This document shows, one piece after another, positions 1 to 64,000 of a stretch of 64,000 nt of DNA (positions are counted from its first letter, which is position 1; each line of letters starts with the position of its first letter). The notes under the pieces are model-generated. The model did no database searches. It was not told where the DNA came from and worked only from the letters and a program-made list of their open reading frames with translations. A program made the translations under genes and the position numbers. Origin of the DNA: Cruoricaptor ignavus (GTDB lineage: Bacteria > Bacteroidota > Bacteroidia > Flavobacteriales > Weeksellaceae); NCBI RefSeq assembly GCF_900141665.1, contig NZ_FQYI01000001.1, forward strand, positions 186,001-250,000, in the 5' to 3' direction.

Positions 1-1256
1 ATTCTCAGGCCAAGACCGGAGCCGGGTTTCCTGCCGGAATTCCCGCCACGGCTGAATGCCTGAAATATTCTCTCCCCGTCTCCAGGGGGAATAAGCTCGC
101 CACTGTTGCTGATTTCTATGGTGATATTTTCCGATTGCGTGACGCTCACTTCCGCCTTTTTATCCTCAGAATAGAGGGCAGCATTCTTCAGCAGGTTATT
201 AAACACTATCATCAGGAGGGACTTTGCGCCCATTACCGAAAAATCGGCGTCATCATTTTGGGAAGAGAGGGAAAAATCCATCTCGAACTCGGGGAAGTTT
301 TTTTTAATTATTTCAAAAGAATCAAAAATCACCTCATCAATCCTGATCGGGCTGAGCTCAAGGTTCTGGCTTTCCTCGGTCTTTGCCAGCAGCAGCAGGG
401 ACTCGAGTGTGTCGGAGAGCTGAAAAACATCCTCGCGTACCGACTGCACATAGCTGCCCACCTGCGCCTCTAATGGCAGCTCGGAGAGATTTTCCAGCCG
501 GTAGGCTATCCTTGCCAGCGGCGTCTTCAGCTCGTGCGAGGCGCTGGAGGTAAATTCCTTCTGCGAAGAGTAGGCGCTGTCTATCCTTGCCAGCATCCTG
601 TTAAAAACTTCCGCGAGGGTATTCAGCTCATCCCCGCTGCCAGAAACGGGCAGTTTCTCATCCAGATTCTGGGCAGAGATTTGGGTAATTTTTTTCTGAA
701 AGATATCAAGCGGCAAAAGCATCCTATTCGTCACGAAATAGCTTAGCATCCATACGGAGGCAAGGCTGATGAGGTAGGAGAAAAGCAGGATGATCCTGAG
801 ATAGCGGAGCTTTTCCCTGCCCCAGCTGTCATCCGCCTTGGTGAGGATGGTAAGCGGCTGCCCGGCTACCACCTCCCTGCGCGCAAAAATCTCCCACTGC
901 CCCTCGCGGAAGAACTGCCTGTTTTTCCTGCGCACCTCTTCTAGTATCCGCCCATCCATCGCGGGCGCTGGGGCGTGCCGGTTGGCAAAAATAAGTTCGC
1001 CACTATCGTTATACACAAAGATTTCCTCGTTGAAGAGAGGGTCTTCCGTATCGATGGAAAGGATCTTCATCCCCGAATCCTCGATGGGAAGGGCCGAGAG
1101 GGCACGCATCGTGATTTCCGTACTCTGCTGCAGTCGAAGGTGGAATTCCTCCGTTCGGTAGTTGGAGAAAAGGAGATAAATTGCCAGCATCACCACGCTG
1201 AGCAGCACCGAAAAGGCGATGCTGAGCGCCAGGGATATCCGCTGCTTCAGATTCAT
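1..1256 (-). CDS. Sensor histidine kinase (3' end cut by window edge)
   Basis: Membrane sensor kinase of a two-component pair. Reading the minus strand from the ATG at 1256 gives about 418 residues without a stop, open at the window edge. An N-terminal membrane segment (about residues 7-30) and a second near residue 170 enclose a periplasmic sensing stretch. They are followed by a HAMP-like linker and the dimerisation box SASHELKTPL with phospho-accepting His241. The ATPase N box (NNLLKNA) and the G2 box (GSGLGL) are visible, so only the extreme C-terminus is missing. The ATG overlaps the stop of the response regulator gene as ATGA, so the two are co-transcribed and translationally coupled. 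The signal sensed cannot be told from sequence. Confidence 0.93.
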   Translation of the reverse strand, partial: MNLKQRISLALSIAFSVLLSVVMLAIYLLFSNYRTEEFHLRLQQSTEITMRALSALPIEDSGMKILSIDTEDPLFNEEIFVYNDSGELIFANRHAPAPAMDGRILEEVRRKNRQFFREGQWEIFARREVVAGQPLTILTKADDSWGREKLRYLRIILLFSYLISLASVWMLSYFVTNRMLLPLDIFQKKITQISAQNLDEKLPVSGSGDELNTLAEVFNRMLARIDSAYSSQKEFTSSASHELKTPLARIAYRLENLSELPLEAQVGSYVQSVREDVFQLSDTLESLLLLAKTEESQNLELSPIRIDEVIFDSFEIIKKNFPEFEMDFSLSSQNDDADFSVMGAKSLLMIVFNNLLKNAALYSEDKKAEVSVTQSENITIEISNSGELIPPGDGERIFQAFSRGGNSGRKPGSGLGLR

Positions 1257-1933
1257 TGCTTCCCCTGTATGTAGTAGCCGAAGCCGGGGCGGGTGTGTAT
1301 CAGCTTAGGCTCAAACTCTTTGTCGATTTTCTTCCGGAGGAAGTTGATGTACACCTCTATGGTATTGGTATTCGTATTAAAATTAATATCCCAAACCGCC
1401 TCGGAAATCTGCTGCTTGGAAAATATCTGCCCGGGGCTCTCCGCCAGCAGCACCAGCAGCTGGTACTCCTTTACAGTCAGGGGGATCTCCTGCCCGTCGC
1501 GCCACACCTTCTTCTGCACCTTATCTATGCTGAGATTCTCCACCCGGATGATTTCTGCCGCATCCTCTGCCCTCTGCTGCCTCCTGCCCAGCGCCTCTAT
1601 CCTCATTATCAGCTCCTCAAACGCGAAAGGCTTTACCAGATAATCATCCGCCTGCCTGCCGAAGGCCTCCTTCTTATCCGAAATATCCCCGAAGGCAGAG
1701 ATCATCAGGATCGGCGTATCAGCATCCGTTTCCCGGATTTTCGCACAGACCTCCAGCCCATTTACTTTCGGCACATTGATGTCCAGCAGATATAGGCCGA
1801 AGCTATCCCTGCGTATTTCCTTCAGAAATGCCTCGCCATCGTACACCTGCACTACCCCGTAGCCTCGGTTCTCAAGAAATTTACTTAATTCAGAGGAGAG
1901 CGTAGCATCATCCTCCAGCAAAAGGATTTTCAT
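1253..1933 (-). CDS. OmpR-family response regulator
   Basis: DNA-binding response regulator of 226 residues. The receiver domain (about 1-115) has the acidic pair D8/D9, the phospho-acceptor D51 in LYLLDINVP and the conserved lysine in DYLVKPF. A winged-helix Trans_Reg_C domain (about 130-223) ends in RPGFGYYIQGK, typical of OmpR/PhoB regulators. It is the first gene of a two-gene unit with the kinase downstream (4-base overlap). A strong terminator between this gene and the upstream tRNA operon makes read-through from the tRNAs unlikely. The sequence TAATTTCG about 25 bases upstream of the ATG resembles a -7 element with one mismatch. Target genes are unknown. Confidence 0.95.
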   Translation of the reverse strand: MKILLLEDDATLSSELSKFLENRGYGVVQVYDGEAFLKEIRRDSFGLYLLDINVPKVNGLEVCAKIRETDADTPILMISAFGDISDKKEAFGRQADDYLVKPFAFEELIMRIEALGRRQQRAEDAAEIIRVENLSIDKVQKKVWRDGQEIPLTVKEYQLLVLLAESPGQIFSKQQISEAVWDINFNTNTNTIEVYINFLRKKIDKEFEPKLIHTRPGFGYYIQGKQ

Positions 1934-1964
1934 TCTCGGCTTTTTGCGAAATTACGACATTCTG

Positions 1965-1996
1965 AAAAAAAAGCTCCCTCAGCAAGTGAAGGAACT
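1965..1996 (-). terminator. Rho-independent terminator of the tRNA operon
   Basis: On the minus strand a 10-base-pair stem (AGTTCCTTCA / TGAGGGAGCT, two G-T pairs) with loop CTTGC is followed directly by eight T. It lies 6 bases after the last tRNA and closes the tRNA operon before the response regulator. Confidence 0.85.
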
Positions 1997-2001
1997 CCCG
2001 G

Positions 2002-2073
2002 AGCCAACTATGGGATTTGAACCCACGACCTCTTCCTTACCAAGGAAACGCTCTACCCCTGAGCTAAGTCGGC
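2002..2073 (-). tRNA. tRNA-Thr (anticodon GGT)
   Basis: Cloverleaf of 72 bases on the minus strand: acceptor GCCGACT pairs with AGTTGGC, the D arm contains AGCTCAGGGGTAGAGC, the anticodon loop TTGGTAA gives anticodon GGT, and the T arm contains GTGGGTTCAAATCCCAT. CCA is not encoded. It is the last of four tRNAs in one operon. Confidence 0.96.
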
Positions 2074-2097
2074 AAAATCTTTAGCCGCAGTAATTTT

Positions 2098-2179
2098 TTT
2101 GGGCGCCTTTTCCGGCTATCCGCTGCTACTCCTCGCATCGCCGCTCCGCGGCTCTTCTGCGGGGTATCCGCTACTATCC
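2098..2179 (-). repeat. GC-rich dispersed repeat, copy 1
   Basis: Read on the minus strand it begins GGATAGTAGCGGATACCCCG, passes through a GCCGC...GCGGC foldback and GCGAGGAGTAG, and ends AGCGGATAGCC followed by a short tail GGCGCCCAAA. The same ordered blocks recur on the plus strand at 49798-49949. It lies between tRNA-Gly and tRNA-Thr(GGT), so it is transcribed as a spacer of the tRNA operon. No reading frame is supported. Confidence 0.75.
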
Positions 2180-2241
2180 GGGGCGCTATTACCGCAAACT
2201 TAAAAAAAAATCACAAACCAAAAAACCGGGTTGTGATTTTG

Positions 2242-2314
2242 AGCGGAAGACGGGGGTCGAACCCGCGACATTCAGCTTGGAAGGCTGACGCTCTACCAAC
2301 TGAGCTACTTCCGC
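2242..2314 (-). tRNA. tRNA-Gly (anticodon TCC)
   Basis: Cloverleaf of 73 bases on the minus strand: acceptor GCGGAAG pairs with CTTCCGC, the D arm holds AGCTCAGTTGGTAGAGC, the anticodon loop TTCCAAG gives TCC, and the T arm holds GCGGGTTCGACCCCCGT. Third gene of the tRNA operon. Confidence 0.96.
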
Positions 2315-2361
2315 GATTATATTGTGAGCAATATACCGTTGGTATGCACTGCTATAAAATG

Positions 2362-2442
2362 TGGGGAGAGCAGGATTCGAACCTACGAAGCCGAAGCAAC
2401 TGAGTTACAGTCAGTCCCATTTAGCCACTCTGGAATCTCCCC
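2362..2442 (-). tRNA. tRNA-Tyr (anticodon GTA)
   Basis: Class II tRNA of 81 bases on the minus strand: acceptor GGGGAGA pairs with TCTCCCC, the anticodon loop CTGTAAC gives GTA, and a long variable arm (TTGCTTCGGCTTCG region) is typical of bacterial tRNA-Tyr. The T arm holds GTAGGTTCGAATCCTGC. Second gene of the tRNA operon. Confidence 0.96.
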
Positions 2443-2454
2443 AATTTTATACCG

Positions 2455-2528
2455 AGCCTCCAGAGGGATTCGAACCCACGACCCCGAGATTACAAATCAC
2501 GTGCTCTGGCCAACTGAGCTATGGAGGC
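2455..2528 (-). tRNA. tRNA-Thr (anticodon TGT)
   Basis: Cloverleaf of 74 bases on the minus strand: acceptor GCCTCCA pairs with TGGAGGC, the D arm holds AGCTCAGTTGGCCAGAGC, the anticodon loop TTTGTAA gives TGT, and the T arm holds GTGGGTTCGAATCCCTC. First gene of the tRNA operon, about 35 bases downstream of the predicted promoter. Confidence 0.96.
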
Positions 2529-2564
2529 AAAAATTCTAAAGACCTTTGCTCTTTTTTGCGAGTG

Positions 2565-2597
2565 CAAATATACGCGAAGTTTTTGCAATCTCACAAA
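2565..2597 (-). promoter_or_regulatory. Promoter of the tRNA operon
   Basis: Minus-strand TATATTTG (2572-2565) matches the Bacteroidota -7 consensus TAnnTTTG, with TTTG (2597-2594) as the -33 element and a 21-base spacer. It points into the four tRNA genes. Confidence 0.75.
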
Positions 2598-2661
2598 TAT
2601 TTCACCTCTTTTTTTTCTTAAAAATAGTTTTTAGTTTCTTAATTCATTGATTTCAAAACAG

Positions 2662-3549
2662 TTATTCTCCCGAGCTGCTCTTCGCGCGGGGGTGCGCTCC
2701 GCTGAAAACAGCCTTCAGCTGCTCTATGTCCGAATGCGTATAATCCTGCGTGCTGGCTATGCTCGTATGCCCCATCAGCTGGCGGATTTTGGAGATTTCT
2801 GCGCCGCCGTGCAGCGTGTGGGTGGCAAAACTGTGGCGCAGGATGTGGGGGCTCTTCTTGGCTTTCTGAGTGACTGCTGCCATTTGCTTGGTAACAATTT
2901 GGTACACCGCCTTCTCGTTGAGTTTTTTCCCCTTGGTAGTTAAGAAAAGCCGTTCCTCGCCATCCACAGCAGGGCGGTCTTGTTCAATATACTGGTGGAT
3001 TTGCTCGGCAAGCGCCGAGGAAATGGGGATGTTTCGTTCCTTTTTACCTTTGCCCAGCACGCGTATTTCTGGTTTTTCAAAATCTACGGAGCCAAGCGTG
3101 AGGGTGCAGAGTTCCGTGCGGCGCATCCCTGTCTGGTACAGCATCTCTACCACGAGCCTATCGAGCGCCGGGAAATCTTCCACGGCAGACAGTTCCTCGA
3201 AATCCTCCATTTCTTCTGCGGAAAACGGCACTTGTTTTTCTCGGTAAAATTTCGGAGAAGAAATGCCTTCCATCGGTGAAGATTCTATTTCCCTGATTTT
3301 CAAGAGGAAAAGATAATATCCCCGCAGCGCGGAGAGCTTCCTGTTGATGCTGCGCTTGCTGATGCCCCGGGCGGAGAGGGCTGCCATAAAATTCCGTACC
3401 ATACGGCGGTCGGCCTCAGGCAGATTTTCGTGCCCCTCGCTCTTTAGAAGAAATTCCTGAAAATCCTGCAGGTCTCTTCGGTAGCTTAGCACCGTATGCC
3501 CGGAATATTGCTTTTCCGTACGCAGGTAATCTAGGAATTTCTCTATCAT
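2662..3549 (-). CDS. xerC: Tyrosine recombinase XerC-like
   Basis: Site-specific recombinase of 295 residues, of the kind that resolves chromosome dimers at dif with a XerD partner. The N-terminal SAM-like DNA-binding domain (about 1-90, EKFLDYLRTEKQYSGHT) precedes the catalytic domain, which contains the Arg in TGMRRTEL, the HILRHSFATH box, the second His of MGHTSI and the nucleophile Tyr in TQDYTH. I place the start at the ATG at 3549; the seven residues a longer frame would add fall inside the rpsU terminator. XerC versus XerD cannot be settled by eye. The order rpsU-xerC-tRNA-Thr is typical of flavobacteria, but the hibernation-factor gene (hpf/raiA) I would expect between xerC and the tRNAs is absent. 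Confidence 0.93.
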   Translation of the reverse strand: MIEKFLDYLRTEKQYSGHTVLSYRRDLQDFQEFLLKSEGHENLPEADRRMVRNFMAALSARGISKRSINRKLSALRGYYLFLLKIREIESSPMEGISSPKFYREKQVPFSAEEMEDFEELSAVEDFPALDRLVVEMLYQTGMRRTELCTLTLGSVDFEKPEIRVLGKGKKERNIPISSALAEQIHQYIEQDRPAVDGEERLFLTTKGKKLNEKAVYQIVTKQMAAVTQKAKKSPHILRHSFATHTLHGGAEISKIRQLMGHTSIASTQDYTHSDIEQLKAVFSGAHPRAKSSSGE

Positions 3550-3560
3550 TTTTAGGCAAT

Positions 3561-3600
3561 AAAAAATCACTTACCAAATTTATAAAAATCTGGAAAGTGA
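3561..3600 (-). terminator. Terminator of rpsU
   Basis: On the minus strand TCACTTTCC pairs with GGTAAGTGA (one T-T mismatch) around an AT-rich loop, followed by six T. It ends rpsU transcription just before xerC. Confidence 0.65.
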
Positions 3601-3626
3601 TAAATTTATATGGAAAATTAAGGGGC

Positions 3627-3824
3627 TTACGCCTGTTCTTCCAGGCTCTGCATACGCTGTTTGTGCGCTGCTCTCAGCCTTTGCTGGCGAAGCTCCACTG
3701 ACGGTTTGGTGTATTGCTGCTTTGCTCTCAGCTTGCGCACCACGCCTGTTTTATCAAATTTTCTTTTGTACTTTTTCAGTGCTCTGTCGATAGATTCACC
3801 GTCTTTTACAGGGATTATTAGCAT
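3627..3824 (-). CDS. rpsU: 30S ribosomal protein S21
   Basis: Small basic subunit protein of 65 residues, the usual size for S21 in Bacteroidota. It starts MLIIPVKDGESIDRALKKYK, followed by the conserved stretch KFDKTGVVRKLRAKQQYTKP and a very basic C-terminal tail. S21 contributes to translation initiation next to the anti-Shine-Dalgarno end of 16S rRNA. It has its own -7 element 22 bases upstream and its own terminator, so it is probably monocistronic. Neighbouring xerC on the same strand matches common flavobacterial gene order. Confidence 0.97.
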   Translation of the reverse strand: MLIIPVKDGESIDRALKKYKRKFDKTGVVRKLRAKQQYTKPSVELRQQRLRAAHKQRMQSLEEQA

Positions 3825-3846
3825 ATTTTACATCTCATTTGGGCTG

Positions 3847-3854
3847 CAAATATA
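3847..3854 (-). promoter_or_regulatory. -7 promoter element of rpsU
   Basis: Minus-strand TATATTTG, a perfect TAnnTTTG, lies 22 bases before the rpsU ATG. No clear TTG -33 element is seen at the expected distance. Confidence 0.6.
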
Positions 3855-3930
3855 GACATTTTTTTTAAGTTTTTAAAATTTGAGTATGCTCTATTATAAA
3901 ACCCTGAAATTAATTATTATCTTGCAGCCT

Positions 3931-6900
3931 ATGGATCGACCGAAGAATTATACCGCCATCACTGCTTCCGCGGGAAGCGGGAAGACCTACGCACTGGTTC
4001 AGAGAATCCTGATGATTTGCCTCTCCCAACCCAAAAACGAGCAGGCGATAGGGCGTATATTGGCACTCACCTTTACCAATAAGGCAGCCAACGAGATGAA
4101 GGAGCGCATCCTGGGCTGGCTGAAGGGTTTTACTAAAGACAATTATAAGGACAACCGGGACTTAATCAATATACAGGAGGCGCTGGCGGCGCGAGGCATA
4201 CGGGTGCCCATGGAGGAGCTCCACGCGCGCTCCAGGGCGCTACTGGACTACATCTTGCATCACTACTCCACCCTGAACATCGGCACTATCGATAAATTTA
4301 ACGCAAGGCTTGTGCGAAGTTTTTCGTACGAACTGGGGCTGCCCAGCCAGTTTAACATTGAAATAAATACCGAGCCATTCCTGGTGCAGGCGGTGGAACG
4401 GATGCTGGATGAGATCGGCATAGACGGGCAATTATCGAAAGCCTTCATGGATTTCGTGCATTACAATCTTGATAATGAGAAGCGCGTGAATCTGAACAAA
4501 GTTTTGTATGAAGGCGCCAAGGAGTTTGCTAGCGACATCCATTACGAAGATCTGAAAGGCAACGAGGGCTTCGACTGGGCGCGCTACGAGGCATCGAAAG
4601 AAAGGCTTCGGAAGGAAATTGCGGAGCACGAGGCATTGGCAATAGAAAACACGGAAAAAGCACTGCAACTAATGGCAAGCCGCAACCTGAGTGTATCTGA
4701 TTTTGCAAATGGAAAAGATGGCATTGGCGGATTTTTTGTAAAATTCAGGTCCAATGGCTATCCGCTGATGTACGAGACAAAACAAGAAGAAGAGAGCCGA
4801 ATTAACAAAATTCTCAAAGGTGCCTCCAGTACAAGTAAAAAGCGGGAGAGAGACATCGAAGAGGTATTGGATGAGCTTTTGGAAAGAAGGGAAGCTGTTA
4901 TTATCAACCATGTTTTATCCCTGAAAAAAAAGCACATCCTAAAGCAGCTGCTGCCACTGAAGGTGAATAAGGAGATCCAGGATCAGCTGAGGATGATAGA
5001 GGATGAGAATGATGTGCTGCTACTGTCAAGATTCAATGTGCTCATCGGGGAAAATCTGCGGAATGAGCCCTCGGCATTTATATACGAAAAAGTAGGCACA
5101 CAGTTCAGCCATTTTTTCATCGATGAATTTCAGGATACTTCGAAGATGCAGTGGCAAAACATGCTGCCGCTAAAGGACAATGCAGTCTCCGAAACTACCA
5201 ACAGCTTTACGCTCGTGGGCGACCCGAAACAGAGCATCTACAGGTGGCGCGGCGGCGACAGCAGCCTTATGCTGAACATCATCAACGGCAGGGAGGAATC
5301 GCCGGTGGAGGTGAGCGTGGAGACGCTGGCAGAGAACTACAGGAGCGCAAAGAACTTGGTGGATTTCAACAATGAACTTTATGAATTCCTTTCTACAAAA
5401 AACCTGCAGGCAGACCACTGCGAACTTTTTTCTCTAAAAGCAAGGCAGACACCGCGGAAAGACATCCCGGGCAGAGTGAGGGTCTTCACTACCCCATATT
5501 CCCAACCGAAGGCCCCGTACATTGAGGCGGTGACGGACCAGATGCACCGAAGCATCCAGGAATTGGTGGAGAGGGGTTTCAACCTGAAGGACATCACGAT
5601 CCTCTTCCGGAACAATGAGGATATCCGAAGTTTCTCCATCCTACTCGGTTCCAAAAAAATCGTGAGAAACGGTAATGAGGAATTCATTAAAACCATCTCC
5701 GACAAAGGCATCACGCTGAATCTCTCGCTCACGCTGCGCGCGCTGATGGACTTCCTGCGGTGGGAGTGCAGCCCGGAGAATAACCAGCACGCCGTGACTA
5801 TGCTCTACTGGCTGAATCGACTGGGAAGAATTGATATCAGCGACTTCACTGCGGAGATGCAGGAGATGCTCGCGCTGGGCTCCAGAAATGCTAAGCTGGG
5901 CTGGATGCAGGAAAGATTTGGTTTAAAACTGCATCGGGCGGGCAGCACCCCACTGAACCTTTACAACTATATTGAGGGCTATCTGCACGAGTTTTCCGTG
6001 GAAGAGAAGGAAACGGATTTCCTTTTGAGTTTCCTGGAAACGCTGTATGGATTCAGCCAGAATTCTGCTGCAACCCTGAAGGATTTTGTGGCCTACTGGG
6101 AGGAGGAAGCATCGAAGATCTCCGTACAGGCGAGCGAAAGCATAGAGGCAGTAAAAATGATGACCGTGCACAGCGCAAAGGGGCTGGAATTCCCGGTGGT
6201 TTTCCTGCCGGTGAGGCACGCCAATAAGGATTCGAAATTTAGTGAATGGCTGCCGATGGAGGGCTTTGAAGGACTGAAATCTGTAAATATTGAGCAGTTT
6301 AAGAAAGAGCTCGCCATTTATGACCGGGAGGTTGAAGAGTTTAATTCTGAAAACAATTATAAAAACCGAATCGACCGTTACTGCGTGCAGTATGTAGCGA
6401 CTACCCGCCCCGTGGAGCAGCTTTTCCTCTTCCTAGAAAAACCATCCAGCAAATCCGTACCGACGGAGATTTTAGAATTCGCGCAGCAGAAAAACCCGGA
6501 GGGCCTCGATGAGTTCGACATTTATCCGGAGGAAGGCGATTCCTACAGCAAGCTGACGGGGAAGGCAGAGGCCAGACCGGAAACGATGCGCATTACCCAG
6601 CTTTCCGCGAGGGGGGAGGCGCGCGGCAATATTAAAATCGCAACCCCGTCCAGAAAGTATCAAAACACGAGGGCGGAAGTTAGGAACGGCATCTTCACCC
6701 ACGAGATTTTATCGCAAATCAATTCAGCGGAGGATGTGGAGCGAATTTTAAGAAAGTACTTACTGAAAGGCGAAATCAGCACGGAGGAGAGGGATGAGAT
6801 AAGAGCGAGAATTTTAAAAATTATAAATGATGAGAATTTCGGCCAGTATTTCCGCAAAGGCCTGAAAATCATCAACGAAAGAGACATAATGATAAGCAGC

Positions 6901-7080
6901 GCCGATGGGGCGAAACTCTACCGCCCAGATAGGCTGATAGAGACCGGGGAAGGCATCTTCATCATCGATTTTAAAACTGGTGCGCCGAAAGACTCCCACA
7001 GGCTTCAGGTAGAAAATTATAGGAACATCCTGCTGCAGCTCGGCAAAAAAGTTGCCGGTACGGAGCTGATATACATTTAA
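3931..7080 (+). CDS. AddA/RecB-like UvrD-family helicase with C-terminal nuclease
   Basis: ATP-dependent helicase-nuclease of about 1049 residues for double-strand break processing. From the ATG at 3931 the protein begins MDRPKNYTAITASAGSGKTY, placing Walker A at residues 10-18. The superfamily 1 motifs follow in order: DEFQDTS (II), VGDPKQSIYRWRGGD (III), ENYRS (IV), TVHSAKGLEFPVVFLP (V) and YVATTRPVEQLFLF (VI). The last 170 residues carry a RecB-type PD-(D/E)xK nuclease, with RLIETGEGIFIIDFKTGAP as the catalytic D...DxK segment. The frame is open upstream to 3880, but residues before MDRPK do not resemble the family. The partner subunit gene (AddB-like) usually expected nearby is not in this window. 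Divergent from rpsU. Confidence 0.93.
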   Translation: MDRPKNYTAITASAGSGKTYALVQRILMICLSQPKNEQAIGRILALTFTNKAANEMKERILGWLKGFTKDNYKDNRDLINIQEALAARGIRVPMEELHARSRALLDYILHHYSTLNIGTIDKFNARLVRSFSYELGLPSQFNIEINTEPFLVQAVERMLDEIGIDGQLSKAFMDFVHYNLDNEKRVNLNKVLYEGAKEFASDIHYEDLKGNEGFDWARYEASKERLRKEIAEHEALAIENTEKALQLMASRNLSVSDFANGKDGIGGFFVKFRSNGYPLMYETKQEEESRINKILKGASSTSKKRERDIEEVLDELLERREAVIINHVLSLKKKHILKQLLPLKVNKEIQDQLRMIEDENDVLLLSRFNVLIGENLRNEPSAFIYEKVGTQFSHFFIDEFQDTSKMQWQNMLPLKDNAVSETTNSFTLVGDPKQSIYRWRGGDSSLMLNIINGREESPVEVSVETLAENYRSAKNLVDFNNELYEFLSTKNLQADHCELFSLKARQTPRKDIPGRVRVFTTPYSQPKAPYIEAVTDQMHRSIQELVERGFNLKDITILFRNNEDIRSFSILLGSKKIVRNGNEEFIKTISDKGITLNLSLTLRALMDFLRWECSPENNQHAVTMLYWLNRLGRIDISDFTAEMQEMLALGSRNAKLGWMQERFGLKLHRAGSTPLNLYNYIEGYLHEFSVEEKETDFLLSFLETLYGFSQNSAATLKDFVAYWEEEASKISVQASESIEAVKMMTVHSAKGLEFPVVFLPVRHANKDSKFSEWLPMEGFEGLKSVNIEQFKKELAIYDREVEEFNSENNYKNRIDRYCVQYVATTRPVEQLFLFLEKPSSKSVPTEILEFAQQKNPEGLDEFDIYPEEGDSYSKLTGKAEARPETMRITQLSARGEARGNIKIATPSRKYQNTRAEVRNGIFTHEILSQINSAEDVERILRKYLLKGEISTEERDEIRARILKIINDENFGQYFRKGLKIINERDIMISSADGAKLYRPDRLIETGEGIFIIDFKTGAPKDSHRLQVENYRNILLQLGKKVAGTELIYI

Positions 7081-7115
7081 AAAAGGCAGCTCCAGGAATA
7101 TCAGGACCTGCCTTT
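7081..7115 (-). terminator. Terminator between convergent genes
   Basis: Minus strand: AAAGGCAG pairs with CTGCCTTT, with an inner TCC/GGA extension, followed by further T, fitting a terminator for the glycosyltransferase gene. In the plus direction the same stem directly follows the helicase stop but has only a short T run. Confidence 0.6.
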
Positions 7116-7226
7116 CCAACCATTAAAAAATAAAACTATGAAACTACTTCTGCAGGAACTGCATGGGTATTCTTTGGATTAAAGATTTTCTGAAAAGTTA
7201 AATACGAAAAAGAAAATTTTTACAGT

Positions 7227-8228
7227 TTATTTCTCAAAGCCTTTTCCATCGCCATATTTCGCTACTAGATCAGCGATGATTTTTTCGGTTTCATCGGGAA
7301 AATCCACCGAAACCACCTTTCCGTTTTCCACCCAATCTTTCAGTTTTTTCCCGAATTCATCTTCCGACCAAACCACCGGAACACCCAGCTTATCAAGGCC
7401 TAAAGCGTTGCACTGCTGCTCATACTGATTTTTCATCGGCACCGCTAACACCTTCTTTTTCAGGAACAAAGCTTCGGCAGGCCCTTCGAAACCACCACCA
7501 GTCAGCAAGCCTGTAGAACTTGCCAAGGATTTTAAAAATTTCTCATTATCTAGCGCAAAAATCTTGGCGTTTTTACGGCTGTAATCTTCCTTGGAATGCT
7601 TCGAGAAAATATGCCATTTTGAATCCGGCATTTTTTCAGTATGGCTCAAAATAAACTCGTCCGAATAAGCCGGAAGATAAACGGTGTAATGCCCTTCTTC
7701 CGAAGTTTTCAAATTACGAATTTCGCTACGAATAACCGGTTTGTTTATAAAATCATCAAAACACTCAAAGTGAAAACCGATATAAGCATCAGACGGCGCA
7801 TAATAATCTAAAATCAGCTTGCCCCAATGAAATCCTTTGAGCTGCGGTGTTTTTGGCGATTTGTACGCACACTGATGACTTAAGCCCACATTCTTCTTTC
7901 CACGAAACTTGCACGCCCAGGAAGTTACAGGCTCAAAGTCATTGATTATCAGGTCGTAATCATTCACCGGAAGCCGTTTCAAATCATACAGAAAACGCAA
8001 AAACTGGAATTGCTTAATCGTGGCGAGAAAATCCACGCCGCCATTTTTCCCGAACTTGAAACCCAAACCGTGCAGCCGGTACTTCACCGGCTCTTCCAAC
8101 CCAATTTCCACGTGGGTTCCGCTCACCACCAAATCCACATCGCCGTGCTTCTTCAAGTGCGGAATAATTTCACGGGCCCTACTGATGTGGCCGTTCCCCG
8201 TTCCCTGAATTGCGTACAGTATTTTCAT
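7227..8228 (-). CDS. Glycosyltransferase of the MJ1255/VC2487 family
   Basis: Protein of 333 residues with the GT-B fold. The N-terminus MKILYAIQGTGNGHISRARE carries the GxGxGH nucleotide-sugar transferase signature. The C-terminal half has TGGGFEGPAEALFLKKKVLAVP, the donor-binding region of UDP-glycosyltransferases (GG..GPAEAL). The family is annotated only as conserved glycosyltransferase-like; donor and acceptor are unknown. It sits 26 bases downstream of malQ on the same strand, so the two are likely co-transcribed, hinting at glucan or sugar metabolism (inference). The gap before its ATG holds a short AT-rich tract in 7-base register. Confidence 0.85.
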   Translation of the reverse strand: MKILYAIQGTGNGHISRAREIIPHLKKHGDVDLVVSGTHVEIGLEEPVKYRLHGLGFKFGKNGGVDFLATIKQFQFLRFLYDLKRLPVNDYDLIINDFEPVTSWACKFRGKKNVGLSHQCAYKSPKTPQLKGFHWGKLILDYYAPSDAYIGFHFECFDDFINKPVIRSEIRNLKTSEEGHYTVYLPAYSDEFILSHTEKMPDSKWHIFSKHSKEDYSRKNAKIFALDNEKFLKSLASSTGLLTGGGFEGPAEALFLKKKVLAVPMKNQYEQQCNALGLDKLGVPVVWSEDEFGKKLKDWVENGKVVSVDFPDETEKIIADLVAKYGDGKGFEK

Positions 8229-8254
8229 CGATGTAATCTATTGACAATCAATAA

Positions 8255-10909
8255 TTAAACTCTTCCAGAATCTTTCATCCAGTTGTAAATTTTTTCGTTA
8301 AAATCAGTTCGGGAATTAAGATTTTCCAAACTGATATGCATTCTGTAGCGCCAGTAATGCGGAAAATTTCCAGGGTCGTTTATTCGTTCATTTTCAAGCT
8401 TCGGATTGGCAATTCCAGCATCTGTCGCAAAGAAATCCTGGATCGGGAAAATCGCAAGCATCGCATCGGAATAGATGTGCTGCTTCAAAATCATTTCCGC
8501 AAGATACGGCTCTAAATCCACCGGTGCAGTGCCCCACTGATGAAGCTGCTGATTGAAGTAATCCTGCGTAAGACCGCGGTTTTCCTGCCACCATTGCCGC
8601 AATGTGGAGCTGTCGTGCGAACTTGTGGTGACCACATTGAGATAGCCCGCAACTTTTGGATTGTAAAACGGCAAATTATCCGGTGCCATCCGTTGAACTT
8701 TCAACGCCAAAATCCCCAGCCTGTCCATCACAACAGGAACGCTGTCTGGAACGAAGCCAAGGTCTTCAGCGCAAATTAGCATAGCGGAAGAATCGAGAAT
8801 TGCCGGCAGCTTTTCCATCGCACTTTTCGCCCAGAGCTCATCCTGCCAATTGAAAAAATAATCTTTGTGAAGATGGTAAAATTCGTGCTTTTCAAAATCG
8901 GAAAGGAAGCGGTACGAATTTGTTTTTGCCAAACTAAACTGCGGATGAAACACGGATTTTCCATCACGAATTTCTTCAATTAACAGAACATTTGCAGCCA
9001 GCGAAAGCAACTTCTGCTTCAAATCTTCATTTTCATTATTCTCAAAATATTCAGTAATTTTTTGCTGATTATCAAATTCAGGCTTTAAGGAAAACTCACC
9101 ATTTTCTTTCGCATCCAGAAACTGAGATTTAACAAAATCTTTCTCGTCGCCAAAAAACTCGTCTAAAATTTGCTCGTTAATAAACGGCTTTGCGAAACGC
9201 TCATAATTCAGCGGAATATTTCTACGGGAAAGCTCTTCTTCGGTAATTGGAACCGCAGGATAATAGTAGCCCAGCAAAGCCTGAGTGGCTGTGGTTGGAA
9301 TGCGCCAAATCCTGAAAAATCCCAGGATATGGTCAATTCTCATCGCATCAAAATATTTTTCCAAAGCGGCAAATCTGCTCTTCCACCATTGGTAGCCATC
9401 GGCCTTCATCGCTTCCCAATTGTAAGTCGGGAAACCCCAGTTTTGCCCAAGCTCTGTGAAGAAATCAGGCGGTGCACCAGCCTGGAAATCCATACCGTAA
9501 AGTTCAGGTTCTTTCCACGCTTCCACGGAAAACCGGTAGATGCCTATTGGCAAATCGCCTTTTAAGGAAATCCCAAAATTATGGGCATATTTTACCGAAT
9601 CTGATAATTGCTTATGTAGCTGAAACTGCACCCAGCAATGCAGCATCGCCTCCCTGAAATCTTTACTTTTTTCCTGAAAAATTGCAGCAATTTTCCCGGC
9701 CACAAATTTCCGGTGCGTTTTCCATTTTGAAAAATCCGGCGTATTATAGCGGTCTCTCAGGATGCAAAACGCAGCGTAAGGCTGCAGCCATACCTCATTA
9801 CTTTTCAGGAAATTTTTGAAGTTCCTGTCTTTTAAAATCTTGGAATAATTGGCATCAAAAACCGCACGCAAATATTTCCACTTAAGTGCGATAACGGCTT
9901 CGTAATTAATTAATTCTAAAGCATTTAGCTCATTTTCATTCTGCAAAAATTCCTCCTGATATTCATCCGGAATTTTAAAATCCAATTCCGAAAAAGAGAT
10001 GTAAATCGGGTGCAGAGCATAGAGCGAAATCGGTGCGTATGGATAAGAATCCGTCCAAGAAAAATTGGCTGTGGTATCGTTGATTGGCAGCGTTTGAATC
10101 ATCGTCAAACCAGCATCTTTAGCCCAATCTGCCAGAAGTTTTAAATCCGAAAATTCACCGATGCCAAATCCGTTTTCACTACGCAGGGAAAAAATCGGGA
10201 TTGCAACGCCGCCAGCATAATAAAGTTGCGATTTTTTGAAACGAAAAAAATGATCCGCACGAATTTGCAGCACGCCGCTTTCCGAATTTGGCTGAAGCAT
10301 TCTGCTTTCACCAGCTTCAATGTCAAACACTTCGCCGGATACCGAATTCTTCAAACCGTATTTATACTCTATCCATTGATTTTCAGGGAGATACAGCGCT
10401 ACTTCCCAAACACCCAATGCCGTTTGCTGCATTTCCACAGCCTTCGCTGGATCCCAATTTCCGAGCGCTTCGCTTGCACCCATTATCACAATTTTCCAAT
10501 CGGGATTGTAGATGGGCGCTTCCAAACGAAACATGTGAGAATGCTTTTTCAGCGGTAAAACTTTCTTGAATTTCGGGTTGCCAAGTGAATTTTCAAGCAC
10601 CTTGTTCGTCAGATAATTTTCAGGGAAATTCTTCTTATTCCAGAAGTCAAACACCTGAAAATCAGAATAGTTATGAGAAAAATTGAGATGATGTAAGGTC
10701 AATTCTTCGTCAAGAATTTCGCCAGAATCATTCATCAGCTGATATTTGTAAGCGATGTTTTTTGAGAAATAATCGATGGAAACCGTCCACTGAGAATCAC
10801 TTTCGTAACTCATTGGAAACGAACGGATTTCCGCATCATTTTCAACAATGGCAAGGCAAAGATTCTGGCCAGGCTTGGTAAAATAATTGATATGAAAAGT
10901 TATGCGCAT
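8255..10909 (-). CDS. malQ: 4-alpha-glucanotransferase (amylomaltase, GH77) with N-terminal CBM20 domains
   Basis: Disproportionating enzyme that transfers alpha-1,4-glucan segments in starch, glycogen or maltodextrin breakdown. At 884 residues it is longer than E. coli MalQ because the first 240 residues hold two starch-binding CBM20-like modules (MGASEALGNWDPAKAVEMQ is typical), the layout of plant DPE2-type enzymes. GH77 landmarks: PYAPISLYALHPIYISF, the nucleophile Asp in MRIDHILGFFRIWRIP, the acid/base Glu in LICAEDLGFVP, and SSHDSSTLRQWW. The ATG at 10909 is the only good start. Cytoplasmic (no signal peptide). It precedes a glycosyltransferase gene by 26 bases. Confidence 0.95.
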   Translation of the reverse strand: MRITFHINYFTKPGQNLCLAIVENDAEIRSFPMSYESDSQWTVSIDYFSKNIAYKYQLMNDSGEILDEELTLHHLNFSHNYSDFQVFDFWNKKNFPENYLTNKVLENSLGNPKFKKVLPLKKHSHMFRLEAPIYNPDWKIVIMGASEALGNWDPAKAVEMQQTALGVWEVALYLPENQWIEYKYGLKNSVSGEVFDIEAGESRMLQPNSESGVLQIRADHFFRFKKSQLYYAGGVAIPIFSLRSENGFGIGEFSDLKLLADWAKDAGLTMIQTLPINDTTANFSWTDSYPYAPISLYALHPIYISFSELDFKIPDEYQEEFLQNENELNALELINYEAVIALKWKYLRAVFDANYSKILKDRNFKNFLKSNEVWLQPYAAFCILRDRYNTPDFSKWKTHRKFVAGKIAAIFQEKSKDFREAMLHCWVQFQLHKQLSDSVKYAHNFGISLKGDLPIGIYRFSVEAWKEPELYGMDFQAGAPPDFFTELGQNWGFPTYNWEAMKADGYQWWKSRFAALEKYFDAMRIDHILGFFRIWRIPTTATQALLGYYYPAVPITEEELSRRNIPLNYERFAKPFINEQILDEFFGDEKDFVKSQFLDAKENGEFSLKPEFDNQQKITEYFENNENEDLKQKLLSLAANVLLIEEIRDGKSVFHPQFSLAKTNSYRFLSDFEKHEFYHLHKDYFFNWQDELWAKSAMEKLPAILDSSAMLICAEDLGFVPDSVPVVMDRLGILALKVQRMAPDNLPFYNPKVAGYLNVVTTSSHDSSTLRQWWQENRGLTQDYFNQQLHQWGTAPVDLEPYLAEMILKQHIYSDAMLAIFPIQDFFATDAGIANPKLENERINDPGNFPHYWRYRMHISLENLNSRTDFNEKIYNWMKDSGRV

Positions 10910-10953
10910 TTGAAAATTTTTATCGGGATAATTTTAAGTTTAAATATTGATAA

Positions 10954-12414
10954 TCAGCGAATTAAAAAGGTAGTTCCATCTCTGCCGTCTTTTAGTTCGA
11001 TACCTTCTTCAAGAAGTTTGTCGCGAATCTGATCGGAAAGTTCAAAATTCTTGGCTTTCCTTGCCTGATTTCTGATGTCAATTAAAATCTGCATCGCCTG
11101 ATCCAGCTTTCCGCTGTCGCCCTGCTGAATATTTTGTAAGCCCAAAACATCATAAACGAAGCCATTCATCAGCTTTGTAAGCTCCTGTAAATCAGCAAAT
11201 AAAATCGTTTCTTTACCATCCCTGATTTTGAAAATCCAGTTTACCGCTTCAAACAAGTGGGAAATCAAAATCGGCGAATTGAAATCGTCGGTCAGTGCAT
11301 CGTAGCAATCATTTTTCCATCGGGAAATATCAATGGTAGATTTTTCGTTAGTTGGCAGATTTTCAATTAGTTGCAGGGCTTCCATCAGTCTTTCGAAACC
11401 TTTTTCGCTGGCAATTAATGCTTCGTTCGAAAGATCCACCACACTTCTGTAGTGCGCCTGCATAAAGAAAAACCGAACAACACTCGGATGAAAACCTTTC
11501 TCAAAAAAATCATTATCACCGGAAATCAGCTGCATCGGCAGAATCGTATTCCCGGTGGATTTGCTCATTTTTTGTCCGTTCAGCGTCAGCATATTGGCGT
11601 GCATCCAGTAGTTTACAGGCTCGTTTCCAAAGCAGCCTTTGCCCTGCGCAATTTCGCATTCGTGGTGCGGAAATTTCAGGTCCATTCCGCCGCCGTGAAT
11701 GTCGAATTTTTCACCTAAGTATTTGGTACTCATTGCAGTACATTCCAAATGCCAGCCAGGAAAGCCCATTCCCCAAGGTGAAGGCCACTTCATAATATGC
11801 TCCGACGAAGCTTTTTTCCAGAGCGCAAAATCCTGCGGATTTTTCTTCTCATTCTGCCCATCCAAATCACGGGTATTGGCAAAAAGCTCGTCGATATTCC
11901 GCTTGGAAAGCTCGCCGTAATTCAGACCTTTGGCATCGTATTCTCGAACATCAAAATATACCGAGTCATCACTTTCATAAGCTAAACCTTTGTCTATCAA
12001 TACTTTAACAAGCTCAATCTGCTCAATGATATGTCCGGTAGCTGTCGGCTCGATATTCGGCGGAAGATTGTTGAACATCTTCAGAACATTGTGGAAATCC
12101 ACCGTATATTTCTGCACGATTTCCATCGGTTCCAGCTTTTCCAGCCTGGATTGTTTCACGAAGCGGTCGTTATTCACATCGCCATCATCCGTCAAATGCC
12201 CAGCGTCCGTAATGTTCCGTACATAGCGCACCTTGTAGCCCAGGTGCATCAGCGCACGGTAAATGAAATCGAACGACATAAAGGTGCGCACATTGCCCAT
12301 ATGCACATTGCTGTAAACCGTAGGGCCGCAAACATACATTCCGACGCGGTTTTCGTGGATGGGTTTGAAAATTTCCTTTTCGCCGGAAAGTGAATTGTAT
12401 ATTTTTAGGTTCAA
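10954..12414 (-). CDS. cysS: Cysteinyl-tRNA synthetase
   Basis: Class I aminoacyl-tRNA synthetase of 486 residues charging tRNA-Cys. The catalytic core has [20 protein letters not shown] (zinc-binding Cys plus the HMGN form of HIGH), the further zinc ligands in WHLECTAM and HHECEIAQ, and [10 protein letters not shown] (KMSKS). A C-terminal DALR-type domain follows. The start is a TTG at 12414 (TTG-AAC-CTA); the first in-frame ATG is about residue 26, inside the catalytic core, so TTG must be used. Directly upstream is a repeat-filled gap separating it from folE on the same strand. Confidence 0.97.
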
Positions 12415-12420
12415 TTTTTT

Positions 12421-12515
12421 TGGTTTAAAGGTTAAGGTTGAAGTTTAAGGCTGAGGTTAAGGTTGAGTGGTTGAATTTTAAAATTAGCTAATCTTCAAAT
12501 TAGCAAATTCTCAAA
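12421..12515 (-). repeat. Two back-to-back degenerate microrepeats filling the folE-cysS gap
   Basis: Next to cysS the minus strand repeats a 6-base unit of the form CCTTAA/CTTCAA/CCTCAG with occasional 7-base units. Next to folE it switches to an 8-base unit (AATTTGAG, AATTTGCT, AATTTGAA). The folE stop TGA lies inside the first octamer. The two tracts account for essentially the whole intergenic gap. Confidence 0.7.
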
Positions 12516-13170
12516 TTAACGAACCGATATTCACATAATGCAGAAATTCCTGCCGTGTAATCGGGTTGGTGCGGAAAATCCCGCTGAGTTCCGCCGTGAT
12601 GGTGGAGCTTGCGGTGTCCTTTATTCCGCGGCAGTTTACGCAGAGGTGTTTCGCTTCTATGATGCACGCCACATCCTTCGTACCGAGCGCTTCCTTCATC
12701 GCATCCACAACCTGCATCGTAAGCCTTTCCTGAACCTGCGGCCTTCTTGCATAATAATCCACAATTCTGTTGATTTTCGAGAGGCCTATAACTTCGCCGT
12801 TAGAAATGTAGGCCACATGGGCTTTCCCGATGATTGGCAGGAAATGATGCTCGCAGAAGGAGTACACCGAAATATCTTTCTCTACCAGCATTTGGCGGTA
12901 CTTATATTTATTGCTGAAGGTGGAGATTTTCGGCTTATTTTCCGGTAGCAGCCCGCCGAAGATTTCGTGCACATACATTTTTGCAACGCGTTTCGGCGAA
13001 TCTTTCAGGGAATCATCCGCCATATCCAGCCCAAGCGTATGCATTATTTCCGCAAAATGCCGCTCAATTCTCTCCATCTTCTCTTCCGGCGAAATCGCAA
13101 AGGCGTCCTCGCGCAAAGGCGTATGCTCTTTCCCGGTGAAAATATCGTCGTCGTTCTCAGCAAAATCCAT
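12511..13170 (-). CDS. folE: GTP cyclohydrolase I
   Basis: First enzyme of tetrahydrofolate/pterin synthesis, converting GTP to dihydroneopterin triphosphate; 219 residues. Zinc and active-site residues are visible in YSFCEHHFLPIIGKAHVAYI (Cys and two His) and in AKHLCVNCRGI (second Cys ligand). The C-terminal AELSGIFRTNPITRQEFL is typical. The first 40 residues are acidic and variable. The ATG at 13170 is chosen because of a -7-like TATTTTTG (13194-13187) 16 bases upstream. Divergent from acpP; folB of the same pathway is in this window at 56915. Confidence 0.97.
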   Translation of the reverse strand: MDFAENDDDIFTGKEHTPLREDAFAISPEEKMERIERHFAEIMHTLGLDMADDSLKDSPKRVAKMYVHEIFGGLLPENKPKISTFSNKYKYRQMLVEKDISVYSFCEHHFLPIIGKAHVAYISNGEVIGLSKINRIVDYYARRPQVQERLTMQVVDAMKEALGTKDVACIIEAKHLCVNCRGIKDTASSTITAELSGIFRTNPITRQEFLHYVNIGSLI

Positions 13171-13240
13171 AGGCTGTGCTTTAGCGCAAAAATAGCAATA
13201 ATCTGCAAGACGAGGGCTGCGCGATTTTTTTCAAAAAAGA

Positions 13241-13269
13241 TTGGCGTAATGATAATATTCATATATTTG
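13241..13269 (+). promoter_or_regulatory. Promoter of the acpP-fabF operon
   Basis: TTG (13241-13243), an 18-base spacer and TATATTTG (13262-13269), close to the Bacteroidota consensus. The acpP ATG follows 28 bases later. Confidence 0.75.
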
Positions 13270-13297
13270 CAGTCGATAAAACCTAAAAAATAAAAAA

Positions 13298-13537
13298 ATG
13301 TCAGACATCGCAGAAAGAGTAAAGGCCATCATCGCTGATAAGCTTGATGTAGAACAATCCGAAATTACGCCTGAGGCAAGCTTCCAGAATGACCTTGGCG
13401 CAGATTCCCTTGACACTGTGGAATTGATTATGGAATTCGAAAAGGAATTCAACATCCAAATCCCAGATGACCAGGCGGAAAAAATTACTACCGTAGGCCA
13501 CGCTATCGCATATGTGGAAGAAGTAGCCGGCAAGTAA
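13298..13537 (+). CDS. acpP: Acyl carrier protein
   Basis: Acidic helical carrier of 79 residues for fatty-acid synthesis. The phosphopantetheine attachment serine is in [15 protein letters not shown], and the overall pattern ([13 protein letters not shown] near the start, [17 protein letters not shown] near the end) is canonical. First gene of an operon with fabF, 24 bases downstream. Confidence 0.98.
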
Positions 13538-13561
13538 TTTTAAAAAACATTAATTTATTTT

Positions 13562-14806
13562 ATGGAATTGAGAAGAGTAGTCGTAACCGGATTTGGCGCT
13601 ATCACACCAATTGGCAATAATGCCCAGGAATACTGGGACAGCCTCATCAAAGGTGTAAGCGGTGCGGCGCCGATTACTCTTTTCGATGCCACAAATTTCA
13701 AGACGAGATTTGCCTGCGAAGTAAAAGGCTTCGATCCTTTGAATCATTTTGATAAAAAGGAAGCGAAGAAGATGGACCGCAACACGCAGCTTGGTATGGT
13801 AGCGGCAAAGGAAGCCGTAGAGCACGCCAGGCTGAACGACGGCAGCGTAGATAAAAACCGCATCGGCGTGATTTGGGGCTCAGGAATCGGTGGCCTTGAT
13901 ACTTTCGAATCGGAAGTTGTCAACTGGGCAAATTCCGAAATTCCGCGCTTCAATCCGTTCTTTATTCCAAAGATGATTGCGGACATCACTGCTGGCCAAA
14001 TCTCTATTGAATACGGCTTTCACGGTCCGAACTATGCCACGGTTTCTGCCTGCGCTTCCGCTGCCAACGCTCTGATTGATGCCAAGATGCTACTGCAGCT
14101 CGGCAAGGCGGATGTGATTGTTTGCGGCGGTTCGGAAGCTGCCGTTACGGCAAGCGGTGTAGGCGGCTTCAATGCTTTGATGGCGCTTTCCACAAGGAAC
14201 GACAGCCCGGAAACTGCATCCCGCCCCTTCGATAAAGACAGGGACGGTTTTGTGCTTGGTGAAGGTGCAGGCTGCATTATCCTGGAAGAATATGAGCACG
14301 CTAAAAAGCGCGGCGCCACAATCTATGCCGAACTGAAAGGCGGCGGGCTAAGCGCTGATGCACACCATATGACGGCACCGCATCCTGAAGGACTTGGCGC
14401 TTTCCTCGTAATGAAAAACTGCTTGGAAGATGCAGGAATTTCGCCGGAAGAAGTGGACCATATCAATATGCACGGCACTTCCACGCCGCTTGGCGATTTG
14501 GCGGAATCCAACGCTATCGCAAGGCTTTTCGGTGAGCACGCTTACAATATTCAGATTAATTCCACAAAATCGATGACCGGGCATTTGCTTGGTGCTGCCG
14601 GCGTTATCGAAGCTATTGCCACCATTGGCAGCATTCTGCACGGCATCGTTCCGCCAACCATCAATCATTTCACCGATGATGAGAAGATTGATGCTAAGCT
14701 GGATTTTACCTTCAACAAAGCGGTAGAGCGCGAAGTAAATGTGGCAATGAGCAACACCTTTGGTTTTGGCGGCCACAATGCCTGCGTACTTTTCTCAAAA
14801 ATCTAG
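13562..14806 (+). CDS. fabF: Beta-ketoacyl-ACP synthase II
   Basis: Condensing enzyme of fatty-acid elongation, 414 residues. The thiolase-fold catalytic triad is visible: Cys in TVSACASAANALIDA, His in HINMHGTSTPLGDL and His in KSMTGHLLGAAG. The N-terminus MELRRVVVTGFGAITPIGNN is standard. It follows acpP and precedes rnc by 6 bases, the conserved acpP-fabF-rnc order. Confidence 0.98.
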   Translation: MELRRVVVTGFGAITPIGNNAQEYWDSLIKGVSGAAPITLFDATNFKTRFACEVKGFDPLNHFDKKEAKKMDRNTQLGMVAAKEAVEHARLNDGSVDKNRIGVIWGSGIGGLDTFESEVVNWANSEIPRFNPFFIPKMIADITAGQISIEYGFHGPNYATVSACASAANALIDAKMLLQLGKADVIVCGGSEAAVTASGVGGFNALMALSTRNDSPETASRPFDKDRDGFVLGEGAGCIILEEYEHAKKRGATIYAELKGGGLSADAHHMTAPHPEGLGAFLVMKNCLEDAGISPEEVDHINMHGTSTPLGDLAESNAIARLFGEHAYNIQINSTKSMTGHLLGAAGVIEAIATIGSILHGIVPPTINHFTDDEKIDAKLDFTFNKAVEREVNVAMSNTFGFGGHNACVLFSKI

Positions 14807-14812
14807 GCGCGA

Positions 14813-15580
14813 ATGAAGTTGCAGAAATTCTTCATAAAATTTCTGAGCAATAACAAGAATACCTTCCGTACAGAGGAAGATTTAATATTTCGCCGGAAAA
14901 TCTCGCAAATAGTTGGTTGCGAAATAGTTAACTCACACATCTACAAGGAAGCCTTTACGCTTAAAGAGCCCGGCGTAAAAAATTCCCCGAGCTACGAGCG
15001 CCTCGAGTTTCTGGGGGATGCTATTTTAGGCTCCATTATTTCTTGCTACCTTTTCAATGCATATCCCGGAAAACGGGAGGGCTTCCTTACTCAGATGAAA
15101 TCGAAAATCGTAAGCCGGAACAACCTCAACAAAATCGGCGAAGAACTTGGCCTTCCCGACCTGGCGGAGCAGAAAGCAGGCGTAAGCGCTGGGGGCAATC
15201 TCGCGGGAAATCTTTTCGAGGCACTCATAGGCGCTATTTATCTGGATCTTGGCTACGAAGTCTGCGAAAAAACAGTTCTCGGAAGGCTGCTGACACCGCA
15301 GGAAATTGCCAAGCTGGAGAATAAGATAATGAGCTACAAAAGCTTGCTGCTGGAGTGGGCTCAAAAAAACAAGCTGGAGCTGACCTACGAAACCACGGAG
15401 GAACATCTTCCTAATAAAATCCTTAATTTTAAATCGGTAATAAGGATAGGCTCGGAGAAAATCTCAAACGCATCCGACAGTTCCAAGAAGAAGGCCGAAG
15501 AAAAGGCTGCGCAGAGAGCATTCTACTCATTAAACAAAAAAGAAAACATCCTTGAAAAATCAACAATTCCTATTGGATGA
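14813..15580 (+). CDS. rnc: Ribonuclease III
   Basis: Double-strand-specific endoribonuclease for rRNA and mRNA processing, 255 residues. The signature ERLEFLGDAILGSIIS carries the catalytic acidic residues, with a second metal-binding acidic stretch at GNLFEALIGAIYLDLG. A double-stranded RNA-binding domain occupies about residues 175-245 (DSSKKKAEEKAAQRAFYSL). The N-terminus is about 20 residues longer than in E. coli. The last 29 bases overlap the next gene. Confidence 0.96.
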   Translation: MKLQKFFIKFLSNNKNTFRTEEDLIFRRKISQIVGCEIVNSHIYKEAFTLKEPGVKNSPSYERLEFLGDAILGSIISCYLFNAYPGKREGFLTQMKSKIVSRNNLNKIGEELGLPDLAEQKAGVSAGGNLAGNLFEALIGAIYLDLGYEVCEKTVLGRLLTPQEIAKLENKIMSYKSLLLEWAQKNKLELTYETTEEHLPNKILNFKSVIRIGSEKISNASDSSKKKAEEKAAQRAFYSLNKKENILEKSTIPIG

Positions 15581-16022
15581 TGATGCCGCCGAGGGCATTT
15601 CGGTGGGGCTGCTTCGGCTCTCGAAACAGCTTCCGCCTCACGAGTTTTTTTATCATTTCAACTGTGCCAACCGCCAGATTTACCTGAAGAGAATCAAGGA
15701 TTTAAAAAATATAGGGAGGGACTACTCGTCATCCCATCTCCGTATGGAGGGCTATCATAGAGAGCTGCGCTGCCAAGTGCAATTTATTGAGAACCGGGCG
15801 TCGGAATCGCAGGTTTTTGAACACCAGGGAAACCTTTTCTCAGACGGGGCGGATGTTAATTTTTTGTTACCAATGCACCCCGATGTAGATTTTGTGGTGC
15901 GTACCACAGACAATCTTGATGATTTTTCATTAATTTTACTGCCGGAAGGCCTCACATTTTCAATACAAAACTTTCAAATTGACGCCGGGAGCCTTTCAGA
16001 TTTAATACAATTTTATGACTAA
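15552..16022 (+). CDS. IPExxxVDY family protein
   Basis: Protein of 156 residues of unknown function, in a family found in flavobacteria between rnc and pyk. The name-giving motif appears as LPMHPDVDFVV (I/L-P-x3-x-VD-Y/F form) around residues 99-109. The start is a TTG at 15552 inside rnc; the next in-frame Met is near residue 65, too late for the family. It overlaps rnc by 29 bases and pyk by 8, so translational coupling is likely. No signal peptide or membrane segment. Confidence 0.8.
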   Translation: MKNQQFLLDDDAAEGISVGLLRLSKQLPPHEFFYHFNCANRQIYLKRIKDLKNIGRDYSSSHLRMEGYHRELRCQVQFIENRASESQVFEHQGNLFSDGADVNFLLPMHPDVDFVVRTTDNLDDFSLILLPEGLTFSIQNFQIDAGSLSDLIQFYD

Positions 16023-17460
16023 CAAGGACTTAAAGAAAACCAAGATCATCGCTACCATGGGGCCGGCAACGGGAACCAAAGAAATCCTTATCGAGATGAT
16101 CCGGGCGGGGGTGGATGTTTTCAGGATAAATTTCTCTCACGCTGATTATGAAATTGTAAAAAACAATGTAAAAATGATCCGCGAGATCAATGAGGAGCTC
16201 GGCACTTCCGTGAGCATCCTTGGCGACTTGCAGGGCCCGAAACTCCGCGTGGGCGTGGTAAAGGAGGGATCTTACCTCAACCCAGGGGATGTACTTACCT
16301 TCACCAACGAGGAGGTAGAGGGCGATTCTACGAAGGTATATATGACCTACCAGCAGTTCCCGAAGGATGTAAAGGTGGGCGAAAGAATCCTCATCGATGA
16401 TGGCAAGCTGGTGCTCGTGGTGCTTGAAACCAACGGAATCGATACCGTACGGGCTAAGACGATCCAGGGCGGGCCGCTGAGCTCCAAAAAAGGCGTAAAC
16501 CTGCCCAACACGAATGTATCGCTGCCGGCACTTACCGAGAAGGACATCCGCGATGCGAAATTCATCCTTGAGCTAGGCCTGGACTGGATTGCGCTGTCCT
16601 TCGTCCGCCACGCGCAGGACATCCGCGACCTGAAGGAGCTTATAAAAGAGCACGGCGAAGGTTTTAAAACGCCAATCATCGCGAAGATAGAAAAGCCGGA
16701 AGGCGTGAAGAATATTGACGAAATCCTTCAGCAATGCGACGGCATCATGGTTGCGCGGGGCGACCTGGGTGTGGAGGTGCCGATGGAGGAAGTACCGGCA
16801 ATTCAGAAGAATCTGGTGCAAAAAGCGCGCGCTTATTCCAAACCGGTAATCATCGCCACACAGATGATGGAATCGATGATCAGCAGCCTTACTCCGACGC
16901 GTGCCGAAGCGAACGATGTGGCGAATTCCGTGCTGGACGGCGCTGACGCGGTGATGCTCTCCGGCGAAACTTCCGTGGGGAAATATCCTGTCCAGGTGGT
17001 GCAGAATATGGCTAAGATTGTAAAAAACATTGAAACCACGGAATTCTACCATCGCTACAACCCGATCGTAGATAAGCAGTTCCAAAGCGAGGCAGTGAGA
17101 TTTATCACCGACAGGATCAGCCTTGCAGCGGTGAGGATTGCGCGTACGACCGATGTTCAGGCGATCATCACCCTTACCAATTCAGGCTATACGGCATTCC
17201 AGATTTCCGCACACCGGCCGAACGCGCATATCATCGTATTCAGCTCCAGCCGACGGGTAATTACGATGCTCAACTTGTTGTGGGGCGTCCGGGCATATTA
17301 TTACGACGGCAACGAGAGCACCGACGAGACCGTGGTGCAGGTAAACAGGCTGGCAGCCGATCTCGGCTATGTAAACGAGGGCGATCTCGTGGTAAACTTG
17401 AACGCCACCCCTGCAAATGCAAACGGGAAAACCAACACCCTGCGCCTTACCACCATTTAA
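16015..17460 (+). CDS. pyk: Pyruvate kinase
   Basis: Last step of glycolysis, phosphoenolpyruvate + ADP to pyruvate + ATP; 481 residues. Visible are KTKIIATMGPATG, the substrate-binding ISILGDLQGPKLRVG region, the signature IIAKIEKPEGVKNIDEIL with the catalytic Lys, and the metal/substrate loop GIMVARGDLGVEVPMEEV. MLSGETSVGKYPV closes the barrel and a PK_C domain completes the protein. The ATG overlaps the preceding stop (ATGACTAA). No clear terminator follows before the convergent aldehyde dehydrogenase gene. Confidence 0.97.
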   Translation: MTNKDLKKTKIIATMGPATGTKEILIEMIRAGVDVFRINFSHADYEIVKNNVKMIREINEELGTSVSILGDLQGPKLRVGVVKEGSYLNPGDVLTFTNEEVEGDSTKVYMTYQQFPKDVKVGERILIDDGKLVLVVLETNGIDTVRAKTIQGGPLSSKKGVNLPNTNVSLPALTEKDIRDAKFILELGLDWIALSFVRHAQDIRDLKELIKEHGEGFKTPIIAKIEKPEGVKNIDEILQQCDGIMVARGDLGVEVPMEEVPAIQKNLVQKARAYSKPVIIATQMMESMISSLTPTRAEANDVANSVLDGADAVMLSGETSVGKYPVQVVQNMAKIVKNIETTEFYHRYNPIVDKQFQSEAVRFITDRISLAAVRIARTTDVQAIITLTNSGYTAFQISAHRPNAHIIVFSSSRRVITMLNLLWGVRAYYYDGNESTDETVVQVNRLAADLGYVNEGDLVVNLNATPANANGKTNTLRLTTI

Positions 17461-17522
17461 ATTTTCGGCAAAAGCTGGTGTTACTCAACCGCGAAGTTTC
17501 TACTCCACGGTTATTTGTTTGG

Positions 17523-18815
17523 TTAATGACCGACAATCGTTTTCGCATGGACGAACTCGCGGAGTGCCAGATGAGAAAGCTCCGTACCGAAGCCGGAGTT
17601 CTTTATGCCCCCGAAGGGCAGCCGCGGATCCGAGCTGGACATTTTATTAATGGAAACCATACCGCATTCCAGGTTTTCCGTAAAATAATTTGATAACTTC
17701 TCGTCACGCGTCCATACGGATGCCGAGAGCCCGTACGGAACATCATTAGCAATTTCCAAAGCTTCCGCAGCATTTTCTGCGAAAAGTATAAATCCCAGCG
17801 GGCCAAAAACCTCCTCTTTTAAAACAGGATTGTCCGGCAAAACTTTCAGCAGTCCCGGCTCGAAGGCAATATCTGAAACACGATTCAGCGGGAGGAGGAT
17901 TTCCGCGCCAGCCTCCACTGCGCGCCGGTACTGCGCCTCCAGGTCATCGCCAAACTCCGCTTTTGCAAGCCCACTGAGCAATGTTTCAGCTTTAAATTTA
18001 TCCCCCGGCTGAAACTTTTTAAACTCTTCCACAAGCATCGGGACGAAATCTTCAGCTATATTTTCCTGGACGATGAAACGCTTGCCGGCATTGCACGCCT
18101 GACCGCAATTTTGCAGCCTTGCTCTTGCACCTTCCTCTGCCGCCCGCCGCAAATCTGCATCCTGCATTACGATAAAGGCATCGCTGCCGCCCAGCTCTAG
18201 CACAGATTTTTTGATGTGTATTGCCGCGGTGGAAGCCACCTGCGCCCCCGCTTTTTCGCTGCCAGTAAGGCTCACCGCACGCACTGCCGGGTGTGCCAGA
18301 AGCTCCTCAACCTCCTTATGGCCAATCTCCAAATTCTGGAAAACTCCCGCCGGGAAGCCGGCCTCTTCCATCGCGCTTTCAATAGCCTTGCCGCTGCCAA
18401 AACAAATGGAAGCGTGCTTCATCACCGCTACATTCCCGGCGAGGATAGCAGGAATGATGAACCTTAGAGCCTGCCAGAACGGGAAATTCCAAGGCATTAC
18501 CCCTAATATAATGCCCAGCGGTTCGTAGCGGATTTCAGAGATTCTAAATTCAGTTTCTACTTTTTCAGCAGCATTATAATTATCGATTTCGGAATAATAC
18601 CGCGCCATTTTTATACATTTTTCAATTTCTGAAACCGATTCGGAAATGGGCTTATTCATCTCTGTGGTGATGAGCCTTGAAAATTCATCTTTGTATCTTT
18701 CCAAAACTTCTGCAAACCGAGGGAGGTAGCTTTGCCGCTGATCAAAACTTAGACTTCTCCATTCCTGAAACTGCTGCTCGGCAATGCTGATTTTATTTTT
18801 TAAATCTTCTTTCAT
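17523..18815 (-). CDS. Aldehyde dehydrogenase, succinate-semialdehyde dehydrogenase-like
   Basis: NAD(P)-dependent aldehyde dehydrogenase of 430 residues, slightly shorter than the usual 450-480 because the N-terminus starts at the first helix. Family residues: Asn in VMPWNFPFWQ, the nucleotide-binding SLTGSEKAG, the catalytic Glu in VLELGGSDAF and the catalytic Cys in QNCGQACNAGKRFI. Best fit is the succinate-semialdehyde dehydrogenase group, but substrate specificity cannot be read from sequence. It lies 53 bases downstream of mntH copy 1 on the same strand and may be the last gene of the hutI-hutG-mntH unit. Confidence 0.9.
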   Translation of the reverse strand: MKEDLKNKISIAEQQFQEWRSLSFDQRQSYLPRFAEVLERYKDEFSRLITTEMNKPISESVSEIEKCIKMARYYSEIDNYNAAEKVETEFRISEIRYEPLGIILGVMPWNFPFWQALRFIIPAILAGNVAVMKHASICFGSGKAIESAMEEAGFPAGVFQNLEIGHKEVEELLAHPAVRAVSLTGSEKAGAQVASTAAIHIKKSVLELGGSDAFIVMQDADLRRAAEEGARARLQNCGQACNAGKRFIVQENIAEDFVPMLVEEFKKFQPGDKFKAETLLSGLAKAEFGDDLEAQYRRAVEAGAEILLPLNRVSDIAFEPGLLKVLPDNPVLKEEVFGPLGFILFAENAAEALEIANDVPYGLSASVWTRDEKLSNYFTENLECGMVSINKMSSSDPRLPFGGIKNSGFGTELSHLALREFVHAKTIVGH

Positions 18816-18868
18816 CCTAAAAAATTTTTCATCCTAAAGCAAAAACCGCGCAATTTTAACTTCAGAAT

Positions 18869-20128
18869 TCAACTTAGAGTTTGCCAGAGTAAAACGAGGT
18901 TGAGAAGGATAATCATTGCCGTGATGGTAATCGCCACCGCCTGCTTCCTGCCGGAATTGCGGAAGGTACCCATTATTTTGCTGCTTCCTGTAAACTGCAC
19001 GAGGGGTACCACGGCAAAACTTAGCTGCATAGAGAGAATCACCTGGCTGAGAATCAGGAGCTCATTGGTGCCGCTCTCGCCGTAGAGGATTGCGACGATA
19101 AGTGCGGGGACTATCGCTATGAGCCGCGTGATAAGCCTCCTGGCCCAGGGCTTTAGCCGGATATGCACGAAGCCCTCCATCACAATCTGCCCGGCCAGCG
19201 TGCCGGTGAGCGTGCTGTTCAGCCCGGAAGCAAGCAGCGCTATTCCGAAAATTTTCGGCGCCCACTGGGAATTAAGGATGTTTCCGAGCATCTTGTACGC
19301 TTCCTGAATTTCTGCAACCCCGGTGTAGCCGCCGGTGTGGAAGGTGGAGGCGGCTACAATCAGTATAGCGGAATTGATGAAAAACGCCAGCAGTAGAGCT
19401 ATATTGCTGCCCCAGGTCGCAGCCTGGATTGCAGATTTTTTCCCATCCATCGTTCTCCGATAATTTTTATGATACACGATATGGCTGTGCAGGTAGAGGT
19501 TGTGGGGCATCACCGTGGCACCAAGAATGCCGATGCCAATGTAGAGCATCTCGCGGTTTTTGTAGATCTGCGAGGTTGGCACAAAACCATTTGCCACTTC
19601 TCCAAGATCCGGTTTTGAAAGAATAAGTTCATACCCAAAGCAAGCCAGCACGACGAACATAAGTGCTGCCACAATGATCTCCAGCGGGCGGAAGCCTTTG
19701 CGTTGTAGCAATAGAATCAGCAGCACATCGATACCGGTAATCACGATGCCCCAGACCAATGGAATTCCGAAAAGAAGGTTCAGGGCGATTGCCGTGCCGA
19801 TAACTTCCGCTAGGTCGCACGCTGCGATGGCTATTTCACAGAGAATCCAGAGTATAAAATTGACTGGTTTAGAATAATTTGCGCGGCAGGATTGCGCCAA
19901 ATCCATCCCGGTAGCTATACCTAATTTGATGCAAAGATGCTGGAGGAACATAGCGAATACATTCGATAGCAAGATCACGGACAGCAGCGCATAGCCGAAC
20001 CTTGCCCCGCCTTCTATATCCGTAGCCCAGTTGCCGGGATCCATATAGCCCACAGCCACCATAAGCCCGGGCGCGGTGAACATCAGCACGCTTCTGAGCT
20101 TATGATAAAATGTCTGACTTTCGAGCAT
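18869..20128 (-). CDS. mntH: Nramp-family divalent metal transporter, copy 1
   Basis: Proton-coupled Mn2+ (Fe2+) importer, 419 residues, 11 predicted membrane segments. The metal-binding signature DPGNWATDIEGG (segment 1) and MPHNLYLHSHI (segment 6) are intact. It aligns without visible gaps with the copy at 22524-23783; by eye about five of six residues match and both are 419 residues long. It starts only 6 bases after hutG and has no promoter or operator of its own, so it is expected to be expressed with hutI-hutG. That suggests a role in supplying Mn to HutG (inference). Confidence 0.95.
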   Translation of the reverse strand: MLESQTFYHKLRSVLMFTAPGLMVAVGYMDPGNWATDIEGGARFGYALLSVILLSNVFAMFLQHLCIKLGIATGMDLAQSCRANYSKPVNFILWILCEIAIAACDLAEVIGTAIALNLLFGIPLVWGIVITGIDVLLILLLQRKGFRPLEIIVAALMFVVLACFGYELILSKPDLGEVANGFVPTSQIYKNREMLYIGIGILGATVMPHNLYLHSHIVYHKNYRRTMDGKKSAIQAATWGSNIALLLAFFINSAILIVAASTFHTGGYTGVAEIQEAYKMLGNILNSQWAPKIFGIALLASGLNSTLTGTLAGQIVMEGFVHIRLKPWARRLITRLIAIVPALIVAILYGESGTNELLILSQVILSMQLSFAVVPLVQFTGSSKIMGTFRNSGRKQAVAITITAMIILLNLVLLWQTLS

Positions 20129-20134
20129 TATGCA

Positions 20135-21052
20135 TTAAACTGCTAAAAACCATTCGTTTATAAGGCTTGCTGCCAGGCGCGCGGTACGGCCGTCGATATC
20201 GTATTCTGGATTTACCTCCGCCACATCCATTGCTACCATTTTTCCGGATTTTAAAATATGGCGGAAAAAATGCATAAAGGCTGCATCCACGAAAATACCG
20301 TTGTACGCCAGCGCAGACACCCCGGGCGCGATACCGGCATTGAAGACATCCATACAGAGGGTGAGGTACAGGCAGTCTACACCTGCCAGAAATTCATCAA
20401 TTTTTCTATAAATATTCGGGAGATTTTCAAAAAACAACTCATCTGCAAGGATGTAATTCATGCCAAAATTGTGCGCCGTATCGAAAAGCTTCAGAGTGTT
20501 GGAATTGCGCTGTATGCCGATATGCAGCGAGTGCATCCGCCCCTGCTGCGCAATCTGCCAGAAGCCCGTGCCGGAGCTTGCTCCCACGCCGGGTTCCGGC
20601 TCGCGGTTATCGAAATGCGCATCTATGTTAACGATACCCACCCTCTCCTCCGGGAATGCCGACTTTATGCCGGAATAATGCGCAAAAGCAATCTCGTGAC
20701 CCCCGCCGAAACCCACAGACCGCGCACCCTGCGAAAGCACCCGCCGTACGCAGGCCGCAAAATTCGCCTGCGCCTCTTCCAGATTACGGTTTTCGCAGCG
20801 GATATTTCCAAAATCTGCCAGCAGGAAATCAGGGGACACCACCGGGAAGTTTGCCGCCGCACTTCGGATCCTGTCCGGCGCGGATGCCGCCCCTACCCTG
20901 CCCTTGTTTCTGCGGACACCTTCGTCCACAGCGAAACCGTGCAGAGCAAACTGCCCCGGTTGCAGGTTTTCATAATTCAAATCCGTGCGCACCCGCTGGA
21001 AAACCCTTTGGTGCAGCGCATCTTCGCCGTCATTTCTGCCTGTCCAAATCAT
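20135..21052 (-). CDS. hutG: Formimidoylglutamase
   Basis: Last enzyme of a histidine degradation branch, hydrolysing N-formimidoyl-L-glutamate to glutamate and formamide; 305 residues, ureohydrolase (arginase) family. The binuclear manganese ligands are seen in GFGGGHEIAFAHYSGI, NIDAHFDNR and LTLCMDVFNAGIAPGVSA, and MDVAEVNPEYD ends the signature. The ATG at 21052 follows a degenerate repeat tract. Downstream of hutI (61 bases) and directly followed by mntH. hutH and hutU are not in this window. Confidence 0.94.
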   Translation of the reverse strand: MIWTGRNDGEDALHQRVFQRVRTDLNYENLQPGQFALHGFAVDEGVRRNKGRVGAASAPDRIRSAAANFPVVSPDFLLADFGNIRCENRNLEEAQANFAACVRRVLSQGARSVGFGGGHEIAFAHYSGIKSAFPEERVGIVNIDAHFDNREPEPGVGASSGTGFWQIAQQGRMHSLHIGIQRNSNTLKLFDTAHNFGMNYILADELFFENLPNIYRKIDEFLAGVDCLYLTLCMDVFNAGIAPGVSALAYNGIFVDAAFMHFFRHILKSGKMVAMDVAEVNPEYDIDGRTARLAASLINEWFLAV

Positions 21053-21053
21053 C

Positions 21054-21093
21054 TTTGGTTCAAAGGTTAAAAGTTAAAAGTTGAAGTTTAGAT
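21054..21093 (-). repeat. 7-base microrepeat tract before hutG
   Basis: Minus strand shows successive units of the kind ACTTTTA, ACTTTTA, ACCTTTGA running to within a few bases of the hutG ATG. The unit resembles the hemH tract (CTTTGAA) on its sense strand. Confidence 0.6.
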
Positions 21094-21113
21094 TAAAAAC
21101 CAAACCTAATTTT

Positions 21114-22370
21114 TCAAATTGCAAGATCCTGATTCTTTCCTTCTAAGGTCTCAATTACTTCTCCACCGATCACTACTTTCGCGGGGCGCAGCATACCCTG
21201 CCGGTAGAGCACATCCAGGAAATTATCGGTTTCGTAGATTTGGAAATCCGCTCTTTTTCCTTGGGCCAAAACTCCGCGGTCGGAAAGGTTCAGTGCCTTT
21301 GCAGAGCGGAAGGTCATCGCGGAAAGCACTTCGGCAGTAGTCAGTTTTTGATAAGTGGCGAGTACCGATGCCTGGGTGACCAGGCTGCCCATCGGGGCGG
21401 ATCCGGGATTCCAGTCGGTACCGATGGCGAGAATCGCGCCGGCATCCAGCAGCTTCCTCGCCGGGGTAAATTTTTCGCCCAACCCGAGGCTTGCGCCGGG
21501 TAGCGCGGTAGCCACCGTTTCGGACTTTGCAAGGAAATCGATATCCTCCTCCGATGTTGCCTCCAGATGATCTGCCGAACACGCGCCCACCTCTACCGCC
21601 ACGCGGGAGCTCCCGGAGGTGAACTGATCGGCGTGCACGGTAAGCTCAAAGTCCATTTCCTTTGCTTTCAAAAGAAATTCCCGGCTTTCATCTATTCCAA
21701 ATGCAGATTTTTCGATGAAGATATCCACCCTTCGGGCGAGGTTTTCAGATTTTATAATAGGTAAAATGTCAGCGAGGATATAATCCAGATAGTCGTGGCT
21801 GGTCCCTGAGAAATCTTTCGGCACCGTGTGCGCGGCAAGGCAGGTAGGCACCAGCTTGGCAGGCGTATGCTTCTGCGCTTCTTGGATGACGCGGAGCATT
21901 TTCAGCTCGTTTTCTGCATTCAGGCCGTAGCCGCTTTTTACCTCGATGGTGGTGATGCCCTGGGAAATCAGCTCGCCGATTCTTTGGAGCATCCCATCCA
22001 GCAGCTGCTTTTCCGAGGCATCCCGAGTATGCTTTACGGACGACCAGATTCCGCCGCCGCTTTCCGCAATTTCCAGGTAAGATTTCCCGGCATTGCGCAT
22101 CGCAAAATCGTTGGCACGGTTTCCAGCAAAGCAAATATGCGTGTGAGAATCCACAAAGGCTGGCAGCGCAATTGCACTTTGCTGCTGGAAGACGCTTTTG
22201 GGCTTTTGGCTTTGCAAAGTTTCAAAATCGGAAACTTCGGCGATGAAGCCATCATCATCCACCAAAATTCCAGCATTGGGAATGATTTCCAGCTGCTCAT
22301 CGCAGAGTGCGCCGCGCAAAGGCAGCTTGTCCATCGTCACAACCTGCGTGAAAGGTCCGTAAAGTGTCAT
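21114..22370 (-). CDS. hutI: Imidazolonepropionase
   Basis: Third enzyme of histidine degradation, opening imidazolone propionate to formimidoylglutamate, the substrate of HutG; 418 residues. Amidohydrolase metal ligands: VDSHTHICFAGNR (HxH), the conserved VKSGYGLNAENELKML, the His in VHADQFTSG and the Asp in IGTDWNPGSAP. The family box RNAGKSYLEIAESGGGIW is complete. First gene of the hutI-hutG-mntH unit; a terminator upstream separates it from mntH copy 2. A weak -7-like TATATTTA lies 14 bases before the ATG. Confidence 0.96.
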   Translation of the reverse strand: MTLYGPFTQVVTMDKLPLRGALCDEQLEIIPNAGILVDDDGFIAEVSDFETLQSQKPKSVFQQQSAIALPAFVDSHTHICFAGNRANDFAMRNAGKSYLEIAESGGGIWSSVKHTRDASEKQLLDGMLQRIGELISQGITTIEVKSGYGLNAENELKMLRVIQEAQKHTPAKLVPTCLAAHTVPKDFSGTSHDYLDYILADILPIIKSENLARRVDIFIEKSAFGIDESREFLLKAKEMDFELTVHADQFTSGSSRVAVEVGACSADHLEATSEEDIDFLAKSETVATALPGASLGLGEKFTPARKLLDAGAILAIGTDWNPGSAPMGSLVTQASVLATYQKLTTAEVLSAMTFRSAKALNLSDRGVLAQGKRADFQIYETDNFLDVLYRQGMLRPAKVVIGGEVIETLEGKNQDLAI

Positions 22371-22460
22371 ACAAAATTTTTGATAAATATAAGAATAATG
22401 AGGAAGTTCTTTACCATAAATTTAGAAACGCCAGCAGCAAAGCGCCAGAGGCTATCAGCT

Positions 22461-22495
22461 ATAAAAAACGCTGCCGGAATTTCTTCCGAGCAGCG
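22461..22495 (-). terminator. Terminator of mntH copy 2
   Basis: Minus strand: CGCTGC-T-CGGAA pairs with TTCCG-GCAGCG around GAAA (one bulge), followed by a T run. It ends mntH copy 2 and isolates it from hutI. Confidence 0.8.
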
Positions 22496-22523
22496 CCCTG
22501 CAAACACTAAAAAAAGGATTTGA

Positions 22524-23783
22524 TTAAAATAATATCTGCAAAAGCAAGATTAAATTTAGGATAATGATAATGGCGGTGATGATGATGGCCACGGCTTGCT
22601 TCATACGGGAATTTTTGAAAACGCCCATTATCTTGCCGCTTCCCGTAAACTGCACCAAGGGTACTACCGCAAAACTAAGCTGCATCGAGAGTATCACCTG
22701 GCTCAAAATCAGCAGTTCATTCGTGCCGCTTTCACCATAGATTATTGCCACAATCAGCGCAGGCACTATCGCTATCAGCCGTGTTAGCAGCCGCCGAAGC
22801 CACGGTTTTAGGCGGATATGCATAAAGCCTTCCATCACAATCTGCCCGGCCAAAGTTCCGGTTAGCGTGCTGTTTAATCCCGATGCCAAAAGCGCTACGC
22901 CAAACACGATGGATGCCCATTTGGAATCCAGTATGTTGCCGAGCATCAGGTAGGCATCTTGAATTTCTGCGACGCCGGTATGCCCGCCAAAATGAAATGT
23001 AGATGCCGCCACAATTAGGATGGCCGAATTAATAAAAAGCGCGATTATCAGGGCAATGTTGCTACCCCAGGTTGCATATTTTATCGCCGATTTCTTGCCC
23101 GCTTCTGTTTTGCCGTATTTTTTGTGGTAAATGATGTGGCTGTGCAGGTACAGGTTGTGGGGCATCACGGTAGCGCCCAAAATTCCAATGCCGATATACA
23201 GCATTTCGCGGTTTTGGTAGATTTCCCTCGTTGGCACGATGCCTTCTGAAACAGCCTTCCAGTCGGGCTTTGAGAGGAAAAGCTCGTAGCCGAAGCACAT
23301 CAGGATGATGAACATTAGCGCCGCCACGATGATTTCAATGGGGCGGAAACCTTTGCGCTGCAGCATCAGAATCAGCAAAACATCGATGCCAGTAATCACG
23401 ATGCCCCAAACCAATGGAATTCCAAAAAGCAAATTCAGCGCAATAGCAGTACCAATTACTTCTGCCAAGTCACAAGCCGTAATGGCAATTTCGCAAAGAA
23501 TCCACAGTGTGAAATTAACAGGTTTGGAGTAATGTGCCCTACAAGACTGAGCCAAATCCAACCCGGTAGCTATGCCTAACTTTATGCAGAGATGCTGCAA
23601 GAACATGGCAAAAATATTAGAGAGGAAAATCACGGAAAGCAGTGTGTAGCCGAACTTTGCGCCCCCTTCAATATCCGTAGCCCAGTTTCCTGGGTCCATA
23701 TATCCTACCGCCACCATCAGTCCTGGCGCTGTGAACATCAGCACTGTTTTCAGCTTTTGGCTAAGTGTTTGGTTGCCTCCCAT
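22524..23783 (-). CDS. mntH: Nramp-family divalent metal transporter, copy 2
   Basis: Same family, length (419 residues) and motifs (DPGNWATDIEGG, MPHNLYLHSHI) as copy 1. The two differ mainly at the ends and in the loop after segment 5. This copy has its own promoter with an inverted-repeat operator and its own terminator, and it is divergent from the DtxR-family regulator gene. It is therefore the best candidate for the metal-regulated general Mn importer, while copy 1 belongs to the hut unit. Synonymous codon choice also differs between the copies, arguing against a very recent duplication. Confidence 0.96.
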   Translation of the reverse strand: MGGNQTLSQKLKTVLMFTAPGLMVAVGYMDPGNWATDIEGGAKFGYTLLSVIFLSNIFAMFLQHLCIKLGIATGLDLAQSCRAHYSKPVNFTLWILCEIAITACDLAEVIGTAIALNLLFGIPLVWGIVITGIDVLLILMLQRKGFRPIEIIVAALMFIILMCFGYELFLSKPDWKAVSEGIVPTREIYQNREMLYIGIGILGATVMPHNLYLHSHIIYHKKYGKTEAGKKSAIKYATWGSNIALIIALFINSAILIVAASTFHFGGHTGVAEIQDAYLMLGNILDSKWASIVFGVALLASGLNSTLTGTLAGQIVMEGFMHIRLKPWLRRLLTRLIAIVPALIVAIIYGESGTNELLILSQVILSMQLSFAVVPLVQFTGSGKIMGVFKNSRMKQAVAIIITAIIIILNLILLLQILF

Positions 23784-23818
23784 TTTATTATCTAATTCAC
23801 CAAATTGGTTATATAATG

Positions 23819-23826
23819 CAAAAGTA
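23819..23826 (-). promoter_or_regulatory. -7 element of mntH copy 2
   Basis: Minus-strand TACTTTTG (TAnnTTTG) 35 bases before the ATG. The expected -33 position falls on the inverted repeat at 23834-23847, giving TTTAGG instead of TTTG. Confidence 0.65.
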
Positions 23827-23833
23827 AAAAAAG

Positions 23834-23847
23834 TTAGGAAAACCTAA
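23834..23847. promoter_or_regulatory. Putative MntR (DtxR-family) operator
   Basis: Perfect inverted repeat TTAGG-AAAA-CCTAA. The half-site TTAGG/CCTAA is the one used by DtxR/IdeR-type repressors. It overlaps the spacer/-33 region of the mntH promoter and lies just upstream of the mntR promoter, between the divergent genes. Metal-dependent repression of mntH by the adjacent regulator is the natural reading. Confidence 0.75.
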
Positions 23848-23851
23848 ATAA

Positions 23852-23879
23852 TTTGCTAAAATAATTTTTTTTAAATTTG
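23852..23879 (+). promoter_or_regulatory. Promoter of mntR
   Basis: TTTG (23852-23855), a 16-base spacer and TAAATTTG (23872-23879). The -7 element overlaps the upstream candidate start codons (TTG 23877, ATG 23880), which points to the ATG at 23895 as the true start. Confidence 0.6.
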
Positions 23880-23894
23880 ATGAAAGTAATTCCA

Positions 23895-24557
23895 ATGGGA
23901 AGGTCAAGCACTGAAGAAAATTACCTGAAAGCCATTTTCACGCTAGCACAAAATGCACCAAATTCTGAAGCGGGAACCAACCAGGTTGCTGCATATCTCG
24001 GCATAAAACCGGCATCCGTAAACGAAATGCTGAAGCGGCTGAAGGATAAAGATTGGGTGGATTATGAAAAATACGGCAAAATAAAACTCACCAAGAAAGG
24101 CCAAAGTTTGGCAATACAAACCATTAGGAAACACAGGCTTTGGGAAACTTTCCTTTATCAGAAATTGGGTTTCGGTTGGGAAGAAATTCACGAAGTGGCG
24201 GAAGAACTGGAACATATTCATTCTGAAAAACTGATTTCCGCTTTGGATAAATTTTTAGATTACCCTAACTTTGATCCTCACGGCGATCCAATTCCAGACA
24301 GTTCCGGCAGGATTGAAAAAGTAATTCGTAAAAAATTAACAGAAGTAGAAGTGGGCAAAAATTTCAGGGTGGTGGCGGTAAAGGATGTGAATGCCGAATT
24401 TCTGCAATATGTGGAAAGCGTGGGGATTGTTATCGGCAAAGAGTTTCAGCTGATTTCCCGCGAAAACTTTGACGGACAAACCACTCTGAAAATCAACGGC
24501 GATGAGAAAATCATCAGCGAAAAAGTAGCAGAAAATATTTTTGTGGTGGAAGTTTAA
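23895..24557 (+). CDS. mntR: DtxR-family metal-dependent transcriptional regulator
   Basis: Metal-responsive repressor of 220 residues from the ATG at 23895 (MGRSSTEENYLKAIFTLAQN). The N-terminal winged helix contains TNQVAAYLGIKPASVNEMLK. The dimerisation and metal-binding region follows (HIHSEKLISALDKFLDYPNF, DPHGDPIPDSSG), with a C-terminal FeoA/SH3-like domain (about 150-220). Divergent from mntH copy 2 with a shared operator. Mn versus Fe sensing cannot be proven from sequence; the neighbouring Nramp gene favours Mn. Confidence 0.88.
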   Translation: MGRSSTEENYLKAIFTLAQNAPNSEAGTNQVAAYLGIKPASVNEMLKRLKDKDWVDYEKYGKIKLTKKGQSLAIQTIRKHRLWETFLYQKLGFGWEEIHEVAEELEHIHSEKLISALDKFLDYPNFDPHGDPIPDSSGRIEKVIRKKLTEVEVGKNFRVVAVKDVNAEFLQYVESVGIVIGKEFQLISRENFDGQTTLKINGDEKIISEKVAENIFVVEV

Positions 24558-24561
24558 TTTA

Positions 24562-24609
24562 ATGTAACAATGAACGAATGTAACAGTGTAGCAATGTCTT
24601 GTGCTAACA
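24562..24609 (+). repeat. 8-base microrepeat tract between mntR and ruvB
   Basis: Six consecutive octamers in register: ATGTAACA, ATGAACGA, then ATGTAACA again and diverged units ending TGCTAACA. It begins 4 bases after the mntR stop and ends before the ruvB -7 element. Confidence 0.65.
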
Positions 24610-24641
24610 ACAGTAACGAAGTCTCAAACCGCTAAAACATT

Positions 24642-24649
24642 TATCTTTG
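24642..24649 (+). promoter_or_regulatory. -7 element of ruvB
   Basis: TATCTTTG (TAnnTTTG) 13 bases before the ruvB ATG; no clear -33 element. Confidence 0.5.
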
Positions 24650-24662
24650 CTTAAACTTCCCG

Positions 24663-25685
24663 ATGCCTGATTTCCTTCATCCTGATAAAGAAAATTTTTC
24701 CGATGATGAGCTGCAGCTCGAGGCGCAGATTCGCCCGCAAAGTTTCGCTGATTTTGCAGGGCAGCGCAAGACGCTGGATAATCTTGAAGTCTTCGTGGCT
24801 GCCGCGAAGCGCCGCGGCCAGCCTCTGGATCATACCCTGCTGCACGGGCCGCCGGGCCTGGGGAAGACGACGCTGGCGCACATCATCGCCAATGAGCTGG
24901 GCGTAGGGTTTAAGATGACTTCGGGGCCTGTGCTGGACAAGCCAGGTAATCTGGCAGGCCTTCTCACCAATCTGGAGGAGAATGATGTGCTCTTCATCGA
25001 TGAAATTCACCGCCTCTCGCCCGTGGTGGAGGAATACCTGTACTCCGCGATGGAGGATTTTAAAATCGACATCCTGCTGGAGACCGGCCCAAACGCGCGC
25101 AGCGTACAGATCGGGCTGAATCCCTTTACCCTCGTGGGCGCTACCACCCGTAGCGGAATGCTCACCAAACCTCTGCTGGCGCGGTTCGGCATCCAGAGCC
25201 GGCTGGAGTATTACAGCATCGAACTCCTCTCCACCATCATCCAGCGGAGCGCAAGAGTGATGGAGATCCCCATCCAGGAAAATGCCGCCATCGAGATTGC
25301 AAGACGGAGCCGCGGGACGCCGAGAATTGCCAACGCCCTGCTGCGCAGGGTGCGGGATTTTGCAGAGATAAAGGGTAACGGGAATGTGGAAATTAATATC
25401 ACCCGATTTGCCCTGGATTCGCTGAATGTGGATGAGTTTGGGCTGGATGAGATGGACAATAAAATCCTGCACACGATGATCGAGAATTTCCGCGGGAAAC
25501 CGGTGGGCATCTCTGCACTGGCGACCTCCATCGGCGAGAATTCGGAAACGCTGGAGGAGGTCTATGAGCCCTACCTCATACAGCAGGGCTTCATTATCCG
25601 CACCCCCCGAGGGCGGGAAGTAACCGAGAAAGCCTACAGACACCTCGGCCTCAGTAGAAACGGAAACTTAGGAGAACTTTTTTGA
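24663..25685 (+). CDS. ruvB: Holliday junction DNA helicase RuvB
   Basis: Hexameric AAA+ motor that drives branch migration with RuvA; 340 residues. Walker A is in [20 protein letters not shown], Walker B in [17 protein letters not shown], sensor 1 in [10 protein letters not shown] and the arginine-finger/sensor 2 region in [19 protein letters not shown]. The C-terminal winged helix ends [15 protein letters not shown]. ruvA and ruvC are elsewhere. Strongly conserved full length. Confidence 0.98.
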
Positions 25686-25730
25686 ATGTTCCAAGAGGGA
25701 AAGTTTTTTAACTTTAAAAAAAAATTTAAA

Positions 25731-26597
25731 ATGAAACTTTACACTGTACAGTGCGGGAAATTTAAGCTGGACGGCGGCGCTATGTTCGGCGTGGTGCCCA
25801 AAAGTCTTTGGCAAAAAACCAACCCTGCCGATGAGCGGAACCTCATCGATCTGGGCTGCCGCTCGCTGCTGATAGAAGATGGTGAGAAACTCATCCTGGT
25901 GGATACCGGGCTGGGAGACAAGCAGGATGAGAAGTTCTTCGGGCACTACGCGCTCTGGGGCGGGGAAAATGTGGATAATGAGCTTGCCAGATACGGCTTC
26001 CACCGGGATGATATTACGGATGTTTTCCTTACGCATCTCCATTTCGACCACTGCGGCGGCGCGATAGAATGGGATGAGGACAATTCCGCCTACCGCCCGG
26101 CATTTAAAAATGCGAAATTCTGGAGCAATGAGGCGCACTGGCAGTGGGCAACGAAGCCAAACCCACGGGAGAGGGCAAGTTTTTTGCCCGAAAACATCCT
26201 GCCGATGCAGGAAAGCGGACAGCTGAATTTCGTTCCGCTCCCGAAAGACGGGAATAAAGTTTCTGCGCCGGAATTGAAAATGGACATTTTTTTTGTAGAC
26301 GGGCATACCGAGAAGCAGATGCTGCCGATGGTACATTATCAGGGGAAAACAGTCATCTACACGGCAGATCTCATCCCCACAACCGGGCATATCCCGCTGG
26401 TGTACATCCCCGGCTACGACACGCGCCCGCTGCTCACAATGGATGAGAAAGATGAGTTCCTGAAAATGTGTGCGGAAAATAATTACCTTCTTTTCTTCGA
26501 ACACGATGCGCATAATGAACTCGCCACTGTAAAAATGACGGAAAAGGGCGCGCGGCTGGACGAGGTTTTTTCCTTCTCAGAAGTTTTCGGTGGGTGA
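25731..26597 (+). CDS. MBL-fold metallo-hydrolase
   Basis: Metallo-beta-lactamase-fold protein of 288 residues from the ATG at 25731 (MKLYTVQCGKFKLDGGAMFG). The zinc site is THLHFDHCGG (HxHxDH), with further ligands in DLIPTTGHIP and FEHDAHNE. The layout (N-terminal GAMFG, VDTGLGDK, HxHxDHCGG) is that of the AiiA/YtnP-like group, which includes lactonases, but the substrate is not predictable. The frame is open 15 codons upstream through a T/A-rich promoter-like stretch, so the later start is preferred. Cytoplasmic. Confidence 0.88.
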   Translation: MKLYTVQCGKFKLDGGAMFGVVPKSLWQKTNPADERNLIDLGCRSLLIEDGEKLILVDTGLGDKQDEKFFGHYALWGGENVDNELARYGFHRDDITDVFLTHLHFDHCGGAIEWDEDNSAYRPAFKNAKFWSNEAHWQWATKPNPRERASFLPENILPMQESGQLNFVPLPKDGNKVSAPELKMDIFFVDGHTEKQMLPMVHYQGKTVIYTADLIPTTGHIPLVYIPGYDTRPLLTMDEKDEFLKMCAENNYLLFFEHDAHNELATVKMTEKGARLDEVFSFSEVFGG

Positions 26598-26612
26598 TTG
26601 CTTTAATTTTTT

Positions 26613-26620
26613 TAACTTTG
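26613..26620 (+). promoter_or_regulatory. -7 element of coaE
   Basis: TAACTTTG (TAnnTTTG) 18 bases before the coaE ATG. Confidence 0.5.
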
Positions 26621-26638
26621 ATTTTTCAAATTTAGCAA

Positions 26639-27268
26639 ATGGAAAACAGCGAAGGGCGATCGGCAAAGCCGGAGCCCGAACCCAAGATCATCGGACTGAC
26701 GGGCGGTATCGGGTCCGGAAAAACTACTGCCGCCAATATCATCGAGCGTTCGGGCTTCCCGGTTTATTACTCTGACGGGCGTGCGAAAAGCATCGTAAAT
26801 GATGATGCCGTGCTGAGAGAAAAAATCATCTCGCTGCTGGGTGCAGAAGCCTACGACGAGAGCGGCCTTTACAACAGAAAATTCGTTTCTGCCCAGGTAT
26901 TTGAGAGGCCTGATTTGCTTGAAAATCTCAACAGCCTGATACACCCTGCAGTTCGGCAGGATTTTGAGAAGTGGCTTTCGGCGCAATCTTCGAGGTTTGT
27001 TTTTAAGGAAACCGCTCTTTTGTTTGAGCTTGGCCTAGATGAAAATTGTTTCAAAAGCCTGCTGATAACCGCGGACGACAGACTGCGCATAAAGCGCGTG
27101 ATGGACCGAGACGGGAAAACCTACCGCGAGGTGGAGGCCGTGATGGAAAACCAGATGCCGGAGAAGGAGAAAATCAAGAAGGCGGATTTTATCATTTACA
27201 ACAATGATACCCAGGAAGCCCTGGAAGAGGAAGTTTCTAAATTTTTAACCGAGCTGGAGGATTTTTAA
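26639..27268 (+). CDS. coaE: Dephospho-CoA kinase
   Basis: Final step of coenzyme A synthesis, phosphorylating the ribose 3'-OH of dephospho-CoA; 209 residues. The P-loop is in IIGLTGGIGSGKTTAANII (about residues 17-35). The CoA-domain residues are in LNSLIHPAVRQDFEKWL and the lid in DRLRIKRVMDRDGKTYREVE. The first 15 residues are charged and variable. A bidirectional terminator follows. Confidence 0.96.
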   Translation: MENSEGRSAKPEPEPKIIGLTGGIGSGKTTAANIIERSGFPVYYSDGRAKSIVNDDAVLREKIISLLGAEAYDESGLYNRKFVSAQVFERPDLLENLNSLIHPAVRQDFEKWLSAQSSRFVFKETALLFELGLDENCFKSLLITADDRLRIKRVMDRDGKTYREVEAVMENQMPEKEKIKKADFIIYNNDTQEALEEEVSKFLTELEDF

Positions 27269-27282
27269 AAATTAAAAATAAA

Positions 27283-27311
27283 AAATGGCTGCCCCGAAAG
27301 GACAGCCATTT
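27283..27311. terminator. Bidirectional terminator between coaE and the protease
   Basis: AAATGGCTG pairs with CAGCCATTT around an 11-base loop, with A runs upstream and T-rich sequence downstream. It lies between convergent genes. Confidence 0.8.
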
Positions 27312-27329
27312 GTATTAAAACATCCTCAA

Positions 27330-30254
27330 TTACTTTCTGATGAATTTCGCGGTGGATTTCTTATCCCCGTCTTCCACAGAAATTAAGTAAGTACCTTTCG
27401 GCAGGGCGGAAACATCCGCTTTACCGGCAGAAAGCACTCCTCTGGAAACCAGCGTACCATTCATACCGAAGATGCTGTAGCGGGCATTGGCAGGTACGCC
27501 GCTCAGCGCGATCTGGCTTTCCGCGGGGTTAGGATATACTTTTATTACAGTACCCGCGTCCGCTTCGCCTGTGGCAAGCCCCTGAGCAATATAGATGCTG
27601 TAATCCTCCACCTGGCCATATGAGTGGGATCCGCAAGGCTGGAAGGTGGAATTTATACTGGAATCCTGCAGGCGGATGCGCATACCAGTTTTAGTGCCTT
27701 TTGCCATTGTGGAAGGTATGGTAATCTCGCCGGTCCACGGAGATTTTCCTTTCGGGGTAAGCAATAGCATTTCATTTTCTTCAAACACTTTATTATTATT
27801 GGTATCTATCCAAACTGCGACCTGATCCATAATGCTGGATTTTGCGCTCGTCACCGTGAGTGTATATGTGCCCCCGGCTGCTACATTTGCTACTACCGAT
27901 GCAAAGTTTTCGTAGCCTGCGGTGGAGGTGGAGCTGTTATCTATATCTGCAAATTTAACATTGCTGATTCTCTCGTAGCTTGCGTTGTTTGCCGATGCCT
28001 CGCAGTACTGCTGCTCCACGGTAGTAAAGCTGTAGACCTCGCAGGCGGTATTGGCTCCGAAATCATTTTTCGGAACTACTTTCCAGTAGTATTTGGTTGA
28101 AGGCTTCAGATCTTTTTTTGATAAAGAAAGTGCCGCTGTGCTGGCGAGCAGTGTGGTAGGATTTTCTTTGGTATCGAGGTAAACATCGTAAGAATCCACC
28201 ATCTCTCCTCCCTGCGCAGCCGTCCAGCTGAGTTTTACCTCGCGGTAGTTCACATTATCAGCATTGTTAGCAGGGCCTGTGAGCGTTACGCAGTTTGGCG
28301 CGGAAGTCGGGAATTTTTTAGCTTCCAGTTCCTTCACGGCATAGAACACATTCCCGATAGCAGATATTCTTACTTTTATCCTCTTGCCTTCCTGCAGAAA
28401 TCTCAGGTCAAAATTCTCCTTTCCGTCATTCGGAGTAGAGTCGGCAAGTACCACCCAGGTTTTGCCGTTATCTTCAGTATAGTCTATCCTTACATTCTGA
28501 ACATTGTAAGGTGCAGCGGCTGTATTGGCGACATCCCACTCTATTGGTGCTGACGCTATGTCGTTATAAACTCTTTTGGTTGTCACCAGGAAAGGCCCGT
28601 CCTTGCCCACAACTACTTTCTGCGTTGCATACTGAGTCTGGCGAATGTTCTTTGCGGGATCGTTTTCCCTCACGAGGGCGGCGAAGTTCATCTCGCGTGC
28701 CACAGTGGATACTGCCTCCCAGGTGCGTTTGCTGTTGTCCAGCACGCCGTTCATTACGGATTCAAATTTAGGGAAGTATCGCACCGGCGAGGGATCGGGA
28801 TTGTAGACGCGGAAGTTTGGACCACTGGAAAGCTTACCTATGTTGGTGCTGGTAGTGGCCGTCCTGGCGTTGTCTACCTGCTCCCAGCTGTAGAGTAGGG
28901 GGTCGCCCTCCGCATCGGATGCTTCTGCAGTAAGGAAGAAAGCCGTACCTTTCGGGATGTTGATATCCGCCATTGCTTTTACTACAGGCGGCTGGTTGTC
29001 AAGCGGGGTTTCCACATCGCAGCTTTTTGCAATAAGGTTATCCTGTATCTGGCGGATGCTGAGCGTGTGAAAGTACGGATCCGAGTGATCTTGGACATTC
29101 TGCGAGGTAATCCCTGCATAGCCCATAATGGTACTTCCGGAACCCGGCTCAGCATTTACCCCGGCGCTTTCTAGCCTGTGGCTGAAAGTATGGTTAGCAC
29201 CCAGCTGGTGGCCTATCTCGTGTGCAACATAGTCTATATCGAAACTATCACCATAAGGTTTCTTGTCTGCAGGCGATGTATATGCAGAGCCCTTTCTTCT
29301 TGGATTGTTCGGGGTTGGAGATTCGCAGATACACCCGATACAGCCGGCATTACCGCCGCCGCCATCGTGGCCGAAGAGGTGGCCAATATCGTAATTCTCC
29401 TCACCTACCACATTGGTAAGCGTCTTCTGGAGCTCCGTGGTCCAAGAATCCGGCGCACCTCCGGCTACAGAGGAATAAGGATCCGTGGCAGGATCGGTAT
29501 AAATAAGCTGCGGATAATCCTGAAGATTAAGGTGCAGCGCCATCTCCCTTTCGTACACGCCGTTTACGCGGGTTAGCGTCGCATTTACCTGCGCCAGCGC
29601 CGCCTCCACGCTGCCGAACAATTGCGTATACTCGCCAGTGGTAGAGATTACAAGCCTCAGCGTGCGGTATTTTTTGTCTGAAGATTTGCTGAAATCGGTA
29701 GGGTCGTTACCCAAAACATTACCACCGGCCTTCAGGTTTTCCATCTGTTTCTGGCTTGCCGGAGATTCCTCTGTGTTGCATACGAAAGCACTTCCTTCCG
29801 TAAAGTTGGTTTTGGCAAATACTCCGTATACGGATTTATCCGCATTCTGCGGCTCTACGAACTGGTATTTTCCATCTTTCACTATCATCGCCTGGAAATC
29901 GTTCGGCGCTACGGAAAACCTCACATATTTCTTCGGATCATCCACACCTACGCCTACATACGAGCCAAGCTGATAGCGCTTTGCCAGAGACTCCGCCACT
30001 ACTGGGAAGCTGTATACCCGGAAGCGCTCCACCCTGCCCTCCAGCGTGGGGATGGACACCTCCACTGCCTTCGCGTTTCTCCCCTGCGGCTCGGCAGTGG
30101 CTAGCTGTGCGCGTATTTTGCCTATATCCAGGCTGTAGAAACTTTTTGCCCCGGTAGCCCTGCGGCTCTCACCAGTAGGCACCGCCGGCGACCACTGCGC
30201 AAACGCTGTGGCAGCAGCAGTGAACGCCAGGACTCCTGTAAATATTTTCTTCAT
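27330..30254 (-). CDS. Secreted reprolysin-like metalloprotease with T9SS C-terminal domain
   Basis: Exported protein of 974 residues. A signal peptide (MKKIFTGVLAFTAAATAFAQ) leads. The zinc protease domain (about 190-410) has HEIGHQLGANH (HExxHxxGxxH, first His 345) and a downstream Met-turn candidate TIMGYAG, placing it near the M12B family. Then come beta-rich modules (PLLYSWEQVDNA region), a fibronectin III-like domain (PNCVTLTGPANNADN...KLSWTA, about 650-750) and a GEVED-type domain (VAVWIDTNNNKVFEENEMLL). The last 80 residues are a type A T9SS sorting domain (KVYPNPAESQIALSG...GTYLISVEDG). Expected at the cell surface or released. Own promoter and terminator. Confidence 0.93.
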   Translation of the reverse strand: MKKIFTGVLAFTAAATAFAQWSPAVPTGESRRATGAKSFYSLDIGKIRAQLATAEPQGRNAKAVEVSIPTLEGRVERFRVYSFPVVAESLAKRYQLGSYVGVGVDDPKKYVRFSVAPNDFQAMIVKDGKYQFVEPQNADKSVYGVFAKTNFTEGSAFVCNTEESPASQKQMENLKAGGNVLGNDPTDFSKSSDKKYRTLRLVISTTGEYTQLFGSVEAALAQVNATLTRVNGVYEREMALHLNLQDYPQLIYTDPATDPYSSVAGGAPDSWTTELQKTLTNVVGEENYDIGHLFGHDGGGGNAGCIGCICESPTPNNPRRKGSAYTSPADKKPYGDSFDIDYVAHEIGHQLGANHTFSHRLESAGVNAEPGSGSTIMGYAGITSQNVQDHSDPYFHTLSIRQIQDNLIAKSCDVETPLDNQPPVVKAMADINIPKGTAFFLTAEASDAEGDPLLYSWEQVDNARTATTSTNIGKLSSGPNFRVYNPDPSPVRYFPKFESVMNGVLDNSKRTWEAVSTVAREMNFAALVRENDPAKNIRQTQYATQKVVVGKDGPFLVTTKRVYNDIASAPIEWDVANTAAAPYNVQNVRIDYTEDNGKTWVVLADSTPNDGKENFDLRFLQEGKRIKVRISAIGNVFYAVKELEAKKFPTSAPNCVTLTGPANNADNVNYREVKLSWTAAQGGEMVDSYDVYLDTKENPTTLLASTAALSLSKKDLKPSTKYYWKVVPKNDFGANTACEVYSFTTVEQQYCEASANNASYERISNVKFADIDNSSTSTAGYENFASVVANVAAGGTYTLTVTSAKSSIMDQVAVWIDTNNNKVFEENEMLLLTPKGKSPWTGEITIPSTMAKGTKTGMRIRLQDSSINSTFQPCGSHSYGQVEDYSIYIAQGLATGEADAGTVIKVYPNPAESQIALSGVPANARYSIFGMNGTLVSRGVLSAGKADVSALPKGTYLISVEDGDKKSTAKFIRK

Positions 30255-30273
30255 AAATTTAAATTTTAGTTCT

Positions 30274-30281
30274 CAAATGTA
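30274..30281 (-). promoter_or_regulatory. -7 element of the metalloprotease gene
   Basis: Minus-strand TACATTTG (TAnnTTTG) 19 bases before the ATG; a TTG 15 bases upstream is a possible but short-spaced -33. Confidence 0.5.
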
Positions 30282-30380
30282 AATAAAATTTCAATACAAT
30301 ATAAAAAAATTGTTAATTTTTTCAACCATAGACAAACGGTGATTCAGCAACATCCCGGAAGGATACGCGCTGACCCTGAT

Positions 30381-31028
30381 TTAAAATTTATAAGACAAAT
30401 TCCAGGAGAACCCAAAATTAAACCGGCCAGAAGATTTGCCGAAGCCTGGTACTATCATCGGTTTGATATTCTCCTGCTTTACGCTGTAGACCAAATATTT
30501 TGGCTGCGCACGCAAATCAATATAAAATGGCGATTTAAACAGCTGCACCCTCCCCCCTACATTGGCCTCCACCCAGTAGGAGGATTGCGCAGCCTTGGGC
30601 ATTTCCAGAAAATACTCCTGCCCCTGGAAGCCCCGCACGGGGATTTTGAAGTAATGCTGCCGGTAGAAGGATGCTGCCAGATTTGCCCCTGCAAAGAAGC
30701 CGTTCAGGTCATTTTCGCTGTCCTTCGCCAGCATATAGAAGGCACCCAGCTTTACGAATGGCCCCATAGCCTCGGCGTCGTAGCCGTTTTTATTGTAAAT
30801 ATTCTTTTCGTGGCCGGCTTCCACATTGGCGTGGATGTCGCCCGAAACTTTCGCAGAGACATATCCCTGGAAAATCTTGCGATCGGAGAACAGCGAGATG
30901 CCCGCATTCGCTACATCTAACCCTGCCATTAGGCGAAAAGCCTCTGCCTTCTTCCGCTCAGCATTTTGCGGAAATGCCGCTGCAGAAACCAGGCTAAAAA
31001 GTAATATATAGGTGCGTGCGTATCTCAT
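30381..31028 (-). CDS. DUF6048-like outer-membrane beta-barrel protein
   Basis: Exported protein of 215 residues with a signal peptide (MRYARTYILLFSLVSAAAF) and alternating hydrophobic strands ending in SGRFNFGFSWNLSYKF, the aromatic C-terminus of an outer-membrane barrel. Position directly after a DUF6452 lipoprotein is the usual flavobacterial arrangement and supports DUF6048. Its ATG lies 35 bases inside the preceding gene, so the two are translationally coupled. Function unknown. Confidence 0.75.
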   Translation of the reverse strand: MRYARTYILLFSLVSAAAFPQNAERKKAEAFRLMAGLDVANAGISLFSDRKIFQGYVSAKVSGDIHANVEAGHEKNIYNKNGYDAEAMGPFVKLGAFYMLAKDSENDLNGFFAGANLAASFYRQHYFKIPVRGFQGQEYFLEMPKAAQSSYWVEANVGGRVQLFKSPFYIDLRAQPKYLVYSVKQENIKPMIVPGFGKSSGRFNFGFSWNLSYKF

Positions 31029-31467
31029 CGGTTATTTCATTTTGCGCTGGCTCAGCCGCTCTTGCTCCCGCAGCAGGATGCAGCTGGTACCGAACATCCC
31101 GGTAGAGCTTGCGGATACCGCAGGCTGGCGACACATACTCTGCCTGCTCAGCGTACTCCAGCTGCAGGCGCGCGGGCATTTCCGCTTTTCTCCTGCGTAT
31201 CTCCAGCAGCGTGCTCCCGGAGCCATCGATACGGAGAGGCACGAGCACAGAATCCACCCTTGCCGCCTGTACTACCGCCTGGGTACCGCCGCCATAGTCT
31301 GCGGAGATGTAGAGGGAATCCAGAGTGGCAAGCCTACCTGCGGAGTCTTTAAATTTCATTTTAAGGCGAGGCGTGCCCTCGCTGTGCAGGCAGATATCAT
31401 CATCACCGGCGCAGGATGCCGCAAATATGCCCAGCATTAATACAAAGAACATCCCCAATTTTTTCAT
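30994..31467 (-). CDS. DUF6452-like lipoprotein
   Basis: Lipoprotein of 157 residues from the ATG at 31467: MKKLGMFFVLMLGIFAASCA ends in the lipobox Cys at residue 19. The mature part has DDDICLHSEGTPRLKMKFKD, the start of the DUF6452 domain, and a second Cys in VSPACGIRKLYRDV. In flavobacteria this gene usually follows rlmD and precedes DUF6048. Here rlmD is still upstream on the same strand, but two extra genes and a terminator separate them. A perfect -7 element (TATCTTTG) is only 4 bases from the ATG. Function unknown. Confidence 0.8.
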   Translation of the reverse strand: MKKLGMFFVLMLGIFAASCAGDDDICLHSEGTPRLKMKFKDSAGRLATLDSLYISADYGGGTQAVVQAARVDSVLVPLRIDGSGSTLLEIRRRKAEMPARLQLEYAEQAEYVSPACGIRKLYRDVRYQLHPAAGARAAEPAQNEITDEIRTHLYITF

Positions 31468-31471
31468 TTTC

Positions 31472-31504
31472 CAAAGATAATGATTGACAGCTGATTGTTG
31501 ATAT
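31472..31504 (-). repeat. 7-base microrepeat overlapping a -7 element upstream of DUF6452
   Basis: Minus strand: ATATCAA, CAATCAG, then CTGTCAA and TCATTAT in perfect 7-base register. The last unit overlaps TATCTTTG (31479-31472), a perfect -7 element that would start transcription at or just before the ATG at 31467. Confidence 0.6.
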
Positions 31505-31628
31505 GCCCCAACCAGCACGCTAAATACCCTACGAAAAACACATTTTTTCCGTTTGTTTTTTAGCCTCTGGAAACGCCGATGACTAAAGAGCTACAAAAAC
31601 CTGCGCAGCTTTTTGTAAAAACACCCGT

Positions 31629-31694
31629 GTCTTTTAATAAAAACTCTTAAGTCTTTTAATGAAAACTCTCAAGTCTTTTTTATAAAACTCTTAT
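31629..31694. repeat. Three tandem 22-base units with alternating A and T tracts
   Basis: Three adjacent 22-base units begin GTCTTTTAAT or a close variant and continue AAAACTCTTAA-like, followed by a partial fourth (GTGTTTTTT). A and T tracts alternate every 11 bases, near the DNA helical repeat. Confidence 0.75.
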
Positions 31695-31766
31695 GTGTTT
31701 TTTGGTGGGCGCCGTTTTGTTTTGTTTAAAAGCCTTAAAACCTTTTCCGAAATTCCCGGGCAGGAA

Positions 31767-31794
31767 ACAAAAAAACCACGGCGCTTTGCCGTGG
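31767..31794 (-). terminator. Terminator of the LRR surface protein gene
   Basis: CCACGGC pairs with GCCGTGG around a 5-base loop; on the minus strand it is followed by seven T. It lies 20 bases after the gene's stop. Confidence 0.85.
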
Positions 31795-31815
31795 CGTTTA
31801 TACTAATTTCTCTGG

Positions 31816-33384
31816 CTATGGCCTTATGGTAGGCGTGCCATTAATAGGGAAAGTTTTGTTACCCGTGGCAGTATATACTGTGCCACTCTTGATGGAGGCC
31901 CCGGCTACATTCGTATTATCCTTCCTTGTGAATACACCTCCGTCAAGCCTTTTTGCATTATCCGGCATATAAATGATGTAGCCAGTATTAAATTCATTAT
32001 TAACAAAGGCACCTTGCAGAATCCTAAAATCAGCAGTTGGCCAGGTGATTTTCCCCTGTGTAGCCGTCTTCTGCCGTACATCGGCAATCTTGTTATCAGC
32101 AAAAGCCTCGCGCGGTATTTGCGTAAGCGCCTTGCTGAATATCACTTCGGTAATTTCATTGTGCCCAAACACTTTCTCTCCTATGGTACCGTTGAGTTGT
32201 GATAGATCTACCTTCGTCAGCTTATTTTTCGCAAATGCTCCCCCTTCAATTACCACTAAGTTGGCAGGTGCTTTAAATTCCCCCGCAATCAGGTTTTGTG
32301 CAAATGCTTCCTGTCGGATATACTCAAGGATGCCCGGCTGAAACTCCACGCTGGTAAGCTTATTATTAAAGAAGGCCATATCAGGTATTTCCCTAAGGCT
32401 GGAAGGTATCGCCACGCTTTGCAGCAGGTTGTCCCGGAAAGCTTCCGGGCCCAGCTCCGTTAATCCCTTGTACAAAGGCGGGTAGTTATTCTCGTCAGGC
32501 TTCGGTAGATTTATTTGCGTAAGCTGGTTGTTTTTAAATGCAGCATCCATAATGCACTCCACGCTGTTGGGTATGGTAGCCGTGGCCAGCTGGTTGTTTT
32601 CGAACGCGCTTTCGCGGATGCACTTTACCCTATCGGGAATTACAATCTCCGTAAGCTTGTTATTGGCAAAGGTATTCGCAGAAATTTCAGCCAAATCCGG
32701 CGGAAGATTTACGGCGGTAATCTCATTACCCTCGAAGGCACCTGCCCCGATGTACGCCACAGTAGGCGGCAAAGTAACCTGACCTTTCAGCTTCGCGTTC
32801 TTAAAAGCATCTGCCCCTATGCTTACCAGGTGCTCCGGCAGGGTAATCTCCCCAAGGTCGTTATTCTCAAAAGAGCCTATGCCAATGCTTACCACGCTGT
32901 TCGGGAAGCAGGTTTCCGTAGCTTCGGGATGGTAAAGCCCGCCCTGTCCATTAGCATATTCATAATTGGCGATGTTCATCTTGCCCTTGAAGTTAAATCT
33001 GTAAGGCCCCGGGCCGCAGCCTATGCCGTACTCCGTGTTATCCACGGTGGCATTTCCGCAGCCGGCGTTGTTCCACTTGCTGCCGTCAAACACATAGATG
33101 CACGGCACGGTAACGCCAGCGGTTGCATCGTTGCCATCGCCAGTTGCATCGTACACATATACCATAGCGCCTTTTTGCTCGGTGCCGTAGGCGGTCTTTT
33201 CTTTCAGCTCTGCCTTCGTAAGCCTTGGCAGCTGCACGCCGTCTGGTGCTTCTTTTACGCCGGGCTTCCCTACTACCTGCAGTGTAGCCTTCGGCTCTTC
33301 CGTGTTAATGCCTACTCTTCCATCCTGCTGGGCGTAGGCCGCTATGCCGAAAAGAGCAAGGGACAGTATAAAAAACTTTTTCAT
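31816..33384 (-). CDS. BspA-like leucine-rich repeat surface protein
   Basis: Exported protein of 522 residues from the ATG at 33384 (MKKFFILSLALFGIAAYAQ, signal peptide). Residues 20-110 form a domain starting GRVGINTEEPKATLQVVGK with LPRLTKAELKEKTAYG, shared with the next gene upstream. From about residue 150 to 480 there are repeats of about 22-24 residues of the LRR_5/BspA type (IGADAFKNAKLKG, IGAGAFEGNEITAVNLP and similar). BspA-type repeats commonly mediate adhesion. No T9SS sorting domain is seen at the C-terminus (ends NGTPTIRP), so how it is retained outside is unclear. It is inserted with its partner between rlmD and DUF6452. Confidence 0.88.
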   Translation of the reverse strand: MKKFFILSLALFGIAAYAQQDGRVGINTEEPKATLQVVGKPGVKEAPDGVQLPRLTKAELKEKTAYGTEQKGAMVYVYDATGDGNDATAGVTVPCIYVFDGSKWNNAGCGNATVDNTEYGIGCGPGPYRFNFKGKMNIANYEYANGQGGLYHPEATETCFPNSVVSIGIGSFENNDLGEITLPEHLVSIGADAFKNAKLKGQVTLPPTVAYIGAGAFEGNEITAVNLPPDLAEISANTFANNKLTEIVIPDRVKCIRESAFENNQLATATIPNSVECIMDAAFKNNQLTQINLPKPDENNYPPLYKGLTELGPEAFRDNLLQSVAIPSSLREIPDMAFFNNKLTSVEFQPGILEYIRQEAFAQNLIAGEFKAPANLVVIEGGAFAKNKLTKVDLSQLNGTIGEKVFGHNEITEVIFSKALTQIPREAFADNKIADVRQKTATQGKITWPTADFRILQGAFVNNEFNTGYIIYMPDNAKRLDGGVFTRKDNTNVAGASIKSGTVYTATGNKTFPINGTPTIRP

Positions 33385-33416
33385 TTTATTTATCTTGATT
33401 TTATCTTTATTCGATA

Positions 33417-33761
33417 TTAGCGGTTCATCTTCACCCACTTTTTCTCGTGCCCGAAGAAGTACAGGGCTTGCGCCGTTACAGCGGCTAAGGCAGGGTTGTT
33501 CTCAGGCAGCGTGCCATTAATCTCAGATACATAGATGATGGTGCCAATCTGCTCATCACCGTAGGCTGTTTTCTCTATAAGCTGCGCCCTTGTCAATATC
33601 GGTACGATAAGGCCGTCCGCCTTTGTGGCATCATCTGCCTTACCTAAAACTTCAAGCGTAGCCTTCGGCTCATATGTATTGATGCCTACTCTATCGCTGT
33701 ATTCCTGCGAAAACACGCTGACTGCCGCCAACGAAAGGATTGTAGTAATAAACTTTTTCAT
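33417..33761 (-). CDS. Small exported protein, stand-alone copy of the GINT-type N-terminal domain
   Basis: Protein of 114 residues from the ATG at 33761 (MKKFITTILSLAAVSVFSQ, signal peptide). The mature part DRVGINTYEPKATLEVLGK and LTRAQLIEKTAYGDEQIGT aligns over its whole length with residues 20-110 of the downstream LRR protein, but it stops at VKMNR where the other continues into the repeats. It could be a truncated relic or an independent small surface protein; the frame is clean with its own signal peptide, so I favour the latter. A 32-base gap separates it from the LRR gene; likely one operon. Confidence 0.75.
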   Translation of the reverse strand: MKKFITTILSLAAVSVFSQEYSDRVGINTYEPKATLEVLGKADDATKADGLIVPILTRAQLIEKTAYGDEQIGTIIYVSEINGTLPENNPALAAVTAQALYFFGHEKKWVKMNR

Positions 33762-33826
33762 TTGACTTTTGGATATCAAATTCTGTGCAAAATTAAACAA
33801 TAGTCCACCACATTTTATGAATTTCA

Positions 33827-35236
33827 TCAACTTTTCCTGATGAGCAAAGCGATGTTTTCAATGTGGTGCGTCTGCGGAAACATATCGACTGGCAGAATCT
33901 TCCTGAGCGTGTACGCCTCCTTCAGCAGCGCTATGTCCCTTGCCTGCGTGGCGCTGTTGCAGCTTACATATACTATTTTCTCTGGGCGCAGCTTCAGGAT
34001 TTGCTCCACCACCTTTTGGTGCATACCGTCTCTCGGCGGATCGGTGATGAGTACATCAGCTTTCGGGTGCGCCGCCAGAAATTCTTCCGTGAAAACCTCC
34101 TTCATATCACCGCAGTAGAAGGTGCAGTTCTCCAGGCCGTTCAGCTTGGCGTGGTCTTTCGCAGCGGCTATGGCTTCTGGCACGGCTTCTATGCCGATGA
34201 CCTGCCCTGCCTTCCTTGCCACATATTGGGCGATGGTTCCAGTGCCGGTGTACAGATCGTAAACCGTTTCTCCGCCTTGTAAATCAGCAAGTTCCAGCGT
34301 TTTGCGGTAAAGTTCCAAAGCCTGGTGATAATTCGTCTGAAAGAATGATTTTGGGCCGATGCGGAATTTCAGGCCGTCCATTTCTTCGGTTAAAAAGCCT
34401 TCGCCGAAATAGGTTTGGAAATCCAGATCGTAGATGCTATCATTAGCCTTTGGGTTGATGGCGTACAGCAGCGTTTTAATTTGCGGAAATTTCCCGAGTA
34501 GGAAGTCAAACAGCGCTTCCCGATTTTCCTTCTCCTCACGGAAAAGCTGAAACGCCACCATCCATTCCCCTTTGGAATTTTGGCGAAGCATCAATGAGCG
34601 CAGAAAGCCGCCGTGATTTTTCACATCGAAAAATTCCAGGCCGTTCTTCGTGGCAAAATCTTTCACTGCCAAGCGTATTTCGTTGGATGGCGCTTCCTGA
34701 AGCCAGCATTCTTTCAGATCCAGAATCTTGCTCCACATTCCCGGTATGTGGAAGCCCAGCGCATTTCTCTCGGCTATTTCTTCCTGAGAATTTATTTCCT
34801 TCGGCGAAAGCCAGCGTGCGTTGGAAAAGGAAAATTCCATCTTGTTTCGATAGAAATACTGCCTTTCCGAACCGAGAATCGGCAGCGTTTCAAAATCCGA
34901 GAGCCCGCCAATTCTGCGAAGATTATTTTCTACTTCATTCTTCTTGAATTCTAGCTGCTTTTCGTAGCTCAGGTTCTGCCATTTGCAGCCGCCGCAAACT
35001 CCGAAGTGTATGCATTTTGGTTCCACTCTGTCCGGCGATTTTCCCAGGATTTCCACTGCATCGCCTTCTATGTACCGGGATTTGTTTTTGCGCACCAGCA
35101 CATTCACAAGATCGCCAGGTACAGCGCCGCTTACCAGCACGGTTTTCCCCTCGTCGGTTTTCCCGACAGCCACACCTTTTGCGCCGGCATTTTCTAGCCG
35201 GATGTTTTCCAGAATGTAGTGCTTTCTTCTCGCCAT
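33827..35236 (-). CDS. rlmD: 23S rRNA (uracil-5-)-methyltransferase, RlmD/TrmA family
   Basis: SAM-dependent RNA m5U methyltransferase of 469 residues. An N-terminal TRAM domain (about 1-60) is followed by iron-sulfur cysteines in CIHFGVCGGCKWQNLSYEKQ. The SAM motif is VYDLYTGTGTIAQYVA, then LITDPPRDGMHQKV and the nucleophile Cys in VYVSCNSATQARDIALL. I place the start at the ATG at 35236 (MARRKHYILENIRLE), because a longer frame would run into the terminator of the upstream gene. The exact uridine modified is inferred from family. Confidence 0.93.
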   Translation of the reverse strand: MARRKHYILENIRLENAGAKGVAVGKTDEGKTVLVSGAVPGDLVNVLVRKNKSRYIEGDAVEILGKSPDRVEPKCIHFGVCGGCKWQNLSYEKQLEFKKNEVENNLRRIGGLSDFETLPILGSERQYFYRNKMEFSFSNARWLSPKEINSQEEIAERNALGFHIPGMWSKILDLKECWLQEAPSNEIRLAVKDFATKNGLEFFDVKNHGGFLRSLMLRQNSKGEWMVAFQLFREEKENREALFDFLLGKFPQIKTLLYAINPKANDSIYDLDFQTYFGEGFLTEEMDGLKFRIGPKSFFQTNYHQALELYRKTLELADLQGGETVYDLYTGTGTIAQYVARKAGQVIGIEAVPEAIAAAKDHAKLNGLENCTFYCGDMKEVFTEEFLAAHPKADVLITDPPRDGMHQKVVEQILKLRPEKIVYVSCNSATQARDIALLKEAYTLRKILPVDMFPQTHHIENIALLIRKS

Positions 35237-35246
35237 ATTTGTCGCC

Positions 35247-35270
35247 AAAAAAGCGGACAAATTTGCCCGC
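35247..35270 (-). terminator. Terminator of the thioredoxin-fold lipoprotein gene
   Basis: Minus strand: GCGGGCA pairs with TGTCCGC (one G-T) around AATT, followed by six T. It also fixes the rlmD start downstream of it. Confidence 0.75.
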
Positions 35271-35289
35271 CTGATTTTTTTTGGTTAAA

Positions 35290-36789
35290 TCATTTCGTTG
35301 CCGCGGAATCAATCGCTTCTCCGCCCACCTGAATTTGCGCCGGATATTCCGCCTGAATTTGCGGTGCCTTCAGCCCTGTGGCATTATCCAGAGTGTTAAC
35401 CAAATCGGGATCGCCAAGGTTGTAAAACCGCCGGCTTGCCAGTTTGCCATCTTTATCCACCAAAATAAAATGCGGCAGCGTGAAGCCGAAAATTGCAAAA
35501 TCCCTTGCAGCCTTGCTGTTGATGCCGCCTTCAATCCAGTAGTTTTTCCCAGGGAAGCCGCTGAACATTGCGCTGCTCGTTTTTTGGAACTGCTCCTTCG
35601 TATCATCCAGATTCACGAAAGCAAAATCCATTTTCGTTTTGTAGAAATCCGCCACTTCTTTCAGCATTGGCACGGTGTTCACCGCAATGTTCGGATTCCA
35701 GGATGCGTAGAAAGCTACGAGTGTTGGCCTGCCTTTCAAATCTTTCAGGCTGATGGTTTTTCCGTCCGCCGTTTGCAGTTTCAGGTTTGGCTCCGTTTCT
35801 TTTTGAAATCCTAAAACAGCGGTCTGCAGTTTTTTCAGTTCAGATTTTACCTCGCCGTTTTTGATGTACTCATCGGTAATTTTAGTGATTTTGTCAAAAT
35901 TTTTGGCATTCATCGGGTTGATGTCAAATTGCGCCAAAACCGTTGCCAGCATATAATCCTTCGTGATTTGCGAAAAATCTTTTTTGGTTTCCAGATATTT
36001 CCCGAAAAGCTCCGTCATCATCATATCATCCGTAGGGTTTTGCTTTTGCGCAAAAGCGTCGAAATCTTCACCGATGCTTTCCAGCAGGAAAGACCGATAT
36101 TGCGGGAATTGCTTTACTAGCCGGTCATTTTCCTTCGTCATTTCCTTTTTATAATCCAGCAGTGCCTGTGACGGTTTGTAGGCCACATTGCCAGAAATTC
36201 GCCCGTGCACCTTGCCGTAAATTTCCACGATGCTGGCAAGCTGAATTTTCGTTTCGTCCTTTTTATAATTTACAACTTCCTTATCGGCATTTATTTTCTT
36301 TGCCTCATCGTCAATTGCCTTATTCAGCTGGGTTTCAAGTTTCTTCACGGATTCCAGGAATGCTTTTTCATCTTTCGTAAGCCACTCATTTTGGTTGATG
36401 CCTCTCATTATTTCCTGAAACTTTTTTTCTGTACTAGCCAGGAAATCGTTGTTTGTTTTGGCATCCCCACTGATTTTGAATTGGCCCTCAAAATCGTTGG
36501 CATCGGAAGTAATCTGCAGTTTCTGACCTTTTTTCAGGTAGAAGGTCGTCATTTGTCCGGCACAGGTCATCACATATATGCCGTTTTTCGGCGCTACAAA
36601 CTCGCCGGAAAATTCGCCGTTTGGGCTCACTGGGATGTTGATTAGGGGCAAAGCTGCTACGCCGGAAGCCTCGATGAATTCAATCCTTTCCAGCGGAGAA
36701 GCATTACCGATTTTACCTGAAACTTCCGTTTTTTTCGAGCAGGAAACGATGGTCATCGCCAGCAAGAGAAACCACAAAACTTTTTTCAT
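35290..36789 (-). CDS. Thioredoxin-fold lipoprotein lacking the CxxC motif
   Basis: Lipoprotein of 499 residues from the ATG at 36789: MKKVLWFLLLAMTIVSCSKK with the lipobox Cys at residue 17. An N-terminal beta-rich domain of the DUF4369 kind (VSGKIGNASPLERIEF) is followed by a long helical middle region. The C-terminal 150 residues are TlpA/AhpC-like (LKDLKGRPTLVAFYASWNPN, FAFVNLDDTKEQF, LPHFILVDKDGKLASR). The usual WCxxC is WNPNI, so no redox cysteines are present at the active site. That suggests a structural or binding role rather than disulfide exchange (inference). Confidence 0.88.
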   Translation of the reverse strand: MKKVLWFLLLAMTIVSCSKKTEVSGKIGNASPLERIEFIEASGVAALPLINIPVSPNGEFSGEFVAPKNGIYVMTCAGQMTTFYLKKGQKLQITSDANDFEGQFKISGDAKTNNDFLASTEKKFQEIMRGINQNEWLTKDEKAFLESVKKLETQLNKAIDDEAKKINADKEVVNYKKDETKIQLASIVEIYGKVHGRISGNVAYKPSQALLDYKKEMTKENDRLVKQFPQYRSFLLESIGEDFDAFAQKQNPTDDMMMTELFGKYLETKKDFSQITKDYMLATVLAQFDINPMNAKNFDKITKITDEYIKNGEVKSELKKLQTAVLGFQKETEPNLKLQTADGKTISLKDLKGRPTLVAFYASWNPNIAVNTVPMLKEVADFYKTKMDFAFVNLDDTKEQFQKTSSAMFSGFPGKNYWIEGGINSKAARDFAIFGFTLPHFILVDKDGKLASRRFYNLGDPDLVNTLDNATGLKAPQIQAEYPAQIQVGGEAIDSAATK

Positions 36790-36810
36790 TGCGCAATAAA
36801 TTTCGATTTG

Positions 36811-36818
36811 CAAAAGTA
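36811..36818 (-). promoter_or_regulatory. -7 element of the thioredoxin-fold lipoprotein gene
   Basis: Minus-strand TACTTTTG (TAnnTTTG) 21 bases before the ATG at 36789, supporting that start. Confidence 0.55.
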
Positions 36819-36847
36819 AGAAAAGCGAATGAAAGGACGATTTTCCC

Positions 36848-36882
36848 GATATAATTGATTACTGAAATTTGATAATTGATAT
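36848..36882 (-). repeat. 7-base microrepeat upstream of the thioredoxin-fold lipoprotein
   Basis: Five heptads in perfect register on the minus strand, for example ATATCAA, TTATCAA and TAATCAA. They lie upstream of the -7 element. Confidence 0.65.
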
Positions 36883-36902
36883 GTGAAACCGTACACCACA
36901 AT

Positions 36903-36936
36903 AAAAAAAGCCGCTCGAAAATCAAGCGGCGTTTTT
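36903..36936. terminator. Terminator of the sdhCAB operon
   Basis: GCCGCT pairs with AGCGGC around a 9-base loop, with an A run on one side and a T run on the other. On the minus strand it lies 30 bases after sdhB. Confidence 0.8.
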
Positions 36937-36965
36937 TAAATATTCTGTAAAAAATCTGTAAAAAA

Positions 36966-37733
36966 TTATCCTCTGTCGATAAATGCCGACATATATTCCC
37001 TGTTCAACCTTGCGATGTTCTCCATAGAAATTTCTTTCGGGCATTCCACCGAACAAGCACCAGTATTTGAGCAGTTTCCGAAGCCTTCCTCATCCATCGT
37101 CTGCACCATATTGAGCACGCGGCGTTTCGCCTCTACCCTACCTTGCGGAAGCAATGCAAACTGAGAAACTTTCGCTCCTACGAAAAGCATCGCAGAGCCG
37201 TTCTTACAAGCAGCTACACAAGCACCGCAACCAATGCACGCCGCAGCATCCATCGCCTTATCAGCATTATCTTTCGGCACTGGGATGGCGTTGGCATCCA
37301 GCGTGTTACCAGAAGTATTTACGGAGATGAAACCACCTGCTGCCATAATTCTGTCGAACGCAGAACGGTCCACCACCAAATCCTTTATCACCGGGAATGC
37401 CGCACTTCTCCAAGGTTCGATGGTGATGGTTTCTCCATCCCGGAACATCCTCATATGAAGTTGGCAGGTTGTAATTCCGGTATCAGGTCCGTGCGGACGG
37501 CCGTTGATGTATAGCGAGCACATCCCGCAAATTCCTTCGCGGCAATCGTGGTCGAAAGCTACAGGCTCCTTGCCGTCGTTCACCAGGTTTTCATTCAGGA
37601 TGTCCAGCATTTCCAGGAATGAAGAATCTGGGGAGACATCGGAAAGTTTGTAAACTTCGAACTGCCCTTTAGATTTATTGTTTTTCTGCCTCCAGATTTT
37701 CAGAGTCAGGTTAAGTCCTCTTTTTGCACTCAT
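36966..37733 (-). CDS. sdhB: Succinate dehydrogenase iron-sulfur subunit
   Basis: Electron-transfer subunit of respiratory complex II, 255 residues. The [2Fe-2S] site is [18 protein letters not shown]. The [4Fe-4S] and [3Fe-4S] cysteines are in [15 protein letters not shown] and [16 protein letters not shown]. The start [19 protein letters not shown] is standard for the Bacteroidota form. Last gene of sdhCAB, 20 bases after sdhA. Confidence 0.98.
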
Positions 37734-37753
37734 AGTATATCGGTTTGTGCGAC

Positions 37754-39766
37754 TTATTTATAACTTCTTGTTTTCACCTCGATGTTTTCGTACACAAGTT
37801 CTTCTTTGTGCATCACCTCAGCATTGATGTCCGCACCTTTGTATTCCCAGGCTGCTACATACATATAGTTCTGGTCATCGCGTTCTGCTTCACCATCCGG
37901 TGTGGAATGGTCTTCGCGGAAGTGTCCACCGCAGGATTCGTTTCTTTCCAAAGCATCTATCGCCATCAGCTGCCCAAGTTCCATAAAATCGGCAACGCGG
38001 AAAGCCTTCTCCAGCTCGGTATTCATCTCGTTGGCTCCGCCAGGCACTCTTACATCCTGCCAGAATTCTTTGCGAAGCTCCTCAATTTCTCGGATGGCTT
38101 CCCTCAGACCTTCCGGCGTTCTTCCCATACCTACCTTGTTCCACATAATGTTGCCAAGGATTTTGTGGTAATGATCCACGGAATGTTTACCATTGTTGCT
38201 AAGGAAGAATTCCACCTTATCTCTCACTGCTTTTTCAGCTTCGTCAAATTCCGCAGTATCAGTCGGTATTTTTCCGGTTCTGATGTCTGCAGAAAGATAA
38301 TCTGCAATGGTGTACGGCAGCACGAAATATCCGTCAGCAAGGCCCTGCATTAAAGCGGAAGCACCAAGCCTGTTCGCACCGTGGTCAGAGAAATTTGCTT
38401 CACCGATTACGAAACAGCCAGGGATTGTGGACATCAGGTTATAATCCACCCAAACTCCGCCCATTGTGTAGTGTACCGCAGGGTAAATCTTCATCGGCGT
38501 TACATAAGGATTATCCGCCGTAATCTTCTCATACATAACGAAAAGGTTGCCGTACTTTTCTTCTACCCAGGCTCTTCCAAGCTTGTAGATTTCTTCCTGA
38601 GAAGGATTGTGCAGGTGTTTCTCCATCGCCGCTTCCCTTCCCTTTTTCATAATTTCTGTAGAGAAATCCAGGAAAACGCCTTCCTTAGTATCGTTGTTCT
38701 CAATGCCGAAACCTGCATCGCATCTTTCCTTGGCCGCTCTGGAAGCCACATCTCGCGGAACAAGGTTTCCGAAGGCAGGGTATCTTCTTTCAAGGTAATA
38801 ATCGCGGTCTTCTTCCTTAATATTTTCTGGCTTCAGCCTTCCTTCACGAATGGCGATAGCATCTTCCTGATTTTTCGGCACCCAGATTCTTCCGGAATTT
38901 CTCAGGGATTCAGACATCAAAGTCAGTTTAGACTGCTGAGTTCCGTGCACCGGAATACAGGTAGGGTGAATCTGCACGAAGCAAGGGTTTGCAAAGTAAG
39001 CGCCCTTCTTGTGAATTTTCCACGCCGCAGAGCAATTGGAGCCCATAGCATTGGTAGAAAGGAAATACACATTGCCATATCCGCCGGATGCAATAACCAC
39101 AGCATGTGCAGAATGCCTTTCGATTTCGCCGGTTACCAGGTTTCTCACGATTACGCCGCGTGCTTTCCCGTCCACAATCACCAGGTCCATCATTTCGTGG
39201 CGGTTGTACATTTTAATCTTGCCCTTGCCGATTTGGCGGCTCATCGCTGAATAAGCGCCCAGCAAAAGCTGCTGCCCGGTTTGTCCTTTAGCGTAGAAAG
39301 TTCTCTTCACTTGCACACCACCGAAGGAGCGGTTGTCCAGCTGTCCGCCGTACTCTCTTCCGAAAGGCACACCTTGCGCAACGCATTGGTCGATGATATT
39401 TGCAGAAACTTCCGCAAGCCTGTAAACATTGGCTTCTCTCGCACGATAGTCACCACCTTTGATGGTATCGTAGAACAGGCGGTAAGTGGAATCGCCATCG
39501 TTCTGATAATTCTTCGCAGCGTTGATACCGCCCTGTGCAGCGATAGAGTGTGCACGGCGTGGCGAATCCTGATAGCAAAAGGCCTTTACATTATAGCCCT
39601 GCTCTGCCAAAGTAGCTGCCGCAGAACCGCCGGCCAAACCGGTGCCAATCACGATGATGTCAATCTTATCGCGGTTGTTCGGCGCCACAAGGTTCATATG
39701 GTCTTTATGATTTTTCCATTTGTCCTTTAATGGACCGGCAGGAATTTTCGAATTGAGAGTGCTCAT
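37754..39766 (-). CDS. sdhA: Succinate dehydrogenase flavoprotein subunit
   Basis: Catalytic subunit oxidising succinate to fumarate, 670 residues. The FAD-binding Rossmann motif is [20 protein letters not shown], the FAD-linking His is in [17 protein letters not shown], and substrate-site residues are in the [20 protein letters not shown] region. The long form (over 640 residues) matches the SdhA/FrdA type of Bacteroidota and epsilonproteobacteria. Second gene of sdhCAB. Confidence 0.98.
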
Positions 39767-39807
39767 ATTTTCAGAAAAATCTTTAAAATTAACAACAATC
39801 CTTCAGC

Positions 39808-40482
39808 CTAATAAATTGGTGCATCGGCAAAAAAATGATAAAGCGCGATGAAGATGAAGCCTGCAGGAATCAGGATGGAATACCACTTGCCGAAGCCTTT
39901 GATGAATGGCGTGTACTTTGGATGCCTTGCACCAACCGACTGGAACGACGACTGGAAGCCGTGCGCCAAATGCAGGCCAAGCAGCACATTGGCAATTACA
40001 TAGGCTGCCACACGAATAGGATCTTTAAACTTGTGGTTCAGCTCGTCCCAAAACCTGTCCGTTACCACGGCTTCTCTTGCGATGTACTTGTAGTTCATCT
40101 CGTGAATCCAGAAATCATACAGGTGAAGTGCAAGGAACGCCAAAACCACCGCACCGGAAATTATCATATTCCGGCTCATCCAGGTAGAGTTTTCGTTGCC
40201 GCGGTTTACCGCATATTTTACAGGCCTTGCCTGCTTGTTCTTGATTTCCAGAACAAAGCCCATTACAAAATGGAAAATAACGGCGAACATAAGGATGGGC
40301 TGCATAAGCACCTGCACTAAAGGGCTATAGCCCATAAAGTACGATGCCTGATTGAAAGCGTCCTTATCGAAAACCGAAATCATATTGACGCTGAGGTGCA
40401 TCACTAGGAAAATGAGCAGGAACATTGCCGATAAAGCCATCGCATATTTTCTGCCAATGGTAGAGCCAGTAAGACTTGCCAT
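39808..40482 (-). CDS. sdhC: Succinate dehydrogenase cytochrome b subunit
   Basis: Membrane anchor of complex II, 224 residues, five predicted membrane segments (for example YAMALSAMFLLIFLVMHLSV and VMGFVLEI). Conserved His residues in the segments are candidate haem ligands, as in one-subunit type B anchors, so no separate sdhD is expected and none is seen. A -7 element precedes it. First gene of sdhCAB. Confidence 0.95.
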   Translation of the reverse strand: MASLTGSTIGRKYAMALSAMFLLIFLVMHLSVNMISVFDKDAFNQASYFMGYSPLVQVLMQPILMFAVIFHFVMGFVLEIKNKQARPVKYAVNRGNENSTWMSRNMIISGAVVLAFLALHLYDFWIHEMNYKYIAREAVVTDRFWDELNHKFKDPIRVAAYVIANVLLGLHLAHGFQSSFQSVGARHPKYTPFIKGFGKWYSILIPAGFIFIALYHFFADAPIY

Positions 40483-40504
40483 AATATTTTTTAAATTATT
40501 AAAC

Positions 40505-40512
40505 GCAAAGTT
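40505..40512 (-). promoter_or_regulatory. -7 element of sdhCAB
   Basis: Minus-strand TAACTTTG (TAnnTTTG) 22 bases before the sdhC ATG. Confidence 0.55.
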
Positions 40513-40582
40513 AAAAATTGCAAGCCTATTTTAAAAGTGAGAAATGTCAGAAAACTTCAGTTTGTAAACTTTCTAAATAAAC

Positions 40583-42373
40583 TCAGTCCAGCGGATAAGC
40601 CTTCCCACCGTGATTTGCGCTGCGTGCCTTCTCAGGAATTGGATGGATTCTTAATTCCGAAATGCGGTTTTTGCTTAGGTAAGGCTCCACCAGGTATTTC
40701 GCGGCCTTCGCTTTATCGGCCTTCGGCGAAAGGTAGAATTCCGCCAAATTCTTATCCTTTATAATAAGGTGTTTCTGCCGGAAATTTTCAACCAGAAGAA
40801 CTTCCGATTTTTTGAAATAATAATAATTGAGCGAAATTCTCAGCGCGATGAACATTAACAGAATTGCCGCGAAATTCAAAACCGGCCGAATTTTTTTGCG
40901 AAGAAAGACCTGCCCCAGAAAATAAATCGTGAGAAATGCCAAAAGTACCTCTGCCAGAGTCATTGGGATATTTTTCGCAAAACCGAAATCTGCTGCCGCA
41001 AAAGCGTGAATAACTTTGAGTAAAAACTGAACGGCGGCATCATACACTTCCGTAAGCCATTGAATTTCAATATTTAACGAAAACAAAGTAGCGAGAAACA
41101 GCGAGAAAATGATGACAACTTCTACCACAGGAATTACGAGCAAATTGGCAGGGATGGAAACGAGCGAATATTGATGAAAATAGTAGATAACGAGCGGCAG
41201 CGTTGCGATTTGCGCGCTGAGGCTCACCGAAAATACCGTGGCGAACAGCCTTTTCCAGCGGTTTGTCAAATTTCCGAACCACGCTAAAATCGGCCGGTTC
41301 ATCCAGAAAATTCCCAGCACAGCGATGAAGCTCAGCTGAAAACCGACATTATAAAACTGATGCGTATCCACCAGCAAAATCGCGAAAGCTGCCAATGCTA
41401 CGGCGTTCAGCAAATCGGGTTTCCTTTGCAGCAAAACGAAGGCGTAGTAAGTGGTGAGCATTATGCAGCTTCGCACAACGGACGGCCCATAATCAATTAA
41501 AACAGCGAAAGCCCAAATGAAAACCAAGGCCAATACGATTTGTGTTTTTCGCAACATAAATGGCAAAATTTTACGGATAATGAAAAGCATTGTCCAGAAA
41601 ATAATCGCCATATGAGTTCCGGAAATTGCCAGGATGTGCACTAGGCCGCTTCGATTAAAATCGTTCACAGTTTCGGAATCCATTTCCGTTCTGTCTGCCA
41701 AGATAATACCCTTCAAAAATTCCCGGCTTTTCGGCGAAAGTTGTGAAGCATCGATATTTTCTAAAATTTCCAGCCTTTTCTGTTTGATTTTCTCAACGAA
41801 AGACAAATCCTTTCTTGAAATCGGCTCAATTCCAGAATTGAGAAAAGCCTGATGGTAAATGCCTTTCCGCGAAAGAAACTTAGCGTAATCAAACTGAAAA
41901 TCATTGTTCGGATGCTCCACTAAATTAATGAAAGATTCCGCCTGATAATAGTGTTTAAAATCGGGTTTTGCCTCATCTTTCGGAATTGAAACCACGATTT
42001 TCAATGGTTCAGAATTGCCACTTTTAAACGATTTTAGCTTTAAGATTTCAGCTTCGTAACGACGGTATCTTTCGTTTGAATTTAATTTTTTTGTAATCTT
42101 AAAAATGAATTTCTGCCGGCCTACAAATTCAGAAATCTGTGGAATTTTATTATTCTGAAAATGAAAAAAACTACCAATTCCTAAAAATAAAATCCCTAAG
42201 AAAACGCCGCGAAATTTTTGAAAAATGTAATTCGGAATAAAACTAAGAAAGCCGATTAAAACCGAAGCTATTAAAATGAAATTCCAAACTTTTGCACCGA
42301 AATTAAAATTTTCCGCCAGAAGAATTCCAGCGATAAAACAGGCCAACATTATAAGCAGCGGCTGCTCTTTCAT
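40583..42373 (-). CDS. ComEC/Rec2-family membrane protein
   Basis: Polytopic inner-membrane protein of 596 residues, related to the DNA-uptake channel of naturally competent bacteria. A DUF4131-type N-terminal region (about 1-200) is followed by the Competence domain (about 210-480), with the signature SGLVHILAISGTHMAIIFW and DYGPSVVRSCIMLTTYYAF. The C-terminal metallo-beta-lactamase domain of full-length ComEC is absent; only about 80 residues follow the last membrane segment. Whether the cell is competent cannot be told. It follows lpxB by 9 bases on the same strand. Confidence 0.9.
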   Translation of the reverse strand: MKEQPLLIMLACFIAGILLAENFNFGAKVWNFILIASVLIGFLSFIPNYIFQKFRGVFLGILFLGIGSFFHFQNNKIPQISEFVGRQKFIFKITKKLNSNERYRRYEAEILKLKSFKSGNSEPLKIVVSIPKDEAKPDFKHYYQAESFINLVEHPNNDFQFDYAKFLSRKGIYHQAFLNSGIEPISRKDLSFVEKIKQKRLEILENIDASQLSPKSREFLKGIILADRTEMDSETVNDFNRSGLVHILAISGTHMAIIFWTMLFIIRKILPFMLRKTQIVLALVFIWAFAVLIDYGPSVVRSCIMLTTYYAFVLLQRKPDLLNAVALAAFAILLVDTHQFYNVGFQLSFIAVLGIFWMNRPILAWFGNLTNRWKRLFATVFSVSLSAQIATLPLVIYYFHQYSLVSIPANLLVIPVVEVVIIFSLFLATLFSLNIEIQWLTEVYDAAVQFLLKVIHAFAAADFGFAKNIPMTLAEVLLAFLTIYFLGQVFLRKKIRPVLNFAAILLMFIALRISLNYYYFKKSEVLLVENFRQKHLIIKDKNLAEFYLSPKADKAKAAKYLVEPYLSKNRISELRIHPIPEKARSANHGGKAYPLD

Positions 42374-42382
42374 CGGGCTAAT

Positions 42383-43486
42383 TTACAGATTTACAATTAC
42401 TTCCGAAGCTTTTTCGCTTGCTCCTTTTCCTCCAAGTTTTTCGCGAAGCGTTGCGTAATCTTCCAAAATTCTCCCGCGGTTTTCACCTAAAATCAGGCTG
42501 AGTTCCCGCACCAAATTCTCCGTCGTCAGCTCTTCCTGAATCAGTTCCCTCACAACCTCCCTGTCCATTATCAGGTTCACCAGCGAAATAAAGCGGATGT
42601 TTTTCACCAGCATTTTCCCGATCGCAAAGGAAATCGCGCTGCCTTTGTAGCACACAACTTCCGGCACATTCAGCAGCGCCGTTTCCAGCGTGGCCGTTCC
42701 GGAAGTTACGAGCGCAGCCTTGGCGCAGCGCAGCAAATCGTAGGTTTTATTGCTTACGAATTTCACATTTTCATCGGTGAATTTCTCATAAAATTCCCGC
42801 GGCAAACCTGGTGCACCGGCTATCACAAACTGGTATTGCGGGAAGCGTTTCCTCACCGAAAGCATTATGTCGAGCATTTTCTCTACCTCCTGTTTTCGTG
42901 AGCCGGGCAAAAGCGCAATAATTTCCTTTTCGCCCAAGTGATTGTAAGACTTAAACTCCTCACAATCAATCGGTTGCAAATCCGAAATTGCATCAAGCAA
43001 AGGATGCCCCACAAATTTTGCACTCACCTGATGTTTTCGATAAAAATCTTTTTCAAACGGCAGGATGACGAGCATTTCATCCACAAATTTCCGGATGGTT
43101 TTCACCCTGCCTTCTTTCCACGCCCAAAGCTGTGGCGAAATATAATAAACTACCTTAAATCCCGATTTTTTTGCAAATTCTGCAATCCTCAAATTAAAAC
43201 CAGGATAATCGATAAGCACTAATGCATCAGGCTTCCAATAAGCAATATCATTTTTACAAAATTTAATATTCCGCAAAATTGTGGGTAAATTTTTAGCAAC
43301 TTCCAAAAAACCCATAAAGGCTAAGTCTTTATAATGCTTCACAGGTTTTTCGCCGCTTGCTTCCGCCATCAAATCGCCGCCCCAAAACCGAAACTCTGCC
43401 GCTGCATCATTCGCTTTCAGCGCCTTTATCAAGTTACTTCCGTGCAAATCGCCCGAAGCTTCACCGGCTATGATGTAGTATTTCAT
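42383..43486 (-). CDS. lpxB: Lipid-A-disaccharide synthase
   Basis: GT19 glycosyltransferase joining UDP-diacylglucosamine and lipid X into lipid A disaccharide; 367 residues. Family motifs: YYIAGEASGDLHGSNLIKAL at the N-terminus, VYYISPQLWAWKEGRVKTI, FVGHPLLDA, LLPGSRKQEVEKML and TSGTATLETALLNVPEVVCY. Peripheral at the inner membrane. Upstream of comEC in a likely two-gene unit; divergent from a glyoxalase-II-like gene. Confidence 0.97.
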   Translation of the reverse strand: MKYYIIAGEASGDLHGSNLIKALKANDAAAEFRFWGGDLMAEASGEKPVKHYKDLAFMGFLEVAKNLPTILRNIKFCKNDIAYWKPDALVLIDYPGFNLRIAEFAKKSGFKVVYYISPQLWAWKEGRVKTIRKFVDEMLVILPFEKDFYRKHQVSAKFVGHPLLDAISDLQPIDCEEFKSYNHLGEKEIIALLPGSRKQEVEKMLDIMLSVRKRFPQYQFVIAGAPGLPREFYEKFTDENVKFVSNKTYDLLRCAKAALVTSGTATLETALLNVPEVVCYKGSAISFAIGKMLVKNIRFISLVNLIMDREVVRELIQEELTTENLVRELSLILGENRGRILEDYATLREKLGGKGASEKASEVIVNL

Positions 43487-43546
43487 ACGCTTATGACCTT
43501 TGGCAAATTAAGTAAATTTCCCGCATTCTGGGTGGTTTTAAAATAT

Positions 43547-43554
43547 TAACTTTG
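43547..43554 (+). promoter_or_regulatory. -7 element of the glyoxalase-II-like gene
   Basis: TAACTTTG (TAnnTTTG) 13 bases before the GTG start. Confidence 0.5.
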
Positions 43555-43567
43555 TAAAAAACCTGCA

Positions 43568-44209
43568 GTGCTTAGTCTTAAAATTTTCACCTTCAACCCG
43601 CTCGGCGAAAACACCTACATCCTTTACCACAAAAATAAAAGCGCGTGGCTCATCGACCCGGGAACTTATTGGGAAGAGGAACGGCGCGAGCTTGATAACT
43701 TCTTGAAATCCAACAATTTAAATATCGAAAAAATTTTGCTGACGCATGGCCACATCGATCATGTAATGGGGCTTCAGTGGGCAGCGGAACGATATGGAGC
43801 ATCCACCTATCTGCACGAGGCGGATGAACCTTTGCTGAAAACATTCCACCTGACGGGGGAAAGGTTTGGTATGCAGCTGCAGCCGATTTCACTTGAGACC
43901 AAACGACTCAACGAAGGCGAAGAATTAGACTTTTATGGTGAGATTTTAAGAGTCTTACACATACCGGGACACTCCCCGGGAAGTTTGGTTTTTTATCACG
44001 AAAAAGGAAAATTTGCAATCTCCGGAGATGTACTTTTCGAGGGAAGTATCGGCCGCACCGACCTTCCAGGCGGCAATTATGAATTATTAATCAAAGGAAT
44101 CAGGGAAAAACTACTGACGCTTCCGCCAGATACTAAAATCTTTCCCGGCCACGGGAACGCGACCAGCATTGGGTTTGAAAGAGATCATAATCCATTCCTC
44201 AGGGATTAG
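43568..44209 (+). CDS. MBL-fold hydrolase, glyoxalase II-like (YcbL type)
   Basis: Small metallo-hydrolase of 213 residues. Metal ligands: LTHGHIDHVMG (HxHxDH), IPGHSPGSLVFY, SGDVLFEGSIGRTDLPGG and FPGHGNATSIGFERDHNPFL. It lacks the C-terminal substrate domain of classical glyoxalase II, as in YcbL-type enzymes. The start is a GTG at 43568, fitting the -7 element upstream. Its stop interlocks with the convergent thioredoxin gene on four shared bases (TTAG). Confidence 0.93.
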   Translation: MLSLKIFTFNPLGENTYILYHKNKSAWLIDPGTYWEEERRELDNFLKSNNLNIEKILLTHGHIDHVMGLQWAAERYGASTYLHEADEPLLKTFHLTGERFGMQLQPISLETKRLNEGEELDFYGEILRVLHIPGHSPGSLVFYHEKGKFAISGDVLFEGSIGRTDLPGGNYELLIKGIREKLLTLPPDTKIFPGHGNATSIGFERDHNPFLRD

Positions 44210-44766
44210 GACTTCCACTTGATGTTGCAGCCCAAACTTGGCATCTGCATTTCTTCCTGCGGTGTTCCGGCGAGCAAGTTTTCAAATGCCACGATCAAAT
44301 CCTCACCCGTGATTTCATGCTGGTTTCCAGGGCGTGAAGCATCCATCTGCCCGCGGTAAATCAAGTCCAGCTTCTCATCGAAAAAGTAAAAATCTGGCGT
44401 GCAAGCTGCATCGTAAGCCTTGGCAACCGCCTGGCTTTCATCAAAAAGATACGGAAAAGCGAAGCCTTTTTCCTCCTGAAAATCCACCATATTTTCTGGT
44501 GAATCCGCCGGATAATTTTCAATATCGTTCGAATTGATACCGATGAATTCGATGCCCTGCGCACGATAATCATCATAAAGCTCCGCCAGTTTTTCGATGA
44601 TGTGGATCACGAACGGACAGTGGTTGCACATAAAAATCACCAGCGTTCCTTTCTCACCTTTCAGCGACTCAAGTGACTGAATTTCATTGTTTTGCGCAGG
44701 GTTCGGAAGCTCGAAATACGGCGCTTTCGTTCCCAGCGGAAGCATATTGGATGGTGTTCTTGCCAT
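44206..44766 (-). CDS. Thioredoxin-fold protein (AhpC/TSA-like redoxin)
   Basis: Cytoplasmic redoxin of 186 residues from the ATG at 44766 (MARTPSNMLPLGTKAPYFEL). The active site is VIFMCNHCPFVIH (CxxC), followed by IEFIGINSNDIENYPADSPE and ACTPDFYFFDEKLDLIYRG. This is a widespread redoxin family of undetermined partner. A longer frame upstream would run into miaA. It starts 4 bases after the miaA stop, so one operon. Confidence 0.9.
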   Translation of the reverse strand: MARTPSNMLPLGTKAPYFELPNPAQNNEIQSLESLKGEKGTLVIFMCNHCPFVIHIIEKLAELYDDYRAQGIEFIGINSNDIENYPADSPENMVDFQEEKGFAFPYLFDESQAVAKAYDAACTPDFYFFDEKLDLIYRGQMDASRPGNQHEITGEDLIVAFENLLAGTPQEEMQMPSLGCNIKWKS

Positions 44767-44770
44767 AATT

Positions 44771-45682
44771 TTAATTTTTCTGAATGCCGAAATCTTCCAG
44801 CAAAGATAGCGATTCTGCGAAAGCATTTTCAAAATTCACCCAATGAATATCGCTTTCACCGCGATACCAGGTGAGCTGCCGTTTTGCAAATCTTCGGGAA
44901 TTTTTCTTGATTTCCGAAACGGCGAATTCTAAATCCCATTCTCCGTTCAGAAAGCGGAAAAGTTCCATATAGCCTACTGTTTTCAGTGGTACTAATTCTT
45001 GAAATTCCGTTAAAGATTTCACTTCGGCGAGAAGTCCGGCTGCCATCATTTTATCAACCCGTTCGTTTATTTTTTGATAAATAATTTCGCGCGGCGCTTC
45101 AATCCCGATTCTTATCGTGCGGAAATCCCGCGCTTTTTTCGGCTCGGCAATCAGCTCAGAATATTTTTTCCCGGTTTGCCAAATTACATCTATCGCCCTG
45201 AGAATTCTTCTCGGATTATCCTTGTCTACAATTGCAAAGTATTCGTTATCAATATTTTGCAAAATTTTCAGCAGTTCTTCGTAGCCTTTCCTTTTCCAAA
45301 TTTCTGCCAGCTTTTTCTGATTTTCAGTATTGGCTTCGGGCAAATCGTTCAGGCCTTCGATTACCGCCTTTTCATACATCATACTACCGCCAACCAAAAT
45401 TACAACATTTTGATTTTCAAATAATTGCGATAATTTCTCTAACGCATCAATTTCAAACTGACCGATGGAATAATAATCCTGCACGGAAAGATGCCCGATG
45501 AAATGGTGCCTTGCCTCGGCAAGTTCCGCTTCGCTTGGCGCCGCAGTCCCGATTTTCATCTCCCTGAAAAACTGCCTGGAATCGCACGACAAAATTTCCG
45601 CATTGTAATGCTTTGCCAAATCAATTGCCAACCGGGTTTTGCCGATGCCCGTAGTTCCGATAACCGAAATTAGCGTTTTCAC
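44771..45682 (-). CDS. miaA: tRNA dimethylallyltransferase
   Basis: Isopentenylates A37 of tRNAs reading UNN codons; 303 residues. The P-loop is in SVIGTTGIGKTRLAIDLAKH. SCDSRQFFREMKIGTA (standard is SADSRQVYR) holds the catalytic Asp, followed by HFIGHLSVQDYYSIGQFE and GGSMMYEKAVIEGLNDLP. The C-terminus RRFAKRQLTWYRGESDIHW is typical. The start is a GTG at 45682. A terminator just upstream separates it from the DUF1232 gene. Confidence 0.96.
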   Translation of the reverse strand: MKTLISVIGTTGIGKTRLAIDLAKHYNAEILSCDSRQFFREMKIGTAAPSEAELAEARHHFIGHLSVQDYYSIGQFEIDALEKLSQLFENQNVVILVGGSMMYEKAVIEGLNDLPEANTENQKKLAEIWKRKGYEELLKILQNIDNEYFAIVDKDNPRRILRAIDVIWQTGKKYSELIAEPKKARDFRTIRIGIEAPREIIYQKINERVDKMMAAGLLAEVKSLTEFQELVPLKTVGYMELFRFLNGEWDLEFAVSEIKKNSRRFAKRQLTWYRGESDIHWVNFENAFAESLSLLEDFGIQKN

Positions 45683-45708
45683 GCCGCAAAGTTCTGATTT
45701 TCCAAAAT

Positions 45709-45735
45709 AAAAAACCGCCCAAAAAATTCGGGCGG
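45709..45735 (-). terminator. Terminator of the tlpA-DUF1232 unit
   Basis: Minus strand: CCGCCC pairs with GGGCGG around GAATTTTTT, followed by six T, 20 bases after the DUF1232 stop. Confidence 0.8.
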
Positions 45736-45754
45736 CACAAAATTATTGTGAAAA

Positions 45755-46117
45755 TTATTCTGCATCCACTTCAATTGTGGTGATGTCGTTTTTCTTGTCG
45801 CTTTCCCATTGTAGAAAACGCTCTACCTCGTTCATTAGGCGAGGCATTAAGAATGCTAATACTGCCAAATCATCGACGATTCCGACAAACGGAATCGCAA
45901 TTTCCGGTAAAATATCAATCGGCGAAATGATGTAGGCCAACCCCAAAAAAACCGTCCACATCGAAACTTGGCTCGTCTTATAATTGCCTTTCCGCCACTG
46001 TTTTATCATCCGCCAAATTGTAGGCAAATTAGCGATAAAACCTTTGTACCCGGCAGCTTGACGATAAACTCTGAATTTTTTTCTCATCACTTCTTTAATG
46101 GAATAGTCAGCTTGCAA
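45755..46117 (-). CDS. YkvA-type DUF1232 protein
   Basis: Small protein of 120 residues. The DUF1232 core is FLGLAYIISPIDILPEIAIP and FVGIVDDLAVLAFLMPRLM, with two hydrophobic helices joined by an SPIDxxPd turn. An acidic tail (DITTIEVDAE) ends it. Probably membrane-associated; function unknown. It follows tlpA by 15 bases. Confidence 0.9.
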   Translation of the reverse strand: MQADYSIKEVMRKKFRVYRQAAGYKGFIANLPTIWRMIKQWRKGNYKTSQVSMWTVFLGLAYIISPIDILPEIAIPFVGIVDDLAVLAFLMPRLMNEVERFLQWESDKKNDITTIEVDAE

Positions 46118-46132
46118 AATCCATATCGAAAT

Positions 46133-46684
46133 CTATGGATTTGTTTTTGAAAGATTATCAATGAATTGATGAGTTTTTTGCGAATTCCAATTTCTCATTC
46201 CGCTCTCTTTCATCACGATTCTTCCGTCTTTGTAGATGATGAAGGTTGTCGGGAAAGTATTTGGCAAAATCTCTCCTGAAATCGGGCTCTGTGCGATGTA
46301 AACCGGCGCTGTATATTGGTTTTCGGCAATAAATTTCCGCACATCTTCTTCCTTGTCCTGCATTGCGATGAGCGCAAAATCCATCCGCTCTTTTTTGCCG
46401 TTGTAAAGTGCTTCAATCGATGGCCATTCCTGTCGGCAAGGCGGGCACCAGGTTCCCCAGAAATTCAGGAAAAGCAAATCTTTTTGCTGCAAGTTTTTCA
46501 GGTTGGTATCCGGAACATTGATGCCTTTCAAATCTATGTCTAAATCATTGGTTTCCAGCTTGGTAGTCTTTTCAATCGCAGCGATTGGGAAGAAGGTGTC
46601 CCGTAAAAAAGTGCGCACAGTGGGAATCATCAGCAATCCCAAAATCAAAATGGTAACGATTATAAAAATTGTGTTTTTCCGCAT
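46133..46684 (-). CDS. TlpA-family thiol-disulfide oxidoreductase
   Basis: Membrane-anchored periplasmic thioredoxin of 183 residues. An N-terminal membrane segment (TIFIIVTILILGLLMIP) is followed by the redoxin fold with FLNFWGTWCPPCRQEWPSIE (active WCPPC) and the cis-Pro strand TFPTTFIIYKDGRIVMK. Typical of reductases for cytochrome c maturation or extracytoplasmic disulfides. A repeat tract runs to one base before the ATG. Confidence 0.93.
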   Translation of the reverse strand: MRKNTIFIIVTILILGLLMIPTVRTFLRDTFFPIAAIEKTTKLETNDLDIDLKGINVPDTNLKNLQQKDLLFLNFWGTWCPPCRQEWPSIEALYNGKKERMDFALIAMQDKEEDVRKFIAENQYTAPVYIAQSPISGEILPNTFPTTFIIYKDGRIVMKESGMRNWNSQKTHQFIDNLSKTNP

Positions 46685-46713
46685 AGGTTTATGGTTAATG
46701 ATTGATGGCTAAT
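46685..46713 (-). repeat. 7-base microrepeat abutting the tlpA start
   Basis: Minus strand: four heptads in register, from ATTAGCC through ATTAACC to ATAAACC, then one T and the ATG. Confidence 0.7.
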
Positions 46714-46746
46714 TATTTTTAAGAATGGCTGATTATGGGAACCATG

Positions 46747-46760
46747 TAAAGCCTAAAGCC
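46747..46760 (-). repeat. Heptad pair over the aroC stop codon
   Basis: Two identical heptads (minus-strand GGCTTTA twice) with the aroC stop TAG (46755-46753) straddling their junction. Confidence 0.55.
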
Positions 46761-47826
46761 TATCGCTCTTCCTTAGTTTATTGATTAAATACAAATCTGC
46801 CAGCACAAAAGCCGCAAGATTTTCAACGATGGGAACGGCCCTTGGCAAAACGCAGGCATCGTGTCTTCCCTTTCCTTCCACAATTGCGGAATTCCCAAAT
46901 TTATCCACGCTTTCTTGCGGTTTCATCAAAGTGGCTACAGGCTTGAAACCCACGCGAAAATAAACATCCATCCCGTTCGAAATGCCACCCTGAATGCCGC
47001 CGGATAAATTCGTTTTCGTGCTGAAATCTTCGTTGAAAATATCATTATGCTCCGAGCCTTTCATCTTCGAACCGCAAAAACCGCTGCCGTACTCAAAGCC
47101 TTTCGCAGCGTTAATGCTCAGCATCGCTTTCGCAAGTTCTGCTTGAAGTTTATTGAAAACCGGCTCGCCAATTCCTGCCTGCAAATTTTGAACGACACAG
47201 GTAATCGTGCCGCCGATTGTATCGCCATCTTTCCGCACTTCCCTTATTTTTGCCTCCATTTTTTCCGCTGTTTCTTCATCCGGACAGCGAACGGCGTTGC
47301 GTTCCGTTTTGTTGAAATCCAAATCCTGATAAGGTTTTTCGCAAAAAATCTCACTAACCGATGAAACGAACGCATTGATTTTCAAATCGTTAGGAAGTAA
47401 TTGCTTCGCTAAAGCGCCGGCCACAACCCAATTTACCGTTTCCCTTGCGCTCGATTTTCCGCCACCACGATAATCACGGATGCCGAATTTTTTTTCGTAA
47501 GTAAAATCAGCGTGAGAGGGGCGGTAAACATTCTGAATATGCGAATAATCCTGCGACTTCTGATTTTCATTTTTGATGATGAAACCGATGGGCAAGCCTG
47601 TAGTTTTTCCTTCAAAAATTCCCGACAAAAACTGCACTTCGTCGCTTTCTTTCCGCTGAGTTACAATCGCAGATTGCCCAGGTTTTCTGCGGTCCAATTC
47701 TTTCTGAATCGCTTCAAAATCTACCGAAATTCCGGCAGGCACATTGGAAATAATTCCGCCATAAGCTTCACCGTGGCTTTCGCCAAAAGTGTTGAGCGTT
47801 AAAAAATTTCCAAGCGTATTCAGCAT
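46753..47826 (-). CDS. aroC: Chorismate synthase
   Basis: Last step of the shikimate pathway, EPSP to chorismate with reduced FMN; 357 residues. Signatures: [40 protein letters not shown] and [20 protein letters not shown], plus [18 protein letters not shown] near the C-terminus. Full length. It lies 35 bases downstream of aspS on the same strand. Confidence 0.97.
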
Positions 47827-47861
47827 TTTCGTTTTATTAATTTTTCAGGTTTTCTAGTGAA

Positions 47862-49610
47862 TTATTGTGAAATCCGTAAATTGAGTTCGTTCAATTGTTC
47901 ATCGGCAATTTCACTTGGCGCATCAATCATCACATCTCGGCCGGAATTATTTTTCGGGAAGGCGATGTAATCGCGTATAACTTCGTTGCCGTCGAGAATT
48001 GCAACCAGCCTGTCGAAACCGAATGCAATTCCAGCGTGCGGTGGTGCGCCGTATTTAAATGCGTTCATCAGGAAGCCAAACTGCGCCTCGGCATCTTCCT
48101 GAGAAAATCCAAGAAGTGAGAACATTTTGGACTGCAATTCCCGGTCAAAAATCCGCACGGAACCACCGCCAATTTCATTGCCGTTCAAAACCAAATCGTA
48201 GGCATTAGCTCTCACATTGCCAGGATTTTCGCTGAGCAGCGCGATGTCCTCAGGCTTCGGCGATGTGAAGGGATGGTGCATCGCGTGAAACCTGCCAGAT
48301 TCTTCATCCCATTCCAGAAGCGGAAAATCCACCACCCACAGCGGTGCAAATTCATCGCCTTTTCTCAGGCCAAGCTGATTGCCAAGTTCCATCCTAAGCG
48401 CGGAAAGCTGCGCGCGAACTTTGTTTTCATCGCCGCTAAGAATCAGCAGTAAATCTCCGGGTTTTGCGCCAAATTTTTCAGCGATAATTTTCAAGGCCGC
48501 TTCGTCGTAAAATTTATTCACCGAAGAAGTCAGCGTGCCGTCGTTCTGATATTTTACCCACACCATTCCGGAAGCGCCAATCTGCGGGCGTTTCACGAAA
48601 TCCGTATAGTTGTCGATTTGTTTGCGCGTCCAGTCTGCCGCATTTTCTACGCAAATTCCCACCACAAGTTCCGCATCGTCGAAAATCTTGAAATCGCGGC
48701 CTTTTGCCACATCGTTCAGTTCCACGAATTCCATTCCGAAGCGTATGTCTGGCTTATCATTCCCAAATCTGCGCATCGCTTCATCGTAGGTCATTCTTGG
48801 GAAATCCGCGAAATCTTTGCCTGTCACTTCCTTCAGCAGAGATTTGGTGAGGCCTTCGAAAATCTGCAGCACATCTTCCTGCTCGGCAAATGCCATTTCG
48901 CAATCGATTTGCGTGAATTCCGGCTGTCTGTCGGCTCGAAGGTCTTCATCGCGGAAGCATTTCACGATTTGGAAATACCGGTCTAAACCGCCCACCATCA
49001 GCAGTTGCTTGAAGGTTTGCGGAGATTGCGGCAGGGCGTAGAACTGCCCTGGATTCATCCGGCTTGGCACCACGAAATCTCGTGCGCCTTCCGGTGTGGA
49101 TTTGATGAGCACCGGCGTTTCCACTTCGATGAAACCTTCGTCGGACAAATAGTTTCGCACTTTCTGCGCCATTTTGTGGCGGAACATCAGCTTGTCCTTC
49201 ACGGGATTTCTGCGGATGTCCAGGTAGCGGTACTTCATCCGTAGTTCTTCGCCGCCGTCGGTTTCATCTTCGATGGTGAAGGGCGGCAGTTCGGATTCGT
49301 TCAGGATGTTGAGTTCGCTTGCCAAAATCTCGATTTCGCCGGTTGGAATTTTCGGGTTTTTGGACGAGCGTTCGATGACTTTTCCTTTGACCTGGATGAC
49401 GAACTCCCTACCGATTTCCCGCGCTTTCTCGAGCAGCGCTTTTTCGCTGCGGTCTTCATCGAAGACAAGCTGCGTGATGCCGTATCTGTCACGCAGGTCA
49501 ATCCAGATCATAAAGCCTTTGTCTCGCACGGTTTGTACCCAGCCTGCAAGCGTTACTTCTTCGTTTAAATTTTTGGCGGTGAGTTCGCCGTTCGTATGTG
49601 TTCGGAACAT
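47862..49610 (-). CDS. aspS: Aspartyl-tRNA synthetase
   Basis: Class II synthetase, 582 residues, bacterial type with the GAD insertion. An OB-fold anticodon domain (about 1-110: [20 protein letters not shown]) is followed by motif 2 in [20 protein letters not shown] and motif 3 in [15 protein letters not shown]. Its leader of about 150 bases is occupied by degenerate heptads downstream of a good -7 element. Confidence 0.97.
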
Positions 49611-49690
49611 TCGCGTTTTAGATTTTAGCTGCGAGAGCCAAGAGTCAAGATTTTAGGGCAGTGTTTAATTCGTGCGCTGATTACAAATGA

Positions 49691-49753
49691 AATTTCTAAC
49701 CTTCTAAGTTTTGCGTCTCAATTCTCGAATCTCGGTTCTTGGGTCTTGATTCT
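49691..49753 (-). repeat. Nine-unit heptad tract in the aspS leader
   Basis: Minus strand: nine consecutive 7-base units; the first six all begin AGA (for example AGAATCA, AGACCCA, AGATTCG) and the last three are more diverged. It lies just downstream of the -7 element, so it would be in the 5' untranslated region. Confidence 0.75.
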
Positions 49754-49760
49754 AATTCTG

Positions 49761-49768
49761 CAAAGATA
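49761..49768 (-). promoter_or_regulatory. -7 element of aspS
   Basis: Minus-strand TATCTTTG (TAnnTTTG), about 150 bases before the aspS ATG. Confidence 0.5.
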
Positions 49769-49797
49769 TGGATTTTGGCGGTGGGATTTTGCGTGAG

Positions 49798-49949
49798 GGA
49801 TAGTAGCGGATACCCCGCAGCGTAGCCGCGAAGCGAAGCGGAGCGGCAAAGCGAGGAGTAGAAGCGGATAGCCCGACGCTAAACGGAGTGAGTGGAGCGC
49901 GCGAGCGAAGCGAGCGCCGAAACGAACGAAGTGCAGCGGCACGCCCAAA
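49798..49949 (+). repeat. GC-rich dispersed repeat, copy 2
   Basis: Starts GGATAGTAGCGGATACCCCG, contains GCCGC...GCGGC and GCGAGGAGTAG, then AGCGGATAGCC, matching copy 1 (2098-2179, opposite strand). An extra stretch of about 65 bases rich in GCGAGCGAAGCGAGC follows before the common end CGCCCAAA. Confidence 0.75.
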
Positions 49950-49959
49950 TTATTGAGAA

Positions 49960-49967
49960 TAAATTTG
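49960..49967 (+). promoter_or_regulatory. -7 element of the THX gene
   Basis: TAAATTTG (TAnnTTTG), 53 bases before the ATG; no clear -33. Confidence 0.45.
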
Positions 49968-50020
49968 CAGGTTTGAGGAATTTTTTCTAAATTCGTTTAA
50001 AATTTAAAAATTTCGTAAAA

Positions 50021-50215
50021 ATGGGAAAAGGCGATAAGAAGACGAAGCGCGGAAAAATAACTTCCGGAAGCTATGGGAAAACGCGGCAGCGCAGGAAATC
50101 GGCGGCGAAAATACCTGTGAAGGTGCTGGATGAAAACGAGAAACCGGCGCCAAAAGCAAAGGTGCGGAAAAAAGTGGGCGAACAAACCGAGCCTACCGAA
50201 AACGCCGATGTCTAA
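50021..50215 (+). CDS. 30S ribosomal protein THX (bTHX)
   Basis: Very basic small-subunit protein of 64 residues. The first 27 residues (MGKGDKKTKRGKITSGSYGK...) match the short THX peptide of Thermus ribosomes; the tail KVLDENEKPAPKAKVRKK is a Bacteroidota extension. Monocistronic with its own terminator. Confidence 0.9.
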   Translation: MGKGDKKTKRGKITSGSYGKTRQRRKSAAKIPVKVLDENEKPAPKAKVRKKVGEQTEPTENADV

Positions 50216-50216
50216 A

Positions 50217-50253
50217 GAAAAAACCGAAGCGAAATGCCTCGGTTTCTTTTTTT
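50217..50253. terminator. Terminator of THX
   Basis: AAACCGA pairs with TCGGTTT around an 11-base loop, extended by A/T pairs, followed by eight T on the plus strand; also usable by the convergent DUF937 gene. Confidence 0.8.
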
Positions 50254-50256
50254 TAA

Positions 50257-50889
50257 TTATTTAAATAAACTTCCAAAAATTCCGCCAAGTCCGCTTTGTT
50301 TTTGCTGCGGTGCGCCGCCAAGTCCGGCGAGAATTTCGCCAAAGGGATTATTGCCGCCTTGCTGACCGGAAAGTACGGATGTCAAAATATTGTTCAGCGG
50401 ATTTGAACCGCCTGCCTGAGAAGCGGTGTTATTCAGGATGCCGCCCAGCAAATCGCCGATTCCACCGGCACCTACATTGTTTTGGCGTTTCTGCTGGCCG
50501 ATGTAGCCCATAATCACCGGTGCAAGCATCGCAAGAAGGGCGCCGATCTTGTTCTGAGAAATTCCGGTTTGCTGCGCCAGCTGGTTTTCCACCTCAGATT
50601 TTTTGCTGCCGAAAATGTGAGACAGGATGGAAGAGCCTTCTTCCTGCCGCTCTGCTGCCTGTGCAGGATTGCTGATGATGCTTCCATCGTGGTCTTTCTC
50701 CAGCGCGTTGTTCAGGGCTTCCGCTTCGGAAGGGTTTTCGCGGGATTTTTTCTGCAGATAGGAAATTATCAGCGGTGCGGCTACGGCTGCCAGCGCAATC
50801 ATCTGGTTTTTCTCCACGCCGTAGCGGTTTTCGGCCTGCTGGGCAACTTGTGCGCCGGCATTGCCAGTAAGTAAGTCTATTAGATTCAT
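50257..50889 (-). CDS. DUF937 domain protein
   Basis: Protein of 210 residues from the ATG at 50889 (MNLIDLLTGNAGAQVAQQAE). The DUF937 domain has two hydrophobic repeats (ALAAVAAPLIISYLQKKS and ALLAMLAPVIMGYIGQQKR), each next to an NxxGV/TGIS-type turn. The C-terminal third is Gly/Asn/Gln-rich (GGIGDLLGGILNN). Function unknown; 20 bases downstream of DUF2480 on the same strand. Confidence 0.88.
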   Translation of the reverse strand: MNLIDLLTGNAGAQVAQQAENRYGVEKNQMIALAAVAAPLIISYLQKKSRENPSEAEALNNALEKDHDGSIISNPAQAAERQEEGSSILSHIFGSKKSEVENQLAQQTGISQNKIGALLAMLAPVIMGYIGQQKRQNNVGAGGIGDLLGGILNNTASQAGGSNPLNNILTSVLSGQQGGNNPFGEILAGLGGAPQQKQSGLGGIFGSLFK

Positions 50890-50909
50890 GAAATTTTTTT
50901 GCAAGATAA

Positions 50910-51422
50910 TCAATTTTTGAAAATCGGCACGCTGCTGCAGGCTTCACCGAACATCAGGGATTTTACGAGCGGCCGCAACTTTTCCACGAGTTCTATGTAG
51001 GCATTCAGCGGGATTTCCTTTTCTGAGCAGCCTTTTACCAGAACGCGCTTGTTTTCTAACGGCGAAAAATCGTAGGTTGAAATGGCGTCGTGCATTAGCA
51101 TCGTTTCCAAATCTGCAGGGCTTCCGTAAACGATTTTTTTCGCGAAACCGCTGAGCCTGGAAGTGAGCAGGAAATACGACCAAAGCGGAACGATGGCATC
51201 CGCAGAATTGTGGATGTTCACGAAGCAATCGCGGAAATCTTCCGGGTTGATTGCTGCCACTTTTTCGCGGAAATCCTTTTCTTTCAGGATAATGCCTTCG
51301 AAGAGAAAATCTTTCAGGTCGATGCTTTTGCGCGTGCCTTCAGGAATCAGTTCGGCAAGGTCAAAATTGATGAGGCCGCTTTCTGCTACGCGGTTTTTGA
51401 TTGGGAAATCTTCGGAAATCAT
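50910..51422 (-). CDS. DUF2480 family protein
   Basis: Conserved Bacteroidota protein of 170 residues without signal peptide. It contains SGLINFDLAELIPEGTRKSI, FVNIHNSADAIVPLWSYFLL and VLVKGCSEKEIPLNAYIEL, typical of the family. No function is assigned. A perfect -7 element (TAAATTTG, 51434-51427) lies only 4 bases before the ATG, which would give a leaderless or nearly leaderless mRNA. Divergent from the T9SS plug gene. Confidence 0.85.
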   Translation of the reverse strand: MISEDFPIKNRVAESGLINFDLAELIPEGTRKSIDLKDFLFEGIILKEKDFREKVAAINPEDFRDCFVNIHNSADAIVPLWSYFLLTSRLSGFAKKIVYGSPADLETMLMHDAISTYDFSPLENKRVLVKGCSEKEIPLNAYIELVEKLRPLVKSLMFGEACSSVPIFKN

Positions 51423-51437
51423 TAGGCAAATTTAGTT

Positions 51438-51445
51438 TAAATTTG
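51438..51445 (+). promoter_or_regulatory. -7 element of the T9SS plug gene
   Basis: TAAATTTG (TAnnTTTG) 27 bases before the ATG at 51473; it supports that start over the upstream frame. Confidence 0.55.
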
Positions 51446-51472
51446 GGGAAAATTTTTCCAAATCTTTCCAAG

Positions 51473-52684
51473 ATGAAGCGCGCAGCATTTTTTTTTCTGC
51501 TAATTTCAACCCATTTTTTTTGTCAAAACATCCACGGCATCCAGCTTTTTAATCCTCAAACCAACGATGAAACCCCGGTGATTGGCTTTAATGAATCGCT
51601 GATTCTCCGCTTCGATGATTTCGATAATACAAGCAGGCTGTACCGCTACACCATTCGCCATTGCGACCGGAACTGGCAGCCGGACGGACTTTTTTTCACC
51701 GAAATCGCGAGCGGCAGTATGAGCGGCCTCATCGATAATTACAGCTATTCCTTCAATACACTGCAGAAGTACACCCATTATGAACTGAAATTTCCAAACG
51801 AGAAAATGCAGCCGAAAATTTCCGGAAACTTTGAGCTTATTGTTTACGAAAATTCACCCGAGCGGCCGCTTTTCCGAAGGAGATTCAGCATCTCGGAGGG
51901 CCTTGCCAGCGCTTCTCTGCGCGTGAGCCGTACGGCGGACGCCAGGCAACCTGCCGCGAACCAGCGTGTGGAGGTACAGGCGACTTCAGAAGGATACGAT
52001 ATAAACTCCGTGGCTAACTCACTGACTATGAGCGTAGTACAGAACAACAATCCCTGGATGCGGATTGATAACATCCGCCCGACTTCCGTTCTTGCCAACC
52101 ATTTCACTTTCCAGCATCCCGGCATCATTTTCCCTGGCAATAATGAATTTTATTACTTCGATAATAAAAATATCACCGCGGCTTTCGATATGGTGTCTGC
52201 CACAGAAAGCATTGAGGATCAGTATTATACCTATTTGTTTCCAGTCTGGGCATTCCCGCAGAATTATCAGTATATGCCGGATGTGAACGGCGCCTACTAT
52301 TTCCGCAGGAACGACCTGGGAACCGAGCGAGACCCGCACCGCGAGGGCGACTACAGCTGGGTGTATTTTGCGCTAGATTCCGAGCCGGTTGACAAGGAAA
52401 TTTTCGTGCTGGGCGGGTTTAACGAATTTCAACCTTCGCAAAAAAACCAGATGTTTTATGATGAAAATGCAAAAAAATACATAGCGAAAATCTACCTGAA
52501 ACAGGGCTTTTACAACTACATACTCGCGACAAGATCCGGCGGGGGCACTCCGAATTTCGGGGAAATCAACGGGAATTTCTGGCAAACTGAAAACCTCTAC
52601 CAGGCGTACCTGTACTACCGCCCGTTTGGCCGAAACTACGACGGACTGCTGGGCTATGGCGAATTCCGCACTCCGGTGAGATAG
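51473..52684 (+). CDS. Type IX secretion system plug protein (DUF5103)
   Basis: Exported protein of 403 residues from the ATG at 51473 (signal peptide MKRAAFFFLLISTHFFCQ). DUF5103 landmarks: IHGIQLFNPQTNDETPVIGF, YRYTIRHCDRNWQPDGLFF, HYELKFPNEKMQPKISGNF and DVNGAYYFRRNDLGTERDPH. In structural work this family is the plug that occludes the SprA translocon of the T9SS; the assignment is by family. The window also encodes a T9SS substrate (27330-30254). The frame extends 24 codons upstream through the promoter, hence the later start. Confidence 0.9.
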   Translation: MKRAAFFFLLISTHFFCQNIHGIQLFNPQTNDETPVIGFNESLILRFDDFDNTSRLYRYTIRHCDRNWQPDGLFFTEIASGSMSGLIDNYSYSFNTLQKYTHYELKFPNEKMQPKISGNFELIVYENSPERPLFRRRFSISEGLASASLRVSRTADARQPAANQRVEVQATSEGYDINSVANSLTMSVVQNNNPWMRIDNIRPTSVLANHFTFQHPGIIFPGNNEFYYFDNKNITAAFDMVSATESIEDQYYTYLFPVWAFPQNYQYMPDVNGAYYFRRNDLGTERDPHREGDYSWVYFALDSEPVDKEIFVLGGFNEFQPSQKNQMFYDENAKKYIAKIYLKQGFYNYILATRSGGGTPNFGEINGNFWQTENLYQAYLYYRPFGRNYDGLLGYGEFRTPVR

Positions 52685-52691
52685 CCCTTGC

Positions 52692-53867
52692 CTACACCAT
52701 AGGGTGGCGCCTGAATTCCCTGCTCCTGTCGAAGAGGTAGCGGTAGGTCACTAGCCGGCGGGTGATCCGCGTATCCAACGCCTCTGCGATGTGCATCATT
52801 TTTGGATTAAAGTCTCCAATCCACTGCATCTCGGTGGTTTCGTACGCCGTGTTTTTCTGAATGTGCGCGGCCCCTTCCACTATCATCAGCCCTTCCACGC
52901 CGGTTCTCTGCCACTTCGGCACTACCCCGAAAACGATGCCTACCATCTTGGTATTTTTCCTGAATTTTTTTAAAAAAAGGAATTTTAATTTTTGCAAAAT
53001 CCCAAATTTTCCCCGCAAATATTTAAACCATTGATTAAGGTCCGGGATATTGACCCACATTGCCACGGGGCGGTCCTTATGATAGGCGAACCAGATGATG
53101 TTCTCGTCCAGCACGGGTTTCATACTCCGGAACATTTTCAGGACTTTTGGAAAATCCAGCTCCTTCCCGCCTTCGCTGTGGCCAGCCCAGGCGAGATTGT
53201 AAATTTCAGTAAAATCTTTTGCAAATTTCTCAAGCTCATTCTTCCGCAAATGCCGTACGGAGAAATCCGGGTTGGCCAGGTGCTTCCTGTGAGAAAGCCT
53301 GAAGTGCCGCGAAAGCTCCGCATGCACCGGCCTGCTGTAGCATAACTGATTGAAGTACAGCCTGAAACCATAATTCTCGAAAAGGGCCGGGTAGTAGGGC
53401 GCGTTGTAGTTCATTCCGTAAAGGGGCTCGCTGAAGCCCTCCGCCAGAACGCCCCAGAACTGATCCCGCTCCCCGAAGTTTATACTGCCATCCATAGCCT
53501 CCATACCCCTGCGAAGAAGCCAGTCTTTACAAAAATCAAAAATAAAATTGGCAACCTCCTGATCGTTTACACAATCGAAAAAACCGATGCCGCCCGTGGG
53601 CTGATCATTGGCATAATTAGGATTCACGAAAACCGCCACCTTGCCGATGGTATCTTCTTCGGAATTTTTGAAAAGAAATCTCTCGCATTCCCCGGTCTGG
53701 AAAAGTTTATTTTCTTTAGGATCAAAAACTTTCTCGATGTCCTGATCCAGCGGGCGGATATAATTTTGATCATCGGCATACAGCCTCGCGGGGAAATCTA
53801 GAAATTCCCTCCGGAGTTCTGCAGTATCCACCGCTACGGCATTGATTTTCAACAGAGAGGGGTTCAT
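52692..53867 (-). CDS. GNAT-like acyltransferase family protein
   Basis: Protein of 391 residues with a two-lobed GNAT-like fold: an N-terminal lobe (FPARLYADDQNYIRPLDQDI, IGKVAVFVNPNYANDQPTGG, GFFDCVNDQEVANFIFDFC) and a C-terminal lobe (MVGIVFGVVPKWQRTGVEGL, an acetyl-CoA-loop-like segment). Homologues are annotated as hypothetical or N-acetyltransferase. Substrate unknown. Its ATG follows the stop of the upstream lipoprotein gene with no gap (TAAATG), so they are coupled. Convergent with the T9SS plug gene with 7 bases between. Confidence 0.75.
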   Translation of the reverse strand: MNPSLLKINAVAVDTAELRREFLDFPARLYADDQNYIRPLDQDIEKVFDPKENKLFQTGECERFLFKNSEEDTIGKVAVFVNPNYANDQPTGGIGFFDCVNDQEVANFIFDFCKDWLLRRGMEAMDGSINFGERDQFWGVLAEGFSEPLYGMNYNAPYYPALFENYGFRLYFNQLCYSRPVHAELSRHFRLSHRKHLANPDFSVRHLRKNELEKFAKDFTEIYNLAWAGHSEGGKELDFPKVLKMFRSMKPVLDENIIWFAYHKDRPVAMWVNIPDLNQWFKYLRGKFGILQKLKFLFLKKFRKNTKMVGIVFGVVPKWQRTGVEGLMIVEGAAHIQKNTAYETTEMQWIGDFNPKMMHIAEALDTRITRRLVTYRYLFDRSREFRRHPMV

Positions 53868-54308
53868 TTACAATTCTGGGCAGTCCTGCACTTTCACATT
53901 CCGGAGCTGCACCTGCGCACCGCCTGCCACTATCCTTACCGACGGAAATTCGCCATATGCGCAGTCGGATTCCACATCGCCAAAATCTCCGTTTTCCGCA
54001 CTGATGCTTACATCATCGCCGCTGAGCCTGTAGCTATTTTCAGAGAACTCGATGTTATTTAATGTGTAAGGCTTACCATTAACAACAACCTCGCCCTTCT
54101 GCGAGCGGGAATCGAACGCAATCACCGCCCTACCCTCCTGCGTGAAAATGATCTTCCCAAGATCGGGAGCTACGGCGAGCGTGGCTACTTCGTTGGTGGC
54201 AATTTCTGCCTGATTCGTTACTACATCAGGAGACTCCGGAAGTTTCTCCTCTTTCTTGCAGCTAATCACTGCTACTGTGGAGAATAATATTAAACAAAAC
54301 TTTTTCAT
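53868..54308 (-). CDS. Lipoprotein of unknown function
   Basis: Lipoprotein of 146 residues: MKKFCLILFSTVAVISCKKE with the lipobox Cys at residue 17, a Glu/Pro/Thr-rich linker, then a small beta domain (GKIIFTQEGRAVIAFDSRS, KPYTLNNIEFSENSYRLSGD) and two Cys (SDCAYG, VQDCPEL) that could form a disulfide. I do not recognise the family. A -7 element lies 16 bases upstream; the GNAT-like gene follows immediately. Confidence 0.8.
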   Translation of the reverse strand: MKKFCLILFSTVAVISCKKEEKLPESPDVVTNQAEIATNEVATLAVAPDLGKIIFTQEGRAVIAFDSRSQKGEVVVNGKPYTLNNIEFSENSYRLSGDDVSISAENGDFGDVESDCAYGEFPSVRIVAGGAQVQLRNVKVQDCPEL

Positions 54309-54324
54309 TCAGGAAAATATCTTC

Positions 54325-54332
54325 CAAAGATA
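54325..54332 (-). promoter_or_regulatory. -7 element of the lipoprotein gene
   Basis: Minus-strand TATCTTTG (TAnnTTTG) 16 bases before the ATG at 54308. Confidence 0.5.
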
Positions 54333-54378
54333 GAGAATTTAAAAAAAAGCCATCCCGAAAGAAAAATTGCCGAAAACT

Positions 54379-54386
54379 TATATTTG
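54379..54386 (+). promoter_or_regulatory. -7 element of the yicC-gmk-nadA-folB unit
   Basis: TATATTTG (TAnnTTTG) 18 bases before the ATG at 54405; it overlaps the more upstream candidate start (54384), which is therefore unlikely. Confidence 0.6.
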
Positions 54387-54404
54387 CACACTAAACTCAG
54401 CAGA

Positions 54405-55259
54405 ATGGTACTATCGATGACAGGCTTTGGGCGCAGCGAGGGCATTTTTGAAGGAAAAAAAATCAGCGTGGAAATCAAATCGCTGAACAGCAAACAGTTA
54501 GACCTTAATCTTCGCCTTGCGCAAAAATACCGCGAGAAAGAATTTGAAATTCGTAAAATATTGATTGACAGTATTTTACGCGGAAAAGCGGACTGCTACA
54601 TTACTATTGAAAATACTGAGGAAAATTCATCAACGAAAATCAATCAGGAATTGGTGGAAAATTACATTTCCCAACTGCGAAAAATTGCGGATGATGCGCC
54701 GAATTTTGAATATTTGAAAATGGCGCTGAAAATGCCCGATGTACTTGCTACCGAAAATGAAGAATTCTCAGAAAATGAGTGGATTTATTTAAAATATCTC
54801 ATTTCGGAATGCCTTGCAAAATTTAATGAGTTCCGGAAAATTGAAGGCGAAGCATTAAATTTCGATATTCGCAAAAATATTGCTGAAATTCATGAAAATC
54901 TGCAAAGGGTAAATCCTTATGAAAGTGAGCGGCTGGAAACCGTAAGGCAGCGCTTCCAGAATGCGCTGAAAGATTTTGAAGCGGATGAAACGAGATTCTA
55001 TCAGGAAATGGCTTTCTACACGGAAAAACTGGATATTCAGGAAGAGAAAGTTCGGCTGGCACAGCATCTGAAATATTATGAAGAAGTTTTGCAAAACGAG
55101 CAACAGAACGGAAAAAAACTGGGCTTCATCGCGCAAGAGATGGGCCGGGAAATCAACACGCTGGGATCGAAAGCCAACCACGCTGAAATCCAGAAACTTG
55201 TGGTGCTGATGAAAGACAGCCTGGAAAAAATTAAAGAGCAAACGATGAATATTTTATAG
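54405..55259 (+). CDS. YicC/YloC family endoribonuclease-like protein
   Basis: Protein of 284 residues starting MVLSMTGFGRSEG, the hallmark of the family, followed by VEIKSLNSKQLDLNLRLAQK. The C-terminal DUF1732 region has DIQEEKVRLAQHLKYYEEVL and GFIAQEMGREINTLGSKANH. E. coli YicC is reported to act on RNA and to be a stress-related endoribonuclease; role here by family only. Upstream neighbour of gmk, as in many bacteria. Confidence 0.94.
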   Translation: MVLSMTGFGRSEGIFEGKKISVEIKSLNSKQLDLNLRLAQKYREKEFEIRKILIDSILRGKADCYITIENTEENSSTKINQELVENYISQLRKIADDAPNFEYLKMALKMPDVLATENEEFSENEWIYLKYLISECLAKFNEFRKIEGEALNFDIRKNIAEIHENLQRVNPYESERLETVRQRFQNALKDFEADETRFYQEMAFYTEKLDIQEEKVRLAQHLKYYEEVLQNEQQNGKKLGFIAQEMGREINTLGSKANHAEIQKLVVLMKDSLEKIKEQTMNIL

Positions 55260-55311
55260 CCTAAAGCCTTAGGCATCAACAAGTTATCTTTATCGCTCAT
55301 CAATTATAAAA

Positions 55312-55875
55312 ATGGAAAAAGTAATCATTTTTTCGGCGCCTTCAGGAAGCGGCAAAACCACGCTTGTAAAATATTGCCTGGAAGAATTTCCGCAGCTGGA
55401 ATTTTCAATCACCGCAACCACAAGAGCTTTGCGCGGAACGGAAATTCACGGGAAGGATTATTTCTTCATCACCGAAGAAGATTTTAGGCAACACATTGAA
55501 AATCAGGATTTTGTAGAGTTTGAAGAGGTTTATCCCGGGAAATTTTACGGCACTTTAAAATCTGAAATTGAACGAATTTCATCCTTGGAAAAAGTGGTAA
55601 TCTTCGATGTGGATGTAAAGGGCGGCATTTCACTGAAAAAGTATTTTGGCGAAAAAGCGCTCTCAATTTTCATAATGCCGCCAAATATTGAAGAGTTGGA
55701 ACAGCGTTTGATTTCTCGTGGAACTGATGATTTGCCAACGATCAAATTACGCGTGGAAAAGGCGGCGGAAGAACTCACATACCGAAATCAATTTGATAAA
55801 ATAATCGTAAACGACAGCCTTGAAAATGCGAAAAATGAAATTTCCGAGGCAATTTCAGAATTTTTAAATTCATAA
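55312..55875 (+). CDS. gmk: Guanylate kinase
   Basis: Phosphorylates GMP to GDP; 187 residues. P-loop in IIFSAPSGSGKTTLVKYCLE, GMP-binding residues in SITATTRALRGTEIHGKDYF and VEFEEVYPGKFYGTLKSEIE, lid in RLISRGTDDLPTIKLRVEKA. It follows yicC by 52 bases that include an inverted repeat GCCTAA-AGCC-TTAGGC and precedes nadA by 23 bases. Confidence 0.97.
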   Translation: MEKVIIFSAPSGSGKTTLVKYCLEEFPQLEFSITATTRALRGTEIHGKDYFFITEEDFRQHIENQDFVEFEEVYPGKFYGTLKSEIERISSLEKVVIFDVDVKGGISLKKYFGEKALSIFIMPPNIEELEQRLISRGTDDLPTIKLRVEKAAEELTYRNQFDKIIVNDSLENAKNEISEAISEFLNS

Positions 55876-55898
55876 TTTTTCACACTATTTATTGAATA

Positions 55899-56915
55899 AT
55901 GAATAATTCACTTGAAACAGCAAAAGCCAACCTGCCCGTAAAAGGTTTTTTGGATATTTCAGATTACGCCATTCCCCAAGGTGAAGAACTGGTACAGGCG
56001 ATTTTAGACTTAAAAAAGGAAAAAAATGCCGTGATTTTGGCGCATTATTATCAGCCTGCGGAAATTCAGGACATCGCTGATTTTCTGGGCGATTCACTGC
56101 AACTAGCGAGGCAGGCAAAGAATACGGACGCTGATATGATTGCGTTTTGCGGCGTGCACTTTATGGCGGAAGCTGCGAAAATCCTGAACCCTACGAAAAA
56201 GGTGATCCTGCCGGACACACAAGCCGGATGCTCGCTTGCCGACGGATGTTCTGGAGAAGGCTTGCGAAAAATGCGCGAAGAACACCCTAACGCATTGATT
56301 GCCACATACATCAACTGCAACGCTGAGACGAAGGCTGAGAGCGATATCATCGTAACAAGCTCGAACGCTGAGACGATTATTGAATCCCTGCCGGAAGACC
56401 GCCCGATAATTTTTGCACCAGATAAAAATCTGGGACGCTACCTGATGAAAAAAACCGGCCGGGATATGATTTTGTGGGACGGCAGCTGCATTGTTCACGA
56501 AGCATTTTCGATGGAACGCATCGCCAAACAATTGGCGGACAACCCCGATGCCAAGCTGATTGCCCACCCTGAAAGCGAAGAGCCAGTGTTACAATTGGCG
56601 CACTTTATCGGCTCAACCTCTGCCCTTCTGAATTTCGTGGAAAAAGATGAGGGCCAGAAATTCATCGTGGCTACGGAAGAAGGCATATTGCACGAGATGA
56701 AAAAGCGGGCACCGCAGAAAACGCTAATCCCGGCGCAGGTGTACGACGAAAGCTGCAACTGCTCGGAATGCTTCTTTATGAAGCGAAACACGATGGAAAA
56801 GCTTTACCTCTGTATGAAATACGAACTCCCAGAAATTACAATTGGGGAAGAACTACGCCTGAAAGCGCTGAAACCAATCGAAAAAATGCTGGAGCTTTCC
56901 GAAGCCATCAAATAA
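55899..56915 (+). CDS. nadA: Quinolinate synthase A
   Basis: Iron-sulfur enzyme condensing iminoaspartate with dihydroxyacetone phosphate in NAD synthesis; 338 residues. Three repeated-domain features: [20 protein letters not shown], the first cluster Cys in [11 protein letters not shown], and [20 protein letters not shown] near the C-terminus. Its stop TAA overlaps the folB ATG by one base. nadB and nadC are not in the window. Confidence 0.96.
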
Positions 56916-57274
56916 TGAACTCGAAAATCTTCATCGAAAACCTGAAAATCTACGCATACCACGGCGTTTTGCCGGAAGAGAAAATCATCGGCACTTACTA
57001 TTTCGTGAATGCGGAATTTCACGCCGATCTTTGGAAGGCTGCGGATACGGACGACCTGAACGACGGCATCAGCTATGCCGATCTGAACGACATTATTCGG
57101 GAAGAAATGCTGATTCCCTCGAAGCTTTTGGAAAATGTAGCGGGAAGAATCATCAAAAAAATCCACGAAAAATTTCCGCAGATTTCTTTTGTCAAAATTA
57201 AAATCACCAAAACCGCACCGCCAATGAATGGCGAATGTTCCGGCGCAAGCGTAGAATTTTCTGCTGAGTTTTAG
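56915..57274 (+). CDS. folB: Dihydroneopterin aldolase
   Basis: Folate pathway enzyme, dihydroneopterin to hydroxymethyldihydropterin; 119 residues, the usual size. Begins [20 protein letters not shown] with the catalytic region EEKIIGTYYFVNAEFHAD, and has ISYADLNDIIREEM and the C-terminal VKIKITKTAPPMNGECSGAS. The start at 56915 (TAATG junction with nadA) is chosen; a frame open further upstream is inside nadA. Its stop shares TTAG with the convergent monooxygenase gene. Confidence 0.94.
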   Translation: MNSKIFIENLKIYAYHGVLPEEKIIGTYYFVNAEFHADLWKAADTDDLNDGISYADLNDIIREEMLIPSKLLENVAGRIIKKIHEKFPQISFVKIKITKTAPPMNGECSGASVEFSAEF

Positions 57275-58272
57275 GCTAGGCTCTCAGCCGCTTCCTTTAT
57301 GATACTGTACGAGTGCTTCCTTGCTTCGTGGTCGTAGATGTGCGCCGTTATCATTATTTCATCAACCATCACTCTTTTTTGAAAATTTGACAATTCCTCA
57401 GCAATCTTTTCTTTGCCGCCAATGAAACTCACACGAAGCATTTTTTGCACATAGGCCTTTTCCATCGGGTTCCAGATTTCGTCCATATTTTCAGGCGGCG
57501 GACCGAAGGGCTGTCTATTGTCCCGCACAATGTTCGTGAACGCCATATACAGCGTGTTGCTCAGTTTTTGCGCCTGTTCATCGGTGTCTGCAGCTATTCC
57601 GTTCACACAGGCAATGGTGTATGGCTCGGCAAGATATTCGCTCGGCCTGAAATTTTGGTGGTAAATTTTAAACGCCATTTCCATCTGATCCGGTGCAAAG
57701 TGCGCCGCAAAAGCGTAGGGCAGGCCCAGTTCCGAAGCGAGCCAAGCACTATCCGTGCTGGAACCAAGGATGTAAATCGGGATGTTCAGCCCTTCACCAG
57801 GCACCGCACGAATTGGCGCATCTTCTTGATTTTCAGAGAAAAAGTACTGCAACTCCTGAATTTGCCGAGGAAACTGCTCATTAATATTTGCTGGATTTCT
57901 GCCCAGGGCTTTCGCCGTAATGCCGTCCGTTCCTGGCGCTCTTCCAACGCCCAAGTCAATTCTGCCGGGATAAAGCGTTTCCAGCGTTCCGAACTGTTCT
58001 GCGATGACGAGCGAACTGTGGTTGGGCAGCATTACGCCGCCTGATCCTACCCGGATTTTTTCCGTTCCGCCGGCTATATAGCCGATGAGCACGGATGTTG
58101 CCGAGCTGGCGATGCTCTTCATATTGTGGTGCTCGGCAAGCCAGAATCTCTTGTAGCCCAGGCTTTCCACGGTTCTTGCCAAATCCAGGCTGTCTTCAAA
58201 AGTGTTTAGGATGGTTTTGCCCTGCTTTACAGGTGCAAGGTCTAATACGGATAATTCAAAATTTTTCATCAT
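57271..58272 (-). CDS. LLM-class flavin-dependent oxidoreductase
   Basis: Luciferase-like monooxygenase family, 333 residues, TIM barrel. N-terminal LSVLDLAPVKQGKTILNTFE and YKRFWLAEHHNMKSIASSAT (AEHHN motif) define the subgroup of MsnO8/YhbW-like proteins with unknown substrate. RIDLGVGRAPGTDGITAKAL and YILGSSTDSAWLASELGLPY follow. Its start overlaps the preceding helicase gene by 17 bases on the same strand. Confidence 0.93.
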   Translation of the reverse strand: MMKNFELSVLDLAPVKQGKTILNTFEDSLDLARTVESLGYKRFWLAEHHNMKSIASSATSVLIGYIAGGTEKIRVGSGGVMLPNHSSLVIAEQFGTLETLYPGRIDLGVGRAPGTDGITAKALGRNPANINEQFPRQIQELQYFFSENQEDAPIRAVPGEGLNIPIYILGSSTDSAWLASELGLPYAFAAHFAPDQMEMAFKIYHQNFRPSEYLAEPYTIACVNGIAADTDEQAQKLSNTLYMAFTNIVRDNRQPFGPPPENMDEIWNPMEKAYVQKMLRVSFIGGKEKIAEELSNFQKRVMVDEIMITAHIYDHEARKHSYSIIKEAAESLA

Positions 58273-60382
58273 TCTTTGATAAAAATGTAAAATGGTTTAC
58301 GAGTAATCTCAGCTCCTGAAACTCAAATTCCGAAGGTAGAAAATTCCTCCACTGCGTAAGGTTCCAGTCCATCTTATTTTTAGCAAAAGCCTTTCCAAAA
58401 ATTTCCAGGCGTTCCTTTGGAACAATGCGCTCGATTTCGAGCAAACCTCTGGAAGCGAATTCCGCAAGATGCCCATAGATCGTGCTTTTCATCAGTCCGC
58501 GCTCTTTGCAGATTTCCGGAATAGATTTTCCGTTTTGGAACATTTCAAAAGTAATGGAAGGCGAAGGCTTTTTCGCAACAGCCTTGTTGATTTCTGAATT
58601 CTCAGCTTTGTTAAATAATTGATAATCAATCAGTTTCACTCGTTTTAAATCCTCCAGATAATCTTCCAAATCGGTAAGCAAAGTGCGCGTAACTTCGTTG
58701 TATTCCTTCAGGCCTTTCATACCCTTTGTCTCAGCATAAAATTCTTTCAGCGGGATGTAAACTTTCTCGTTCACATTTTGGTAGAAAAAATTCACGGCGC
58801 CTTTTGCCTTGGCTTCAACCTCTGCCCAATTGTCTTCCACATCGTTTCGCCGCGATTTCTGCGTTAAAACTTTTGCGAATTTTGCATAAATCTCTGCCAA
58901 ATTGTCCACATCTTTTTCAAGCAGGAAATGAATATCGGCCGCTTTTTCTTTGTCAAGAAAACGGCTTGTTTTTGCAGAATCATACCAACCTGAAACCGCC
59001 TGCTTTATCCACTGTAAATCGGTGAATCTCAAAACTTTAGCAATGGCGAAATCGAATTTTTCTGCGCTGAGAATTTCGCTGATTCTGTCATTGGCACCGG
59101 TTTCCGACTGAAAATTTTCCACACGATGGTCACTGAAAATCACTTCCCGCGAAATCTTCGATTTCATCACGATGCCTTCCAGCGTTCGGCAGCGTGAGAG
59201 CGCCACATAAACCTGGCCAGATGCAAAGGATTTCCCCGCATCGATGATGACGCGGTCAAAAGTTAAACCCTGAGATTTGTGGATGGTAACAGCCCACGCC
59301 AAACGAATCGGGAACTGCTGAAAGCTGCCGAGAACTTCTTCCTGAATGCTTTTGTCCGCAGCCAGAGAGTATTTTTTCTGCAGCCATATTTCGCGCTTCA
59401 GTTTGTACGGCTCGCTTTCACCATCGATGATTACGGAGATTTCATCTTCGGAAAGCGCTACAACTTCCGCCAGTTTTCCGTTGAAGTACCTTCTCTCGCT
59501 GGATGCATCATTGCGGATGAACATCACCTGTGCGCCCACTCTCAGCTCAAGCTCCGCATCGTTCGGGAACTGGTTTTCATTAAAATCACCCTCGATTTCC
59601 GCCGGGTAGAAGTACGACTGGCCGTGCAGCTCGCCAAGCTTTTTACGGTTGATGCCATCCGCCATAAAATTGTGGGATGTAAGGTGTACAAAGGCTTCGT
59701 CGCCAGGTTCAAAATTTGGGATGTAGCGCGAATTCAGCTTTTCGAAATCAATTTCGTCGCGGTTTCCGCTACGGATTGCGTTGAGGATCGTTACGAATTG
59801 CTCGTCTTTTTGGCGGTAAACTTTCGTAAGTTCTACGGTGATGAGCGGTAATTCTTTCAGCGCAAAACTGTCGAAGAAAAACGGCGAGCTGTAGAACTGC
59901 ATCATAAATTCCTCGTCCTTTACAACCGGCGGCAATTGGTATAAATCTCCGATGAATAGCATCTGTACGCCGCCGAATTTCTGGGAATTTCTCCGGATGT
60001 GGCGCAGCGAAAAATCCACCATATCTAGCACATCGGCACGAAGCATCGAGACTTCATCGATGATGATGATTTCCACTTCGCGAAGCAATTTCAGCTTGTC
60101 CTTCCGGTACCGAAAATGCGACACAAGGTCTGGGATGTTCATCGCCCGGTTTTCATCGATGCGGTCTAGCGTAGGAATGAAGTTCCGCAGCGGCAGCCCA
60201 AACATCGAGTGGATGGTAACGCCGCCAGCATTGATTGCCGCAATCCCTGTGGGCGCAAGAACGATGTGCTTCTTCGCTGTGCGGCGCACGAAATCGTTCA
60301 GGAAGGTGGTTTTCCCGGTGCCAGCTTTTCCTGTAAGGAAAATGCTTCGGTTGGTGTACTCGGCAAGTTCGAAAATATCCAA
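58256..60382 (-). CDS. PIF1-like DNA helicase with C-terminal helix-turn-helix
   Basis: Superfamily 1B helicase of 708 residues. Walker A is in IFLTGKAGTGKTTFLNDFV, Walker B in IIIDEVSMLRADVLDMVDF, then FIGDLYQLPPVV, and the C-terminal motor part WAVTIHKSQGLTFDRVIIDA and GQVYVALSRCRTLEG. After the motor come a helical region (HRDC-like, about 480-560) and a helix-turn-helix near residue 640 (SIPEICKERGLMKSTIYGHL). Homologues are common in Bacteroidota. The start is a TTG at 60382; no in-frame ATG exists before the upstream stop. Confidence 0.93.
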   Translation of the reverse strand: MDIFELAEYTNRSIFLTGKAGTGKTTFLNDFVRRTAKKHIVLAPTGIAAINAGGVTIHSMFGLPLRNFIPTLDRIDENRAMNIPDLVSHFRYRKDKLKLLREVEIIIIDEVSMLRADVLDMVDFSLRHIRRNSQKFGGVQMLFIGDLYQLPPVVKDEEFMMQFYSSPFFFDSFALKELPLITVELTKVYRQKDEQFVTILNAIRSGNRDEIDFEKLNSRYIPNFEPGDEAFVHLTSHNFMADGINRKKLGELHGQSYFYPAEIEGDFNENQFPNDAELELRVGAQVMFIRNDASSERRYFNGKLAEVVALSEDEISVIIDGESEPYKLKREIWLQKKYSLAADKSIQEEVLGSFQQFPIRLAWAVTIHKSQGLTFDRVIIDAGKSFASGQVYVALSRCRTLEGIVMKSKISREVIFSDHRVENFQSETGANDRISEILSAEKFDFAIAKVLRFTDLQWIKQAVSGWYDSAKTSRFLDKEKAADIHFLLEKDVDNLAEIYAKFAKVLTQKSRRNDVEDNWAEVEAKAKGAVNFFYQNVNEKVYIPLKEFYAETKGMKGLKEYNEVTRTLLTDLEDYLEDLKRVKLIDYQLFNKAENSEINKAVAKKPSPSITFEMFQNGKSIPEICKERGLMKSTIYGHLAEFASRGLLEIERIVPKERLEIFGKAFAKNKMDWNLTQWRNFLPSEFEFQELRLLVNHFTFLSKNDEKF

Positions 60383-60427
60383 AATGCGAGGCGCAAGATT
60401 ATATCATCTTTTCCAAATCAAATAGCG

Positions 60428-61408
60428 CTAAATCATTGCATCGTGATTGGTTTTTGTGTCGGGCGCCACGCGCTTCATCACCTTCTCCCTTATAAACTCA
60501 TCGGCTTCCTCGGGTGTGTTGATCTGCGGCACGGATTCTGCGTGAGGAGATGGCTCAATTTTATGCCCATAATACCTTGCAGAAACTTTGGTAAATTCTG
60601 CCCCGAGGAAGATGAGCTGGCAGGTGTAATTGATCCACATCATCAGCAACACCACCGTCCCCGCCGCACCGAAGCTGGAAGATGGCTTGAAGTTATCAAA
60701 ATAAAGGGTGAGCGCAAATTTCCCAACGGCAAAAAGCAAGGAAGTCACGAAAGCTCCCAGCCAGACGGAGCGCCACTCAATATCTGCATCCGGAAGAATC
60801 TTGAACATCAGTGCGAAAAGTACGGTCGTAATTATTAAGCCTATCACAAAATTTGCGAGATTTACCCAGAATAGCGTATCCAGGTGGAACCACTGCACGA
60901 TGTAATTGTTCAGTAGGCCAATCATAGAGGAGATGACCATCGTGACCAGCAGCAGGAAGCCGATGGTGAGGATCATACCGAGGGAGTTGGCACGGTCCAG
61001 CAGGAAGCGGTACCACGCCTGTTTCGGGGCGGGGCGCACTTCCCACATCTTGTTTAGCGATTTCTGCAGCTGGAAAAAGAAGTTGGTAGCACCGAAGACC
61101 AGCGCCGCCACACCTATGATTTTCATAAACCAGTCGTCCTTATCCACCATACTTTTTAGGATAAGCTCCTCGATCGTTTTCCCTACCTCCGCTCCCATCA
61201 GATCGCCAAGCACGCGGGAAACTTCGCCGCGCGCCGCCTCCTCCCCGAGGAAGATGCCCGCCGTCCAGATCACGATGATGAGCAGGCCGGGAATTGAGAA
61301 AATCGCGCTATACGCCAGTGCCGCAGCATCTGTACCCGCATTGCGGGTGCCATAATCCTTGAAGGTTCGTTTGGTAATTTCCCAAATGTCCTGGAGTTTT
61401 TTTTTCAT
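60428..61408 (-). CDS. YihY/BrkB-family membrane protein
   Basis: Inner-membrane protein of 326 residues with six predicted membrane segments. Typical stretches: NAGTDAAALAYSAIFSIPGL (residues 23-42), FFFQLQKSLNKMWEVRPAPK and FKILPDADIEWRSVWLGAF. Once annotated as ribonuclease BN, now considered a membrane family of unknown function. A well-formed promoter is embedded in the end of the upstream gene. Confidence 0.92.
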   Translation of the reverse strand: MKKKLQDIWEITKRTFKDYGTRNAGTDAAALAYSAIFSIPGLLIIVIWTAGIFLGEEAARGEVSRVLGDLMGAEVGKTIEELILKSMVDKDDWFMKIIGVAALVFGATNFFFQLQKSLNKMWEVRPAPKQAWYRFLLDRANSLGMILTIGFLLLVTMVISSMIGLLNNYIVQWFHLDTLFWVNLANFVIGLIITTVLFALMFKILPDADIEWRSVWLGAFVTSLLFAVGKFALTLYFDNFKPSSSFGAAGTVVLLMMWINYTCQLIFLGAEFTKVSARYYGHKIEPSPHAESVPQINTPEEADEFIREKVMKRVAPDTKTNHDAMI

Positions 61409-61424
61409 AGGAAAAATTTCATCG

Positions 61425-61454
61425 CAAATGTAAGTTTTTCAAAAATGGCAGCAA
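61425..61454 (-). promoter_or_regulatory. Promoter of the YihY gene
   Basis: Minus-strand TTG (61454-61452), a 19-base spacer and TACATTTG (61432-61425): an exact fit to the Bacteroidota consensus. It lies in the short gap just after the gamma carbonic anhydrase gene. Confidence 0.75.
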
Positions 61455-61457
61455 CCG

Positions 61458-61970
61458 CTACTTGTACCAGGAGGAATATTTTACATAATTATTCGCAATC
61501 CTGTTCACCTCGCCTTCCAGAAGTTCGCGCGAAATATCCTTAATCTTCCTTGCCGGAACGCCGCCCCACACTTCGCCAGATTTTATGTGCGTGCCCTGCG
61601 TCACCACGCTTCCTGCGCCCACAATGCTGTCGCTTTCCACTACGCAATCGTCCATCACTATGGCGCCCATCCCAATCAGCACATTATCGTGTATCGTGCA
61701 GCCGTGCACAATGGCATTGTGGCCTATGGAAACATTATTGCCGATGTTCAGCGGGAATTTTTCGTAGGTGCAGTGCAGCATCGCATTATCCTGGATGTTC
61801 ACCTTGCTGCCGATTTTGATGTAGTGAACATCGCCACGGATTACCGCATTGTACCAAACGCTGCAGTCCCTGCCCATCGAAACATCGCCGATGATTACGG
61901 CAGTTTCCGCCAGGAAGGTATTCTCGCCAATTTGCGGCGATTTTCCGAGAAGTTCTTTGATTAATGCCAT
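61458..61970 (-). CDS. Gamma carbonic anhydrase-like protein
   Basis: Left-handed beta-helix protein of 170 residues from the ATG at 61970 (MALIKELLGKSPQIGENTFL). Zinc-ligand histidines are in DNAMLHCTYEKFPL, NVSIGHNAIVHGCTIHDN. Hexapeptide repeats run through the protein. The family includes carbonic anhydrases and acyl-transfer relatives, so activity is not certain. A frame extends 19 codons upstream but without family similarity. Confidence 0.9.
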   Translation of the reverse strand: MALIKELLGKSPQIGENTFLAETAVIIGDVSMGRDCSVWYNAVIRGDVHYIKIGSKVNIQDNAMLHCTYEKFPLNIGNNVSIGHNAIVHGCTIHDNVLIGMGAIVMDDCVVESDSIVGAGSVVTQGTHIKSGEVWGGVPARKIKDISRELLEGEVNRIANNYVKYSSWYK

Positions 61971-62058
61971 TCTTGAAGTTTGATGGTTTGAAGTTTTAAA
62001 TTTAAGAAATCTTTTCTCTGTCCACAAGACTTATTCATTTCGCTAATTCTTTTTCCCG

Positions 62059-62066
62059 TATTTTTG
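62059..62066 (+). promoter_or_regulatory. -7 element of the NifU-family gene
   Basis: TATTTTTG (TAnnTTTG) 24 bases before the ATG. Confidence 0.5.
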
Positions 62067-62090
62067 CATTTGTTTTTAGCAAAAAAATAA

Positions 62091-62969
62091 ATGCGCGAAA
62101 TTACCATAGAGCCTACGGCCAATCCTAAAGTGATGAAGTTCGTGGCGGATTATACCCTGATTCCTGGCGCTGTAGAGCTCGACAGAAATTCCGATGTTTC
62201 CGAAATCCCTTTGGCGCAGGAACTGTTCAATTATCCTTTCGTGGATAAGATTTTCATCACCGCCAATTTCGTTGCCGTGGCAAAGCAGGACACGGTGGAA
62301 TGGGATATGGTGCAGGCCAACCTGAAAAATGTGATTGAGGACGAGCTGCTTGCCAACCCGAGGATTTACCGGCAGAAGCCGCGCGAAATCTTCCCGATTT
62401 ATGCCGAAATGACGCCCAATCCTAATGTGATGAAGTTCGTTTCGAACAAGCTGATTCTGGATGGTTTCGTGGAAGTGAAATCCAGGGAGGAATCTTTGCA
62501 AGTTCCTTTGGCAAAAGGGATTTTGGATGAGTTTGATTTTGCGGAAGAAGTCTTCATCTCGGATAATTTCGTTGCCGTTACCAAAAACGATTCCGTGCAG
62601 TGGAACGAAGTGATGGTGGCGGTGCGCAGCTTCATCGCGGATTATCTTCAGCAGGGAAAAACGGTATCCGAAAAATCGCCCACGAAGCACGAAAACCCTG
62701 TGGAGCAACTGATTAACAGGGAATATACAGATGATGAGCAGCGGATTTCCGACATCCTTGCGGAGTATGTAGCGCCAGCTGTGGAGAATGACGGCGGGAA
62801 AATCTCGCTGATTGAATACGATGCCGAAACTAAAACGGCGAAAATGCTTCTGCAGGGTGCCTGCAGCGGTTGCCCAAGTTCTACGGCTACACTAAAGGGC
62901 GGCATCGAAAGTTTGCTGAAGCAATTCGTGCCGGAGCTTGTGGAAAGCGTGGAGGCGGTAAATGGATGA
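62091..62969 (+). CDS. NifU-family iron-sulfur scaffold with duplicated Nfu N-domain
   Basis: Iron-sulfur cluster carrier of 292 residues. Two tandem Nfu_N domains (about 1-85 and 98-185) are recognisably related: PTANPKVMKFVADYTLIPGA and MTPNPNVMKFVSNKLILDGF. The C-terminal NifU domain (about 210-290) has the cluster-binding pair in GACSGCPSSTATLKGGIESL. It delivers clusters to target enzymes. The gap to hemH is filled by a heptad repeat. Confidence 0.93.
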   Translation: MREITIEPTANPKVMKFVADYTLIPGAVELDRNSDVSEIPLAQELFNYPFVDKIFITANFVAVAKQDTVEWDMVQANLKNVIEDELLANPRIYRQKPREIFPIYAEMTPNPNVMKFVSNKLILDGFVEVKSREESLQVPLAKGILDEFDFAEEVFISDNFVAVTKNDSVQWNEVMVAVRSFIADYLQQGKTVSEKSPTKHENPVEQLINREYTDDEQRISDILAEYVAPAVENDGGKISLIEYDAETKTAKMLLQGACSGCPSSTATLKGGIESLLKQFVPELVESVEAVNG

Positions 62970-63018
62970 TAGTTTCAGGTTTAAAATTCAAATTTCAAAA
63001 TTTAATGCGCAACGCATA

Positions 63019-63094
63019 CTTTGACTTCAGACCTTAAACTTTGAACCCTGACCCCTGAACTTTAATTTTTGAACATTTAACTTTAAACTTTGAA
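63019..63094 (+). repeat. Ten-unit heptad tract ending in the hemH start codon
   Basis: Ten 7-base units in perfect register from 63025 to 63094, consensus CTTTGAA (variants CTTTAAA, CCCTGAA, TTTTGAA), preceded by a 6-base unit. The last unit CTTTGAA contains the TTG start of hemH at 63090-63092. Confidence 0.8.
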
Positions 63095-64000
63095 CAAAAA
63101 GGGCATACTTCTGGTAAATCTCGGCTCGCCGAAATCTACTTCCGTTCCGGATGTGAAGGAATATTTGGATGAATTTCTGATGGACGAAAAAGTCATCGAT
63201 TATCGGTGGTTTTTCCGTTCGCTTTTGGTGCGTGGCATCATCCTAAGAAAGCGCCCGAAAAAATCGGCGGAAGCCTACAAAACGGTGTGGACAGAGCAGG
63301 GTTCGCCGCTCATCATCATTACAGAACAAATCCGCGAGAAACTTCAGCAGCGCTTTGATGTTCCCGTAGAAATCGGGATGAGATATGCCGAGCCTTCCAT
63401 AGAAAATGGCATTCAAAAACTTGTAAGTCAGGGAGTTACGAACATTGTACTGTTTCCGCTTTATCCGCAGTATGCGATGAGCACTACGGAAACTGTGGTG
63501 GATAAGGCGGAGGAAGTGCGGAAGGAAAAATTTCCGGGCGTGCAGATTTCGTATGTGGAGCCGTTTTACGGCAGGGATATCTACATCGATTGCCTTGCGG
63601 AAAGCTTGCGCGAAAAATTACCGGAAGAGTTCGATGCGCTGCAGTTCTCGTATCACGGCGTTCCGGAACGGCATCTCTACAAAACGGACCCTACCAATAC
63701 CTGCAAAATTGGCGATTGCTGCCACGAAGAATCCAGGCCGTCGCACAAATTCTGCTACCGCCATCAGTGCTATAAAACTACGGAATTGGTGATTGAAAAA
63801 CTGGGCATTCCGAAGGAAAAAACGATAGTTTCATTCCAATCCAGATTGGGAAGGGACAAGTGGATTGAGCCTTATACCGATGAAACTTTGGAAAATCTTC
63901 CGAAGAAAGGCGTGAAAAATCTGGCGATTTGCTGCCCGGCCTTCGTTTCGGATTGTTTGGAAACTTTGGAAGAGATTTCCGAGGAAGGCAGGGAAACCTT
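63090..64000 (+). CDS. hemH: Ferrochelatase (3' end cut by window edge)
   Basis: Inserts Fe2+ into protoporphyrin IX, the last haem step. About 303 residues are present: (M)NKKGILLVNLGSPKST, LFPLYPQYAMSTTETVVDKA, the catalytic His region LQFSYHGVPERHLYK and SFQSRLGRDKWIEPYTDETL. The Cys-rich loop CKIGDCCHEESRPSHKFC is of the Bacteroidota type. The start is TTG at 63090: an in-frame TAA at 63084 is just upstream and the first in-frame ATG is about 30 codons in, after the conserved N-terminus. Only the last 35-40 residues are expected to be missing. Confidence 0.95.
   Translation, partial: MNKKGILLVNLGSPKSTSVPDVKEYLDEFLMDEKVIDYRWFFRSLLVRGIILRKRPKKSAEAYKTVWTEQGSPLIIITEQIREKLQQRFDVPVEIGMRYAEPSIENGIQKLVSQGVTNIVLFPLYPQYAMSTTETVVDKAEEVRKEKFPGVQISYVEPFYGRDIYIDCLAESLREKLPEEFDALQFSYHGVPERHLYKTDPTNTCKIGDCCHEESRPSHKFCYRHQCYKTTELVIEKLGIPKEKTIVSFQSRLGRDKWIEPYTDETLENLPKKGVKNLAICCPAFVSDCLETLEEISEEGRET

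Follow-up and report, generated by a model that had tools for sequence, protein, structure and literature searches.

Flavo-1 (Rfam RF01705) is listed as a probable RNA that is not cis-regulatory in Table 1 of its defining paper (PMC2864571), and its Rfam type is 'Gene; sRNA'. According to the passages on Flavo-1 in a transcriptome study of F. psychrophilum, the matches occur in sense or antisense indistinctly, many of them lie outside transcribed regions, several coincide with 5' transcribed regions, and they gave no real clue to function (PMC9723704).

GTAG REPs and REPINs with their RAYT resemble Flavo-1 in being short, dispersed, intergenic, palindromic, and present in many copies per genome. 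Flavo-1 differs from them in its length of about 80-150 bases, as against 20-40 bp for REPs (PMC3733652), and in its internal 3x3 loops. Furthermore, many Flavo-1 copies do not carry GTAG at the corresponding place, the motif being found inside some copies only, and Flavo-1 does not flank any of eight Y1 transposase loci as expected for REPINs and RAYT. MITEs and other non-autonomous transposons are small, non-coding, and dispersed, like Flavo-1, whereas in Flavo-1, apart from the hairpin stem, no terminal inverted repeats of the DDE kind are apparent; the outer stem measures only 3-5 bp. BIMEs and related mosaic repeats combine a mosaic make-up with exchange between dispersed copies, as Flavo-1 does; the difference is that the piece exchanged in Flavo-1 is the hairpin core, at a single site and with the frame around it fixed. 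This is what is new relative to the known Flavo-1: a hairpin with an outer frame and an interchangeable core, swapped at orthologous sites.

Two divergent Flavo-1 copies in the window

The window, which is the whole stretch of 64,000 nucleotides that was analysed, contains two copies of the repeat. An earlier sequence-only reading placed them at 2098-2179 on the minus strand and 49798-49949 on the plus strand, where both are present with the end blocks that it described. The outer ends had been drawn too short: copy 1 has a further outer stem, GCGCC/GGCGC, and the corresponding stem of copy 2 is GCGTG/CACGC. Copy 1 occupies positions 2094-2190 (minus strand), flanked by tRNA-Gly(TCC) and tRNA-Thr(GGT), and has frame A and a core of class M3. 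Sequence and fold place the 5' arm of its outer stem, GCGCC, at 2182-2186 (minus) and the 3' arm, GGCGC, at 2103-2107 (minus), followed by CCAAA. Copy 2 lies on the plus strand at 49787-49949, with aspS and a THX-like gene as its neighbours. Its core part (49787-49888, plus), also of class M3, is followed by an additional 3' hairpin like that of frame B (49874-49939, plus), recognised from the sequence and arranged alike in several copies of genome G128, and by the terminal CACGCCCAAA (49940-49949, plus). GCGTG at 49791-49795 can pair with CACGC at 49940-49944 to form the outer stem. Copy 2 had rightly been called the longer one (152 against 82 bases as first drawn, a difference of 70 rather than about 65), but the surplus was attributed to a longer variable middle, and most of it is the extra hairpin between the core and the terminal stem.

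A covariance model, R1, was trained on 22 related elements, which included copy 1 and five other copies from the same genome; copy 2 was outside the training set. R1 matches in the 64-kb window exactly the two copies, with 100.8 bits (E 2.4e-27) for copy 1 and 65.4 bits (E 7.5e-17) for the core part of copy 2. A DNA search with copy 1 (E<=0.001) of the 2.23-Mb, 29-contig genome identified ten copies, both window copies included, and R1 recovers all nine besides copy 1, four of which were not used in the training. The core class is the same in eight of the ten copies, whereas L014 and L015 have another class. The sequence-only reading was right to propose a dispersed, non-coding foldback family that is REP-like in habit. 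The element is not limited to the two window copies, nor is its presence constant among relatives, as it is missing at one site from 8/23 genomes of a related genus. Elsewhere in the window, the segments 18882-19907 and 22537-23562 are 76-77% alike, in the same order and 3655 bases apart, which suggests a duplicated gene.

The family, which had been taken for an unnamed one, is not new. At a permissive threshold, the RF01705 model matches copies 1 and 2 across model positions 1-76 of 76, with 36.3 and 30.0 bits, respectively, both below the gathering score of 42. In the same comparison, 6/8 loci tested matched Flavo-1 and L006 and L010 did not, and the search of the whole genome identified eight copies at E<0.001, with copy 2 and L006 not among them. 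The window copies have the same paired arms, loops, and host group as Flavo-1, and differ from it in having a GC-rich core, of the class TACCCC...GAGGAGTA, and, for copy 2, an additional 3' hairpin. Comparison of the sequences indicates that the repeat is almost certainly a divergent copy of Flavo-1. Because the scores of the window copies are below the gathering score, while a sister copy of the same core class in the same genome reaches 44.7 bits and exceeds it, we assign the window copies to a divergent subfamily without calling them certified members.

Hairpin structure and covariation

Folding the sense strand of copy 1 gives a hairpin in which an outer stem is followed by short helices that are parted by symmetric 3x3 loops. 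The loops and variable pairs were tabulated from 130 elements, of which 17 could not be parsed and three duplicates were removed, leaving 110; the parser demanded G-N-A in one of the 3' loops. G-N-A forms the first 5' loop in 109/110 parsed elements. In the second loop, either G-R-A faces G-N-A (57 on each side) or G-R-C (51) faces A-N-A (53). The four variable pairs are Watson-Crick in 432 of 440 cases, G-T in six, and unpaired in two. In the alignment of the GC-rich class, the covariation score was 0.128, compared with 0.073 in shuffled alignments (0/500 as high) and at most 0.091 in slid versions, and the number of paired cells exceeded all 500 shuffles and all slid versions. Two of the five alignment measures were within the range of the shuffles (57/500 for pairs changed on both sides and 390/500 for further pair types), and the outer helix was paired in 40% of cells. 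As computed, Flavo-1 is a dispersed intergenic foldback family in which one strand can form a long hairpin with covarying pairs.

Of three copies folded as sense-strand RNA, copy 1 had a z score of -3.95 relative to shuffles, and the other two had values of -0.92 and -1.50, which are not significant. Copy 1 was the sole tested copy that folded clearly better than shuffles, as RNA and DNA alike. For the second copy tested with DNA parameters the hairpin was not formed (z 0.13), although these parameters may give no credit to sheared G.A pairs. GCGAAGC, an unusually stable DNA mini-hairpin, is present in eight of the ten loci of the genome.

Frames and cores

Two frames enclose the cores and coexist within one genome. 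Frame A has the form TAGCCCCGAT...AGCGGG...GCTCCTAAA, and frame B, as seen in copy 2, has the form GCGTGAGGGATAG...GCCCG...extra hairpin...CACGCC. The core classes include M1 (GGAAATCC/GATTGCA), M2 (GGCATCC/GATATA), and M3 (TACCCC/GAGGAGTA); others exist. Among 127 distinct elements, the two sides of the core belong to the same class in 113, at least one side is unclassed in 14, and two different named classes are combined in none.

Some copies carry additional parts. An insert of about 45-50 bases, with a CTCTATT-like start and a GATTTG end, follows GATTG in the 5' arm at different sites of four genomes, L277 and L278 (G081, G121), L266 (G130), and L402 (G128), and could be another repeat nested inside the first. 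At L226, L247, L252, and L284, the 3' end of the element bears an optional stem-loop of some 50 bases in which the AGCTCC terminus of frame A is found again, and in G112 (L264) such a stem-loop stays although the core is absent. GATGACAAAA is located upstream of frame A elements. GACAAA lies within the last 16 bases before 26/130 elements and is absent from two control stretches; similar words are found in some hairpin tips.

Spread of Flavo-1 in related genomes

Of 100 genomes sampled from the family, 80 contain Flavo-1 at E<=0.01, 74 of them with a match above the gathering score; it was not detected in the remaining 20 or in any of 14 control genomes. A deeper search of three relatives identified 110, 68, and 125 copies. 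These counts agree with the occurrence expected of Flavo-1, in Bacteroidota and in many copies. When copy 1 alone was used as a DNA query, the family was found in only 4/40 relatives, indicating that the subfamily of the window is strongly diverged. A pattern scan of genome contigs returned 34 stretches, mostly in Bacteroidota records, with a few in MAGs that bear other labels; seven were checked with the Flavo-1 model, and five were positive at E<=1 and two negative. Plasmid and phage collections gave no match with a single 116-base query of the M1 class.

Core exchange at orthologous sites

Three sites from genome G008 (L157, L154, and L158) were traced through 23 genomes of its genus. At L157, 11 genomes have both flanks, with an M2 core in five and an M3 core in six; five further loci have one flank only, two of which are visibly M3. 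L154 has a classed core in 18/23 genomes (M1 in eight and M2 in ten), one flank only in four, and an absent core in one. At L158, 13/23 genomes are classed (M1 in five and M2 in eight), two are degraded, and eight do not contain the element. These eight absences are the variation in presence among relatives noted above. No clean empty site, such as the sequence-only reading had looked to, was found; at the L158 absences, the neighbouring terminator hairpin is also gone.

Genomes with similar flanks often contain different cores. Core classes differ in 25/52 genome pairs with flanks that average at least 90% identity, that is, in 8/14, 9/22, and 8/16 pairs at the three sites, the pairs being non-independent through shared lineages. 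The closest differing pair is G008 and G132 at L157, with flanks 96% identical. The frame and flanks are unchanged where cores have been exchanged. The core of L158 in G008 is identical to those of three other G008 sites, four sites in all, and the core of L158 in G050 is identical to that of another G050 site. Exact recurrence of a core at different sites of one genome was observed for only 2/115 distinct cores. Conversion from other genomic copies fits these observations best, and is a simpler explanation than repeated insertions at one and the same base. We consider it likely, from the comparison of orthologous sites, that cores are exchanged among copies by ectopic gene conversion. Core exchange is not mentioned in the passages that discuss or list Flavo-1 in the literature that we met.

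Genomic context of the copies

The sequence-only reading proposed that copy 1 is transcribed within a single tRNA precursor. This is doubtful, because a terminator-like hairpin with a T-run (2198-2240, also given as 2207-2240, minus, -14.1 kcal/mol, z -2.50) is positioned between tRNA-Gly and copy 1, which it precedes. The hairpin was not listed by a scan for consensus terminators. The Thr-Tyr-Gly tRNA unit may end before copy 1. At another locus of the genome, L003, a SAM-II riboswitch (1356-1414, minus) is located about 90 bases upstream of a Flavo-1 copy.

To count the orientation of neighbouring genes, a simple open-frame rule was applied, which disregards RNA genes. Among the 52 listed of the 125 copies in G128, 22 are antisense to both neighbours and seven are sense to both (P 0.008). 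Taken singly, the 3' neighbour is antisense in 36/52 cases (P 0.008) and the 5' neighbour in 31/51 (P 0.16), and the median distance to the neighbouring gene is 73 bases on the 3' side and 112 bases on the 5' side. Another 78 copies, with orthologues kept in, gave 38 antisense to both neighbours and 13 sense. Both window copies are sense relative to the downstream gene. The word TANNTTTG, the promoter box of Bacteroidota, is not enriched upstream of the elements (9/130, compared with 9.6 in shuffles).

The strands of the listed copies of G008 (54), G081 (44), and G128 (52) appeared to be segregated by chromosome half. The best two-arc fit was equalled by 27, 31, and 34 of 400 shuffles, respectively. 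With halves counted from position 1, strand agreed with half in 32/54 (P 0.22), 19/44 (P 0.45), and 17/52 copies, the last in the opposite sense and with a P of 0.018 that rests on the assumed origin. No replication-strand bias is claimed. The GC skew of 8-kb samples mostly tracked gene direction.

Nature of the repeat

The absence of promoter-box enrichment, the antisense-leaning context, and a transcriptome without a consistent strand lead us to favour a DNA element. Flavo-1 is probably a REP-like, non-autonomous DNA hairpin repeat that has been filed as an sRNA, a label that the present tests do not support. It would act as a DNA hairpin, for which expression as RNA would not be needed. The hairpin, extruded on a single strand, might be cut or stall a replication fork, and its repair from another copy would result in short-tract ectopic gene conversion that swaps the core. 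Our best guess is that Flavo-1 is mostly a selfish repeat, the shape of which would be maintained by copying and by the needs of hairpin recognition. Several results fit a DNA repeat less well: two of the three RNA folds are near shuffles and the second fold with DNA parameters did not form the hairpin, exactly recurring cores are rare, a replication-strand bias could not be demonstrated, the window copies are sense to their downstream genes, and the four variable pairs come from a parser that prescribed one loop. Moreover, a functional RNA would also give a conserved structure with covariation. A more elaborate proposal, which we regard as speculative and unlikely, is that Flavo-1 copies are not an RNA family but cassette-exchanging single-stranded DNA hairpins, in which the core inside the fixed frame is repeatedly rewritten from other genomic copies by a dedicated, putative non-Y1 nuclease or recombinase that recognises hairpins. 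The G-N-A ladder, which in several copies of the genome of the window ends in GCGAAGC, would be the recognition form.

The covariation of the pairs, the classification in Rfam and in the defining table (PMC2864571), and the F. psychrophilum matches that coincide with 5' transcribed regions (PMC9723704) would agree with a genuine structured non-coding RNA encoded by many paralogues, whose cores would differ as functional variants under selection. We give this a small chance, as the promoter box is not enriched, the neighbouring genes lean antisense, and the passages on Flavo-1 in the same transcriptome study describe no consistent strand and many matches outside transcribed regions; G-T wobbles, at 6/440, are also rare at the variable pairs, a rate that stands without a control. 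It is still less probable that Flavo-1 serves near the 3' ends of genes as a binding site, in DNA or RNA, or as a boundary element, such as a terminator or a site for a nucleoid protein or topoisomerase, that is kept for its function. Such a role would suit sites kept across many species of one genus, among which is L154, the shorter distance to the neighbouring gene on the 3' side in G128, and the copies that adjoin a terminator hairpin, but it is at odds with the absence of the element from 8/23 genomes at L158 and with copy numbers that range from none detected, as in 20/100 genomes, to 125. 

The last rival explanation is a mobile hairpin moved by a Y1 transposase (IS200/IS605 or RAYT-like), in which core differences would reflect the re-insertion of different copies. 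Y1 transposases are present in 60/100 genomes of the family, including one gene in the genome of the window, and their presence tracks that of Flavo-1 (both in 55, Flavo-1 only in 25, Y1 only in five, and neither in 15; odds ratio 6.6, P 6e-4), with a rank correlation of 0.58 for counts among the matches listed (up to 42 for Flavo-1) and phylogeny ignored. We nevertheless judge this explanation very unlikely, given that 25/80 genomes with Flavo-1 have no Y1 match, among them G050 (at least 42 copies) and G105 (37), that none of the eight Y1 loci examined has Flavo-1 within 1.5 kb, other short hairpins flanking them instead, and that the frame and flanks are intact at exchanged sites. A dedicated Y1 transposase as the necessary mover was rejected on account of the Y1-free genomes and the eight loci; Y1 may still have been a past helper of Flavo-1. 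The Y1 genes at L016 (G000:C19:287593-287937) and L129-L135 lie between their own short hairpin repeats, which are unrelated to Flavo-1; the example from the genome of the window is found around AGCGCGAAGCGCT.

The element is ordinary in its identity, a known Rfam motif, and it is the exchange of cores within a frame, together with the weak case for an RNA, that merits specialist attention. Should Flavo-1 prove to be a hairpin repeat of DNA that exchanges its cores, covariation alone would have misled the assignment of the RNA label, and the orthologous sites would make the exchange directly testable. Many loci annotated as 'sRNA' in Bacteroidota would then be repeats.
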